DNA of 40,368 bases. Source: Candidatus Gastranaerophilales bacterium. Lineage in GTDB: Bacteria > Cyanobacteriota > Vampirovibrionia > Gastranaerophilales > Gastranaerophilaceae. This document shows, one piece after another, positions 1 to 40,368 of the stretch. The notes beneath the pieces were generated by a model. That model was not told where the DNA came from. It was given only the letters and a program-made list of their open reading frames with translations, and did not search any database. The stretch is taken from the NCBI GenBank assembly GCA_944326535.1, contig CALVEJ010000010.1:1-40368 (forward strand), given 5' to 3'. The translations under genes and the position numbers were made by a program. Each line of letters begins with the position of its first letter. Positions within the stretch are counted from its first letter, which is position 1.

Positions 1-361
1 TTTGTCTGTTTTCAACAAATTGTATATTTCTTTTCTGGATTCTAAGTTAGTTTCATTTGTACTGTATAAAACAGCCCTGATTCTATTCTTAGGGAAATCT
101 TTGTCTGCACACATCATTTTTGCAAGTTCTATATTTGTTTCATTTGTACCTTTCAAAATGCCCCAAATTTGATTCTTCGGAAAATCTTTGTCTGCACACA
201 TCATTTTTGCAAGTTCTATATTGGTTTTATTTGTATATCCCAAAACAGTCCAAATTTGATTCTTCGGAAAATCTTTGTCTGCACACATCATTTTTGCAAG
301 TTCTATATTTGTTTCATTTGTATATTCCAAAACAGTCCAAATTTGATCCTTCGGAAAATCT
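1..361 (-). repeat. Tandem 87-bp coding repeats (29-residue units flanked by 33-residue units)
   Basis: Inside the partial gene the string AATCT recurs at 96, 183, 270 and 357, exactly 87 bp apart, which is 29 codons. The 53 bases from 96 and from 270 are identical, and the copy from 183 differs at only a few sites. The units at both ends carry a 4-residue longer version (KEIYNLLKTDKDFP in place of LAKMMCADKDFP), giving 33-residue spacing (99 bp) at the left edge. Near-identity at DNA level points to recent duplication or gene conversion. The predicted protein form is a helical solenoid; that part is inference. Confidence 0.85.
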
Positions 362-2412
362 TTGTCTGTTTTCAACAAATTGTATATTTCTTTTTTAAAC
401 TCTATATTGTCTTTATTTATGCTGTCTAATATACGTTCTGCAATAGAAGAATTCTTATTACCATCCAGGGCGAGGCTTTGTGCGAGTTCGGCTTTGAGTT
501 TTTCAAACTCTGCATCTGTCATAACAGGTTTTTCACCAGATTTGACAATTGTTTCAGCTTCAGTATTCCGGACTGTTTCGTCAGCGGAGTTTTTTGTTGC
601 TGTTTCAAAAGACTCTGCATTTTTCTGTTCAGTTTTTGTGAATATATTTTCAGCTTCATTTGATTTGCCTGTTATTTCAGCAGTTTCCTGTATCTTTGTT
701 CTTTCGCCCAGATTGGTGACTTCTCCATCAGGAGAAACAAGTTCATATCCGTTGTCGGATTTTCTGACTTTGTAACCGTCCAGCCCGGAATCTTTCATTG
801 CTTCTTGAAAAGCTTTTATTGTTGCTTTATTGGCGCTTCCGCCGACCAGCATTGACATAAATTTGTTCAAAACTCTTGCCTGAGTTTCTCCCTCAGCATT
901 TCCTTTGAGTGCTTCGAGCATATCTCCGTCTGTCAAAAGGTTTGTAAAGAAGGTATCGGCAGAAACCTCCGTAACCATTCCCGCTCCCTTTGCTGAAGTA
1001 TTAAATGCTTTTTCAAGGATTTTGGGCACAGCGGAAGATGAAGAAGAAGACACTGCCTTTTGTACAAAATCACCCATCGGACCGGAAACAAAAGCGCCAA
1101 AGAAAGCATAAGGAGCCATATCCAGCATATTATTCATTATCTGTTCAGACTTTTCTTTTGTGAGCCCAGTACTGCTTGTTGCCGCATTGACAGCTTCAAA
1201 AGCACCGTCAACAGCAACGCTGAATGTTGTTACACCTGTTTTTACGATTTGTTGTGCTGCCGTTGTTCCTACTTTTGCTGCCAGTGCCGTAGAACCTCTG
1301 GCTACGAGATTTGAACCGCCAAGAAGCATTGTTGCTGCGATATCGGCACTCATTTTTACAAACGCTGTACCCTGTTTTTGATTTAAAATCCAGGCATCCG
1401 TGAGTTCTTTTGCGTTTTCTCCTCCGAATGTTTCGGAAAAAGCTTTTTCATAGTCTGTTTTGTATTCCTCAAAGGTTCTGCCGTTCAATTTTTCTTCGTA
1501 TGACTTTTTAGCTTCCTCTTGAAGATTTTCAAGAATTTGGACAAAGTTTTTCTCAAAATCATCTTTTGATGTCACATTTTGGGCAACGGCGGTCATAAAT
1601 TTTTCTTTTACTTCACTGTTTCCTTCACAAAAATCATCGATTATTTGTGCAAATTTGGCATCTGATGATATTTTGGGATATGCTGACGGCATTACCATTG
1701 CGCCTGCTGCTTTTTGTGCATCAAGGGCTTTTTCTTTGCTATAAATATTTTTCAGTTCTTTTATACTTTTTTCAAGCTGGTCATATTTATTTTTGTATGC
1801 GAGGGCAATCATATATTCTTCGGATTTTGTTTTAAAATCCTCTACTTTTGCGGCATCAAATCTGACATCTCTGCTTTTTTCGAAAGCAAATTCGAATTTT
1901 CCTTTATTATCTGCGTTGTAAATATTTTGTGCATCGGTGTATGTTTTGTCGATTATTTTATCCATTTCTGAAAGGGTAATGGTGCCTTTGTCACTGAAGA
2001 GATTGGCAAATGGCTTCAGAATATGCCAGGTGACATCAAAAACGCCCATATCTTGCTTGTATTCAAAATATGATTTTTTTGCACTTTTTGCAGCATCAAA
2101 CAAATATTCACGTACATATTTTGCCGCTTCATATTCTTGTTGTGAAGCGTATGTGGAAGAGTAGTTTCTCTCAACTACAATGCCGTCATTCTGGTTAACA
2201 AAGCCGGATGAAAACATACCCGTTGATGTCGGGGTAAAGGGACTTTTGTTAACGGAAAAATCAGTTGAGTTTGACAGGAGTTTTGTCAGCTCTATATTGA
2301 GCTCTTCATCTGTCATTGCCGAAAGTTTTTCTTTCAGATTAGTAGTATCAATGCCTTTCTGCGAAGCCATTGATATGATATATGCTATAAGTTCTGTTCT
2401 TCCAAACGCCAT
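1..2412 (-). CDS. Large repeat-containing protein of unknown function, C-terminus cut by window edge
   Basis: An uninterrupted reading frame of 804 codons runs from an ATG at 2412 to the left edge with no stop, so the C-terminus is missing. No signal peptide is visible. Residues 1-340 are mixed helical sequence. Residues about 345-480 are small-residue-rich and weakly hydrophobic (Ala/Gly/Val), with a stretch MAPYAFFGAFVSG, and could contact membrane. Residues 560-670 are acidic and low in hydrophobics. From about residue 680 to the edge the protein is built of near-identical repeats with the core ELAKMMCADKDFPKNQIW. The general layout recalls large surface proteins, tape-measure-like proteins or effectors, but I recognise no family. 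The start is weakly supported: GGGATG lies 7 bases upstream. The gene stands alone, with the next gene ending 239 bp upstream of it. Confidence 0.8.
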   Translation of the reverse strand, partial: MAFGRTELIAYIISMASQKGIDTTNLKEKLSAMTDEELNIELTKLLSNSTDFSVNKSPFTPTSTGMFSSGFVNQNDGIVVERNYSSTYASQQEYEAAKYVREYLFDAAKSAKKSYFEYKQDMGVFDVTWHILKPFANLFSDKGTITLSEMDKIIDKTYTDAQNIYNADNKGKFEFAFEKSRDVRFDAAKVEDFKTKSEEYMIALAYKNKYDQLEKSIKELKNIYSKEKALDAQKAAGAMVMPSAYPKISSDAKFAQIIDDFCEGNSEVKEKFMTAVAQNVTSKDDFEKNFVQILENLQEEAKKSYEEKLNGRTFEEYKTDYEKAFSETFGGENAKELTDAWILNQKQGTAFVKMSADIAATMLLGGSNLVARGSTALAAKVGTTAAQQIVKTGVTTFSVAVDGAFEAVNAATSSTGLTKEKSEQIMNNMLDMAPYAFFGAFVSGPMGDFVQKAVSSSSSSAVPKILEKAFNTSAKGAGMVTEVSADTFFTNLLTDGDMLEALKGNAEGETQARVLNKFMSMLVGGSANKATIKAFQEAMKDSGLDGYKVRKSDNGYELVSPDGEVTNLGERTKIQETAEITGKSNEAENIFTKTEQKNAESFETATKNSADETVRNTEAETIVKSGEKPVMTDAEFEKLKAELAQSLALDGNKNSSIAERILDSINKDNIEFKKEIYNLLKTDKDFPKDQIWTVLEYTNETNIELAKMMCADKDFPKNQIWTVLGYTNKTNIELAKMMCADKDFPKNQIWGILKGTNETNIELAKMMCADKDFPKNRIRAVLYSTNETNLESRKEIYNLLKTDK

Positions 2413-2587
2413 TTTTCATCCCTATTTCTATATTTTTGTTATCGAATGAAACAGAAAAATCTTTAAACATTTTGCATTTTTTGGGGGAGATAATCCAACA
2501 TATACCCTTGTGTGTCTGTAGTTTTGGGATTTGTAAATATTCTTTAAGAAAATTATTTCTGCAATGAACGGGAACTAAAGTTTTTAT

Positions 2588-2620
2588 ATAAAAAAATAAA
2601 GCCCTGCGAGGCAGGGCTTT
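2588..2620 (-). terminator. Rho-independent terminator of the Spy/sigma operon
   Basis: AAAGCCCTGC and GCAGGGCTTT form a 10-bp stem with a 3-base loop. Read on the minus strand it is followed by ATTTTTTTAT. It lies 30 bp past the stop of the Spy-like gene and closes the three-gene operon. Confidence 0.88.
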
Positions 2621-2650
2621 GACATGTTTTATTACGATTTAGGGAGTTGT

Positions 2651-3205
2651 TTATTTTTGCTGTAGTTTTGGTTGTTGAGGTCCCGGACCAAATCCCGGAT
2701 GGTGAGGTCTTTTATGCTTTTTCATTTGCATATGTCTTTCTTTTGCTTCCTGTTTGATTTTTTCAAATTCAGCTTTTTGTTCAGGAGTCAAAATTGCCTC
2801 AAATTCTTTTGTATTTTCGTTTCTTATGTCTCTTGCCTGTTTTTTGAGTTCACGCATGTCTTTTTTCAATGCTGTAATTTTTTTCTCTTTTTCTTCTTGA
2901 GACAAGTTGCTTTCTTTTACAGCTTTGATTTCTTCATGTTTTGCTTTCATTTTTTCAAAAACAGGTTTGATTTTTTCGTGACCTTTCATTCTGATTTCAC
3001 GAGCCTGTTTTTTCTGATCTTCTGTGAGTTTGAGTCTGTCATCAAGGCTTTGTCTTGTCATTTTCGGCGGTTTTTGCTGATTACATTTGCATTTGCAAGG
3101 AGGTTTTGGCTGCGTGTTTGTGTCTGTATTAACAGTGTTTGCGTAGCTCATGGTAGAGGAAAGCATTAAAGCTGCAATCCCTGCGATAATTAAAGATTTT
3201 TTCAT
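2651..3205 (-). CDS. Spy/CpxP-like periplasmic protein with Cys and His clusters
   Basis: This 184-residue protein has a signal peptide (MKKS, hydrophobic core, likely cut after SYA near residue 22). It is otherwise highly charged and helical, with two LTxxQ motifs (LTEDQ at 60-64, LTPEQ at 139-143). That is the signature of the Spy/CpxP/ZraP family of periplasmic chaperones and metal sensors. It also has a C-K-C-K-C cluster at residues 37-41 just after the signal peptide and a His/Met-rich tail (HMQMKKHKRPHH), both plausible metal ligands. It is the last gene of an operon behind the anti-sigma and sigma genes (13-bp gap), so it is probably a target or sensor of that sigma system. The start has a good ribosome site (AAAGGA). 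The family call is firm; the metal role is inference. Confidence 0.82.
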   Translation of the reverse strand: MKKSLIIAGIAALMLSSTMSYANTVNTDTNTQPKPPCKCKCNQQKPPKMTRQSLDDRLKLTEDQKKQAREIRMKGHEKIKPVFEKMKAKHEEIKAVKESNLSQEEKEKKITALKKDMRELKKQARDIRNENTKEFEAILTPEQKAEFEKIKQEAKERHMQMKKHKRPHHPGFGPGPQQPKLQQK

Positions 3206-3218
3206 GTTTTTATCCTTT

Positions 3219-3716
3219 CTAAATCAGATCTTTAAGCATTTCTGCAAGTTCTTTTTTTGCGTTGTACAGTCTTGATTTTACTGTGCCTATAGGACATTTT
3301 ATTTTTTGTGAAATTTCTTCGTACGATTTGTTTTCTATTTCATAAAGCATTATGACTTCTTTGAATTTAGGTTTAAGTTTGTTTATTGCTTTTGTTATTG
3401 TTTTTTGTCTTTCAATTTTTAATAACTCTTCTTCGGGCGTTTCTTTTTTGCATTTTACAAAAGAGATAACATTTTCGTCTGTAGTCGAGTTGTCTGATAA
3501 TTTTTTTTGAGATGATTTCAGGTAGTCTTTTGAAAGATTTGCGCTGATAGTTCTTATCCAGGCAGAAAACATGCCTTTTTCTTCATATTTTTCTGCATTT
3601 TTCAATACTTTACAGTAGACCTCTTGTTCAAGATCCTCGTTCTGTTCGTTTGTTATACGTTTTATGATATTTCTCACGGTGCTGCCATGAGTTGCGATTA
3701 TTTCTTTTAAATCCAT
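3219..3716 (-). CDS. ECF-type RNA polymerase sigma factor
   Basis: At 165 residues this has the usual length of a minimal ECF sigma factor. Region 2 is seen at about residues 10-70 (DLEQEVYCKVLKNAEKY, then FSAWIRTISANLSKDYLK), and region 4 at about 110-160 (a helix-turn-helix with YEEISQKIKCPIGTVKSRLYNAKKEL). The linker is charged. It lies 7 bp after the anti-sigma gene and 13 bp before the Spy-like gene, in one transcription unit. By analogy with RpoE/SigW-type systems it should be held inactive at the membrane by the neighbouring anti-sigma and released by envelope or metal stress. The inducing signal cannot be read from the sequence. Confidence 0.92.
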   Translation of the reverse strand: MDLKEIIATHGSTVRNIIKRITNEQNEDLEQEVYCKVLKNAEKYEEKGMFSAWIRTISANLSKDYLKSSQKKLSDNSTTDENVISFVKCKKETPEEELLKIERQKTITKAINKLKPKFKEVIMLYEIENKSYEEISQKIKCPIGTVKSRLYNAKKELAEMLKDLI

Positions 3717-3723
3717 ATTTACC

Positions 3724-4080
3724 TTAGTTTATGTATAAGAACCCGTATTCATCTACGGGGAGCCCCATTTCTTCAACAGTCAGTGAATTTGCTTCGTTCA
3801 TTGCAACCACATCTTCATACAGGTTTGTACCTACAGTGTAAAGCGGTACGCTTAATGTTGCAAATACAACAAGAAACGCTGCACAAGCTGCCTGAAGTAT
3901 TCTGGACTGTTTTTTCTTTTCTTTTATATAGGGCTTTGCTTCTTGAATGAGAGCCGAAACCTTCTGCATCTTTTCATGTTCTTTTTGGCATTCTTCACAT
4001 GTTTCAAGATGTTTTTGAAAATCTTCCTCACTCAGGAAGGTATACATACTTTCATAACCGTTACATTTTTTTTCGTTCAT
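3724..4080 (-). CDS. Membrane anti-sigma factor with zinc-type ZAS motif
   Basis: This is a 118-residue protein with the Hx3Cx2C motif of zinc-binding anti-sigma factors at H24, C28 and C31 (KHLETCEEC). One membrane segment follows at about residues 62-84, then a short extracytoplasmic tail of about 33 residues. The order, cytoplasmic zinc domain then membrane helix then short periplasmic end, matches anti-sigma factors that bind an ECF sigma factor. The gene is first in the operon, directly before its presumed partner. The short periplasmic part suggests sensing by a partner protein, possibly the Spy-like product, rather than by a large sensor domain of its own. The start ATG has AAGGA upstream. 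Confidence 0.88.
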   Translation of the reverse strand: MNEKKCNGYESMYTFLSEEDFQKHLETCEECQKEHEKMQKVSALIQEAKPYIKEKKKQSRILQAACAAFLVVFATLSVPLYTVGTNLYEDVVAMNEANSLTVEEMGLPVDEYGFLYIN

Positions 4081-4176
4081 TGTTTTTTGTCCTTACATAT
4101 ACTATAACGAATATTAAAAAAAAATGTTCATTTTTTGTAAAAAAATTTTTTAATTGGATTAAAAATAAATATATAC

Positions 4177-4206
4177 TTGACAATAAGCAGTATTTACAGG
4201 AATATA
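4177..4206 (+). promoter_or_regulatory. Sigma-70 type promoter for the RNA/tRNA-Leu unit
   Basis: A perfect -35 box TTGACA at 4177-4182 is followed by an 18-base spacer and AATATA at 4201-4206; TATAGT at 4203 is the other reading. It points into the structured region and tRNA downstream, with a predicted transcript start near 4213. No open reading frame follows it. Confidence 0.65.
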
Positions 4207-4231
4207 GTTAAGTTACAAATGACATTATGAA

Positions 4232-4348
4232 GGTGTATTTTGCCCTGGTGGCAGGAACCAAAGAGTGAAGTACACCAGGAGAAAACAACTAAATGTTGTT
4301 TTCGAAAAGAGTTAGCGGAAGGCACGGAGTGCTCCGCCACAATACACA
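4232..4348 (+). ncRNA. Candidate structured RNA upstream of tRNA-Leu, family not recognised
   Basis: This non-coding stretch lies behind a good promoter and ahead of the tRNA, and it can fold extensively. The ends pair (GTGTATT at 4233-4239 with AATACAC at 4341-4347). Inside are an 8-bp hairpin AAAACAAC/GTTGTTTT (4282-4302) and a 9-bp hairpin GCGGA-GCAC/GTGC-TCCGC (4315-4337). CCTGGTG at 4244-4250 can also pair with CACCAGG at 4273-4279. Bases 4237-4252 (ATTTTGCCCTGGTGGC) are identical to 4367-4382, which spans the 5' end of the tRNA. It could be a small RNA, a leader acting on tRNA maturation, or a decayed tRNA copy. It does not look like 6S, SRP, RNase P or tmRNA. Confidence 0.45.
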
Positions 4349-4371
4349 TTTGAAAAGTAAAAAATAATTTT

Positions 4372-4457
4372 GCCCTGGTGGCGGAATCGGTAGACGCGTC
4401 GGACTTAAAATCCGATTGGGCTCACCCCCAGTGCCAGTTCAAGTCTGGCTCAGGGCA
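4372..4457 (+). tRNA. tRNA-Leu (anticodon UAA)
   Basis: This 86-base class II tRNA has an acceptor stem GCCCTGG/TCAGGGC with discriminator A at 4457. The anticodon stem is TCGGA/TCCGA around the loop CTTAAAA, with anticodon TAA at 4406-4408. It has a long variable arm typical of leucine tRNAs and a T-arm GCCAG-TTCAAGT-CTGGC. CCA is not encoded. It reads UUA, a codon expected to be heavily used in this AT-rich genome. Confidence 0.96.
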
Positions 4458-4465
4458 CTCTTTTT

Positions 4466-4494
4466 AAGACTCCCTTTAGGGAGTCTTTATTGTT
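4466..4494 (+). terminator. Terminator after tRNA-Leu
   Basis: AAGACTCCC (4466-4474) and GGGAGTCTT (4479-4487) form a 9-bp stem with a TTTA loop. TATTGTTT follows. It starts 9 bases after the tRNA end. Confidence 0.85.
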
Positions 4495-4593
4495 TCTGTG
4501 GGTAATCTGTGGGTGCATTTGTATCCGAATGAGACTTACCGTCTAATTTCCTTTAAAATTGCCAGCATCTATGTCCTCGTAATTCTGCAAAAA

Positions 4594-4620
4594 GTTGTTG
4601 GGTTAGTAGACCCAACCTAC
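4594..4620 (-). repeat. Dispersed palindrome, copy 1
   Basis: GTTGGGT (4597-4603) and ACCCAAC (4610-4616) form a hairpin. Read on the minus strand the element is GTAGGTTGGG, six bases, then CCCAACA. The same pattern recurs at 34702-34724. The rest of the gap 4495-4658 holds no gene or clear signal. Confidence 0.55.
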
Positions 4621-4658
4621 AGCATTTAAAATATCTTGCTTGTCAAGCGAATTTGCTC

Positions 4659-4686
4659 TTTACAAATACTGCGTAAAAAATATAAT
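4659..4686 (+). promoter_or_regulatory. Promoter of the TPR gene, leaderless type
   Basis: TTTACA (4659-4664), a 16-base spacer, and a perfect TATAAT (4681-4686). The start ATG is at 4695, so transcription should begin at or within two bases of it. There is no Shine-Dalgarno sequence. Confidence 0.7.
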
Positions 4687-4694
4687 ATATCTCT

Positions 4695-5621
4695 ATGGAC
4701 AATAATCTCGATAAAATAAAAGAGTTAAATGCTCAATTGGAAAAAGATCCTACTGATTTTAAAACCAGAAGGGAACTTGCAATCGAGTATATGAATAACG
4801 GGTACAACGAAGATGCTCTAAAGCAGCTTTATTATCTTTTGAAGCGTTTTCCGGAGGATCCGAGACTTCACTATAATGCCGGAATTGTTCTTGAAAACTT
4901 GAAAGAATTTGAAAAAGCAATAATCTCGTATCAAAATGCACTGAATATAAGCCCGAATGAACCTGATTTTTTGTATAATCTTGGTTATGCATATTTGCAG
5001 TCGGGTGATTTTGATATGGCAATACCTTTATTCAAAAGGGTTTTGCAGCTTGAAGAAGATGATGAGAACAGCTATTTTAATCTCGGGTATTTGTATTCGA
5101 AAAAAGAAGAGCATGACACAGCGATTAAATGCTTGAAAGCCGCACTTGAATTAAATCCTGAAGATTATCTGGCGCATTTTTATCTGGCTTATGAACTTGA
5201 TAAAACGGGAGATAGAGAAAACTGTATAAAACACTATGAAAAAGTGCTTGAGCTTTCGCCTGACTACAGCTGGGCTTTTTATAATCTCGGTGCAATATAT
5301 TTTGATGAGGGTGATACTCAAAAAGCAGAGCAATTTCTTTCACGTACACTCGAGTTAAATCCGAAAGATGACGGTGCATATGTGATTTTGTCAAAATTAT
5401 ATGCGCAAAAAAATGATTTAAAAAAAGCTTTGAAACTATTGCAAACGGCTATAAAAAACAATCCGTATAACGGAGAGGTAAACTATACAATAGCTCATGT
5501 ATACAAAGAACTCGGGGATACGGAACAGTATAAATATCACCTGAAAGAAGCTATGAATAATTATGAAACCTTAACGTCAAATCTTAAGCAATTGCAGTAC
5601 GAATTGAAAAGCCTTGAATAG
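4695..5621 (+). CDS. TPR-repeat protein
   Basis: This 308-residue soluble protein is made almost entirely of tetratricopeptide repeats: about eight 34-residue units from residue 15 to 290, with recurring forms such as YNLGYAYLQSGDFDMAIPLF and LELNP at unit ends. TPR arrays are scaffolds for protein binding and have no activity of their own. There is no signal peptide or membrane segment, so it is cytoplasmic. Its 3' end overlaps the 3' end of the converging HD-domain gene by 38 bp. The partner protein cannot be inferred from context. Confidence 0.92.
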   Translation: MDNNLDKIKELNAQLEKDPTDFKTRRELAIEYMNNGYNEDALKQLYYLLKRFPEDPRLHYNAGIVLENLKEFEKAIISYQNALNISPNEPDFLYNLGYAYLQSGDFDMAIPLFKRVLQLEEDDENSYFNLGYLYSKKEEHDTAIKCLKAALELNPEDYLAHFYLAYELDKTGDRENCIKHYEKVLELSPDYSWAFYNLGAIYFDEGDTQKAEQFLSRTLELNPKDDGAYVILSKLYAQKNDLKKALKLLQTAIKNNPYNGEVNYTIAHVYKELGDTEQYKYHLKEAMNNYETLTSNLKQLQYELKSLE

Positions 5622-6138
5622 GATTTGTTACGGTCTTTTTCTGGCCGTATTTTTTGTCAAGGGCATCAAGAATGTTTTGCGGTATCCGGGATGCTCTCAA
5701 GACTTCCATTGCTTCTTCATGTGTTTTTGCTTTTTTGTATGAACGTTCTTCTCTCATTGCGGAGTAGATATCTGCTGCTCTTACAATCTGAGCCATAAAG
5801 TTTTTTGACATTGGATTGTGATGATCTCTTGCTATCTCTGCAACGTTTACACCGTATCCGAGAGATTTTAAAAGTTCATATCCCAATACCGCATGAAGAT
5901 TTACGATTCTTCTTTCATCATCTGACAGGCGGCCTTTTTTATTCAAGATTTCAGGCGGAATCAATGATTTTCCTATATCATGAAGAGCTGCTCCGACTTC
6001 CATAACTTTGAGCTGTTCTTCTGTGTATCCGAGTTCTTCACCAATAGCTCTTGCATAGGTAATCGTTGTTGCCAGGTGCGTATATTTTATAGTTTTTAAA
6101 TTCTCATAATGTAATACTTTTTTTGCTATTTCTTTCAT
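5584..6138 (-). CDS. HD-domain protein related to HD-GYP phosphodiesterases
   Basis: This 184-residue protein has the HD fold landmarks: first His in THLATTITYA (about residue 21), the HD pair in LHDIGKSLIPPEIL, NLHAVLGYELL, RDHH, and the late AADIYSAMREERSYKKA helix. In HD-GYP enzymes that cleave cyclic di-GMP, the RDHH position continues HHExxDGxGYP. Here it reads HHNPMS, so the GYP motif is absent. Metal binding is therefore likely kept, but the usual cyclic di-GMP contacts are not. It follows the 164-residue unknown gene by 21 bp in the same direction and overlaps the TPR gene at its 3' end. It might hydrolyse another phosphate substrate or act as a sensor. Confidence 0.82.
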   Translation of the reverse strand: MKEIAKKVLHYENLKTIKYTHLATTITYARAIGEELGYTEEQLKVMEVGAALHDIGKSLIPPEILNKKGRLSDDERRIVNLHAVLGYELLKSLGYGVNVAEIARDHHNPMSKNFMAQIVRAADIYSAMREERSYKKAKTHEEAMEVLRASRIPQNILDALDKKYGQKKTVTNPIQGFSIRTAIA

Positions 6139-6159
6139 TCCTAATATCTTCCTTTGTTT

Positions 6160-6654
6160 TTAAGGCTGCAATAGTCCGGCTTCATTTAGGATTGCAGCAA
6201 TTCTTTTGTTTGAGTCAATTGCTGCGTAAAGGCTGTCTCTGTCCGGAATATAGCTCAATGCTTTTTTTACATTAGTGTCTGCTGCTGCATCCAGCTGTGT
6301 AATTCCGTATCTGATATTTTTGTAATAGTTTGACAATGTAGAAATAAAACCCTTTTGGGTTTCAGGTGCTTCTGCCCTTACTTCTTTTTTTGCTTTATTA
6401 TCGTTAATAATTTTAGAGCCGAATAAAGGAGTTGAAATATTACCGCTTGTTTTTAGTGCTGATGAGCTTAAAGCTGTATTGCCAAACAATGCGGGAGCTT
6501 TTTGTTCTTCTATAGGTGCTTTTGTATATAAAAAGCCGGCTCCCATAGGAAAGAGCTCTATTTTCTTATTTTCAACAGTAGTTTCTGCCGGTTTTCCTTG
6601 AGAAATATCACCGGCTGTCTGTTGAACTGTAATTTTTTCAACATTATGTGCCAA
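6160..6654 (-). CDS. Hypothetical protein, TTG start, upstream of the HD gene
   Basis: The family is not recognised. It has 164 residues and no signal peptide or membrane helix. Residues 1-105 are low-complexity, rich in Ala, Thr, Ser and Lys. Residues 105-164 look folded (FISTLSNYYKNIRYGITQL, and near the end NKRIAAILNEAGLLQP). The frame begins with TTG at 6654, preceded by AAGGAA at a usable distance. The first in-frame ATG is about 37 codons later, so the TTG start is preferred but not certain. It probably shares a transcript with the HD-domain gene 21 bp downstream. Confidence 0.65.
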   Translation of the reverse strand: MAHNVEKITVQQTAGDISQGKPAETTVENKKIELFPMGAGFLYTKAPIEEQKAPALFGNTALSSSALKTSGNISTPLFGSKIINDNKAKKEVRAEAPETQKGFISTLSNYYKNIRYGITQLDAAADTNVKKALSYIPDRDSLYAAIDSNKRIAAILNEAGLLQP

Positions 6655-6781
6655 AATTAACTATTCCTTTTTTCCCTTCGGTTTCCTATATAATAATAAA
6701 AAGATTTTTTTCTTCTGAATTTACCGATTTTTGGAAATTGTTAATATATTTTTACAAAAGTTTTTACAATAATGTTGAAAT

Positions 6782-8176
6782 TTATCCGAAATATTTTTCC
6801 AATGCAGGCTTGTCAAATACCTCTATACTGTCTTTATTATGTATAAAAATCAGGCATGAAAGCATTGATTTGAACATTGAAAAATCGCTGATGGAAAGTT
6901 TCTTCATCAAATCTGCAATATTCTCGGCAAGAAATTCCGTAATAAGGGTTTTGTTTTTAAAGACAAGAGAGGTGAAGTAATCCAAGCCTTCTTTTGTATT
7001 TATGCCTTCAAAGTATAATATGTCAGGAGATTGAAACTCAATAAAGCGCATTGCTTTATCCAGATTGAAACCGATATGTTCGTTCAATTCACACTGATTA
7101 ACATTTTCAAGATTATATTTTGTAATGGATTCAATTGTCATTACATTTTTGTTTTCAACTGCTGTATCAAGCAGTATTGAATATATCAAATGTGTTTTTC
7201 CGCTCAAGCCGGAGCCGCAAACAAGAACAATACCCGGTTTTTGCATTGCATTTCTGATGGTAGTGATTTTCTTTGAATCCATACCGATTTCTGCTAATTG
7301 TTTTGGCGGTTTATATATTTTTATTGAAATTCTTTCACCGTGAATTGTCGGAAAAGCGGAAATACTGGCAATCAGAGCTATATCATCTACTTTGAAACTC
7401 AATTTACCGAGCTGAGGAAGCTCTGAAACTGTAGGGTCAAGGTTTGATAATGTTTTTAGTTTAGCGATAAAAGAAGAAACCAGTATTGATGGTATTTCTC
7501 CCGCTGAAATATTTTGTGAAACTTTTCTGAATGTCACGCTGAGACCGTTTGGTATATGCTCAAAAAATAATTCATGGATGTCTTCTGATATTGCCTGTTT
7601 CAAAATAGCACGTATTATTTTTTGAATGTATTCATCCGACATTCCCGAAGAGATATCTTCTGTATTTAGTACTTCCCGCCAGTCGTATTTGGGTCTGTTT
7701 TCATCAATGAATATTTGTCCGACAGAGCTGCTGCTGTGATAATACTCTTCAATCTTTTTTAGTACTGCGGATTCGGAGGATATAACCGGTTCAATTTCAC
7801 ATTTTGCATCTTCAACTATTTTGTCTATTGCAAAAAGGTCTAACGGATCAGACATAGCGACCGTTAAAATACCTTCTATTTTGAAAAGAGGAATAACTTT
7901 GTATTTTTGTGCATTGTTCAGATTTATATAGCTCAGACACTTTTTGTCCAGTGAATAGTCATCAAGATTTACATATGGTATATGAAGTTTGCTTTCCAAA
8001 AATTTCAGCAGTGCTTCTTCTGTAATTATTCCTGATGAAATCAGCACCTGTCCTATATTTACATTTTGGGCGGCGGCAACCTGCTCTGCAGTTTCCAAAT
8101 CCTCATATTTGATTATGTTGTCTCTTACGAGGTCGTATTTAAGTTTTTCCAGTGTTTTGTTTCTTACAAACTCCAT
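6782..8176 (-). CDS. Degenerate PilB/GspE-type ATPase with MshEN N-terminal domain
   Basis: This 464-residue protein is a homologue of type II secretion/type IV pilus assembly ATPases. Residues 1-145 are the MshEN region (the cyclic di-GMP-binding module of MshE/PilB). The ATPase core follows, with SEDIHELFFEHIPNGLSVTF, GERISIKI and a Walker A at 321-328 (GSGLSGKT). Key sites are altered: the family Asp box IEDPVEY reads IESITKY, Walker B DIxxxGEIRD reads DILYFEGINT, the His box is unrecognisable and the zinc tetracysteine is absent. It may bind but poorly hydrolyse ATP, and could act as a nucleotide or cyclic di-GMP sensor. It is third in an operon after a histidine kinase and a receiver protein (16-bp gap); the start has GGAAGG upstream. 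Confidence 0.85.
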   Translation of the reverse strand: MEFVRNKTLEKLKYDLVRDNIIKYEDLETAEQVAAAQNVNIGQVLISSGIITEEALLKFLESKLHIPYVNLDDYSLDKKCLSYINLNNAQKYKVIPLFKIEGILTVAMSDPLDLFAIDKIVEDAKCEIEPVISSESAVLKKIEEYYHSSSSVGQIFIDENRPKYDWREVLNTEDISSGMSDEYIQKIIRAILKQAISEDIHELFFEHIPNGLSVTFRKVSQNISAGEIPSILVSSFIAKLKTLSNLDPTVSELPQLGKLSFKVDDIALIASISAFPTIHGERISIKIYKPPKQLAEIGMDSKKITTIRNAMQKPGIVLVCGSGLSGKTHLIYSILLDTAVENKNVMTIESITKYNLENVNQCELNEHIGFNLDKAMRFIEFQSPDILYFEGINTKEGLDYFTSLVFKNKTLITEFLAENIADLMKKLSISDFSMFKSMLSCLIFIHNKDSIEVFDKPALEKYFG

Positions 8177-8192
8177 TTGGACCTTCCGAAAT

Positions 8193-8567
8193 CTAGTTGT
8201 TCAAATATTCTTTTACTTTTTCAATAACCTCATCTAATTCAAATGGTTTTGTAATATATTCATTTACTCCTGTTTCCTGACCTATGATTTTGTCATCTTC
8301 CTGAGAACGGGCAGTTACCATAATAATGGGTATGTCTTTGTATTTTGTGTCATATTTAAGAAGACGGCTTATTTTGTATCCGTTTATTTTAGGCATCATT
8401 ACATCCAAAATCATCAGATCAGGCATTATCTCTTTTGCCATGTTCAGACCGGTCTCTCCGTCATAGGCGCAGAAACATTCATATCCCTGTGCTTCCAGCA
8501 TAAACTTAAGCGTTTCAACTATATCCTGTTCGTCGTCAACGATAAGAATTTTTTTTGTATCGCCCAT
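8193..8567 (-). CDS. Single-domain response regulator (CheY-like)
   Basis: At 124 residues this is exactly one receiver domain with no output domain. The acidic pair is D11-D12, the phospho-acceptor D55 (LMILDVMMP), the switch T85 (MVTA) and the invariant K107 (TKPF), all intact. Its ATG overlaps the stop of the upstream kinase gene (TAATG), so the two are translationally coupled and form a cognate pair. The PilB-like gene follows by 16 bp. Without a DNA-binding domain it presumably acts by protein contact, perhaps on that neighbour. Confidence 0.95.
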   Translation of the reverse strand: MGDTKKILIVDDEQDIVETLKFMLEAQGYECFCAYDGETGLNMAKEIMPDLMILDVMMPKINGYKISRLLKYDTKYKDIPIIMVTARSQEDDKIIGQETGVNEYITKPFELDEVIEKVKEYLNN

Positions 8568-10669
8568 TATAATAAAGCCTCCACTTTGTCTTTTAAAGAA
8601 TCTTTTGCTATATCTATCAGATCTTGAGCATCTTTGCCCCTGTCCGGGAAAAGCACTGTTGAATACAATATATCATATTTTTTGTTATCAGTGTTTTCTT
8701 CTTCGCTGTATAGTACACTTTCTATTTTCTTTTCAATAAAACTCTGTGCAAATTTATCCGCTTCTGGCATTGTAATTGCCAGATAGTTTTTTTTGTTTTC
8801 GTTGTAATATATTTCTTTTGTGTTTGCTGTTTTTCTTATTATTGAAATTTTATCTTCTTTTATATCTTTGATGAATGAGGTTTCCGCATTTTCATCTTCT
8901 TCTATCAACAGCAGCAGTATTGTTTGAGAACAGGTCTTTGCTTTGGTTATATCTTTGTCAAAGTCGATTAAAAATTTATCCTTTTCCGTAAGCACTGGTA
9001 TAACAAAAGAGAAAGTTGTACCTCTGTTCAATTCGCTTTCTACCCAGATAAATCCTTTGTGTGCTTCTATAAGCTGTTTTGCAATAGGCAGCCCGAGTCC
9101 GGTGCCTCCTGTTTTTCTGTTTAAAGAGTTTTCTATCTGTTGGAATTGGTCAAAAACTTTTTTCTGATCTTCAGGTGCAATACCAATTCCGCTGTCTTTT
9201 ACGGACACTTTGATATAGTTCGGGTAAAAAACAGGGTTCTCTATACCCAAAATTTGTTTTTTATTGATATCTTTTTCTGTTATGTTTTCTGTTTTTATTA
9301 CAATTGTTCCGCTTTCGTTTGTAAATTTGATGGCATTTGAAACCAGGTTTGATACAACCTGTTCAATTCTTTGTGTATCAATATACGTGTCAGCTATGTT
9401 GTCGTCCTTTTCAAGGATAAGATCAATTTTTTTGTCTTTTGCAACATTTTCAAAAGTATTTTTTATAAACTCTACCGGAGTATTTATGCAGGTTTTTTCA
9501 AATTTAAAATCCATTTTTCCTGCTTCAACTTTGGAAAGGTCTAAAAGGTCGTTAATGATACCGGATAGCCTTGTTACATTTCTTTTTGCCATATTTAGAA
9601 ATTTGTCAGTTATAGTGCTCACTTCCCCTGCTTTTCCGCTCAGGCAAATCTCAAGCGAGTTTTTTATTGCCGTGAGAGGTGTTCTGAGTTCATGTGATAC
9701 TATTGAAATAAATTCGGATTTTAGTCTTTCCAGTTTTTCAAGCTTTGTATTTGTGTTTTTTATCTCTTCGTATAATGATGCATTTTCCAGAGGCAGAGAA
9801 ACCTGTCTTGCCAAAGTTTGAAAGCAGGTTGTGTCTTCCTGTGTATAGTCGTTTTCTCTAAACACTTCTATTAATCCGAAAAATTTTTCGCCTATATTAA
9901 TCGGGGCAAAAAGATTGTCAAATTTGAGTATATTAAGGTCATATTCTTCAATCGGGTGTTTTATGTTCTTTATCACATTTATATCGTTAATATTCAGGTC
10001 ATAAGGTATTCTTTTTTTGTCAAAGAGGGCACGGTAGCTGAGAATTGCTCTGAGTTTTAACGAATGTTCAAGCCTCGGCGATATACCGTAAAGCGAGTTT
10101 ATTATCAAATCAATATTGTGCTCATCGTTGAAAATAAGAACGGATGATAATGAAAAACTCAGGCTTTTTTCTAATCCGTCTATCATAATATTTATGAGTT
10201 TTTGTTTATCTAAAGAGCCTGCAAGCTGAGTTGAGGTGTTGTACAGTACATCAAGCTGATATAGACTTTTTGCAAGCTCACTGTTGTTCATTGACAGTGT
10301 GTCTATCGCCTTTTTCAGCTTGAGGCTGCCGTTTATACAAGATGTGAGAATTTTTTCATTTATAGGCTTTGTTACATATACATTTGCAAATTTTAGCAGC
10401 TCGGTATTATCCGTATTCTGATTTACTATTGCAAGAATAGCTACATTGGATTTTATTGCTGCAGAATGAAGTTTTTTACACAAAATCAATATATCTGGAG
10501 TTTGTGTGTCTTCATCGACAATAATCATATCTATTTGACCTTTTTCAACATAGCCGATTATTGTCTGTTCTTCAGTTGAGCACAACAGAGCATTTGCCGT
10601 CTTTGCAAGACTTATTGATATGGAATTTTTTTGTGTTTCATCATCTGAAACAAGCAGTATTTTTGACAT
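8567..10669 (-). CDS. Multidomain histidine kinase (receiver-like, GAF, HisKA, HATPase, GGDEF-like tail)
   Basis: A 700-residue cytoplasmic kinase. Residues 1-110 resemble a receiver (D9-D10, D52, K101) but lack the switch Thr/Ser. Residues 140-300 form a GAF-type sensor domain. HisKA has H326 in SHELRTP. The ATP domain has N441/N445, DSGIGI (492-497) and GTGLGL (522-527). The final 130 residues end in a pattern like the last part of a GGDEF domain (YSTVLFPDRGKDAQDLIDIA) without any GGDEF motif. There are no membrane segments, so the signal is intracellular. It is first in an operon with its receiver partner (TAATG overlap) and the PilB-like protein. The core kinase is intact and the terminal domains look degenerate. 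Confidence 0.93.
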   Translation of the reverse strand: MSKILLVSDDETQKNSISISLAKTANALLCSTEEQTIIGYVEKGQIDMIIVDEDTQTPDILILCKKLHSAAIKSNVAILAIVNQNTDNTELLKFANVYVTKPINEKILTSCINGSLKLKKAIDTLSMNNSELAKSLYQLDVLYNTSTQLAGSLDKQKLINIMIDGLEKSLSFSLSSVLIFNDEHNIDLIINSLYGISPRLEHSLKLRAILSYRALFDKKRIPYDLNINDINVIKNIKHPIEEYDLNILKFDNLFAPINIGEKFFGLIEVFRENDYTQEDTTCFQTLARQVSLPLENASLYEEIKNTNTKLEKLERLKSEFISIVSHELRTPLTAIKNSLEICLSGKAGEVSTITDKFLNMAKRNVTRLSGIINDLLDLSKVEAGKMDFKFEKTCINTPVEFIKNTFENVAKDKKIDLILEKDDNIADTYIDTQRIEQVVSNLVSNAIKFTNESGTIVIKTENITEKDINKKQILGIENPVFYPNYIKVSVKDSGIGIAPEDQKKVFDQFQQIENSLNRKTGGTGLGLPIAKQLIEAHKGFIWVESELNRGTTFSFVIPVLTEKDKFLIDFDKDITKAKTCSQTILLLLIEEDENAETSFIKDIKEDKISIIRKTANTKEIYYNENKKNYLAITMPEADKFAQSFIEKKIESVLYSEEENTDNKKYDILYSTVLFPDRGKDAQDLIDIAKDSLKDKVEALL

Positions 10670-10675
10670 AGCTAT

Positions 10676-10684
10676 ATTTTAGCA
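10676..10684 (-). promoter_or_regulatory. Extended -10 box of the kinase operon
   Basis: On the minus strand TGCTAAAAT is followed by six bases and then the kinase ATG at 10669. TG one base before the hexamer is an extended -10. No Shine-Dalgarno is present, which fits a leaderless mRNA. The rest of the gap to the tdk gene holds two tiny open frames and nothing firm. Confidence 0.5.
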
Positions 10685-10868
10685 TGTTGAACATTTACTG
10701 GCTATTTAGTTACTTAATTTAAAATTTTTAAGCAATTTTAATTTTTCTCGGATTTAAAGTTTTTAATCAAATTATTTATCATATAATAAGAGGAAGAATG
10801 TCATGAAAAATACTGCTTACATGAAAATGTAATGTATGTGACAGGGAGATTTAAAAAAAGGATTTGTG

Positions 10869-11486
10869 ATGACCGGATACAGTTTTGAAATAATTACCGG
10901 ACCGATGAGTTGCGGTAAAACGGAGGAGTTGCTTCGCAGGGTAAAAAGATGCATTATTGCGCAGAAAAAAGTGCGTGTTATTTCTCCTGAAATCGATACA
11001 AGAGCAAAGGGAGATTATATTGAATCAAGAAACGGACTCTGGCTTGATGCTGTCACGGTAAAGAATGCGAGGGAAATTCTTTCTGTAATCAGTCCTGATG
11101 ATGAAGTTATCGCAATAGATGAAGTTCAATTTTTTGATGAAGAAATTGTTTCTGTTGTGAAAAAACTTGTTGAACATGGCAAAAGAGTCATTGCATCCGG
11201 TTTGGATTTGGATTTTAAGGGTGAACCTTTTGGCTCAATGCCTGAGCTTTTGTGTATTGCTGACAGAGTGGATAAACTCACGGCAGTATGTATGAAGTGC
11301 GGGTCTGACCATGCAACAAGAACCCAGAGGCTGATAAACGGCTTTCCTGCTGACAAATCATCACCGTTGATTATGATAGGCGGAGATGAAACATACGAAG
11401 CAAGATGCCTGAAATGCTATGAACTTCCGGACAAAAAAGCTGAAGAAAAGAAAAAAGGATTTAGACTGCTGAATTTTGTAAAATAG
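10869..11486 (+). CDS. tdk: Thymidine kinase (TK1 family)
   Basis: This enzyme phosphorylates thymidine with ATP to dTMP in the salvage pathway. The 205-residue length is normal. Walker A is GPMSCGKT (11-18), the catalytic Glu lies in DEVQFF (84-89), the GLDLDFKGEPF segment is typical, and four Cys (141, 144, 180, 183) form the structural zinc site. The late YEARC segment belongs to the substrate lasso. An in-frame GTG lies at 10866, but the ATG at 10869 stands at the better distance from AAAGGA. The Lys-rich tail is not conserved in the family. The gene is monocistronic and faces a small unknown gene that ends 2 bp away. Confidence 0.95.
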   Translation: MTGYSFEIITGPMSCGKTEELLRRVKRCIIAQKKVRVISPEIDTRAKGDYIESRNGLWLDAVTVKNAREILSVISPDDEVIAIDEVQFFDEEIVSVVKKLVEHGKRVIASGLDLDFKGEPFGSMPELLCIADRVDKLTAVCMKCGSDHATRTQRLINGFPADKSSPLIMIGGDETYEARCLKCYELPDKKAEEKKKGFRLLNFVK

Positions 11487-11488
11487 CT

Positions 11489-11749
11489 CTATGATTTAAA
11501 ATAATCACAGATTAGCTTCTTTTCCTTGTTCGGGTTGTGAGTAAATTTGTTAAAGAACTTTTGAATAATTGAGCATCGTTCTTGTTCAAGTTCTTTTTTG
11601 CAGATTGCTTTTTGGACAAGTATTTTGTTATATTTTGCGTTAGCTTCTTCTGATGTTTCCAGATGACCGCTGTTTTTTATACTGTTGAGCTGTGTATTTG
11701 CTTTTAGAATAGATTGGCGGAGCTTGAGGACTTTTTTACTAATACTCAT
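11489..11749 (-). CDS. Small coiled-coil hypothetical protein
   Basis: The family is not recognised. This 86-residue, basic, probably all-helical protein has Lys/Gln/Glu-rich heptad-like sequence and two Cys. The ATG has AAGGAAA upstream at good spacing, which supports a real gene. It converges on tdk with only 2 bp between the stops. Confidence 0.6.
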   Translation of the reverse strand: MSISKKVLKLRQSILKANTQLNSIKNSGHLETSEEANAKYNKILVQKAICKKELEQERCSIIQKFFNKFTHNPNKEKKLICDYFKS

Positions 11750-11919
11750 ATAATTTCCTTTGAAATTCCTTTAAGACTTATGCTATTGTTTTTTTATCTG
11801 CGACGATTTTCAACCTTCTTATAATAATAAATTTGTAAAAATCCCGACTCCACCAAAAAAAGTAAAAAGTGTGAAAAAAAGTAAATCTTTCGTATGGTTC
11901 TGAAATAATTTTGTTACAA

Positions 11920-11928
11920 TGATATAAT
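11920..11928 (+). promoter_or_regulatory. Extended -10 promoter of the heptosyltransferase gene
   Basis: TGATATAAT is a full extended -10. Six T residues separate it from the ATG at 11935, so the transcript should begin at about the start codon. There is no clear -35 and no Shine-Dalgarno. Confidence 0.6.
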
Positions 11929-11934
11929 TTTTTT

Positions 11935-13011
11935 ATGACAAATGGTGATATAAAAAAGGTTTTGATTCTTAGATTGAGCGCCCTTGGGGATACAATACAT
12001 ACACTGCCCGCCGCTTATGCTATAAAAAAAAGCTTTCCGGATTGTAAGATAGGCTGGGTCGTTGAGGATAAGGCACAGCTGTTTATTAACGGAAATCCTC
12101 TTGTGGACAAGTGTTTTGTCCTGCCCAAAAAGGAATGGAAAAAGAGGGGCTTTTCTTTTCAAAATATTATCGATTTTATGAATATTATTGATGAAATAAA
12201 CGAACAGCATTATGATGTAGTGCTTGATACTCAGCAGCTGTTTAAAAGTGCTTCTCTTCTGCCGTTTTTGAATATAAAAAGAAAAATTACTCTGATGGGA
12301 GGAAGAGAGTTTTCTTTTCTATTTTCTAACGAGATTTATCAAGCATCTCACGGACTTTTTGATCCGAATTATCATGTTGTCAAAAGAAATCTTGAATTCG
12401 CAAAACATTTGGGTGCAGAAACAGATGAAATCAAATTTGTTCTGAAACAACCGGACATTGATGTGGTGAATAAAATAACAGACCTTTTATCCGTTCTTGA
12501 TACGAACAAAAAAACAGTTGTATGCTCTCCTGCAACAACCTGGGAAAATAAACACTGGTCTGAATTGCATTGGAGCAAAACTCTTAATTTTTTAAAAGGA
12601 AAGGCAAATATAGTTTTTACCGGAACAGATGCTGACAAGCCCCTTATTGAAAGAATTGTGTCTGGTTCGCAGCTTTCTGCTGAAGATTATCTGAATCTTG
12701 CCGGTCTGACCAATCTGGAAGAATTGGCAGAGGTCTTCAGACGTTCGGATGTCGTTATTTCTCCGGATTCGGGCAGTGCACATATTGCCTGGGCTGTTGA
12801 CAAACCTTTTGTGATTACATTATTTAGCGCTACTGCTGAAAAAAGAAGTGCGCCGTTTGGTGAAAAATGTTTTGTCCTTGCTCCGGAATTGGATTGCAGA
12901 CCTTGTTTGAAAAAAAATTGCAAAAGAAAATCAGAAAAAAATCTGTGCTGCACTCTGGTTGAGCCTCAGGCTCTAATAAACCTTCTTATTAATATTTTAC
13001 AACTTGGCTAG
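11935..13011 (+). CDS. Glycosyltransferase family 9 protein (ADP-heptose:LPS heptosyltransferase type)
   Basis: This 358-residue GT-B enzyme has the family N-terminus (ILRLSALGDTIHTLPAAYAIKKSFP), where the Asp-Thr after the Gly-rich turn is the catalytic base region. The C-terminal nucleotide-sugar site is ISPDSGSAHIAWAVDKPFVITLF. Such enzymes add heptose to the LPS inner core at the cytoplasmic face of the inner membrane. This supports an outer membrane with LPS in this organism. A Cys-rich stretch near the end (CRPCLKKNCKRKSEKNLCC) is seen in several members. No other LPS genes are adjacent. Which heptose is added (WaaC or WaaF type) cannot be decided. Confidence 0.9.
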   Translation: MTNGDIKKVLILRLSALGDTIHTLPAAYAIKKSFPDCKIGWVVEDKAQLFINGNPLVDKCFVLPKKEWKKRGFSFQNIIDFMNIIDEINEQHYDVVLDTQQLFKSASLLPFLNIKRKITLMGGREFSFLFSNEIYQASHGLFDPNYHVVKRNLEFAKHLGAETDEIKFVLKQPDIDVVNKITDLLSVLDTNKKTVVCSPATTWENKHWSELHWSKTLNFLKGKANIVFTGTDADKPLIERIVSGSQLSAEDYLNLAGLTNLEELAEVFRRSDVVISPDSGSAHIAWAVDKPFVITLFSATAEKRSAPFGEKCFVLAPELDCRPCLKKNCKRKSEKNLCCTLVEPQALINLLINILQLG

Positions 13012-13025
13012 AATAGTAGTATAAT
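12996..13025 (+). promoter_or_regulatory. Likely promoter of the GAF-GGDEF-HD-GYP gene
   Basis: TTTACA (12996-13001), an 18-base spacer and TATAAT (13020-13025). The -35 lies inside the last codons of the heptosyltransferase gene. It would give a 5' leader of about 30 bases. Confidence 0.5.
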
Positions 13026-13062
13026 TAATAAATCATTTGTAATTATATTAATTCGGATAAAA

Positions 13063-14973
13063 ATGGATATCTTTAAAAAGATAAAAGATTATGCCCGCAA
13101 GGTCAATGAAATAGAATACAGTATTTCAAGCAACAAGAAAGAGTTTATAGAAATTTATGAACGAAATCTTGCTCTTGAAAGAGAAATTGTACAGCGTACA
13201 CAAGAACTGGACCAGGCAAACAAAGCGTTTTTGACTTTAAAACATGTCTGGGAGCTTTTGAATTCTTCTGAACCGCTTTCTACAGTACTGCAAAAACTGG
13301 TAAACTCTCTTCATGGTGAAATGGGGTATATTAACAGCACAATTTTGCAGGTTTGTAATGATGAAAAAGGAAAGTATTATAAAGTAAAAGCATTCTCTGA
13401 AAGCCCGATATTTGCAAAACTTACGGAATATTTAAACCAGAAGAATATAAATATTCATGAATATCATCTCAAATATGACCCTCAAATGCTTATCACAAGG
13501 GCTATTGAGGAAAAGAATATTCTGTATAGCAATGATTACCTTAAGATAATAAACAATCTTTTGTATGATTTTAATGATGAGCAGATTGCTAGCATTAATA
13601 AACTTGGTGTAAGTAAAAATATAATCTGTATACCCCTGTTTCCCTCAAATGTTGCTTTTGGGGTAATGATGATTTTTTCTCCGAGAGAAGAAGTTACAGA
13701 CAAAGAACTAAATTTTTTGAGTCTTTTTGCAAATCAGGTAGAGATGGCTATCACTATTGCTAACCTCTTTGAAAACCTTAAAAAAGAGGCGGTTACGGAC
13801 TCTCTGACAGAATTGTACAACAGAAGATATTTCAATCAGGCAATTCAAAAAGAAGCAGAACGTGCCCAGCGTTTGCATCAGCCGTTTTCTATAATAAGTT
13901 TGGATTTGGATTATCTGAAAAAGATAAATGACACATATGGACACTTTTTTGGCGACCTTGCTATCAGGACAATTGCGGATATTTTGAAAAAAAATGCAAG
14001 ATCTATTGATGTTCCTGCCAGATTGGGGGGAGAAGAGTTCTCTGTCCTTCTTCCTGGTGTTGATTCTTCAGGTGCTATGATTGCTGCAGAGAGAATCAGA
14101 GCTGCAATTGAAGCTCAGGAACTTGATACAATAGGGCACATTACAGCAAGTGTGGGAGTGGGAACTTTCCCTGAACATTCTATAAAATTGGATGAACTGC
14201 TGGATTTAACTGATCAGGCAATGTATAAATCCAAAATAAACGGCAGAAACAGGGTTACTATGGCAAAAGCGATTGACAATGAAGCTGAATGGCAGGAAAT
14301 TGCATTCGGCGCATTTATGGATATTTTGACTAAACAAAAAATTCCGATACCTGACAAAATAGCAAAAGAAATTACATCAAAACTTAAGTCAATAAACTCA
14401 AACGAAACAAAATCGACACTTTTTTCGGTTGCAGATACACTGGCTCAAACCTATAATGCCCACTATAAAAGAGGACTGACAAAAGCCAAAGTGTCTATGG
14501 CAATTGAACTTGGCAGAAAAATGGAATTATCTAAAGAGGATATTGATAAACTAAAAATAGCAATGATGCTTTATGATATAGGCAAACTGCTTATTCCTGA
14601 AGAAATTTTGAACAAAAAAGAACCATTGACGGACGAAGAAAGACAGAAAATTAAAGAACATCCTCTTATTGCTGCTAGGACGATACTGCAGCCTATTGGC
14701 GGTGTTGCGGATATTGTTCCGATAATTGAGGCTCACCATGAAAATTGGGATGGTTCAGGATACCCGAACAAGCTCAGCGGCGATGATATTCCGGTTTCTT
14801 CCCAGATTATATTGATTGTTGATGCTTATTTTGCTTTAACTCAATCCAGACCATACCGTGTTGCCAGATCAAAAGATGAGGCAATTGAAATTATCAAACT
14901 TGAGTCGGGTAAAAAATGGAATGAAAAACTGGTTGAGCAGTTTGTGGATCTGTTAAATGAGTCAAAAAACTAA
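13063..14973 (+). CDS. GAF-GGDEF-HD-GYP signalling protein with degenerate HD site
   Basis: This 636-residue soluble protein begins with a coiled coil (20-60), followed by a GAF-type domain (60-235). The GGDEF domain (240-400) has the active-site form GGEEF (322-326) and an inhibitory RxxD site (R313-D316) exactly five residues before it. It should therefore make cyclic di-GMP and be product-inhibited. Residues 430-630 are HD-GYP-like with HPLIAART and HHENWDGSGYP intact, but the HD motif reads YDIGK (Y504-D505) and the earlier metal His is also replaced (GLTKAKV). Phosphodiesterase activity is therefore doubtful. The stop overlaps the next gene by 17 bp. Confidence 0.93.
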   Translation: MDIFKKIKDYARKVNEIEYSISSNKKEFIEIYERNLALEREIVQRTQELDQANKAFLTLKHVWELLNSSEPLSTVLQKLVNSLHGEMGYINSTILQVCNDEKGKYYKVKAFSESPIFAKLTEYLNQKNINIHEYHLKYDPQMLITRAIEEKNILYSNDYLKIINNLLYDFNDEQIASINKLGVSKNIICIPLFPSNVAFGVMMIFSPREEVTDKELNFLSLFANQVEMAITIANLFENLKKEAVTDSLTELYNRRYFNQAIQKEAERAQRLHQPFSIISLDLDYLKKINDTYGHFFGDLAIRTIADILKKNARSIDVPARLGGEEFSVLLPGVDSSGAMIAAERIRAAIEAQELDTIGHITASVGVGTFPEHSIKLDELLDLTDQAMYKSKINGRNRVTMAKAIDNEAEWQEIAFGAFMDILTKQKIPIPDKIAKEITSKLKSINSNETKSTLFSVADTLAQTYNAHYKRGLTKAKVSMAIELGRKMELSKEDIDKLKIAMMLYDIGKLLIPEEILNKKEPLTDEERQKIKEHPLIAARTILQPIGGVADIVPIIEAHHENWDGSGYPNKLSGDDIPVSSQIILIVDAYFALTQSRPYRVARSKDEAIEIIKLESGKKWNEKLVEQFVDLLNESKN

Positions 14974-15310
14974 TACTGATGAAATAGTAACAAAACTTTA
15001 TCACTGGTGTACTTCATACAAAGAACAGCCGTTGATCAAAGATACATCAAAACTCAAAAATACAAGATTTGATGCTTTTGTTGACAGTAATTTGTCTTCG
15101 CCTTTGTCTTTTACTGTTTTTGAACTTTCGGATAAGGGTGATTTGCTTATAGACAGACAGCAAAGAATTCTGGAAAGTCAGGCTGCATTCTTTTTGTTTG
15201 TAAATCCCAAAACAGGCTGGATATTTGCAATAAAAAATACGCTCGAAAACCAGAAAAAGCTGCTTGGCGGTGAGCGTATTCAAAATTTTAAAATAAAAAT
15301 CTGTGATTAA
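14957..15310 (+). CDS. Hypothetical protein overlapping the cyclic di-GMP gene
   Basis: The family is not recognised. It has 117 residues, no signal peptide and no membrane helix, with a mixed alpha/beta pattern; the central part (LSFTVFELSDKGDLLIDRQQ) and the part FFLFVNPKTGWIFAIKN look like beta strands. Its ATG lies 17 bp inside the end of the GGDEF/HD-GYP gene, so the two are probably co-translated and functionally linked. It could be a small partner of that protein, but nothing in the sequence proves it. Confidence 0.7.
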   Translation: MSQKTNTDEIVTKLYHWCTSYKEQPLIKDTSKLKNTRFDAFVDSNLSSPLSFTVFELSDKGDLLIDRQQRILESQAAFFLFVNPKTGWIFAIKNTLENQKKLLGGERIQNFKIKICD

Positions 15311-15322
15311 TCACACAAATTT

Positions 15323-15577
15323 TTATTCTTCTATATCATAATTCATACCTGAGTCTTCTTTTGCGGCCATTTCTATCAGGATATATGTCATATAAGCACC
15401 CAATGCTACTGCTTTGGGGTCAAGGTCTGTATTGTTTGCAGCTTCTATTATTGCACTGTTTATCTCCGGATTTTCTTCTTTGATATAGTGTATCATTTTT
15501 TTTCGCCAGCCATGAACATCCTGAAAAATTTCTGCAAAAGCCAGTGATGCTTGTTCTTCCGTCACTATAGGTAACAT
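15323..15577 (-). CDS. Small hypothetical protein
   Basis: The family is not recognised. This 84-residue acidic, helical protein has no membrane segment; residues 50-75 (LDPKAVALGAYMTYILIEMAA) are the most hydrophobic and probably a buried helix. A strong AAGGAG stands before the ATG, so it is very likely translated. It converges on the preceding gene with a 12-bp gap. Confidence 0.65.
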   Translation of the reverse strand: MLPIVTEEQASLAFAEIFQDVHGWRKKMIHYIKEENPEINSAIIEAANNTDLDPKAVALGAYMTYILIEMAAKEDSGMNYDIEE

Positions 15578-15643
15578 ATTATCTCCTTATATCAGCTTTG
15601 TATATGTAACATTATATACTAAATTTTTTATTCTATTTATCCT

Positions 15644-15669
15644 CTATTTCAAGTAGAAATAGTTTTTTT
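15644..15669 (+). terminator. Possible plus-strand terminator hairpin
   Basis: CTATTTC (15644-15650) and GAAATAG (15656-15662) enclose AAGTA and are followed by seven T residues. It faces the wrong way for the minus-strand gene beside it and lies 330 bp past the last plus-strand gene, so its client transcript is unclear. Confidence 0.4.
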
Positions 15670-15779
15670 AGATATTTGTATATATTGTGTATATATTTCT
15701 TAACATTTGGAAATTAATTAAGCAATTTTTTTTTCAAAAAAAACTTTATATGAATATAGAGTCTTAGAGGAATAAATTT

Positions 15780-15983
15780 ATGAAGGAAAATGAATTGAAT
15801 ACAATTATGGGTGTAGTTTCAGACCCGGTTAAAAATGTATACGATATTACATCAAGAAAAAATCTTCAGGAAATTCAAAGAATTATCAGAATTTTCAAAA
15901 TTAATGAAGAGCAGAATATTAAAAACAAGAATTTTGCTATAAAAAATCTTGCAACTTTTAAACTTGTTTTGAGCAACAATTAG
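15780..15983 (+). CDS. Small basic hypothetical protein
   Basis: The family is not recognised. It has 67 residues, rich in Asn, Ile and Lys, probably helical, with no membrane segment. AGAGGA stands 8 bases before the ATG, which supports translation. Its last codon overlaps the stop of the converging coiled-coil gene by 4 bp. The upstream 200 bp are very AT-rich and may hold its promoter, but no clear boxes were chosen. Confidence 0.55.
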   Translation: MKENELNTIMGVVSDPVKNVYDITSRKNLQEIQRIIRIFKINEEQNIKNKNFAIKNLATFKLVLSNN

Positions 15984-18502
15984 TTTTCATCTGTATATTC
16001 ATCATCTTCATCAATGAAGTCAGTGATGATATCGACATTTTTTTCTATTTTTTTAAGCTGCTTTTCGATATTTGTAATCTTTTGTGCCAGCTTGTCATTT
16101 TCTGCAATCTTTTCATTAGCCATACTGACTTGTGCGGCAACATATTCCAAAAGTGATTTTATTTCTTTTGTTTCGTTTTGCTGTTCGACAAGTTTTTTCA
16201 GTCGTGTATCGGCATTTTCAATTCTTTCTGAGAGATTATTTTCGTCTTCTAAAAGCGTGCCTTTGATTTCATCAATTTCTGCTTTTATTTCTTCAAAAGA
16301 ACTGCTTGCTGTGTCAATCCATTCTGCAAGATACATAAAAGCTTCATTCAGAACTTTATCGGATTGCATCAATGATACTGTAGTTCTGTTAAGATTGTCT
16401 ATTTTCTTATCCAGATTACTCACAAAAGCTGAGTTATAGAACTCTTTGCTCTGTTTTTCAAATGATTTTATTAAAGAAGAGAAGTTTTCTATATTTGCTT
16501 TTAGTGTTTTGTTGATTTCATCTGATGAGAGAATCAGTTTATTTGTTCTTTTGCTGATGCTTGAAACATCTTCATTTAGGTTGGTAAATAAGGATTTTAC
16601 TTCTGCTATTTCTGCACTAAGCGGGCTGCTTTCAAGCTTTTCAAGTTTTGATTTAATCAGATTGAGTTTTGTTGTCAGGTCATTTCCTGCTTCAGTGTTT
16701 TGTTCATCTGTATTTACAAGAATTTTATGAAGATTTGTCAAATCAAGTCTGATTTTTGAAAGATCCGATTCTACATCAGGCAGCGTGTAGACATAATCCT
16801 TATCCTCTTTCAGTCCGCTTGTCAAAAGCTTGAAGCCCGAAATAAGTGTTTTTAGATCTTGATTTATATCAGTTTTTACAGCATTGTCGATTTCTTCCAG
16901 CAGTTTTAATATTTCGGTATCAGTACCGCCGGAAAGTTCTTGCAGCTTTTCTATTTCTTCTTTTATGTCTGAAATATTTGAAGAGATTTTTTCTTTTATA
17001 TCTTCGCTGCAGTTTAGTATATTTTCATTAATTTCATCTGCTTCTTCTTCAAAATTTATATTGTCTGCTATTTGTACAAGCTGTGTAACAAATTTTGTCT
17101 GAAGTGCATTCAGTGCGATATTAATTTGTTCTGTTTGTTCATTGAGTATAATTTCTGAAAGATCTTTTCTTAAATCTTCAATAGTTGTTGAAATTTCACT
17201 GATCTGGTTTGATGCAGCCATTGACTCTGTGTAAATTGTATCAGAGAGATTTCTTTTTAGGTTATCAATACTTGTATTGATTTGATTAATCTGCTCTGCA
17301 GCAGCGACACTTTCTGTAGAGATTGTATCTGTGATATCTTCTGTAATCTGGGATTGTATTGAATCAATTTTTTCGTTCAGTTGAGTTTTTAATGTATTAA
17401 TTTCTTCTGTAAATGTTTCTGTTTTGATAGCTGTATTTTTTACTTCAGAAACAGTATCTTTTATTGCCCAGATTTCTTCTTTCAGAACTTCCGTTCCCTG
17501 GAAGAACATTTTTTCCGTATAATTTTTGATATCTTGTATGTCACTAAAATCCAGTCTTTCCAGTAATTTTTGTTCAAGTTCCTGAATTAGCTCTTTGTTG
17601 TGATTTTTGATTTCTTCTTTGTTTTTTGCAGAATTTTCGAGAAGTTCTTCTTTTGTTGCTACATTTTTCAATGAATCAGAGATAAATACTGTTTTTGCAA
17701 GAACTTCGGCAACATCATCCTGCAAGTTTTTGAATTCTTCGTCATCAAAAATATTGCCAAGAACCTGTACAATTGTTGTGATATTATTATTTAAGACATC
17801 AATGTAAGAATCTGTTTCATGAATTTTGTTGATAATTCCGTCAACTTTTTCAGCAAGAAGGACTTTTGTATCCGCTTCATCAGCTTGAACTGTGTCAAGA
17901 AGTTCCTTCAGGCTGAGTGTAAGTTCGTTCAGCTCTTCAACTGTCTTTTTATTTTTATTTTCAATTGATTCATTGAGCTCTGTAATTAAGTTGATTTGTT
18001 TGTTAACATTTTCGTTGATAATTGTATTTTGTTCTTTAACAATAGCGAAATTTGATCTTGCTATTTCATTTGTTTCTTCCAGCGTTCCGAATTTTTCTAT
18101 ATGAGAAATTATTGAATTGAATGCTTCTTTTTGATTTTCGAGTTCTTCTGAGAAAAAGTGTATCTGGTTTTGAATTTTGTTAAATGCAGCAAGGAGTTCC
18201 GGGGTTTTTAAAGAATTGAGCAAGAGTTCGTTTATATTGTCAAATTCTCCTTTTATTGCATTAAATTTTCCGTCAACAATATTCTGGCGGTCTTGTATCA
18301 TATTTCTGATTTCAAGTGCAATCAGTCCTATTTTTTCAAAATTTTCACCGCCTGAAAAAACATCCATTTTTGTATTAATTTTTTCCAGTATCTGTGCGTA
18401 TGTAATACGGAAATTCTCATCGGAATTTTCTTTTTGTACTATTTTTTCGACGAGTGCATCTAATTTGTTTTGTATAATTTCTAAATAATTTATTTCTGAC
18501 AT
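15980..18502 (-). CDS. Long coiled-coil protein of unknown function
   Basis: This 840-residue, strongly acidic protein is almost wholly predicted coiled coil (Glu, Asn, Lys, Ile, Leu heptads). It has no signal peptide, membrane segment, Walker motif or other enzyme motif. An internal duplication of about 34 residues is seen near residues 400-460 (DTISTESVAAAEQINQI and DTIYTESMAASNQISEI). The tail is very acidic (FIDEDDEYTDEN). Such proteins act as filaments, spacers or cytoskeletal scaffolds. The lack of an ATPase head argues against SMC or RecN. It lies 94 bp downstream of pgi in the same direction and may share its transcript. Only weak GA-rich sequence precedes the start. Confidence 0.85.
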   Translation of the reverse strand: MSEINYLEIIQNKLDALVEKIVQKENSDENFRITYAQILEKINTKMDVFSGGENFEKIGLIALEIRNMIQDRQNIVDGKFNAIKGEFDNINELLLNSLKTPELLAAFNKIQNQIHFFSEELENQKEAFNSIISHIEKFGTLEETNEIARSNFAIVKEQNTIINENVNKQINLITELNESIENKNKKTVEELNELTLSLKELLDTVQADEADTKVLLAEKVDGIINKIHETDSYIDVLNNNITTIVQVLGNIFDDEEFKNLQDDVAEVLAKTVFISDSLKNVATKEELLENSAKNKEEIKNHNKELIQELEQKLLERLDFSDIQDIKNYTEKMFFQGTEVLKEEIWAIKDTVSEVKNTAIKTETFTEEINTLKTQLNEKIDSIQSQITEDITDTISTESVAAAEQINQINTSIDNLKRNLSDTIYTESMAASNQISEISTTIEDLRKDLSEIILNEQTEQINIALNALQTKFVTQLVQIADNINFEEEADEINENILNCSEDIKEKISSNISDIKEEIEKLQELSGGTDTEILKLLEEIDNAVKTDINQDLKTLISGFKLLTSGLKEDKDYVYTLPDVESDLSKIRLDLTNLHKILVNTDEQNTEAGNDLTTKLNLIKSKLEKLESSPLSAEIAEVKSLFTNLNEDVSSISKRTNKLILSSDEINKTLKANIENFSSLIKSFEKQSKEFYNSAFVSNLDKKIDNLNRTTVSLMQSDKVLNEAFMYLAEWIDTASSSFEEIKAEIDEIKGTLLEDENNLSERIENADTRLKKLVEQQNETKEIKSLLEYVAAQVSMANEKIAENDKLAQKITNIEKQLKKIEKNVDIITDFIDEDDEYTDEN

Positions 18503-18596
18503 TGAAAACTACTCTCTACTTAAAAAACTCCATCATTTATTTTATCAAATCAAAAACGCATGTATAAATATGTAACTTTATGTAACTTTAACGTTT

Positions 18597-19979
18597 TCAG
18601 GACATCTTTCTTTTCAAATCTTCTGCGGATTCTTCATATCCTGCTCTGCCCATAAGTGCATAGGTATAATTTTTTGCCTGTTCAACACCGGGCTGATTGT
18701 ATGTATTTATGTTGTATAACTCTCCTGCAATTGCCGTTTGTACTTCAAGCATATACAGAAGCTGTCCTATGTTGTATGCATCAACTTTGTCCAGATAGAT
18801 TGTTACGTTAGGGCGTTTGTAATCTGTAAGGGCAACTCTGGTTGCATTAGCCTCGGAGTTTATAAGGTCGTTGATTGTTTTTCCTCCAAGGTACCCGATT
18901 CCCGTAAAACCGAAAATTTTAGGTATTTCAAGTGTTGTGTCAAATTCTTTTACCCTTATAAAGTTTATAAGTTTATTATTCGGTCCTTCGTTGTAAAGCT
19001 GAATTTGTGAGTGCTGGTCTGTTGCACCGAGTGCTTTAACCGGTGTAGGTCCTATGTTAACTCTATTGCCGTTGTTGTCGTTTTCTTTTCCGAGACTTTC
19101 CGCCCATAACTGTGCAAACCAATCTGATATATATTTTAGTCTGCTTGAGTATGGCATCATAACAGTAATGTTTTTGCCCTTCTGTGTATCCATAAGATAG
19201 TGTATCAAAGCATTTTGAGCGGCAATATTATGTCTTATGTCCGTATTTTTTAAGGCAAGATCCATATCTTTTACGCCCTGCATAAGCTCTTCAATATTTA
19301 TATCAACCAGCGCAAACGGCAGCAAACCGACTGCAGAAAAGACGGAAAAACGTCCTCCTACATCATCAGGTATAACAAAGGTTTTGTATCCTTCTTCGTT
19401 TGAAATTTGTCTCAGAATACCTACATTTTGGTCTGTAGTTGCGACAATATTCCTTATATAATTGTCTCCGAGTTCTTTCTCCAGCCTGTCTTTTATAATC
19501 ATAAACTGGGACATTGTTTCCGCTGTTGAACCGGATTTTGTTATTACATTTACAAGTGTCTTTTTCAAATCGAGAATGTCAAGCAATGCATTCATTTGAT
19601 CAGGATCTATGTTGTCGAGAAAGAAAATTCTCGGTAGATTGTCTCTTTGTTCTTCTGTTAAAAGATTCCAATATGGCTTTAATAGTGCTTCACAAACAGC
19701 GCAGCCTCCAAGTGCGGAGCCGCCTATTCCCAGAACCAGAATATTTTCAAATCTGCCTTTAATCATTGCGGCATATTCTTTTACCAGCCATACTGTTTCT
19801 TCGCTGTATCCTAGATTTAACCATTGGAGCCACTGTCCGGGTTTGTCTTTGCGGGAGTTCAGGTCATTTATTATTTTGGCGATTTTTTCGTTGTAATTGT
19901 TAAATTCGGCATCGAGATTTAACCCGTTTTCTTCACCAAGAATTTCGGCTCTGACATTTCTGTAGTCAAACTCTAGCAT
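18597..19979 (-). CDS. pgi: Glucose-6-phosphate isomerase
   Basis: This enzyme interconverts glucose 6-phosphate and fructose 6-phosphate in glycolysis and gluconeogenesis. The 460-residue form matches the shorter bacterial class. Both family signatures are visible: GGRFSVFSAVGLLPFAL, and NINTYNQPGVEQAKNY with the Lys near the C-terminus. VLGIGGSALGG and TKSGSTAETMSQF bind the sugar phosphate. The reading frame extends 22 codons further upstream (to 20045), but the ATG at 19979 has AGGAGA at ideal spacing and starts MLEFDYRN, so it is preferred. A long coiled-coil gene follows; no other glycolysis gene is adjacent. Confidence 0.95.
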   Translation of the reverse strand: MLEFDYRNVRAEILGEENGLNLDAEFNNYNEKIAKIINDLNSRKDKPGQWLQWLNLGYSEETVWLVKEYAAMIKGRFENILVLGIGGSALGGCAVCEALLKPYWNLLTEEQRDNLPRIFFLDNIDPDQMNALLDILDLKKTLVNVITKSGSTAETMSQFMIIKDRLEKELGDNYIRNIVATTDQNVGILRQISNEEGYKTFVIPDDVGGRFSVFSAVGLLPFALVDINIEELMQGVKDMDLALKNTDIRHNIAAQNALIHYLMDTQKGKNITVMMPYSSRLKYISDWFAQLWAESLGKENDNNGNRVNIGPTPVKALGATDQHSQIQLYNEGPNNKLINFIRVKEFDTTLEIPKIFGFTGIGYLGGKTINDLINSEANATRVALTDYKRPNVTIYLDKVDAYNIGQLLYMLEVQTAIAGELYNINTYNQPGVEQAKNYTYALMGRAGYEESAEDLKRKMS

Positions 19980-20245
19980 CTGTGTCTCCTCTGATTGTAA
20001 AAATATATAAAATTTATACCTTATGTCTATTGTACCTGCTGACATTTAAATTGATAGTGTTGAGTATAAAATATTAACTAAAATTTACTCTAAAATATTT
20101 GTTATTCTTGAAAATAGGGATGATTTTTCCATATTTTATCTTAATATTTCTTAATAGAAATTCCTCTTTCGGTCAATTTTGATATCTCGATTGTTTTTAT
20201 AAATGTGTAAGGTTAGATTAAATTTTCTAGGTTGGAGATTAGGTT

Positions 20246-21319
20246 ATGTATTTTGACGATTACAGCACAAGTTTTCAAAGTTTATACGGTCCGATGTATA
20301 ATTTGCAAACAAATTATTCTGCATATTCTATGCCATATGCCGGCGGTGCTTATGCAGGCGGTATGTTTCCATATATGGGCGGTGCTTACAACGGCTCATT
20401 GACAAATGTACCTGTCGGACAGTTTGGCGCTGATCAATTGGTCAGAAATGATGAAACCAGAAATAATTATTATGCAGCTCCGATAGCTCCTCATAAGAAA
20501 AAAGATGAGCTGCCGACAATCCTCGGAATAATTGGTACTGCATTGGGTACTGCCGCTATGGCATTGGCTTTGGCTAAGGGCAGAGGTAAAAAGGTTCCAA
20601 AACCTGTACCTCCGAAACCTCCGGTACCTCCAACACCGGTACCTCCAAAACCGCTACCGCCAACACCGGTACCACCGAAACCGGTGCCACCAACTCCGGT
20701 ACCTCCAACACCGGTACCTCCAACACCGGTACCTCCAACTCCAGTACCACCGAAACCGGTGCCACCAACTCCGGTGCCGCCAACCATTTCCGGCTATTTG
20801 CCTGCGGCAACAACATCTAGCGTAAAAGCTTTGCCTGCAGCAACTACTCCGGTAAAGGGATTGCTTCCGGCACATACTCCGTCAGCAACTACATCTAGTG
20901 TAAACTACGGTTCAACAGTTATACTTCCGTCTTCAGGATCTGTATACAATATGCCGGCTGGTACTACAAAAGTTGCTGGTGCTCTTCCTCAAACGACAAC
21001 ACCTGTAGCAGGTTTACTTCCGGCGCATACTCCGGCAACTCCAGTAAATACTCAAACACCGGCTTTGCCTCCAATAGGTGATCTTGTATACGGAACAAAA
21101 AACAGATTTCCTGGTGTAACAAATTATCAAAACTTTGGTGATGATTTGCTCACAAAAATAAACAGTGATTATTCTGTATTGAAACATCCTGAAAAACTTA
21201 ATGGTGAAATTGTATGGACAACACATACTCCCAAAACATACAGCGATGCCCACAGCATTGGCGCTAATGCAAAAGGCGCAGATAAACTGGCTGCATTGTA
21301 TGAATCATTACAGAAATAA
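20246..21319 (+). CDS. Proline-rich single-pass membrane protein of unknown function
   Basis: This 357-residue protein has three parts. Residues 1-85 are Tyr/Gly/Ala-rich and low complexity (AGGAYAGGMFPYMGGAY). One membrane helix lies at about 90-110 (Ile/Gly/Ala-rich), followed by KGRGKK. Residues 117-180 are a PPTPV/PPKPV repeat. The rest holds repeats of LPAATT and GLLPAHTP and a folded-looking end from about residue 285 (FPGVTNYQNFGDDLLTKIN). Lys/Arg after the helix suggests that the proline-rich part may be cytoplasmic, by the positive-inside rule. TonB also has a Pro-rich stalk, but the TonB C-terminal domain is not seen. GGAG stands before the ATG, and a strong terminator follows. Confidence 0.75.
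   Translation: MYFDDYSTSFQSLYGPMYNLQTNYSAYSMPYAGGAYAGGMFPYMGGAYNGSLTNVPVGQFGADQLVRNDETRNNYYAAPIAPHKKKDELPTILGIIGTALGTAAMALALAKGRGKKVPKPVPPKPPVPPTPVPPKPLPPTPVPPKPVPPTPVPPTPVPPTPVPPTPVPPKPVPPTPVPPTISGYLPAATTSSVKALPAATTPVKGLLPAHTPSATTSSVNYGSTVILPSSGSVYNMPAGTTKVAGALPQTTTPVAGLLPAHTPATPVNTQTPALPPIGDLVYGTKNRFPGVTNYQNFGDDLLTKINSDYSVLKHPEKLNGEIVWTTHTPKTYSDAHSIGANAKGADKLAALYESLQK
20594..20785 (+). repeat. Pro-rich coding repeat (15-bp units, PPTPV/PPKPV)
   Basis: Tandem units such as CCAACACCGGTACCT encode five residues each, about a dozen in a row with T/K alternation. The GC content is far above that of the surroundings. The antisense frame gives a Gly-Thr-Gly-Val shadow without gene support. Confidence 0.85.
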
Positions 21320-21404
21320 TATGATAAATAAATAATACTTGTAGTCTTGTTACTGCATAAATATCTATTATAAACCGATTTTATATTTTTCTAATTTTCC
21401 AAAA

Positions 21405-21463
21405 CTAAAACCTAACCAATTCCCCTCCTTTTTAAGGCGGGTTTTTTTTTGATTAGGTTTTAG
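21405..21463. terminator. Bidirectional terminator between converging genes
   Basis: An outer stem CTAAAACCTAA (21405-21415) / TTAGGTTTTAG (21453-21463) encloses an inner stem CCCTCCTT/AAGGCGGG followed by nine T residues on the plus strand. It serves the proline-rich gene (plus); the outer stem followed by TTTTGG on the minus strand can serve the 456-residue gene. Confidence 0.8.
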
Positions 21464-21476
21464 AAAAATCAGATAT

Positions 21477-22847
21477 TTAGCTTGCAGCTTTTGCTTTCTT
21501 TTTGTTTTCAATTCTTTCACTGATACTGTTTGCAAGAGGTGTTGCAAATACCGGTGAAATGAATCTGTATATCATTGCAAAAATCATCAGGGATTTTGCG
21601 ATTTTGAAACCGTTCATCAATGTAGACAATTTTGTATCGTTGTTTGATACAAGTTTTATTGCATTTGTCATACTTTGTTTGTTGAAAATTTCTGTCAACT
21701 GCTTGCTGTTAGCTTTTGATTTCATGAAAATTTCTTTTGCTTTATCCGCTTTATCAATTGTTATTCCTTTAGCATCAGTAAGCTTCTTAGGCAGTTGTGA
21801 GATTTGTTCAAATATATTTTTTACAGTATCATCAGCACTGCCGGTTTTTACAAGCTTTTTGAGTTTTGCTTCTATACCTTTGTTGTATTCAAACATTTTG
21901 TCAAGAATACCGAAAGATTCGTTTAATTGGTTTACTCTTAAAACATTTTCAAGATAAGATTTGTTTCCTTTTAACTTTTCAAAGACTCTTTTTGTTTCTT
22001 TATCTGTAATTGCTGATAAGTCAACTGTTTCAATATATTTTGAACCGAGATCTTTGTAAACATCTCTGAGTGTTTTGCTGGAGTTTATTTCATTAAGGAA
22101 CAGTTCTTTCGCTTTTTCTATTTTTCCGATTTGAGCACCGTTTTTAGATACGTTTGTTTCTTGTAGTTTTTCAATTTTTTCAATCAGATTTTTTGCAATA
22201 TTATCTGTATCTTGTTTATTTAATAAGTTCTTTAAATGTTCTTCTGTATTTGTATTTGATTTAAAAAGCTCATCTGTGACAAACTTGTTAATCTTTTCTA
22301 TAACAGCTTTTTCTCCTTTTATGTCATTTGCTCTTCGTTTTACAGTCTGGAGGTATTCCGGGTTGTCATAGAGTTTCACAAACATTTCTCTTGTTTTTGG
22401 ATCAGAAATATTTGCAATATCAAATTTTTCTTTGAAATTGGCGATGTGTTTGTCAAGATAATTGTCCAGTGTGTATGCACCAATTGTAGATAGTGCGCAA
22501 ACAGCTCCCTGGTTTACAATCAACGGCATTTTTTGATCTTTTTCAATCTTTTTGGATCTTGCTGTATCAAGCATATAAAAACTTGAAAGCACCACGCCGA
22601 CAAATGCTGCCAAATGCTGCTGGTAGTTTCTGTCTTTCAAAAAGTCTACAAGTTTTTGAACAGGTCTTGTTGCACCAAGTGCACCCATTCCTTTTGCCAG
22701 TCCGTCAGTTAATCCGTTCATAGGATTGATGCCGAATGACACTTGATCCTGCTTTAAAGGAGTGGATTTCATAGTGTTTTTTCTGTTTTTTAACAGATTA
22801 TTTTGAGAATATGTATTATATTTTGAAGTATATGGTTGTATCTGCAT
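21477..22847 (-). CDS. FG-motif membrane protein with inserted helical domain
   Basis: The family is not named by me. This 456-residue protein has an N-terminal tail that is Asn/Lys/Tyr-rich and unstructured, then a VSFG motif (36-39). A membrane hairpin follows at about 79-94 and 108-126. Residues 135-400 form a Lys/Glu/Leu-rich helical region, and a further hydrophobic segment lies near 415-437 (SLMIFAMIYRFISPVF). The VSFG tail, the hairpin and the last segment line up in order and spacing with the next upstream gene product, so the two are probable paralogues; the helical region is the extra piece. Its ATG overlaps the upstream stop (TAATG), so the pair is translationally coupled. Confidence 0.78.
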   Translation of the reverse strand: MQIQPYTSKYNTYSQNNLLKNRKNTMKSTPLKQDQVSFGINPMNGLTDGLAKGMGALGATRPVQKLVDFLKDRNYQQHLAAFVGVVLSSFYMLDTARSKKIEKDQKMPLIVNQGAVCALSTIGAYTLDNYLDKHIANFKEKFDIANISDPKTREMFVKLYDNPEYLQTVKRRANDIKGEKAVIEKINKFVTDELFKSNTNTEEHLKNLLNKQDTDNIAKNLIEKIEKLQETNVSKNGAQIGKIEKAKELFLNEINSSKTLRDVYKDLGSKYIETVDLSAITDKETKRVFEKLKGNKSYLENVLRVNQLNESFGILDKMFEYNKGIEAKLKKLVKTGSADDTVKNIFEQISQLPKKLTDAKGITIDKADKAKEIFMKSKANSKQLTEIFNKQSMTNAIKLVSNNDTKLSTLMNGFKIAKSLMIFAMIYRFISPVFATPLANSISERIENKKKAKAAS

Positions 22848-23716
22848 TATTTCATCACTCCTGTAAAGTTTTGGAATACTTTATTTGCATTTGCACTGCT
22901 GCTGTTATTTTTAAAGTTTATAAATGCAAATTTGTATGTGGGGTCATTTTTTAATTCTTCTGTGGTAGCCGGAGGTGTTTTTGATCCGAATATTTTGTTC
23001 AATATGTATTTATCAATATAAGGAATCATTGCAATTGTAATAGCGGATCTGATAGAGGCTGTGATAACCTGAGGAACATAGTTGCATAGCATTGTGAATG
23101 TTTGAAATCTCTTTGATGCCGCCATTTTCTTTGTTCCGTTATAAGTAAAGAATTTTTCCGCCTTTTGTGCATATTTTTCAGGGTTGCTTCTGATTTTGTC
23201 CAATCCTTTTTTGATAGGTGAATATATAACAACTGCAAAGACATATCCTATAATGCCTGATGAGATTGAGTGAGAAGCTGCTTTTTTGTTTTTCTCTTTG
23301 TTGTGCTCGTTAGCCTGAGCCATAATTGCTGCAGGTCTCAATCCGCAGGTAATCAATAATGCAAACAGTGCGTCAAAGACTGTTTGGTTTGAATCTGCCA
23401 TTTTTAAAAATTTATGAAGCAAATTGCTTTGTGCAAATTTCCAGGTATTTGTGGATTTAATACCATTTGAAACGGCAGAAACAGGAAGACCGCCAAAATT
23501 CACATTTTTGGCGGTCTTCTTATTCATTGTCACATTATTATTCTTTCTAATCACAGCACAGTCAAGAACATCATAGTCTTTCATGTCTGAACACATCTTG
23601 AACCCAGAATGCTCCTGTCCCAAATGGTACGCTTGTACGGAATTTGTTTCCGAACCAAATGACGATGCGTTTTGCAAACGTCCGATAGGTGAGTGTGTTG
23701 TTTGTATTTTCAGCAT
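22847..23716 (-). CDS. FG-motif membrane protein, coupled to the downstream paralogue
   Basis: This 289-residue protein is of unrecognised family. The tail (1-70) is low in structure, VNFGG is at 72-76, a membrane hairpin lies at about 113-131 and 152-168, and a further hydrophobic segment at about 212-235 precedes a polar end. The frame can be extended to 23800, but the ATG at 23716 has an AGAAG before it and avoids a likely promoter at about 23800, so it is preferred. It shares layout with the following gene (KFLK before the hairpin, a KEKNKK linker between the two helices, IPYIDKYI at the last segment) and overlaps it as TAATG. This suggests that the two work as a membrane complex. Confidence 0.75.
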   Translation of the reverse strand: MLKIQTTHSPIGRLQNASSFGSETNSVQAYHLGQEHSGFKMCSDMKDYDVLDCAVIRKNNNVTMNKKTAKNVNFGGLPVSAVSNGIKSTNTWKFAQSNLLHKFLKMADSNQTVFDALFALLITCGLRPAAIMAQANEHNKEKNKKAASHSISSGIIGYVFAVVIYSPIKKGLDKIRSNPEKYAQKAEKFFTYNGTKKMAASKRFQTFTMLCNYVPQVITASIRSAITIAMIPYIDKYILNKIFGSKTPPATTEELKNDPTYKFAFINFKNNSSSANANKVFQNFTGVMK

Positions 23717-23921
23717 AGTCTTCTTTTCTTTTAAACTTGGGTGATTACTTAAATTCTTCACACTTGGTAAAAGTTGAAAGATTTTATTATTTGCTAGCAT
23801 AACATATAATGTTTACAATTCAATACAAAATTTGTACCAGAAATTTTGAGCATGGTTTAAAAACCAGTATAATTAGTGTATTTTAGACAACAATTATTTT
23901 TTAGTAAAACTTAACATTTTT

Positions 23922-24959
23922 TTATGGAGTTAACAAAACTTTTATAGCTTCGCCCGCTTCGTGAGCCAGCAGTGCTTCTTTTGCCATAGAAAGAGGCATT
24001 TGTTTTGTGATAAGTTTTGTAACATCTACATGCCCGTCTGCTATCAAATCCAGTGCCTGTCTGAAATATTGAGGTGTATGGTGAAAAACACTTACTACTT
24101 TTATTTCATCATAGTGCAGTTTTTTTGTATCGATGTTGACGGTTGTTCCTGATTTACATCCGCCAAAGAGATGTACTGTTCCCCCTTTGCGGACAAGTTC
24201 AAACATTTTTTCCCAGGTTTCGGGCAATCCTACACATTCAACTGCAACGTCGAGACCTCTTTCTCCTTCCGTAAAAGAACGGAATATTTTTTCGGGATGC
24301 CGGTATTTTTTTAGGTCAACTACTTCATCACAATGTGCAAATTCTTCTGCCATTTTGAGTTTAAGCGGGTTTCTTCCTGCTGCAATTACCTTGGCTCCTT
24401 TGAGCTTTGCAAGCCTTGCAAACATCAATCCTATAGGTCCGATGCCGTAAATACCGACTGTGTCGCCGGGCTGGATGTTTGTTCTTTCTATTCCATGTAC
24501 AACATTTGCCAGAGGTTCTGCAAATGCTGCCTGTTCAAACCCTAAACCGGTTGGGATTTTTAACAGGTTTTTTTCAACAATTCTTTGGGGAACCGTAATG
24601 AATTCTGCATATGCACCATTTAACAGGTCAAGGTTTTCACATAAATTGTATTGCTTTTTCAAACAGAAAAAGCATTTTCCGCACGGTGCAGAATTGGCTG
24701 CTACAACCCGGTCTCCAGGTTTAAATCCGACTACATTTGCCCCTGCTTTTTCAACAATACCTGCAAACTCATGCCCGAATCCGGACGGAGTTCTCTTTAT
24801 CAATACAGGGTGACCTCTTCTGTATGTTTTTACATCTGTACCGCAGGTAAGTGCAGCCTGAATTCTGACAAGCACTTCGCTGTCGTTAGGTTCTTTTACA
24901 TCTACCTCTTCATATCTTATATCCTGAGGCGCATAGTATCTTATTGCTTTCATTTTCAT
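23922..24959 (-). CDS. Zinc-dependent medium-chain alcohol/polyol dehydrogenase
   Basis: This 345-residue MDR enzyme has the catalytic zinc site C39 (ALTCGTD) and HE (GFGHEFAG), structural zinc CGKCFFCLKKQYNLC, and a Rossmann GIGPIG near 175. An Arg after the beta strand at AAGRNPLK may favour NADP, which is inference. The nearest characterised relatives by pattern are sorbitol and threonine dehydrogenases; the substrate cannot be fixed. It starts directly after the stop of a second dehydrogenase of the same family (TAAATG), so both come from one mRNA. Confidence 0.9.
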   Translation of the reverse strand: MKMKAIRYYAPQDIRYEEVDVKEPNDSEVLVRIQAALTCGTDVKTYRRGHPVLIKRTPSGFGHEFAGIVEKAGANVVGFKPGDRVVAANSAPCGKCFFCLKKQYNLCENLDLLNGAYAEFITVPQRIVEKNLLKIPTGLGFEQAAFAEPLANVVHGIERTNIQPGDTVGIYGIGPIGLMFARLAKLKGAKVIAAGRNPLKLKMAEEFAHCDEVVDLKKYRHPEKIFRSFTEGERGLDVAVECVGLPETWEKMFELVRKGGTVHLFGGCKSGTTVNIDTKKLHYDEIKVVSVFHHTPQYFRQALDLIADGHVDVTKLITKQMPLSMAKEALLAHEAGEAIKVLLTP

Positions 24960-25988
24960 TTAGTCTTTTGCAACCTTTATATAAGCTTTTAATGTTTTGT
25001 TGTCCATTGTATCCTGTATTGCATCACCGAGATTATCAAGCGAGTATACAGTAGAAAGATATTTTACTATCACCTTTTTCTTTCTTAAAAGTTTGTGAGC
25101 GAGTTCTAGATCCATTGGTGATGGTGAGTAGCTGCCCATAACTTTTAGTTCTCTATAGTAAATATCATTGTTGGTATATCCGGCTGTATCATTTGGTACG
25201 GATGAAAATACAAGAATTGTTCCTCCGTCTCTCACAGCTTTTAGTGCAAACTCAATTGCTTTATCAGAACCGGAGGTCATAAATATGATATCCGCTCCGT
25301 ATCCGCATGTCATTTCTTTAACCGTAGCCGCTGTAGTGTCATTGTCTTCAAATTTAATTGAGGCATCAAAGTTTAAATTACTGGCAAGAGCAACTCTTTC
25401 CTCTATTAAATCACAACCTATAACATCACCTTTGAATGCTTTTATTGCCTGCCCCATCAAAAGACCAATAGAACCGAGTCCTATCACCAGAGATGTTGTA
25501 CCGTCTTTTACTTCAGCTCTTTCTACCGCCCTTATACAGCATGCAAGCGGTTCCATAAATGATATTTCCATATCATCAAGATGTTTGGGTACCTTGAAAA
25601 CTGTATTTTTGAGATGTTTGGGAGAGACGTAAATGTATTCGGCAAAACCTCCCGGTACGATGTTTGTTTCTTTAAATTGTCTGCACATTGAGTAGTTTTT
25701 ATTTTCGCAGTATTCACATTTCATACAGGGAACATGATGCCCAAGAACTACTTTGTCTCCAATTTTGAACTTTGATAAAAAGCAGGGTCTGATGTCGACT
25801 ATTTCGCCTACAACTTCGTGACCGAGAACTTTTTCTGTACCGTCATGAAGGAATTTTACTATGTCAGAACCGCATAATCCGCAGCCCAAAACTTTGACAA
25901 TAGCACCTTCGTTGTTAAAATCACTCAATGCCGGCTGCGGCCTGTCTTGTATTGAAATTTTTTGATTTTCTGCAACAGCTGTTTTCAT
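24960..25988 (-). CDS. Zinc-dependent medium-chain dehydrogenase, tandem paralogue
   Basis: This 342-residue enzyme has the same layout as its downstream neighbour: C in GCGLCGSD, LGHEVVGE, four-Cys structural zinc motif CMKCEYCENKNYSMC and a Rossmann GLGSIG. A C-D-L sequence follows the second strand, so NAD is likely. Overall identity to the neighbour looks modest, so this is an old duplication with different substrates rather than a recent copy. A strong GGGGAGA stands before the ATG. It is first in a two-gene operon and divergent from the Fe-S protein gene, with an 84-bp shared control region. Confidence 0.9.
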   Translation of the reverse strand: MKTAVAENQKISIQDRPQPALSDFNNEGAIVKVLGCGLCGSDIVKFLHDGTEKVLGHEVVGEIVDIRPCFLSKFKIGDKVVLGHHVPCMKCEYCENKNYSMCRQFKETNIVPGGFAEYIYVSPKHLKNTVFKVPKHLDDMEISFMEPLACCIRAVERAEVKDGTTSLVIGLGSIGLLMGQAIKAFKGDVIGCDLIEERVALASNLNFDASIKFEDNDTTAATVKEMTCGYGADIIFMTSGSDKAIEFALKAVRDGGTILVFSSVPNDTAGYTNNDIYYRELKVMGSYSPSPMDLELAHKLLRKKKVIVKYLSTVYSLDNLGDAIQDTMDNKTLKAYIKVAKD

Positions 25989-26059
25989 TGCATCTCCCCG
26001 TGTATAAATACTCTGTGTTCAAATTAATTAAATTCTATCACTAAATAATTCTTTGTGAA

Positions 26060-26065
26060 TATAAT
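26060..26065 (+). promoter_or_regulatory. -10 box of the Fe-S protein gene
   Basis: TATAAT ends 7 bases before the ATG at 26073. There is no Shine-Dalgarno and the -35 is poor. It fits a leaderless start. Confidence 0.45.
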
Positions 26066-26072
26066 AGTGATT

Positions 26073-27296
26073 ATGAAGAAATTTTCTGAGTATAAAGAAG
26101 ATATTTATAAGTGTTCAAGATGCGGACTCTGTCAGTCGGTTTGTCCCGTCTACAGAGCAACTCTGTCTGAATGTGCGGTATCAAAGGGTAAATTTAATAT
26201 GCTGAATGGTGTATTAAATGGCGATTTGTCTTTTTCAAAACAATTGAAAAAATATCTTGATATGTGTACAGGATGTAATGCCTGCAAGAATTTTTGTCCA
26301 AGTGATATTGATGCCGGAAAAATATTTGTCGCAGCAAAATATGATTATTACAAAACTTGTAAATTGTCATTGATTGATAAAATTCTTAATTCTTATTTCT
26401 TTTTCAAAGCGATATTGCTTTTATCCGGAGTTTTTGTGTCTTTATACAGATTTTTTTGCGTTGATAAATTAGTAGCTGTTTTCGAAAAAATATTGTTACG
26501 ATTGGGTAAGCCTGGAAAAATGCTTCTGCTGCTTCATTCTCAGGTGGGTGTAAAAATAAAAAAAAATGACTCATGCAACAAAATAGAAACAACTAAAACC
26601 GCATTGTATTTTTACGGCTGTTTTAATAAATATATTAATCCTCAGACACAAAGTGCAGTCAAAAAAATATTGAGAAATTGCGGTATAAAATTTTTGAAGA
26701 AAAACTTTGAATGCTGCGGAGTCAGTTATCTTGCGGATGGAAATATAGAAGAATTTAAAAAAATAGCCAATAAAAATTTGTCAGTAGCAGGCAATGATTT
26801 TGATTATATTTTGGCAGATTGTGCCTCTTGTATGGACACACTAAAGGTGTATTCCGATATTTTGGATAACGAGAAAGCAAAGAATTTCTCACAGAAAACG
26901 GTTTCCGTAATGGATTTGATTGGTGAAATGCAGTTTGTCAGCAGTAAAAAACTGAAAGTTGCTGTCCATGTGCCTTGCCATGAAGAGTTTGATCTTGCAG
27001 GGTTTGTAAAGAATATAAAAAATATCGAGTATATAGTGACAGATGATTTTGACGGATGTTGCGGTTTTTCCGGAACATTCTCTCTTAAGTATCCTGATGT
27101 TTCTGAGAAAATATCAAAATCAAAGGCTCTGAATTATATAAAATCAGGTGCAGATATAGTGTTGACAACTTGTCCGGCATGCATATTGGGTTTGGAGCAA
27201 GGTTTTATTGAAACGGGTATTTCAATTAAGAACAGACCCGCAGTAATGAATCTTTTTGTATTTCTTGCACAGTATTGTTCTCAAGAAAATATTTGA
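26073..27296 (+). CDS. Fe-S oxidoreductase of the GlcF/LutA-HdrD type
   Basis: This 407-residue protein has two CxxCxxCxxxCP motifs near the N-terminus (CSRCGLCQSVCP, CTGCNACKNFCP), giving two 4Fe-4S clusters. Two CCG domains follow: FYGCFNK with FECCGVSY, and VPCHEEF with DGCCGFSG and TTCPACILG. This is the layout of the glycolate oxidase iron-sulfur subunit GlcF and related HdrD/LutA proteins, which pass electrons from a flavoprotein to a membrane acceptor. No GlcD-like flavoprotein gene is next to it; the divergent neighbours are two dehydrogenases. ATG at 26073 is chosen; a GTG at 26055 overlaps the probable -10 box. Confidence 0.85.
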   Translation: MKKFSEYKEDIYKCSRCGLCQSVCPVYRATLSECAVSKGKFNMLNGVLNGDLSFSKQLKKYLDMCTGCNACKNFCPSDIDAGKIFVAAKYDYYKTCKLSLIDKILNSYFFFKAILLLSGVFVSLYRFFCVDKLVAVFEKILLRLGKPGKMLLLLHSQVGVKIKKNDSCNKIETTKTALYFYGCFNKYINPQTQSAVKKILRNCGIKFLKKNFECCGVSYLADGNIEEFKKIANKNLSVAGNDFDYILADCASCMDTLKVYSDILDNEKAKNFSQKTVSVMDLIGEMQFVSSKKLKVAVHVPCHEEFDLAGFVKNIKNIEYIVTDDFDGCCGFSGTFSLKYPDVSEKISKSKALNYIKSGADIVLTTCPACILGLEQGFIETGISIKNRPAVMNLFVFLAQYCSQENI

Positions 27297-27539
27297 TTAC
27301 TTTCTGAGTTTTAGTGCAGCTACCCCTATTAAAGAAAGGAAGGATACTGCTGCACCGATAATCGGCCATGTATAGCTCGGCTTTTCTTCTGTAGTCAGAT
27401 ACTCATATGTTTTTGCTATATAAGGTCTTTGAGCATCAAAACAATAGCTTGCAATATCTCTTGTTACCGGAGTTGCACCTGTTGCATTTGCTGGGTATCC
27501 TGCATAAGGGATACGTGATGACGAAATACCGTTTACCAT
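27297..27539 (-). CDS. Small C-terminally anchored membrane protein
   Basis: The family is not recognised. This 80-residue protein has a polar N-terminal part (Pro/Ala/Tyr-rich, RIPYAGYPANATG) and one membrane helix at the very C-terminus followed by KLRK, so it is probably tail-anchored. A GTG 12 bases further upstream is possible, but AAGGTGA stands at the right distance for the ATG. Its stop abuts that of the Fe-S gene. The Pro-then-helix end (WPIIGAAV) vaguely recalls the helix of the proline-rich protein at 20246 (LPTILGII). Confidence 0.6.
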   Translation of the reverse strand: MVNGISSSRIPYAGYPANATGATPVTRDIASYCFDAQRPYIAKTYEYLTTEEKPSYTWPIIGAAVSFLSLIGVAALKLRK

Positions 27540-27644
27540 AGTTGAATTCACCTTACTTTACTACCTTATATATATAAAAACAATTTCATTCTTAGTATTG
27601 CTTTATTATCTGATTTATTGTTAAGTATTCTTAATATCTTATTT

Positions 27645-27673
27645 TTGCAAAATTGATTATAATAGAATATAAT
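27645..27673 (+). promoter_or_regulatory. Promoter of the prepilin gene
   Basis: TTGCAA (27645-27650), a 17-base spacer and TATAAT (27668-27673). Transcription would start near 27680, giving a short leader that contains the GGAG before the ATG at 27693. Confidence 0.75.
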
Positions 27674-27692
27674 TATAAAAAACGGAGATTAT

Positions 27693-28358
27693 ATGGACAA
27701 AATGAATTTTAAAAAAGCATTTACCTTGGCAGAAACTCTGCTTACTATAATGATTATCGGTATACTTGTTGCACTTATGCTCAGGGCTATTAACAGAATA
27801 AATCCTGATAAGGATAAAGTTTTGTTTATAAAGGCATATCATGCAACCGAAGCAGCAATCGGCAATATAATTAATGATCCGACAAAATATGATCCGACAT
27901 ATTTAACTGACGATGAAATAGATTCTGCTGAAAGTGAAGGAACGGAATTAAATCTTGATTTTAGATTTAAACCTTATCCTGATGCAACTGCAAGTATTAC
28001 AAATGCTAATGGTGAACAGCAGGAAATTAAGAACATTTCTCAGAGTCAAGCAGTATGCTATTTTCTTGCTGATCAGTTAAATACTGTAGGTGCTGTGAAA
28101 TGTACTTCTAACGGTACTGAAGGTATTGATGGTGCAAACTTTAGATTGTCTAACGGAGTATGTTTCTATAATTGGTCAGGAGTTAAATCAAACGGTTCTG
28201 TTGATGGTGTAATTGACCCAACTTGTACATCAGCAAGTGAGGGATATGTTGTTAGAGTCTTTTATGACGGTAAAGTTACTGTGCCTGAAACAGCAACGGG
28301 ACATAGCAATCAATCAAAAGCTTATGGATGGCTTCAAAATCAGACTGATGTAAAATAG
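27693..28358 (+). CDS. Type IV pilin-like (prepilin) protein
   Basis: This 221-residue protein has a short basic leader (MDKMNFKKA) followed by FTLAETLLTIMII: the prepilin peptidase site with Phe +1 (preceded by Ala rather than Gly) and Glu +5, continuing into the hydrophobic N-helix. The body has four Cys, in pairs that could form disulfides (AVCYF, VKCTS, GVCFY, PTCTS), and looks like a pilin globular domain. It is probably a minor or major pilin or pseudopilin of a pilus, competence or secretion machine. No pil or gsp genes lie beside it, except the distant degenerate PilB-like gene at 6782. It has its own promoter; the mtnP gene follows after 25 bp and may share the transcript. Confidence 0.9.
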   Translation: MDKMNFKKAFTLAETLLTIMIIGILVALMLRAINRINPDKDKVLFIKAYHATEAAIGNIINDPTKYDPTYLTDDEIDSAESEGTELNLDFRFKPYPDATASITNANGEQQEIKNISQSQAVCYFLADQLNTVGAVKCTSNGTEGIDGANFRLSNGVCFYNWSGVKSNGSVDGVIDPTCTSASEGYVVRVFYDGKVTVPETATGHSNQSKAYGWLQNQTDVK

Positions 28359-28383
28359 TTATATATTGACTTTGGGAGGAGAA

Positions 28384-29187
28384 ATGGTTAATAGAAAAAT
28401 TGCAGATATAGGTGTATTCGGCGGTTCGGGCTTTTACAAGTTTTTAGATAATATTGAAGAAGTAAAGGTGGAAACCCCCTACGGTTCACCCTCTGACAGT
28501 GTTTTTGTCGGTGAAATCGGTATTCATAAAGTTGCTTTTATGCCTCGTCATGGCAGAAACCATACTATTCCGCCTCATTTAATTAATTACAGAGCAAATG
28601 TTTGGGCTATGAAGTCTATTGGCTGTACAAGAGTCATTTCGCCCTGTGCAGCAGGTAGCCTTCAAAAACATGTTGCTCCCGGTCATTTTGTTATATGTGA
28701 TCAGTTTGTTGACTGGACAGACAGCAGAAAATCAACTTTTTATGACGGTGCAATTGTTACACACGTTAGTGCTGCAAATCCTTATTGCCCTGAAATGAGA
28801 AAAGTTGCAATTGAAACAGCAAAAGAACTAGGTATTACTGTACATGAAACAGGTACTGTTGTTGTAATAAACGGACCGAGATTTTCAACAAAAGCTGAAT
28901 CAAAATTCTTTACTTCCCAGGGGTGGGAGGTTATTAATATGACACAGTTCCCTGAAGCATACTTAGTAAAAGAATTGGATATGTGTCCGTTGAATATTTC
29001 TTTGATTACCGATTATGATGCAGGGTTGGTCGGAGAAGTTCCTCCTGTGCAGCATGCGGAAGTTATTAAAGTATTTAATGACAACAATGAAAAACTTAAA
29101 GCTCTGCTGTTCAACTTGATAAAGAAACTGCCGGCTGACAGAAATGCTTGTGACTGTGAAAAAACACTTGCCGGTTCAAGAGTATAG
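28384..29187 (+). CDS. mtnP: 5'-methylthioadenosine phosphorylase
   Basis: This enzyme phosphorolyses 5'-methylthioadenosine, the by-product of polyamine synthesis, to adenine and methylthioribose 1-phosphate. It has 267 residues. The phosphate site is GGSGFY and RHGRNHTIPPH, the substrate site is NGPRFSTKAE, and NMTQFPEAYLVKELD with LITDYDAG separates the MTA class from purine nucleoside phosphorylase. The frame extends six codons upstream, but GGGAGGAG before the ATG at 28384 sets the start. It pairs in function with speD at 33597. The yggT gene follows by 17 bp. Confidence 0.93.
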   Translation: MVNRKIADIGVFGGSGFYKFLDNIEEVKVETPYGSPSDSVFVGEIGIHKVAFMPRHGRNHTIPPHLINYRANVWAMKSIGCTRVISPCAAGSLQKHVAPGHFVICDQFVDWTDSRKSTFYDGAIVTHVSAANPYCPEMRKVAIETAKELGITVHETGTVVVINGPRFSTKAESKFFTSQGWEVINMTQFPEAYLVKELDMCPLNISLITDYDAGLVGEVPPVQHAEVIKVFNDNNEKLKALLFNLIKKLPADRNACDCEKTLAGSRV

Positions 29188-29204
29188 ATATTGAGGAGTA
29201 AAAA

Positions 29205-29471
29205 ATGCAGATATCAGGATTTGTTTTTTACTTTTTTCAATTTTATTTTTGGGTCGTAATAGTAAGAATATTTTTGACCTGGATTCCTTCAATTGATTGG
29301 AGTTCTCCGTTTTTCAATGCACTTGCTATAGTGTCGGATGTGTTCTTAAATCCGTTCAGAAAAATAATACCTCCGATGGGAGGATTGGATTTTTCGCCGA
29401 TTATAGCACTGATGGTATTGCAGTTTATTCAGGTTGCACTTGTGAAAATGCTCTTAATGCTAGGGTTGTAG
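29205..29471 (+). CDS. YggT family membrane protein
   Basis: This 88-residue protein has two membrane helices, at about 5-24 and 65-86, and the family motif region RIFLTWIP with NPFRKIIPP and DFSPIIALMVLQ. The family is widespread in Gram-negatives and Cyanobacteria; roles in osmotic response, cell division or thylakoid/nucleoid placement have been reported for some members, with no defined activity. It is probably in one operon with mtnP. GAGGAG stands at good spacing before the ATG. Confidence 0.9.
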   Translation: MQISGFVFYFFQFYFWVVIVRIFLTWIPSIDWSSPFFNALAIVSDVFLNPFRKIIPPMGGLDFSPIIALMVLQFIQVALVKMLLMLGL

Positions 29472-29621
29472 TACATCTACATCAAAAGACGGATGTAAAA
29501 AAATGTTAATATAATCTAAAATTAAAAATGTAACATAGCAAAAAAAAATATGTTCGGGTTTAAAATAATATCGAGCTTTTATTATCTTGATATTGACTAA
29601 AGAGAGAACAGGAGATGTGTC

Positions 29622-30023
29622 GTGGTAGATAATCGCTCAGCAGGATTTTTTGGGATAGGTGGCAGCTTTAATTTTAAAAGCGGCGACATATCTGGTACTG
29701 CTGCAAAAACTCAAGACGACAGACAGAGCCCGGGTATGGAGTATTTTCAGCGGGGGGGATTCAGTGAAGACGGTCAGTATTTTAATGATTCTCACTTTGT
29801 TGACAGAAGTGCTCAGCTCAATGCTACTTTGAATTCTCTTGCTATGATGAATGTTGCAAATCTGCTTAATAAAAGTAAGCTCGAAAAAGCTAAAATTGAA
29901 GAAAAAATAGAAAAACAAAAAGATAAAGAAAAGGATAAAAAGAAGAAAAATTTGCTTGATGAAAGAATTCCGCTGTGGGAAGATTATCAAGATGAAAATG
30001 AAGACTTTTTCTACGTGGACTAA
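29622..30023 (+). CDS. Hypothetical protein with highly charged tail, GTG start
   Basis: The family is not recognised. It has 133 residues. The N-terminus is Gly/Phe-rich (GFFGIGGSFNFKSG). Residues 60-80 form a hydrophobic helix (LNATLNSLAMMNVANLL). Residues 85-112 are almost only Lys/Glu/Asp, a single charged helix, and the end is acidic and aromatic. The GTG at 29622 has AGGAG upstream at good spacing. It could be a small adaptor. It precedes obg by 69 bp. Confidence 0.6.
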   Translation: MVDNRSAGFFGIGGSFNFKSGDISGTAAKTQDDRQSPGMEYFQRGGFSEDGQYFNDSHFVDRSAQLNATLNSLAMMNVANLLNKSKLEKAKIEEKIEKQKDKEKDKKKKNLLDERIPLWEDYQDENEDFFYVD

Positions 30024-30092
30024 AAGCGGTATTGATAACATAAAATGCCATAATACTTTTATTTTTTCTTTTTTATTTTAATATTTAATATT

Positions 30093-31364
30093 ATGTCCGT
30101 ATTTATTGATAAAGCTAAAATAAAAATTCTTTCCGGGCGAGGCGGAAATGGTGCTGTTGCGTGGAGAAGAGAAAAATATGTGGATAAAGGCGGTCCTGCC
30201 GGCGGTGACGGCGGCAGAGGCGGTGATGTATATTTTATTGCCGATGAAAGCATGACTACATTGATGGATTTTAAGTATCAGTCAATATTTAAGGCAGAAA
30301 ACGGCGAAAACGGCAGACCAAAATCCCAGCATGGCAGAGGCGGGAAAGATTTGTATATAAAAGTTCCGCTCGGAACGGTTGTTAAAGATCCTGAAAATGA
30401 CAAAATTATTGCGGATTTAACTGAACCGGAAGCAACTGTTCTTGTTGCAAAAGGCGGCAGGGGCGGCAGAGGGAATGCGAGATTTGCTACGGCACAAAAA
30501 AGAGCTCCGCAATTTTGTGAACCGGGTGAACCTGGTATTGAAAGAGAGCTTGAGCTGGAGCTGAAGCTCATTGCAGATGTTGGTCTGCTTGGAATGCCAA
30601 ATGCGGGCAAATCCACCTTGATAAGTGTAATTAGTTCTGCCAAACCCAAAATAGCTGATTATCCTTTCACTACACTGGTGCCGCATCTGGGTGTGGTCAA
30701 GAAACCATCGGGTGACGGATTTGTCGTTGCTGATATTCCGGGTCTTATCGAAGGTGCCAGTGAAGGTATAGGACTCGGTCATGAATTTTTACGACATGTA
30801 GAAAGATGCAGATTCTTGATTCATGTGGTTGATATATCTCAGGAAGATCCTGTGGGTAATTATCAAAAGATTAACGATGAATTGAAAAAGCATTCACAGA
30901 GATTAGCCGGTCTTTATCAGATAATTGCATTGAATAAAATTGATTCTGTATTTGAAGAACAGCAGCAAGAATTTTTGAAAAAGTTTAAAGAATTTTCAGA
31001 TGATGTGTTTTTGATTTCAGCTGCGACAAAAGAAAATATAAAACCATTTTGGGACTTTGTTATGCAAAAGGTTGATGAGATACCAAAACCTGAGTTCAAG
31101 ATTGATATTGATGAGGATTTTGCGGCATTTGACAATGATGACAGTTCCTATTCAGTGTATAAGGTTGATAAAAATACTTTTGTAGTTGAGGGCGGAAAGC
31201 TTATAAGACTGGCTAATGTTACAGATACAAGAAACCTTGATCAGCTTTACAGATTTCAAAATATCCTCGCTGCTATGAATGTGTATGAGGCATTAAAACA
31301 GTCCGGCATAAAAGACGGAGATGTTGTAAAAATAGGGCATATACAATTTGATTATTATGACTAA
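30093..31364 (+). CDS. obg: GTPase Obg/CgtA
   Basis: This is an essential GTPase of large ribosomal subunit assembly and stress control. It has 423 residues in three domains. The Gly-rich Obg fold (1-158) carries repeated GRGG-type turns. The G domain has GMPNAGKST (G1), TT in the G2 loop, DIPGLIEGA (G3), NKID (G4) and SAATKEN (G5). The C-terminal OCT domain runs from YSVYKV to GHIQFDYYD. All motifs are intact. No Shine-Dalgarno precedes the ATG, and AT-rich TAATAT lies 8 bases before it, so a near-leaderless start is possible. The gene converges on the protease gene with 3 bp between the stops. Confidence 0.97.
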   Translation: MSVFIDKAKIKILSGRGGNGAVAWRREKYVDKGGPAGGDGGRGGDVYFIADESMTTLMDFKYQSIFKAENGENGRPKSQHGRGGKDLYIKVPLGTVVKDPENDKIIADLTEPEATVLVAKGGRGGRGNARFATAQKRAPQFCEPGEPGIERELELELKLIADVGLLGMPNAGKSTLISVISSAKPKIADYPFTTLVPHLGVVKKPSGDGFVVADIPGLIEGASEGIGLGHEFLRHVERCRFLIHVVDISQEDPVGNYQKINDELKKHSQRLAGLYQIIALNKIDSVFEEQQQEFLKKFKEFSDDVFLISAATKENIKPFWDFVMQKVDEIPKPEFKIDIDEDFAAFDNDDSSYSVYKVDKNTFVVEGGKLIRLANVTDTRNLDQLYRFQNILAAMNVYEALKQSGIKDGDVVKIGHIQFDYYD

Positions 31365-31367
31365 ATG

Positions 31368-32624
31368 TTATCCCGCATTTGCAAGCTGCTTTTGCGATGT
31401 GATAAGTTTGTGCATGATTTTTTTTGCAGTATCAAGCTGCGGATCCCTGTTTTTTAGAAAATCATATTCCGTATAATCTACTTCATAGTCAGGAGTTATA
31501 CCCTTTTGATTTATATCATATCCTTTGGGTGTCAAGTATTTTGCAATTGTCAAATTCATTCCCGTTTGGTTGGGCATCGGGTATATTTTTTGTATCATTC
31601 CTTTCCCGAATGTTTTTTTGCCGACAAGAATTGCTTTTCTGTTATCTTTTAATGCTCCGCTAAGTATTTCTGAAGCACTGGCTGTTCCTTCATCAATCAG
31701 AATTACTACGGGTTTGTTAATTGCGTATGGTTTTGTTTGCGCATCTATGTCTGATTTCTGTTTTTCTCTGTCAACTACGCTCACTATATGACCCTGTGTC
31801 AAAAACATGTCTGCTATAACTACGGCATTTGGCATAAGACCGCCGGTGTTGCCTCTCAGGTCAAGAATCAATCCCTGGCAGTTTTTTGTTTTGTCCAGTG
31901 CTTCTACAAATTCTGTAGTCATATCTGAGCTTAAAAAACTTACTATCTGAATATATCCGATATTTTTGTCAATTATATCGGCTTTTATATTTCTGATTTT
32001 TATTTCATCTCTTGCGATTGTTTTATACAATTTTTGTTTTTTTCTGAGCAGTTCCAGTTTGACAGTTGTTCCTATTTCTCCTCTGATTAAGGAGGCAACG
32101 TCGCTGATTGTTTTTCCGCTGACATCGGTTTTGTCAACTTTGAGAATTATGTCGCCGGGTTTTATCTCTGCTTTTTGGGACGGTGTTCCTTCTACAACAC
32201 TGATTATAATAATTTTTCCGTCTATGGACATAATATTTACACCGATACCGACAATTTTTGCATCAATATTGGTATTTTGTTCGGCATATTCTTCTTCGCT
32301 TAAAAATTTTGAATACGGGTCATTAAGACTTGCCAGCATACTGTTTATTGCCACGTAGGCGTCATCTTTGGTTTTTATGTGGTCTACGTAGTGTTTGTTC
32401 CATCTATACCAGTCCTGACCGTTCATTGTTGGGTCATAGTATTTTGTTTTTATTATTCTCCAGGATTTTAGAAAAAGCCTTTTGGGGTTTGTTGTTTGTT
32501 TGTTTATCAGATATTCATTGTCATAGTCAGGACTTTTGAGGGTACTTTCCGTACCGGAAAGTAAGATATAAAGCCCGAAGCTTATTGCACAAATTATTAA
32601 AATATAGAGTAATTTTTTTAGCAT
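31368..32624 (-). CDS. S41 family C-terminal processing protease (CtpA type)
   Basis: This 418-residue protein has an N-terminal membrane anchor (residues 3-23), then the region found before the PDZ in this family (DPYSKFLSEEEY), a PDZ domain (about 105-190) and the S41 protease core. The Ser-Lys dyad is in EGTASASEIL (Ser) and GKKTFGKG (Lys). LDLRGNTGGL is the oxyanion region. It acts in the periplasm, cleaving C-terminal tails or envelope proteins; in Cyanobacteria, CtpA processes the D1 precursor, which would not apply to a non-photosynthetic relative. AAAGG stands before the ATG. The regulator gene upstream is 72 bp away in the same direction. Confidence 0.93.
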   Translation of the reverse strand: MLKKLLYILIICAISFGLYILLSGTESTLKSPDYDNEYLINKQTTNPKRLFLKSWRIIKTKYYDPTMNGQDWYRWNKHYVDHIKTKDDAYVAINSMLASLNDPYSKFLSEEEYAEQNTNIDAKIVGIGVNIMSIDGKIIIISVVEGTPSQKAEIKPGDIILKVDKTDVSGKTISDVASLIRGEIGTTVKLELLRKKQKLYKTIARDEIKIRNIKADIIDKNIGYIQIVSFLSSDMTTEFVEALDKTKNCQGLILDLRGNTGGLMPNAVVIADMFLTQGHIVSVVDREKQKSDIDAQTKPYAINKPVVILIDEGTASASEILSGALKDNRKAILVGKKTFGKGMIQKIYPMPNQTGMNLTIAKYLTPKGYDINQKGITPDYEVDYTEYDFLKNRDPQLDTAKKIMHKLITSQKQLANAG

Positions 32625-32696
32625 TTCAAAACCTTTAAAAAAAGTTTATTTCCGTTTTTTATGTTGTACAATAACCTTTTATATTATACTTGCTGA

Positions 32697-33401
32697 TTAT
32701 TTTCCAAAAGGCAAAAGACGATAACCTCCGCCGTAAATTGTTTCTATATACTCTTTTCCGTCAGCAATTTTTTTGAGTTTTGTTCTCAGGTGTCTTATGT
32801 GAACACGAATTGTCTCAACATCGTCATTAGGCGAATATCCCCATATATCCTGAAGGATTTTTGAAGACGGTACCATACAATCGTGATTTTGTACAAGAAG
32901 ATTCAATATGTCGTATTCTATCGGGGTTAGTTTTGTCGTTTTATCAAGGATTTTTACTGAATAAATTTCCGGCAGCAATGTAATATTGCCCACCGTCAAA
33001 ATTTCTTTTGTTGCGAGAGACTCCGGTATGGCATTTATTCTTTTCAAAAGAGCTCTGACACGCACTTTTAGTTCTTCCATCTCAAACGGTTTTACCAGAT
33101 AATCATCAACGCCTATATCAAAACCTTTGACTTTGTCTTCAAGTTCTCCCATCGCCGTGAGCATAAGAATAGGAATATCTTTTGTTGTGTCATTTTCCCT
33201 GACTCTTTTTGCAACGGTATACCCGTCGACATCCGGCATCATTACATCAAGAATAATTAAATCGGGAAGTTCCTGTTTTGCAAGTGTAAATCCCTGTATA
33301 CCGTCATATGCAGTGATTACATCATATCCAAAAAGCTCTAAGTTTGTTTTTATAAGCTCATTGATTGCTTCATCGTCATCAACAACGAGAATTTTACTCA
33401 T
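32697..33401 (-). CDS. OmpR/PhoB-type response regulator
   Basis: This 234-residue regulator has a receiver with an acidic cluster at 8-10, phospho-acceptor D52 (LDVMMPDVDGY), switch Thr in LTAMG and Lys in LVKPFEMEE. The C-terminal winged helix ends with the family motif VRVHIRHLRTKL and IETIYGGGYRL. The frame can be extended 19 codons to 33458, but the ATG at 33401 has GAGGAAAA upstream and starts MSKILVVDDD. No histidine kinase is adjacent, so it is an orphan in this window. The protease gene downstream could be co-transcribed. Confidence 0.94.
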   Translation of the reverse strand: MSKILVVDDDEAINELIKTNLELFGYDVITAYDGIQGFTLAKQELPDLIILDVMMPDVDGYTVAKRVRENDTTKDIPILMLTAMGELEDKVKGFDIGVDDYLVKPFEMEELKVRVRALLKRINAIPESLATKEILTVGNITLLPEIYSVKILDKTTKLTPIEYDILNLLVQNHDCMVPSSKILQDIWGYSPNDDVETIRVHIRHLRTKLKKIADGKEYIETIYGGGYRLLPFGK

Positions 33402-33596
33402 ATTTTCCTCATAAAATTTCAATTGTTTGCAGGTTCTATCTATCTGTATAATAAACAAAAATCTGAATATAATCTATTATATTTAGAAAGTTTAAGATAT
33501 TTGTATGAAAAATATCAAAAATTAATTTTTTTAAATTTTTATAGTAATATATTTTTAATTGTAAAATATACACATGTAGTAAAGGAGATAAATGAA

Positions 33597-34043
33597 TTGA
33601 CTAAATCATTGACAGCTATGAATACGTACCATGTTGATACAAATGCAAAATATCTTGGTCAGCATGTTTTGGCTGAATTTTTTGAATGTGATCCGAATAT
33701 TTTAAACAATGCTCAAAAAGTTGAAAGCCTTATGATTGATGCGGCGCTTGAATGCGGAGCAACAATTGTACAAAAATGTTTTCATATGTTTAGTCCGCAC
33801 GGAGTCAGCGGTGTAGTCATTATTTCAGAAAGCCATCTGGCTATTCATACCTGGCCGGAGCTTGGTTATGCAGCTGTAGATTTGTTCACTTGCGGCGACA
33901 AGTGTGACCCAAAAGTTGCTTATGAATTTTTGAAAAAGGCTTTTCATTCTACAAAAGCATCTTTTTCTGAGCTTAAGAGAGGAAAGATTGACTCTGCTTC
34001 TCATGTATCGGAAACACCGTTTGAAATCGCAAGTCAGTTTTAG
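33597..34043 (+). CDS. speD: S-adenosylmethionine decarboxylase proenzyme
   Basis: This pyruvoyl enzyme makes decarboxylated AdoMet, the aminopropyl donor for spermidine. The cleavage site is SESHLAIHTWPE, with Glu78 and the pyruvoyl-forming Ser79 when counted from TTG. LGQHVLAEFFEC and FTCGD with Cys are typical of the short bacterial form. The open frame reaches back to 33423, but residues before TKSLTAMNTYHV are not family-like. AAAGGAG at 33581-33587 fits a TTG start at 33597; the ATG at 33618 lies 30 bases from it. An ATG-AAT-TGA minicistron at 33592 overlaps the TTG. A terminator follows 18 bp after the stop. Confidence 0.92.
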   Translation: MTKSLTAMNTYHVDTNAKYLGQHVLAEFFECDPNILNNAQKVESLMIDAALECGATIVQKCFHMFSPHGVSGVVIISESHLAIHTWPELGYAAVDLFTCGDKCDPKVAYEFLKKAFHSTKASFSELKRGKIDSASHVSETPFEIASQF

Positions 34044-34061
34044 TTTTAATATTTTTTACAG

Positions 34062-34095
34062 AAAAGAGCCCCATTATTATGGTGCTCTTTTTTTT
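34062..34095 (+). terminator. Terminator of speD
   Basis: AAAAGAGC-C-CCAT (34062-34074) pairs with ATGG-T-GCTCTTTT (34079-34091) around TATT, with one mismatch. It is followed by a run of T residues. Confidence 0.88.
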
Positions 34096-34112
34096 CTAAA
34101 ATTATTTTGTCA

Positions 34113-34760
34113 TTAGATTCTTCGGCTATCGCCTCAGAATGACATGGAATCGTCATCCTGAGGATGAAATCCGAAGGATCTATAGTTTTAAGAACCATTA
34201 CCCGGACAATACTCCCCATCCCGACCTTCCCCAAGTAGGGGAAGGAGTTTGCGACATACCTAGTCAAACATATTATCTGCTCTATATCCGCTTAAAACTC
34301 GATTAAGTTCCCTCCCCAACTCGGGGAGGGTTAGGGTGGGGAACAATTTATAATAAGAGGGTAGGTTAGGCATAGCGGATTTTGGCGGGCACAAAGCTGC
34401 CCATGCGAACGAAAACCACGCTTTTCGTGAGCGCCAATAATCCAAGACAATTGCCCAACAAATACCGGTTTAATGTGTTATTAAATATTTGGCAAGATTC
34501 TTCGCTGCGCTCAGAATGACGGTTTGGCTAAAGTCACAAAATGACGGATTTCTGTCATTCTGATGCTTCCGGAGTGTTTCGCAGTAAGGATAGAGCTGTG
34601 TTCAGAATCTTACCAATCTGATGTGTTATCACCTATCCGGCAAGATCCTGAAACAAGTTCAGGATGACAATATGTGTGACATCGTAAGAAAGAGAAAGAG
34701 TAGGTTGGGCATACTTGCCCAACAGATACATGAGGGTAGAACCCGAAGGATCTATAGTTT
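34113..34760. repeat. Mosaic of intergenic repeats, no gene
   Basis: These 650 bp hold no supportable gene. Direct repeats: CCGAAGGATCTATAGTTT at 34171-34188 and 34743-34760; GATTCTTCG to CAGAATGAC at 34116-34143 and 34496-34520; and a pair around TGTGTTAT and GGCAAGAT at 34473-34500 and 34612-34647. Palindromes: CCTTCCCC/GGGGAAGG (34225-34245), CCCTCCCC/GGGGAGGG (34310-34330) and GTTGGGC/GCCCAAC (34704-34723). The last repeat copy overlaps the murI stop codon. Short frames here read through the repeats and look spurious. Confidence 0.75.
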
Positions 34761-35559
34761 ATATATTAATAAGTTCAGGTTGTTTTTTTATTTGTAAAAA
34801 TAACTTTGAATTTTCTTCGAATTTTTGAGGATTGCTGCTTGTTATGTATTCAGTATTCCCTTTGCCTTTGATATTTAAAAGGTTATGCTGTTTTAAGTCT
34901 TCTTTTATGTAATTTGCAAAAATAGTTGAAGGGTTTATAAATAAATCTTTTGGCGCATATTTCTGCAGTTTGTCAAGCAAGTATGGATAGTGCGTGCACC
35001 CGAGAATAATTTTTTGCGGATTAAAATCGAGTACATTGCCAAGGTACGCCATTATTGCTTCTTTTTCATCGTAATCACGTAATTTGTGTTCAACTATCGG
35101 AACCCATAGCGGGCAGGCTTGCTCAAATACCTGAATATTTTTATTATATTTGTGAAATTCTTGAGTATATTTTTGGGAATTTACTGTTGCATTTGTCGCC
35201 ATTACCGCAACCTTTTCAAGGTTTTTGTCCAGTGATAGGCTTTTGGCAACTATTTGGATTATCGGATATATTTTGAAATCATATTTGTCTTTGAATGTGT
35301 CATAAACCGTTGCTGATGTAGTGTTACAAGCCATTACCACGGCTTTTACCCGCTTTTCTTGAAAAAAATCAAAGATTTTTTTTGCAATTGAAATAAGTTC
35401 ATCTTTGGTTTTTTCACCGTAAGGCAGATTTTTTGTGTCGCCAAAGTAGATATATTTTTCATTTGGGCATAGCTCAATAAGCTGCTTCAAAACAGTGAGC
35501 CCGCCTACTCCGGAGTCCATTACCCCTATCGGTTTTATGTTTTTATGTTCTTCTTCCAT
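34759..35559 (-). CDS. murI: Glutamate racemase
   Basis: This enzyme makes D-glutamate for peptidoglycan. The 266-residue protein has both catalytic cysteines: C78 in MACNTTSA and C188 in ILGCTHYPYL. The substrate loop is GVMDSGVGGLTVL with D15-S16, and FGDTKNLPYG is the other family motif. It starts one base after the stop of the amidase gene, so the two are one operon for cell-wall metabolism. The stop lies at the edge of the repeat mosaic downstream. Confidence 0.96.
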   Translation of the reverse strand: MEEEHKNIKPIGVMDSGVGGLTVLKQLIELCPNEKYIYFGDTKNLPYGEKTKDELISIAKKIFDFFQEKRVKAVVMACNTTSATVYDTFKDKYDFKIYPIIQIVAKSLSLDKNLEKVAVMATNATVNSQKYTQEFHKYNKNIQVFEQACPLWVPIVEHKLRDYDEKEAIMAYLGNVLDFNPQKIILGCTHYPYLLDKLQKYAPKDLFINPSTIFANYIKEDLKQHNLLNIKGKGNTEYITSSNPQKFEENSKLFLQIKKQPELINI

Positions 35560-35560
35560 T

Positions 35561-37435
35561 TTAATTTTTATCCAAATATTTAAATATTCCTTTTGCTATA
35601 GCCTCGGCTGTTTTTTGTTTTCTTTGAGTCGTCATCAATTCTTTTCTTTCTTCAGGGTTTGAAATAAATCCTGTTTCAACAAGAATTGACGGACATTTTG
35701 TGTGATTAATAACATAAAATTTTGACTTAAACAATCCTCTGTCTTTTGAATCAATAGCAGAGGCAAATTCTTTGTGTACAATTTGTGCAAATTCATATGA
35801 CTGCGGGGTGTAATAGTGTGTTTCCAAGCCGTTGCCTTCAGGTGTTACACTTGAATTTACGTGTACGCTGACAAAAAGATCACCGTCATTTTTATCCGTT
35901 ATTTCAACTCTTTCCTGTAATGAGACGTATGTGTCATTACATCTTGTCATAACAACATTGTAGCCTTTTTTCTCTAAAATCTTCTCCAATCTTTTTGCAA
36001 TATCAAGTGTAATGTCTTTTTCGTATATATTTTCTCTTGTTGCACCTACATCTGACCCGCCGTGTCCCGCATCGACAATTATCGTTCTTACATTAGGATT
36101 TTTCTTTATAAATGCCGGGATTGGTTTTGCTGTTTTGATTTCAGTTTCTTTGGGCGTTGTAAGTGTAAGGCGCAGTTGCTTGTTGTCAAAGCTCTCTTTG
36201 TAGTCAACAACTGTATTTTTCTTTATAGGTATAATGACTTTTATACCGGAATAGGGCAGTTTGTCTGTTCTTAGTTTGGATAGTACCTCGGAGTTCAGAT
36301 TTTTTCTGTATGCTGCGTGATCAAATCCGGATGAATTATATAAATTTATCTCAACTTTGTCATCGAATTTTTTTATTGAGTGAATAACAGGTTCTGTAAA
36401 CAAAAACTGCAAAACATCGGTTGTATCATTTATTTTTTTTGCGCTGTAAGTGTATATTGCTGCTGTTTTGTCATAGAGCTTCATACCGAGGATCCTGTCT
36501 TCATGCGCAAGGAATATACTCTGCCTGTCATAAGAGTAAATTGGTCTGAACTTGTCAGGATTGCCTCCTGTTACAACAATACGTGCCTTTGTCGGTTCAT
36601 TCTGTCCGATTTTTATTGTTTCATTTTCAGAGAGTACGTATTCTTTGTTTCTTATTTCGGGAGAAACATATGTGTTAGGCATATCAAAGACGAGCCTTGA
36701 CGGGTTTGAGAGTGTAAAAGCTTTTTCAATTGCAATCTCTCCGATGCCCCGGATGAGAGCGTTTCCTCTCTTTACGTCAATTCTGTGAGCACAAAATCTC
36801 GATTTTAGTTTGTCGGCTCTTTTATTGTTTATATTTATCTGTGAGTTGTCTTTTTTTACAAGTTCACCTTTTGAATTGAATGCCTTTTGAATTTCTATAG
36901 CTTCTGGAGTCCTTACCAGATCAGGATTTTGTGCTGTTTGAGGCTTGACTTCTTCTTCAAATGTTGTATATTCGTAATAATTTTCTGTGGATGATTCATC
37001 ATCATATACATTTGAGAAAAAGTTTTGTGAGTACAGGTTCTTGTTGTACGAAATTATTATATTGTTGTCTATGCGGTATATTTTTAGTTTGTTTATGTTG
37101 AACTTTTTGTTGTATGTAATTACCATCCTTACAACATTTGGATTTGTTGTAAATTGTGACAATTTTACCTGCTTAATTGCACTGTTTTTAAAGTCCCAGC
37201 TGCTGTTTGGGCGAGTCAGAATGGCATTGTCTATATCAATGGAAATTCTGTCAGGGTTTGACAGTTTCATTGACTTTAAATTTATGTACTGAACTTTGTT
37301 TACGGAAGCAAGAAAAATCACATTATCCGAGTTGTCGAAATGTATGGAATTTATCTTTAATGCTTCTTCGGCGTATACTGTACTAAATAAAGCTGTTATA
37401 AATATGAAAAATATTAGCCATAATTTTTTTATCAT
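35561..37435 (-). CDS. AMIN-domain N-acetylmuramoyl-L-alanine amidase
   Basis: This 624-residue exported protein has a signal peptide at 1-22 (cut after VYA). Residues 25-130 and about 205-430 contain AMIN-like beta-rich modules, which bind peptidoglycan or pili base structures. The C-terminal 190 residues are Amidase_3: DAGHGGSDVGA (zinc His), YEKDITL (zinc Glu), SVHVNSS (zinc His) and LVETGFISNPEER (catalytic Glu). It cuts the bond between MurNAc and the stem peptide in the periplasm, as in daughter-cell separation. Multiple AMIN domains in an amidase are common in Cyanobacteria and kin. The upstream gene of the murI pair has a leaderless-type promoter. Confidence 0.94.
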   Translation of the reverse strand: MIKKLWLIFFIFITALFSTVYAEEALKINSIHFDNSDNVIFLASVNKVQYINLKSMKLSNPDRISIDIDNAILTRPNSSWDFKNSAIKQVKLSQFTTNPNVVRMVITYNKKFNINKLKIYRIDNNIIISYNKNLYSQNFFSNVYDDESSTENYYEYTTFEEEVKPQTAQNPDLVRTPEAIEIQKAFNSKGELVKKDNSQININNKRADKLKSRFCAHRIDVKRGNALIRGIGEIAIEKAFTLSNPSRLVFDMPNTYVSPEIRNKEYVLSENETIKIGQNEPTKARIVVTGGNPDKFRPIYSYDRQSIFLAHEDRILGMKLYDKTAAIYTYSAKKINDTTDVLQFLFTEPVIHSIKKFDDKVEINLYNSSGFDHAAYRKNLNSEVLSKLRTDKLPYSGIKVIIPIKKNTVVDYKESFDNKQLRLTLTTPKETEIKTAKPIPAFIKKNPNVRTIIVDAGHGGSDVGATRENIYEKDITLDIAKRLEKILEKKGYNVVMTRCNDTYVSLQERVEITDKNDGDLFVSVHVNSSVTPEGNGLETHYYTPQSYEFAQIVHKEFASAIDSKDRGLFKSKFYVINHTKCPSILVETGFISNPEERKELMTTQRKQKTAEAIAKGIFKYLDKN

Positions 37436-37441
37436 AACTAT

Positions 37442-37447
37442 ATTTTA
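37442..37447 (-). promoter_or_regulatory. -10 box of the amidase-murI operon
   Basis: On the minus strand TAAAAT is followed by ATAGTT and then the ATG at 37435. The kinase operon has the same arrangement (TAAAAT, ATAGCT, ATG). No Shine-Dalgarno is seen. Confidence 0.45.
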
Positions 37448-37519
37448 CAATAAAACGATATTATGACTAATCATTTACATTAGTTAATCGACTATATTCC
37501 GTTGTGCAAATCAGGCTGT

Positions 37520-38470
37520 TTAAACTGTAGTTTTTTCTTCAAGTTTTTCCAGATATTTCACAGCATAACATCCGGCAACTGCTCCGTCTGCAGCAGCTGT
37601 AATAACCTGCCTGAGCGGGGTTGTCCTGACATCTCCTGCCGCAAAAACTCCTGGTACTGATGTCTGCATCGTCTCATCCGTTACAATAAATCCGGCTTCA
37701 TTTTGCTCGACCTGTGCGTTTATGTAATTAATATTCGGAGAAAATCCTATATAAGGAAATACCCCGTCGACTTTCAAGTTTGAAGCTTCATTTGTTTTGA
37801 CATTTTTGATTACGAGATTTTCAACACACTCATTACCCTGAATTTCAACCGGTATTGTGTCATATATGAACTCTACTTTATCATTTTCAAAGGCTCTTTG
37901 TTGTGCAATTTTATCTGCTCTCAAGGAATCTCTTCTGTGGATTATGTATACTTTTTTGGCAAATTTTGTCAGGTAGCATCCTTCTTCAACTGCTGCGTTT
38001 CCTCCGCCTACTACGGCAACTGTTTTGTCTTTGTAAAATGCCCCGTCACAGACAGCACAGTAGCTCACTCCTTTCCCTGTAAGTTCTTTTTCTCTCTGTA
38101 TGCCGAGCTTTTTTGCCTGTGCGCCTGTTGCAATTATTACTGTTTTTGCTTCAAAAATAATCTCTTTTGTTTCAATAATTTTGGGTGAAGAAATGAGGTT
38201 AATTTGTTCAATTTCCTGCATCGGGTATTTGTCTATATCAAACATTCCGGCATGTTCTTCAAATTTTTCCATCATGTCGTATCCGTCAATTCTTCCGAAT
38301 CCGGGATAGTTCTCAAGTTCGAGATAATTTGACGGCTGTCCGCCAAGCATTGAAATATCAATTATTGCGGTTTTTGCCGCGCCCCTTGCTGTATATATGG
38401 CGGCAGAAATTCCTGCAGGTCCCCCTCCTAAAATAACAACATCATATTGCAGTTTGTTTTTTTCTCTCAT
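37520..38470 (-). CDS. trxB: Thioredoxin reductase
   Basis: This NADPH-dependent flavoenzyme reduces thioredoxin. It has 316 residues, with FAD site GGGPAGISAAIY, redox-active CAVC in YCAVCDGAF, NADPH-domain motif GGGNAAVEE followed by HRRDSLRA (the Arg pair selects NADPH), and the C-terminal FAD motif VPGVFAAGDVRTTPLRQ. Length and order are those of the low-molecular-weight bacterial class. GAGAGAAG before the ATG serves as ribosome site. It lies 20 bp after the lipoprotein gene in the same direction. Confidence 0.96.
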   Translation of the reverse strand: MREKNKLQYDVVILGGGPAGISAAIYTARGAAKTAIIDISMLGGQPSNYLELENYPGFGRIDGYDMMEKFEEHAGMFDIDKYPMQEIEQINLISSPKIIETKEIIFEAKTVIIATGAQAKKLGIQREKELTGKGVSYCAVCDGAFYKDKTVAVVGGGNAAVEEGCYLTKFAKKVYIIHRRDSLRADKIAQQRAFENDKVEFIYDTIPVEIQGNECVENLVIKNVKTNEASNLKVDGVFPYIGFSPNINYINAQVEQNEAGFIVTDETMQTSVPGVFAAGDVRTTPLRQVITAAADGAVAGCYAVKYLEKLEEKTTV

Positions 38471-38490
38471 AGTCTTCTCTCATTTTGCTT

Positions 38491-39003
38491 TTATTGTCCG
38501 CTCATAAAGATCGATTGTGCAGAGTTCCCATACATTTTTTCGGCTGTAATTTTGTATTCAACTATATCTTCGCTGATTTTTTCGCCGTATTTGTATTTTT
38601 CAATTATTATTTTATCAGTTCCAGAAAAATTTTCACCATTCAGTGTCAAATCGGGCATCTCTGTCATCTTTGCATTTTTTCCTTTGGTGATATGTGTGAA
38701 TTTGATTCTGTTTCCTTGAACATCCTCAACAGTTACGGATGCCTGTGCACCCGAAATCGGATTTGATAATGTTATGACGTCACCTTCTTTTGATAAGTTC
38801 CAATAATCTGTTGTTACTTCATTAAAAATTTTCGGATTGTTGCTGTATGTCATTACAGACGTAATTTTCCAGCTTCCAAAAAATCCTTTCGGAACCTGAT
38901 CTGATAATGAAATTCCTGTTTTTAGCATCATTGCTTGTGCAATATTCAAATTTGCACAGCTGCTTAGAACTATTACAAAAATTAATGTTATTATTCTTTT
39001 CAT
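38491..39003 (-). CDS. Putative lipoprotein
   Basis: The family is not recognised. This 170-residue protein has a lipoprotein signal peptide whose lipobox is LSSC (C16); the rest is mostly beta-strand-like (GSWKITSVMTYS, DVITLSNPISGAQASVTVED), as in small lipocalin-like or jelly-roll envelope proteins. After cleavage it should be anchored in the inner or outer membrane. It is the first gene before trxB (20-bp gap). The transcript should start at about the ATG. Confidence 0.8.
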   Translation of the reverse strand: MKRIITLIFVIVLSSCANLNIAQAMMLKTGISLSDQVPKGFFGSWKITSVMTYSNNPKIFNEVTTDYWNLSKEGDVITLSNPISGAQASVTVEDVQGNRIKFTHITKGKNAKMTEMPDLTLNGENFSGTDKIIIEKYKYGEKISEDIVEYKITAEKMYGNSAQSIFMSGQ

Positions 39004-39009
39004 GATTTA

Positions 39010-39037
39010 TTTATAATGACAGCACCGAATTTATCAA
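39010..39037 (-). promoter_or_regulatory. Promoter of the lipoprotein-trxB unit, leaderless type
   Basis: On the minus strand TTGATA (39037-39032), a 16-base spacer and TATAAA (39015-39010), then six bases to the ATG at 39003. It lies back to back with the tsaE promoter. Confidence 0.65.
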
Positions 39038-39051
39038 TAATCTTTTATTTA

Positions 39052-39060
39052 TGTTATTCT
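39052..39060 (+). promoter_or_regulatory. Extended -10 box of tsaE
   Basis: TGTTATTCT carries the TG of an extended -10; six bases later comes the ATG at 39067. There is no Shine-Dalgarno. Confidence 0.45.
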
Positions 39061-39066
39061 TTTCGT

Positions 39067-39540
39067 ATGGAAAAGATATTTACATTCACCGCAGACAATT
39101 TGGATGATACAAATTTTATTGCTTTAGAATTTGCAAAGGCAGTAGAAAAGTCAGGCGCTTTTGTATGTCTTTACGGAGATATCGGAGCGGGAAAAACTGC
39201 GTTTACAAAACTTGTTGCATCTCATCTGGACGTAAAAGAAAAGGTAACAAGTCCGAGTTTTGTGATAATCAATGAGTACCTTTCGGGGAAACTTCCGATA
39301 TATCATTTTGATTTGTATCGTCTTGAAAATGAAGGTGTAAAAACGATTATAGATGAATTGACAGAATATTCACGCCCCAATGTGCTTACATTTGTTGAGT
39401 GGGCTGAGTTTTCTGATTTTGAGCTTCCGTTCAATCGTATAAAAATCAGAATAGAGTACATTGATGATACGAAAAGAAAATTTGATTTTTATGCGGTTGG
39501 CGATGAGTACAAAAAACTTTTGGAAGGAATAAAACATTGA
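39067..39540 (+). CDS. tsaE: tRNA threonylcarbamoyladenosine biosynthesis ATPase TsaE
   Basis: TsaE is the ATPase of the TsaB-TsaD-TsaE complex that makes t6A37 in ANN-reading tRNAs. The 157-residue length is normal. Walker A is GDIGAGKT (37-44), followed by VTSPSFVIINEY, YHFDLYRL and FVEWAEF, all family motifs. The frame extends 17 codons further upstream to 39016, but the ATG at 39067 gives the usual N-terminus and matches the promoter position. The stop TGA overlaps the TTG start of tsaB, so the two are co-translated. Confidence 0.95.
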   Translation: MEKIFTFTADNLDDTNFIALEFAKAVEKSGAFVCLYGDIGAGKTAFTKLVASHLDVKEKVTSPSFVIINEYLSGKLPIYHFDLYRLENEGVKTIIDELTEYSRPNVLTFVEWAEFSDFELPFNRIKIRIEYIDDTKRKFDFYAVGDEYKKLLEGIKH

Positions 39541-40217
39541 ATATACTGACTTTTGATACAAGTCTTGATAAGACCTATGTGACTTTGTCTTGTTCAGGAG
39601 AATTGCTGGAATGTGATGTTATTGAAAATCACAATGAAAAGTATCACTCCGCTTTTTTGATTCCTGCAATTGTATCAATTTTGAAAAAGCACAATATGAC
39701 AATGAAAAATATTGATGCTATCGGGACAAATATCGGACCGGGCAGCTTTACCGGTATTCGTGCTTGTGTGACGGTTGCAAGAGTTATGGCGCAGCAGCTT
39801 TGCATTCCTCTTGTCGGTATAAGTTCTCTTGAAATTTTGTCAAAGATTAACAAATCAGAAAAAAATACTGTTTTGGTTCTTGATGCAAGAAAAAATCAGT
39901 TTTATACAGCAGTTTATTCAAATTCCGGAGACTGTCTGAAACAGCCTGCTCTTACTTCTGCTGAGGATGTTTTGACTTTGGATTTTACTGATGCAGCGGT
40001 AATTTCTGATTCTGCTTCAGCACTTTATTTAAAAGAACATGGAATTAACTCGAAAGTCTATTCTGAATTAAATGAAAATCTCGGGGTGTTTTTGAACAAC
40101 ATAGTTGAAGACAGACTTCAAAAAGCAAATGACGGCGACTATTTGTGGGGTAAACTCAAACCATTATATTTGCAAGCCCCTCCGGTGACTATATCTGCAA
40201 AATCAAAAGTCCGTTAA
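39537..40217 (+). CDS. tsaB: tRNA threonylcarbamoyladenosine biosynthesis protein TsaB
   Basis: This 226-residue partner of TsaD in t6A synthesis has an inactive ASKHA fold. Markers are LTFDTSLDKTYVTL at the N-terminus, HSAFLIPAI, and GTNIGPGSFTGIRACVTVARVMA. The start is TTG at 39537, overlapping the tsaE stop (TTGA). AAGGAA stands 7 bases before it, and no nearby in-frame ATG would keep the N-terminal motif. TsaD is not in the window. Confidence 0.94.
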   Translation: MNILTFDTSLDKTYVTLSCSGELLECDVIENHNEKYHSAFLIPAIVSILKKHNMTMKNIDAIGTNIGPGSFTGIRACVTVARVMAQQLCIPLVGISSLEILSKINKSEKNTVLVLDARKNQFYTAVYSNSGDCLKQPALTSAEDVLTLDFTDAAVISDSASALYLKEHGINSKVYSELNENLGVFLNNIVEDRLQKANDGDYLWGKLKPLYLQAPPVTISAKSKVR

Positions 40218-40241
40218 TCTAAGTTAAATATATGATTTCAA

Positions 40242-40292
40242 AATCTCCATATTATTATTTAATGTTTAATAATAACATGTATATTGGAGATT
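40242..40292 (+). promoter_or_regulatory. 5' leader hairpin covering the motA ribosome site
   Basis: AATCTCCA (40242-40249) pairs perfectly with TGGAGATT (40285-40292), which contains the GGAG ribosome site of the next gene. A second stem TTATTATT/AATAATAA (40252-40259 with 40268-40275) closes an 8-base loop. The AT-rich fold could hold translation off, thermometer- or riboswitch-like. It has no U-run and so is not a terminator. Confidence 0.5.
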
Positions 40293-40300
40293 AGATTAGT

Positions 40301-40368
40301 ATGGATATTACCTCTTTAGTGGGCATCTTTTTCGGGATTGTGTGTATCCTGATAGGTCAGGCAATGGA
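40301..40368 (+). CDS. motA: Start of a MotA-like flagellar motor stator gene, cut by window edge
   Basis: Only 22 residues are visible: MDITSLVGIFFGIVCILIGQ followed by AM. This is the typical first membrane helix of MotA/MotP stator proteins, which form the proton or sodium channel turning the flagellum. GGAG lies 11 bases before the ATG, inside the hairpin described at 40242. The rest of the gene is outside the window, so the assignment rests on a short N-terminus and could be another membrane protein. Confidence 0.55.
   Translation, partial: MDITSLVGIFFGIVCILIGQAM

Follow-up and report, generated by a model that had tools for sequence, protein, structure and literature searches.

Repeat units built from tRNA ends flank tRNA-Leu(UAA) and other tRNA genes in Gastranaerophilaceae

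The tRNA-Leu(UAA) locus

We describe a repeat unit that lies directly upstream of a tRNA gene in a member of the Gastranaerophilaceae, a family of gut bacteria. The window, meaning the whole stretch of DNA analysed, spans 40,368 nucleotides and is contig C10 of the draft genome G000. It contains a tRNA-Leu(UAA) gene with a promoter and an intrinsic terminator and, between promoter and tRNA, a single copy of the unit (Table 1). The original prediction had read this layout from the sequence, and the layout is real. The promoter consists of a -35 box, TTGACA, at 4177-4182 and a -10 box, GAATAT, at 4200-4205. It went undetected in a generic promoter scan of the window; TTGACA-N17-GAATAT is kept at the tRNA-Leu(UAA) locus in all congeners checked, including those without a unit (G021 has GATTAT).

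The unit starts by repeating part of the tRNA leader and 5' end. The 16 bases of this copy recur exactly at the true tRNA, as had been noticed, and none are expected by chance (100 shuffles). A copy of this kind opens every unit in relatives. Downstream of the terminator lies a short segment whose alignment to the 3'-side units of G001 and G020 was equalled by 0 of 500 shuffles. Two tandem repeats occur elsewhere in the window: one of period 87 bp and 3.7 copies at 50-368, and one of period 15/75 at 20596-20784, which resembles TCCAACACCGGTACC and probably lies within a coding repeat.

Table 1. Features at the tRNA-Leu(UAA) locus (window coordinates)
Feature	Position	Strand	Basis
Promoter TTGACA-N17-GAATAT	4177-4205	+	Sequence; orthologous congener loci, unit-bearing or empty
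Incomplete copy of the tRNA's leader and 5' end (ATTTTGCCCTGGTGGC) that opens the unit	4237-4252	+	Exact match to 4367-4382
Repeat unit of 130-bp period, made up of partial tRNA, hairpins, antisense arm, and leader	4242-4371	+	
Local hairpin CCTGGTG/CACCAGG enclosing the tRNA copy	4244-4279	+	Folding
Hairpin GAAAACAAC-TAAAT-GTTGTTTTC, TRART loop as in the module family	4281-4303	+	
Small hairpin GCAC-GGA-GTGC	4322-4332	+	Covariation, G-C becoming A-U in 4 relatives
Antisense arm TCCGCCAC, matching exactly the reverse complement of GTGGCGGA in the true tRNA	4333-4340	+	
tRNA-Leu(UAA)	4372-4458	+	ARAGORN; Rfam RF00005
Intrinsic terminator	4466-4487	+	
Decayed remnant of relatives' 3'-side unit	4536-4569	+	Local alignment to G001 and G020 3' units

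The stretch was thought to match no RNA family, and a search of 4130-4371 against Rfam agrees: no match reached the gathering score, and the best chance hit scored 14.5 bits against a cut-off of 85. Matches at permissive thresholds were chance snoRNA and lncRNA hits only.

Folding of the unit

The region 4230-4352 is strongly structured, as had been proposed. Its predicted fold has an energy of -41.2 kcal/mol (z -4.7), which none of 200 shuffles equalled. Within this fold, CCTGGTG (4244-4250) pairs with CACCAGG (4273-4279) or, alternatively, GGTGTA (4232-4237) pairs with TACACC (4271-4276), so that TTGCCCTG, supposedly left unpaired, is mostly paired inside the unit. In most relatives the partner of the tRNA copy differs (TTTGCCC/GGGCAAA). 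The antisense arm closes the unit by pairing with GTGGCaGGA (4248-4256), and this closing helix is almost invariant across 12 aligned units. The pairing proposed for the ends holds in part: GTGGC/GCCAC (4248-4252/4336-4340) is invariant in relatives, whereas the outer stem GTGTATT/AATACAC (4233-4239/4341-4347) is special to the window, because relatives do not have GTGTATT.

Most congeners keep the unit, with some compensatory changes, in line with a structured, lineage-specific leader. Four pairs in the 12 aligned units are doubly changed, and the alignment reaches a covariation score of 0.117 (shuffled alignments 0.075, 0 of 500 as high). Covariation support for the structure is thus real but modest, since independent events are few.

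Does the copy interfere with the tRNA? It had been expected to pair with the 3' acceptor strand of the tRNA and to compete for its folding. Folding with the natural upstream leader predicts such pairing at no more than 1%, with the acceptor stem formed at 0.73-0.93; folding without the leader produces false mispairing. Across the Leu(UAA) units of 14 species, predicted mispairing averages 0.15, as opposed to 0.49 for shuffled interiors. These equilibrium figures, which leave co-transcriptional order aside, suggest that the window unit keeps its tRNA copy locked up rather than competing with the tRNA. Self-sequestration also holds for Leu(GAG). It is not general: for the 5' units of all tRNAs, equilibrium mispairing is 0.42 against 0.43 in shuffles (p 0.92). 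We therefore rejected self-sequestration as a family-wide law and regard it as a trait of some Leu units.

Distribution among congeners and across the family

A unit precedes tRNA-Leu(UAA) in 17 of 21 assessable congeners, the window's own genome included; 14 are full and 3 are partial or truncated by the contig. These units are 124-186 bp long, and a DNA search of the congeners placed the unit before tRNA-Leu(UAA) wherever the contig includes the tRNA. No unit is found at this locus in G005, G012, and G022, and the one in G018 is degenerate. With three congeners lacking it, the unit is dispensable, and the other families examined have tRNA-Leu(UAA) and no unit. Tandem units occur in G001, G002, and G153 (genus g49). 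These absences and tandem copies speak against the suggestion of a housekeeping RNA. Units are 0.99-1.00 identical within a genome, with a median identity of 0.75 between genomes. Several contigs terminate inside unit arrays, and every congener genome is a draft, which makes the copy numbers minimum values.

The Leu(UAA) units were used to build a covariance model, R1, which finds matches in 27 of 191 genomes of the family, spread over 13 of 41 genera. Fifteen of the 18 matched loci that were read have a tRNA nearby (Leu, Pro, Val, Met, or Lys), and a contig end interrupts the remaining three. In other genera the matched units sit directly 5' of these same kinds of tRNA. The weakest matches, such as those at tRNA-Met in L399 and L403, lie on the strand opposite the tRNA; they may be spurious or represent 3'-side units. 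Viral contigs gave two exact pattern matches only.

tRNA-end copies across the genome

We scanned each tRNA gene for copies of its own 5' or 3' end in its own flank. A match required 13 or more exact bases, including 8 from the tRNA itself, and other tRNAs were masked. Such copies flank 15 of 40 tRNA genes in G000 and 23 of 38 in the congener G021, compared with 1 of 40 in G027, which is from a different genus of the family, and 3 of 31 in G046, which is from a different family. Matches between the end of one tRNA and the flank of another, the control in G000, numbered 2 of 1437 and 0 of 1259. The window is therefore one case of a genome-wide phenomenon that affects both sides of tRNA genes, and its unit belongs to a family of repeats that flank tRNA genes.

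The units share a common anatomy. A 5' unit opens with the leader and the first 8-20 or so nucleotides of the tRNA, followed by one or more hairpins, by a segment antisense to that tRNA end or a further D-arm piece, and by a leader box resembling TTGAAAATTAAATA; another copy or the true tRNA comes next. The 3' units are approximately mirror images, with the terminator and the T arm. Antisense matches to the unit's own tRNA average 9.0 nt in 5' units (5.1 nt shuffled, p 2.6e-5, n 23) and 8.2 nt in 3' units (5.8 nt shuffled, p 0.005, n 22), although related units share ancestry and these p values overstate independence. In the window unit the match is 8 nt long (TCCGCCAC, p 0.02).

A second, larger family of 3'-side units, containing GCGGTTTACCGTTCAATTTTCTTCGAAAATTGCCGGCATCCACGGCTGTAC, is repeated after tRNA-Leu(UAA) (L031 1227-1476, L033 298-500, L036 1-230), and similar sequence follows Gly, Arg, Gln, and Val tRNAs. 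A second tRNA-Leu(UAA) gene of G000, without a unit, lies in a dense group of roughly nine tRNA genes (G000:C102:1-5200, L230); the 73-kb contig that carries them looks phage-like.

A hairpin module and a dispersed element

Many units carry a strongly covarying module of the form ACTCTGCCGA-stem-TRART loop-stem-GAGAGG. In 62 of 70 distinct variants its stem covaries and its loop has five bases, which with few exceptions read TAAAT, TAAGT, or TGAGT. Stem pairs 1-8 are paired in 94-100% of the 70 variants, with up to four Watson-Crick types per pair (62-100% in shuffles). The central hairpin of the window unit has the TAAAT loop with different flanks.

Near tRNA genes the module has a set orientation: 62 of 62 point one way on the 5' side, and 14 of 18 point the opposite way on the 3' side. 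It is thus kept as DNA in both transcript orientations, which hints at recognition at the DNA rather than the RNA level. The module also occurs within a dispersed intergenic element of G000. This element spans about 180-300 bp, runs from TGTTCGAGAAAAATTCGTGATAAGGAGC to CACTAGATTARAT with nested hairpin modules, and is present in at least 13 copies (loci with 400-bp flanks: L238, L240-L243, L245, L246, L248, L250, L251, L253-L256); the five copies tested have no Rfam match. In G002 (L036) and G013 (L037) the central hairpin of the unit has another module, GACAAAGCGAACAGACGAAG..GCCTGTCTCCG, nested in its loop, and similar modules occur in some copies of the dispersed element.

Comparison with known systems

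The closest known relative of the units is the E. coli tyrT/rtT repeat (RF00391). To our knowledge, tRNA-end repeats are known mainly as a curiosity of this one locus. At tyrT/tyrV of E. coli K-12, the 3' end of tRNA-Tyr recurs every 178 bp next to the intact gene, and the repeat contains hairpins together with antisense (GGGGAAGGAT, 10 nt, p 0.005) and sense (AAGGTTCGA, p 0.015) T-arm pieces of its own tRNA end. K-12 served as the control, as rtT was neither annotated nor evident by the tRNA-Tyr pair in another E. coli strain. Our family likewise has tandem units with exact copies of the adjacent tRNA end, the window having one such unit, and its units, the window's included, contain antisense of that end. 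The E. coli repeat is confined to tRNA-Tyr and to the 3' side, whereas the Gastranaerophilales units lie on both sides of many tRNAs and have a module in common. The RF00391 covariance model gives four matches in K-12 and none in the units or in the window. The units are thus built like tyrT repeats, with no detectable sequence relation, and fall outside RF00391.

Other systems are less similar. REP/BIME elements, with their RAYT transposases, are dispersed palindromic units of bacterial intergenic DNA; we know of no REP elements with tRNA-linked direct repeats, and the Y1 transposase is absent from the draft genomes of the unit-rich G000, G006, and G021 (it is present in G001, G019, and G020). 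The attL/attR scars of tRNA-targeting integrases have the duplication of a tRNA end in common with the units. The units differ in being gene-less inserts of about 60-190 bp that involve 5' as well as 3' ends, stand in tandem, and contain antisense to the tRNA. We know of no description of mitochondrial repetitive hairpin elements with copies or antisense of an adjacent tRNA end, or with tandem arrays tied to tRNAs. These repetitive hairpin-forming and double-hairpin elements (PMC2800124, PMC5910586) are organellar, unlike the units. They resemble the units as short hairpins that proliferate between genes and differ even among close relatives (PMC2800124). The open-access literature that we searched held nothing relevant on tRNA repeats in Gastranaerophilales or Melainabacteria or on tyrT/rtT, and within it the repeat family is apparently undescribed.

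Origin and maintenance of the units

We consider it probable that the window holds a single-copy tRNA-end repeat unit of the general tyrT/rtT kind, whose copy number is driven by recombination that always leaves an intact tRNA. Each unit repeats part of the tRNA leader and end, continues with at least one hairpin and with antisense to its own tRNA end, and finishes with the leader again, and units stack head to tail until the last copy continues into the intact tRNA. Recombination or slippage between the direct copies of the tRNA end would then shift the length of the array. The homogenised tandem copies, the empty sites, which bear the same promoter as occupied tRNA-Leu(UAA) loci, and the intact tRNA at every copy number all point to such growth and loss. 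As every event leaves a complete tRNA gene, arrays could grow, shrink, and homogenise harmlessly, and the units would be nearly neutral. They would be transcribed within the pre-tRNA, the leader presumably being removed by RNase P, and because the tRNA-Leu(UAA) unit is predicted to fold on itself, its copy would spare the true tRNA. Tandem duplication is not the whole account: the fixed orientation of the module on each side and its presence in a dispersed element count against simple tandem duplication. A module this common and dispersed suggests a second, spreading process, and a mobile hairpin module probably contributes to new units at new tRNA genes.

Such spread raises the question of whether the units are themselves miniature mobile elements, placed at tRNA ends by an integrase or transposase acting in trans, with the hairpin as recognition site and the tRNA repeats of 14-37 bp marking the crossover or a target-site duplication. 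First insertions with flanking direct repeats no longer than 14-16 bp (the window, G009), the module that tRNA units have in common with the dispersed element, in one orientation per side, and the nesting of other modules in hairpin loops in G002 and G013 would all fit. We nevertheless think this unlikely: the antisense segments tailor each unit to its own tRNA, unlike a generic element, and no integrase was seen among the open reading frames listed around the window's array. Y1 (RAYT/IS200) transposases and Cas1, the latter expected for casposon or CRISPR-type integration, are both absent from the unit-rich draft genomes G000, G006, and G021 (Cas1 also from G001), and RAYT and Cas1 were rejected as drivers on this ground. 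About as doubtful is a dedicated, undescribed Gastranaerophilaceae mechanism of recombination or copying that recognises the ACTCTGCCGA/TRART hairpin and writes self-complementary tRNA-end copies next to many tRNA genes, possibly as decoys for tRNA-targeting integrases; if true, it would amount to a tRNA-targeted miniature element of a new kind with an enzyme of its own.

Two further explanations seem quite improbable. A cis leader or small RNA whose function is to tune the folding or processing of tRNA-Leu(UAA), as originally predicted, would account for the conserved promoter and structure, for covariation above shuffles, and for sequestration kept through different partner sequences in different species. 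It sits poorly with the absence of the unit from three congeners and from all other families examined that have the tRNA, with variable copy number, with like units beside many other tRNAs, and with the lack of predicted pairing between copy and tRNA. The units might equally be remnants of tandem tRNA duplications, stripped of their anticodon and T arms on the 5' side and of their 5' half on the 3' side, given that many 5' units retain sense tRNA sequence (GGTAGCGCA or TGGTAGACGCA) after the module, plus leader or terminator, and that sense runs average 6.5 nt against 5.2 nt (p 0.007). Yet such an origin would leave the antisense segments and the common hairpin module unaccounted for, and we saw no intermediate that retains a degenerate tRNA in full.

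Units flank up to 60% of scanned tRNA genes per genome, on both sides and in many genera of one gut family. This spread over many tRNAs and genera, with a dispersing module, makes the origin of tRNA-end repeats testable by comparison. Annotating each unit as a separate regulatory RNA is unwarranted. The arrays may also explain the frequent breaks at tRNA genes in draft assemblies of Gastranaerophilales. The ends of contigs C5, C22, C50, C53, C75, C84, C89, and C103 of G000 lie no more than a few hundred bases from a tRNA gene, which is what arrays that break short-read assembly would produce.

Follow-up and report, generated by a model that had tools for sequence, protein, structure and literature searches.

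A pair of open reading frames on the minus strand of a Candidatus Gastranaerophilales genome encodes two proteins of no obvious family whose genes overlap by a single nucleotide, and the question that they raise is what the two products are to each other and why their genes are held together. In the window, by which we mean the whole stretch of 40,368 nt that was analysed, the upstream gene (P0002, 289 aa) occupies 22847–23716 (−) and the downstream gene (P0001, 456 aa) 21477–22847 (−), and the stop of the first and the start of the second share the sequence TAATG at 22845–22849 (−), as had been read from the DNA in the preliminary description. A longer version of P0002 starting at an ATG at 23800 is present; orthologues align from 23716, supporting the ATG at that position.

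The preliminary description also knew of no named family for either protein, and this holds for the Pfam, NCBIfam and PHROGs libraries that were searched. Neither protein matches a Pfam or NCBIfam family above its curated cut-off, nor do the single-chain (B and C) and paired (D and E) relatives described below match any family at that level, and in PHROGs the search yielded just two weak matches (E = 0.016 and 0.044), both to families without an assigned function. When PDB sequences were searched with a profile of the single-chain family, nothing came below E = 0.45. Three sub-cut-off Pfam matches, to NIP7 pre-PUA (0.0094), SelO (0.00064) and Prominin (0.0045), were judged to be chance similarities in helical stretches. 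In open-licence searches of the literature on Gastranaerophilales and Melainabacteria, we found no paper naming these proteins.

The nature of the pair is indicated by a 339-aa single-chain homologue encoded on contig C83 of the same genome, the N-terminal half of which resembles the upstream protein and the C-terminal half the downstream protein, in that order. Comparison with hhalign gives E = 1.6e-15 for the upstream family against the N-terminal half and 3.5e-19 for the downstream family against the C-terminal half, demonstrating the homology of each gene to its own half, which we refer to as N-type and C-type, respectively. Since close paralogues carry this module as a single chain, the pair can be regarded as the split form of one protein. 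In a sample of 23 genomes of the genus, the split pair was found in 22, a fusion of 408–490 aa (B) in 17 and a fusion of ~340 aa (C, 331–352 aa) in all 23; within this sample, the C copy of one genome (G017) is cut by the contig end and the downstream gene of another (G001) is cut to 128 aa by an in-frame stop. In this last gene (L031:1486–1872) the homology continues past the stop, so that either the copy is broken or the assembly is at fault here.

When family C was used to search 289 genomes of the class, 184 of them gave a match. Our own count by kinship places these in 181 of the 188 genomes of the same family and in 1 of 1 and 2 of 2 genomes of two other families of the order, with 0 of 2 in a fourth family of the order and, among the matches listed, 0 of the 96 sampled genomes outside it. 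All of the homologues that these sequence searches found lie in the one order, Gastranaerophilales. Genomes with weak matches have mostly split pairs and a few fusions, and in one of the other families (G206) the C-type gene is itself split, again at TAATG. A tree of 100 loci, left when near-copies had been removed from 119, demonstrates that the switch between split and fused forms is recurrent: a minimum of six changes is needed, four of which are forced by supported (starred) branches, several long branches making the finer placements unsure.

The overlap of the two genes is likewise conserved. All 44 split homologous loci examined, some of which are close relatives, have overlapping genes when starts are taken as the first ATG, and exactly the same 1-nt overlap as in the window occurs in 32; the others overlap by 10 nt (five loci), 14 nt (three), 4 nt (two), 11 nt (one) and 53 nt (one), the last being probably a start-call error, given the rule by which starts were assigned. 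The coupling of the two genes proposed earlier is thereby strongly supported. An AGGAG at 22858–22862 (−), inside the last codons of the upstream gene, resembles a Shine–Dalgarno sequence and may serve the downstream gene as one, and a similar purine-rich stretch precedes most of the downstream starts in the 44 loci. In comparing these sequences we also observed that this ribosome-site-like stretch codes for the C-terminal FTG conserved in the upstream protein (F(T/K)G across the split loci), and a causal link between the two conserved features may be inferred.

We consider that the pair most probably represents two obligate subunits, one N-type and one C-type, of a single heterodimeric membrane complex, with a probability that we would put at about 0.68. 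It is the combination of split/fused switching (at least four changes) and an overlap at every one of the 44 split loci that points to an obligate heterodimer. Under this scheme the two subunits would be made in matched amounts by termination–reinitiation at TAATG, and we infer that they would then form the heterodimer, insert into the membrane and dock through a short SFxG-type motif to a shared partner.

Each half would be built from a flexible stretch carrying an SFxG-type motif followed by three hydrophobic segments with a Lys-rich loop in the hairpin. In the upstream protein, the segments lie at 23324–23380, 23213–23269 and 23015–23071 (all −), with mean hydropathies of 1.75, 1.48 and 1.31; in the downstream protein, they lie at 22560–22616, 22467–22523 and 21534–21590 (all −), with values of 1.21, 1.20 and 1.77, the last including YRFISPVFATPL. 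The Lys/Glu-rich hairpin linker and the third hydrophobic segment with a Pro, both described from the sequence at the outset, are present in both proteins. The membrane character assumed for them is plausible but modest: at the usual hydropathy cut-off of 1.6, the mean number of segments is 1.27 in 22 upstream and 0.91 in 22 downstream orthologues, rising to 2.68 and 1.95, respectively, at a cut-off of 1.2. Pro, Lys and Arg residues are conserved in or beside the segments. The summed Lys and Arg of alternate loops in family C are nearly equal (25.7 versus 25.3), so that the loop charges give no orientation.

The downstream protein had been credited with about 230 extra residues; we find ~245, between segments 2 and 3, the position at which the downstream half would carry a soluble helical domain of variable size. 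Both the sequence and the predicted model indicate that these residues form a soluble domain that has been duplicated in tandem. Copy 1 (residues about 147–264, 22056–22409 (−)) and copy 2 (residues about 280–388, 21684–22010 (−)) of the window protein share 36 identities in 120 positions (blastp, E = 4e-18), and the model repeats the same order of secondary structure twice within the insert. The insert is duplicated in three of the 22 downstream orthologues (G000, G014 and G006), is present as one copy in most and is absent from family C. Structure prediction was of use for one of the two proteins: the upstream model has a pLDDT of 33 and is unusable, whereas the downstream model is fair in its soluble part only. 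Comparison of the downstream model with PDB structures gave nothing beyond common helical arrangements, the best match (Z = 5.2 over 102 residues at 6.1 Å) falling in a low-confidence part.

Are the two subunits themselves related? It had been proposed that they are paralogues whose hairpin regions align by eye without gaps, and this we could not establish. The first of the two anchors quoted, KLVDFLKD with KFLKMADS, requires an offset of 37 and the second, YLDKHI with GLDKI, an offset of 41, a shift of four residues that makes a single gapless alignment impossible. The best gapless BLOSUM62 score of residues 60–145 at any offset is −16, a value equalled or bettered by 227 of 500 shuffles (the reversed segment scores 1); BLASTP between the window proteins aligns them elsewhere than by eye, at E = 0.089, hhalign of the upstream against the downstream protein gives E = 0.25, and deeper profiles do not change the outcome. 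Direct paralogy of the window proteins is not established by these comparisons, each of them matching a different half of the single-chain homologue. An older relationship between the halves is retained as a rival explanation because of what is seen in one of the further families.

These families came to light in searches with the profiles of the halves, which turned up more coupled pairs in the samples taken from the window's own genome and from a second genome, G018. Pair D (L119 and L201) is coupled at 22 of 22 loci, at spacings of −8 to +2 nt with 14 at −1, and pair E (L215 and others) lies within −7 to +3 nt at 21 of 21, these loci being picked from search hits (20 fetched for each pair) together with those in the samples. 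With hhalign, the N-type profile matches E1 (1.4e-5), E2 (8.4e-7) and D1 (4.3e-4), D1 matches E1 (9.2e-6) and the C-type profile matches D2 (3e-11); the two partners of E match each other at 3e-14 and are clear paralogues, a C-type partner being absent from E. In reversed-profile controls, comparisons of different families never exceeded a score of 20.8, the real ones giving 32.9–45.4; reversed self-comparisons, though, reached 33.5. On these profile links, there are two classes of unit, N-type and C-type, and E is composed of two N-type paralogues. In the window's own genome, a further overlapping membrane-like pair (L116:13260–14294 and 14260–15228) shares the order of parts seen in the window pair, with tails that read PSFG and PSFKG; the C-type profile matches its second protein no more than marginally (E = 0.41).

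It is conceivable, with the odds leaning somewhat against it, that the two halves are ancient paralogues of one three-segment unit, so that the fused form would be an internal duplication and the complex possibly an inverted-topology pair like the dual-topology transporters. The order of parts is identical in both halves, and half against half aligns in register with a score of 23.0 and E = 0.0059 using 95 rows (reversed 13.7, best of 40 column shuffles 19.1) and with a score of 22.6 and P = 0.0038 using about 125. The make-up of pair E, with blastp hits of its upstream partner in 19 of the 21 loci, the odd number of segments per unit and the lack of charge bias are all consistent with such an origin. 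However, eight of 100 shuffles that preserve hydropathy class reach the real score of half against half, and at a Neff of about 2 the match is confined to the SFKG stretch. The C-type profile matches E1 and E2 at just 0.01 and 0.012 and D1 matches D2 at 0.033, and the window sequences themselves do not match each other.

As to what the heterodimer does, the inserts are free to vary whereas the membrane part is conserved, and from this we would guess, tentatively and with the balance against it, that the complex is a membrane-anchored scaffold or receptor; it might then carry different soluble heads rather than transport a metabolite. The main rival to the scaffold is a small transporter or channel, which we regard as a little less probable again. 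Split and fused states of one small membrane unit are typical of small membrane transporter families (PMC3962082), and the Pro, Lys and Arg conserved within and beside the segments would suit such a function; against this, the hydrophobicity is weak, the soluble inserts are long and variable, and no transporter family was matched in the libraries searched.

The motif that first drew attention to the pair is VNFGG in the upstream protein (residues 72–76, 23489–23503 (−)) and VSFG in the downstream protein (residues 36–39, 22731–22742 (−)). The spacing of about 40 residues before the hairpin reported for V(S/N)FG was confirmed, there being 37 and 39 residues, respectively, to the first hydrophobic segment. 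The FG form is well kept in the upstream orthologues (18 of 22), which all have an SFxG-type motif (22 of 22), but not in the downstream ones (five of 22), where VSFG is a clade variant of SFK[GAR]. A wider pattern, [STNA]F[KSTGNRQ][GAR] within 60 residues before the unit, is demonstrably conserved, being found in 75 of 100 N-type and 83 of 100 C-type halves compared with 5.9 and 7.9 on shuffling; these counts cover 100 A, B and C type loci, which are related to one another and from which the pattern itself was derived. The VSFGI of the window's downstream protein is a variant that falls outside it. Pair E has the motif in one of 21 and none of 21 loci and pair D in 10 of 22 and two of 22; since it is nearly absent from E and patchy in D, the motif is not, on this evidence, an essential part of the unit. 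The SFKG codons TTT-AAA-GGA contain AAAGGA, and we may speculate that this might ease splitting of the gene at the linker.

The fused chains bear on the suggestion that the motif is a sorting or docking signal. Their second copy is internal (in family C it lies at around residue 180), and three to four copies are present in B; the sorting idea is thereby weakened, the motif is not simply an N-terminal sorting signal and docking fits better. Also, one clade of C has lost the N-terminal copy and retains the internal one. A sorting or export signal with the pair as its cargo is thus improbable, even with tail matches in other proteins to recommend it: the pattern [PVIL][STN]F[KRSTQG][GA] occurs in the first 70 residues 12 times among 308 ORFs of G018 (shuffle mean 1.9, reached in 0 of 200 shuffles), three times among 184 ORFs of G264 (1.1, 18 of 200) and not at all among 152 ORFs of G024, from outside the order (1.1). 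In the window's own genome, the count is four against 2.5 (376 ORFs, 48 of 200 shuffles), which is not significant, and the pattern was drawn from data that partly overlap those tested. Three of the 12 matches in G018 belong to this superfamily, and in one (L212:4648) the pattern seems to have arisen by chance in the interior of an enzyme. The narrower [VI][SN]FG gave a similarly divided result, exceeding its shuffle mean clearly in G018 (five against 1.0) and G264 (three against 0.7) but little in the own genome (two against 1.2).

Of ten tail or related proteins scanned against Pfam, one was a CheR methyltransferase and one a FliK-type protein, and the rest had no match above cut-off. The former is L213:14549–15343 of G018 (CheR, E = 9e-16), and L110:18636–19640 of the window's own genome is by eye another CheR-like methyltransferase; the tails read LSFKA in L110 and PNFKA in L213. 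In a 492-aa protein adjoining the single-chain homologue (L010:4087–5565), there are many near-identical repeats of the LKSIGGDANF type, and GFGS and VSFSA stand in its tail. We found no paper joining SFKG with a motif in the open-licence literature searched. A broader proposal, bold and rather unlikely, is that of a lineage-specific docking code in which SFxG, placed in flexible tails of unrelated soluble proteins and before each unit of the coupled membrane heterodimers, would be read by a shared partner gathering them at the membrane, with pairs A–E as the membrane side bearing exchangeable soluble heads.

That the pair instead yields a fused product by programmed −1 frameshifting, or is split by sequencing error, is most improbable: the overlap does place the second gene in the −1 frame, but the 44 split loci have no conserved slippery run ahead of it and do conserve the stop, the AGGAG-like stretch and the ATG, while overlap lengths vary and the 22 genus genomes agree.

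The surroundings of the pair are conserved in part. Four relatives share a synteny that takes in two dehydrogenase genes, a proline-rich ORF and others; it gives no functional hint. The proline-rich ORF (20246–21319 (+)), beside the pair, has PPTPVPPK repeats and keeps its position in the four relatives, where its sequence is poorly conserved, at 40–78% over parts. Further away, at 15980–18502 (−), is a gene for an 840-aa coiled-coil protein whose SMC/EzrA-like matches are weak and below cut-off.

Two anonymous hypothetical proteins thus become one module, present in almost all the genomes of its family that were sampled. Its repeated passage between one gene and two tightly coupled genes is a clear example of such switching and makes it a natural system in which to ask why cells couple subunits. 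If the docking code were true, this gut group, on which there has been little experimental work, would have a sorting or assembly system peculiar to its lineage.

The module can be compared with three kinds of known system. Short linear docking and sorting motifs lie in disordered tails. The SFxG motif is like them in its short conserved core within a flexible, unconserved stretch and in its presence on unrelated proteins; it differs in being also internal, and its partner is putative. Overlapping pairs coupled by termination–reinitiation have conserved same-strand overlaps of −1 and −4 nt, and genes for subunits of heteromeric complexes show an excess of short overlaps (PMC10666635); a short same-strand overlap is kept at all of the split loci here, with the difference that the same pair is also found fused and that its protein family is unnamed. 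A further likeness is to DUF606, YdgE/YdgF, SMR and Fluc (PMC3962082), where a small membrane unit likewise occurs both in fused form and as two genes that adjoin or overlap. In contrast to the four transmembrane helices per unit of DUF606, SMR and Fluc, there are three hydrophobic peaks here, some of them weak, and the present proteins have soluble inserts, the SFxG motif and halves that are not clearly homologous; they have no profile match above cut-off to SMR, DUF606 or Fluc (CrcB), and the loop charges of family C show no bias that would tell a parallel from an antiparallel arrangement. The paired and fused small membrane unit is of a kind known from that source, and its family, insert and motif are new to the libraries searched.
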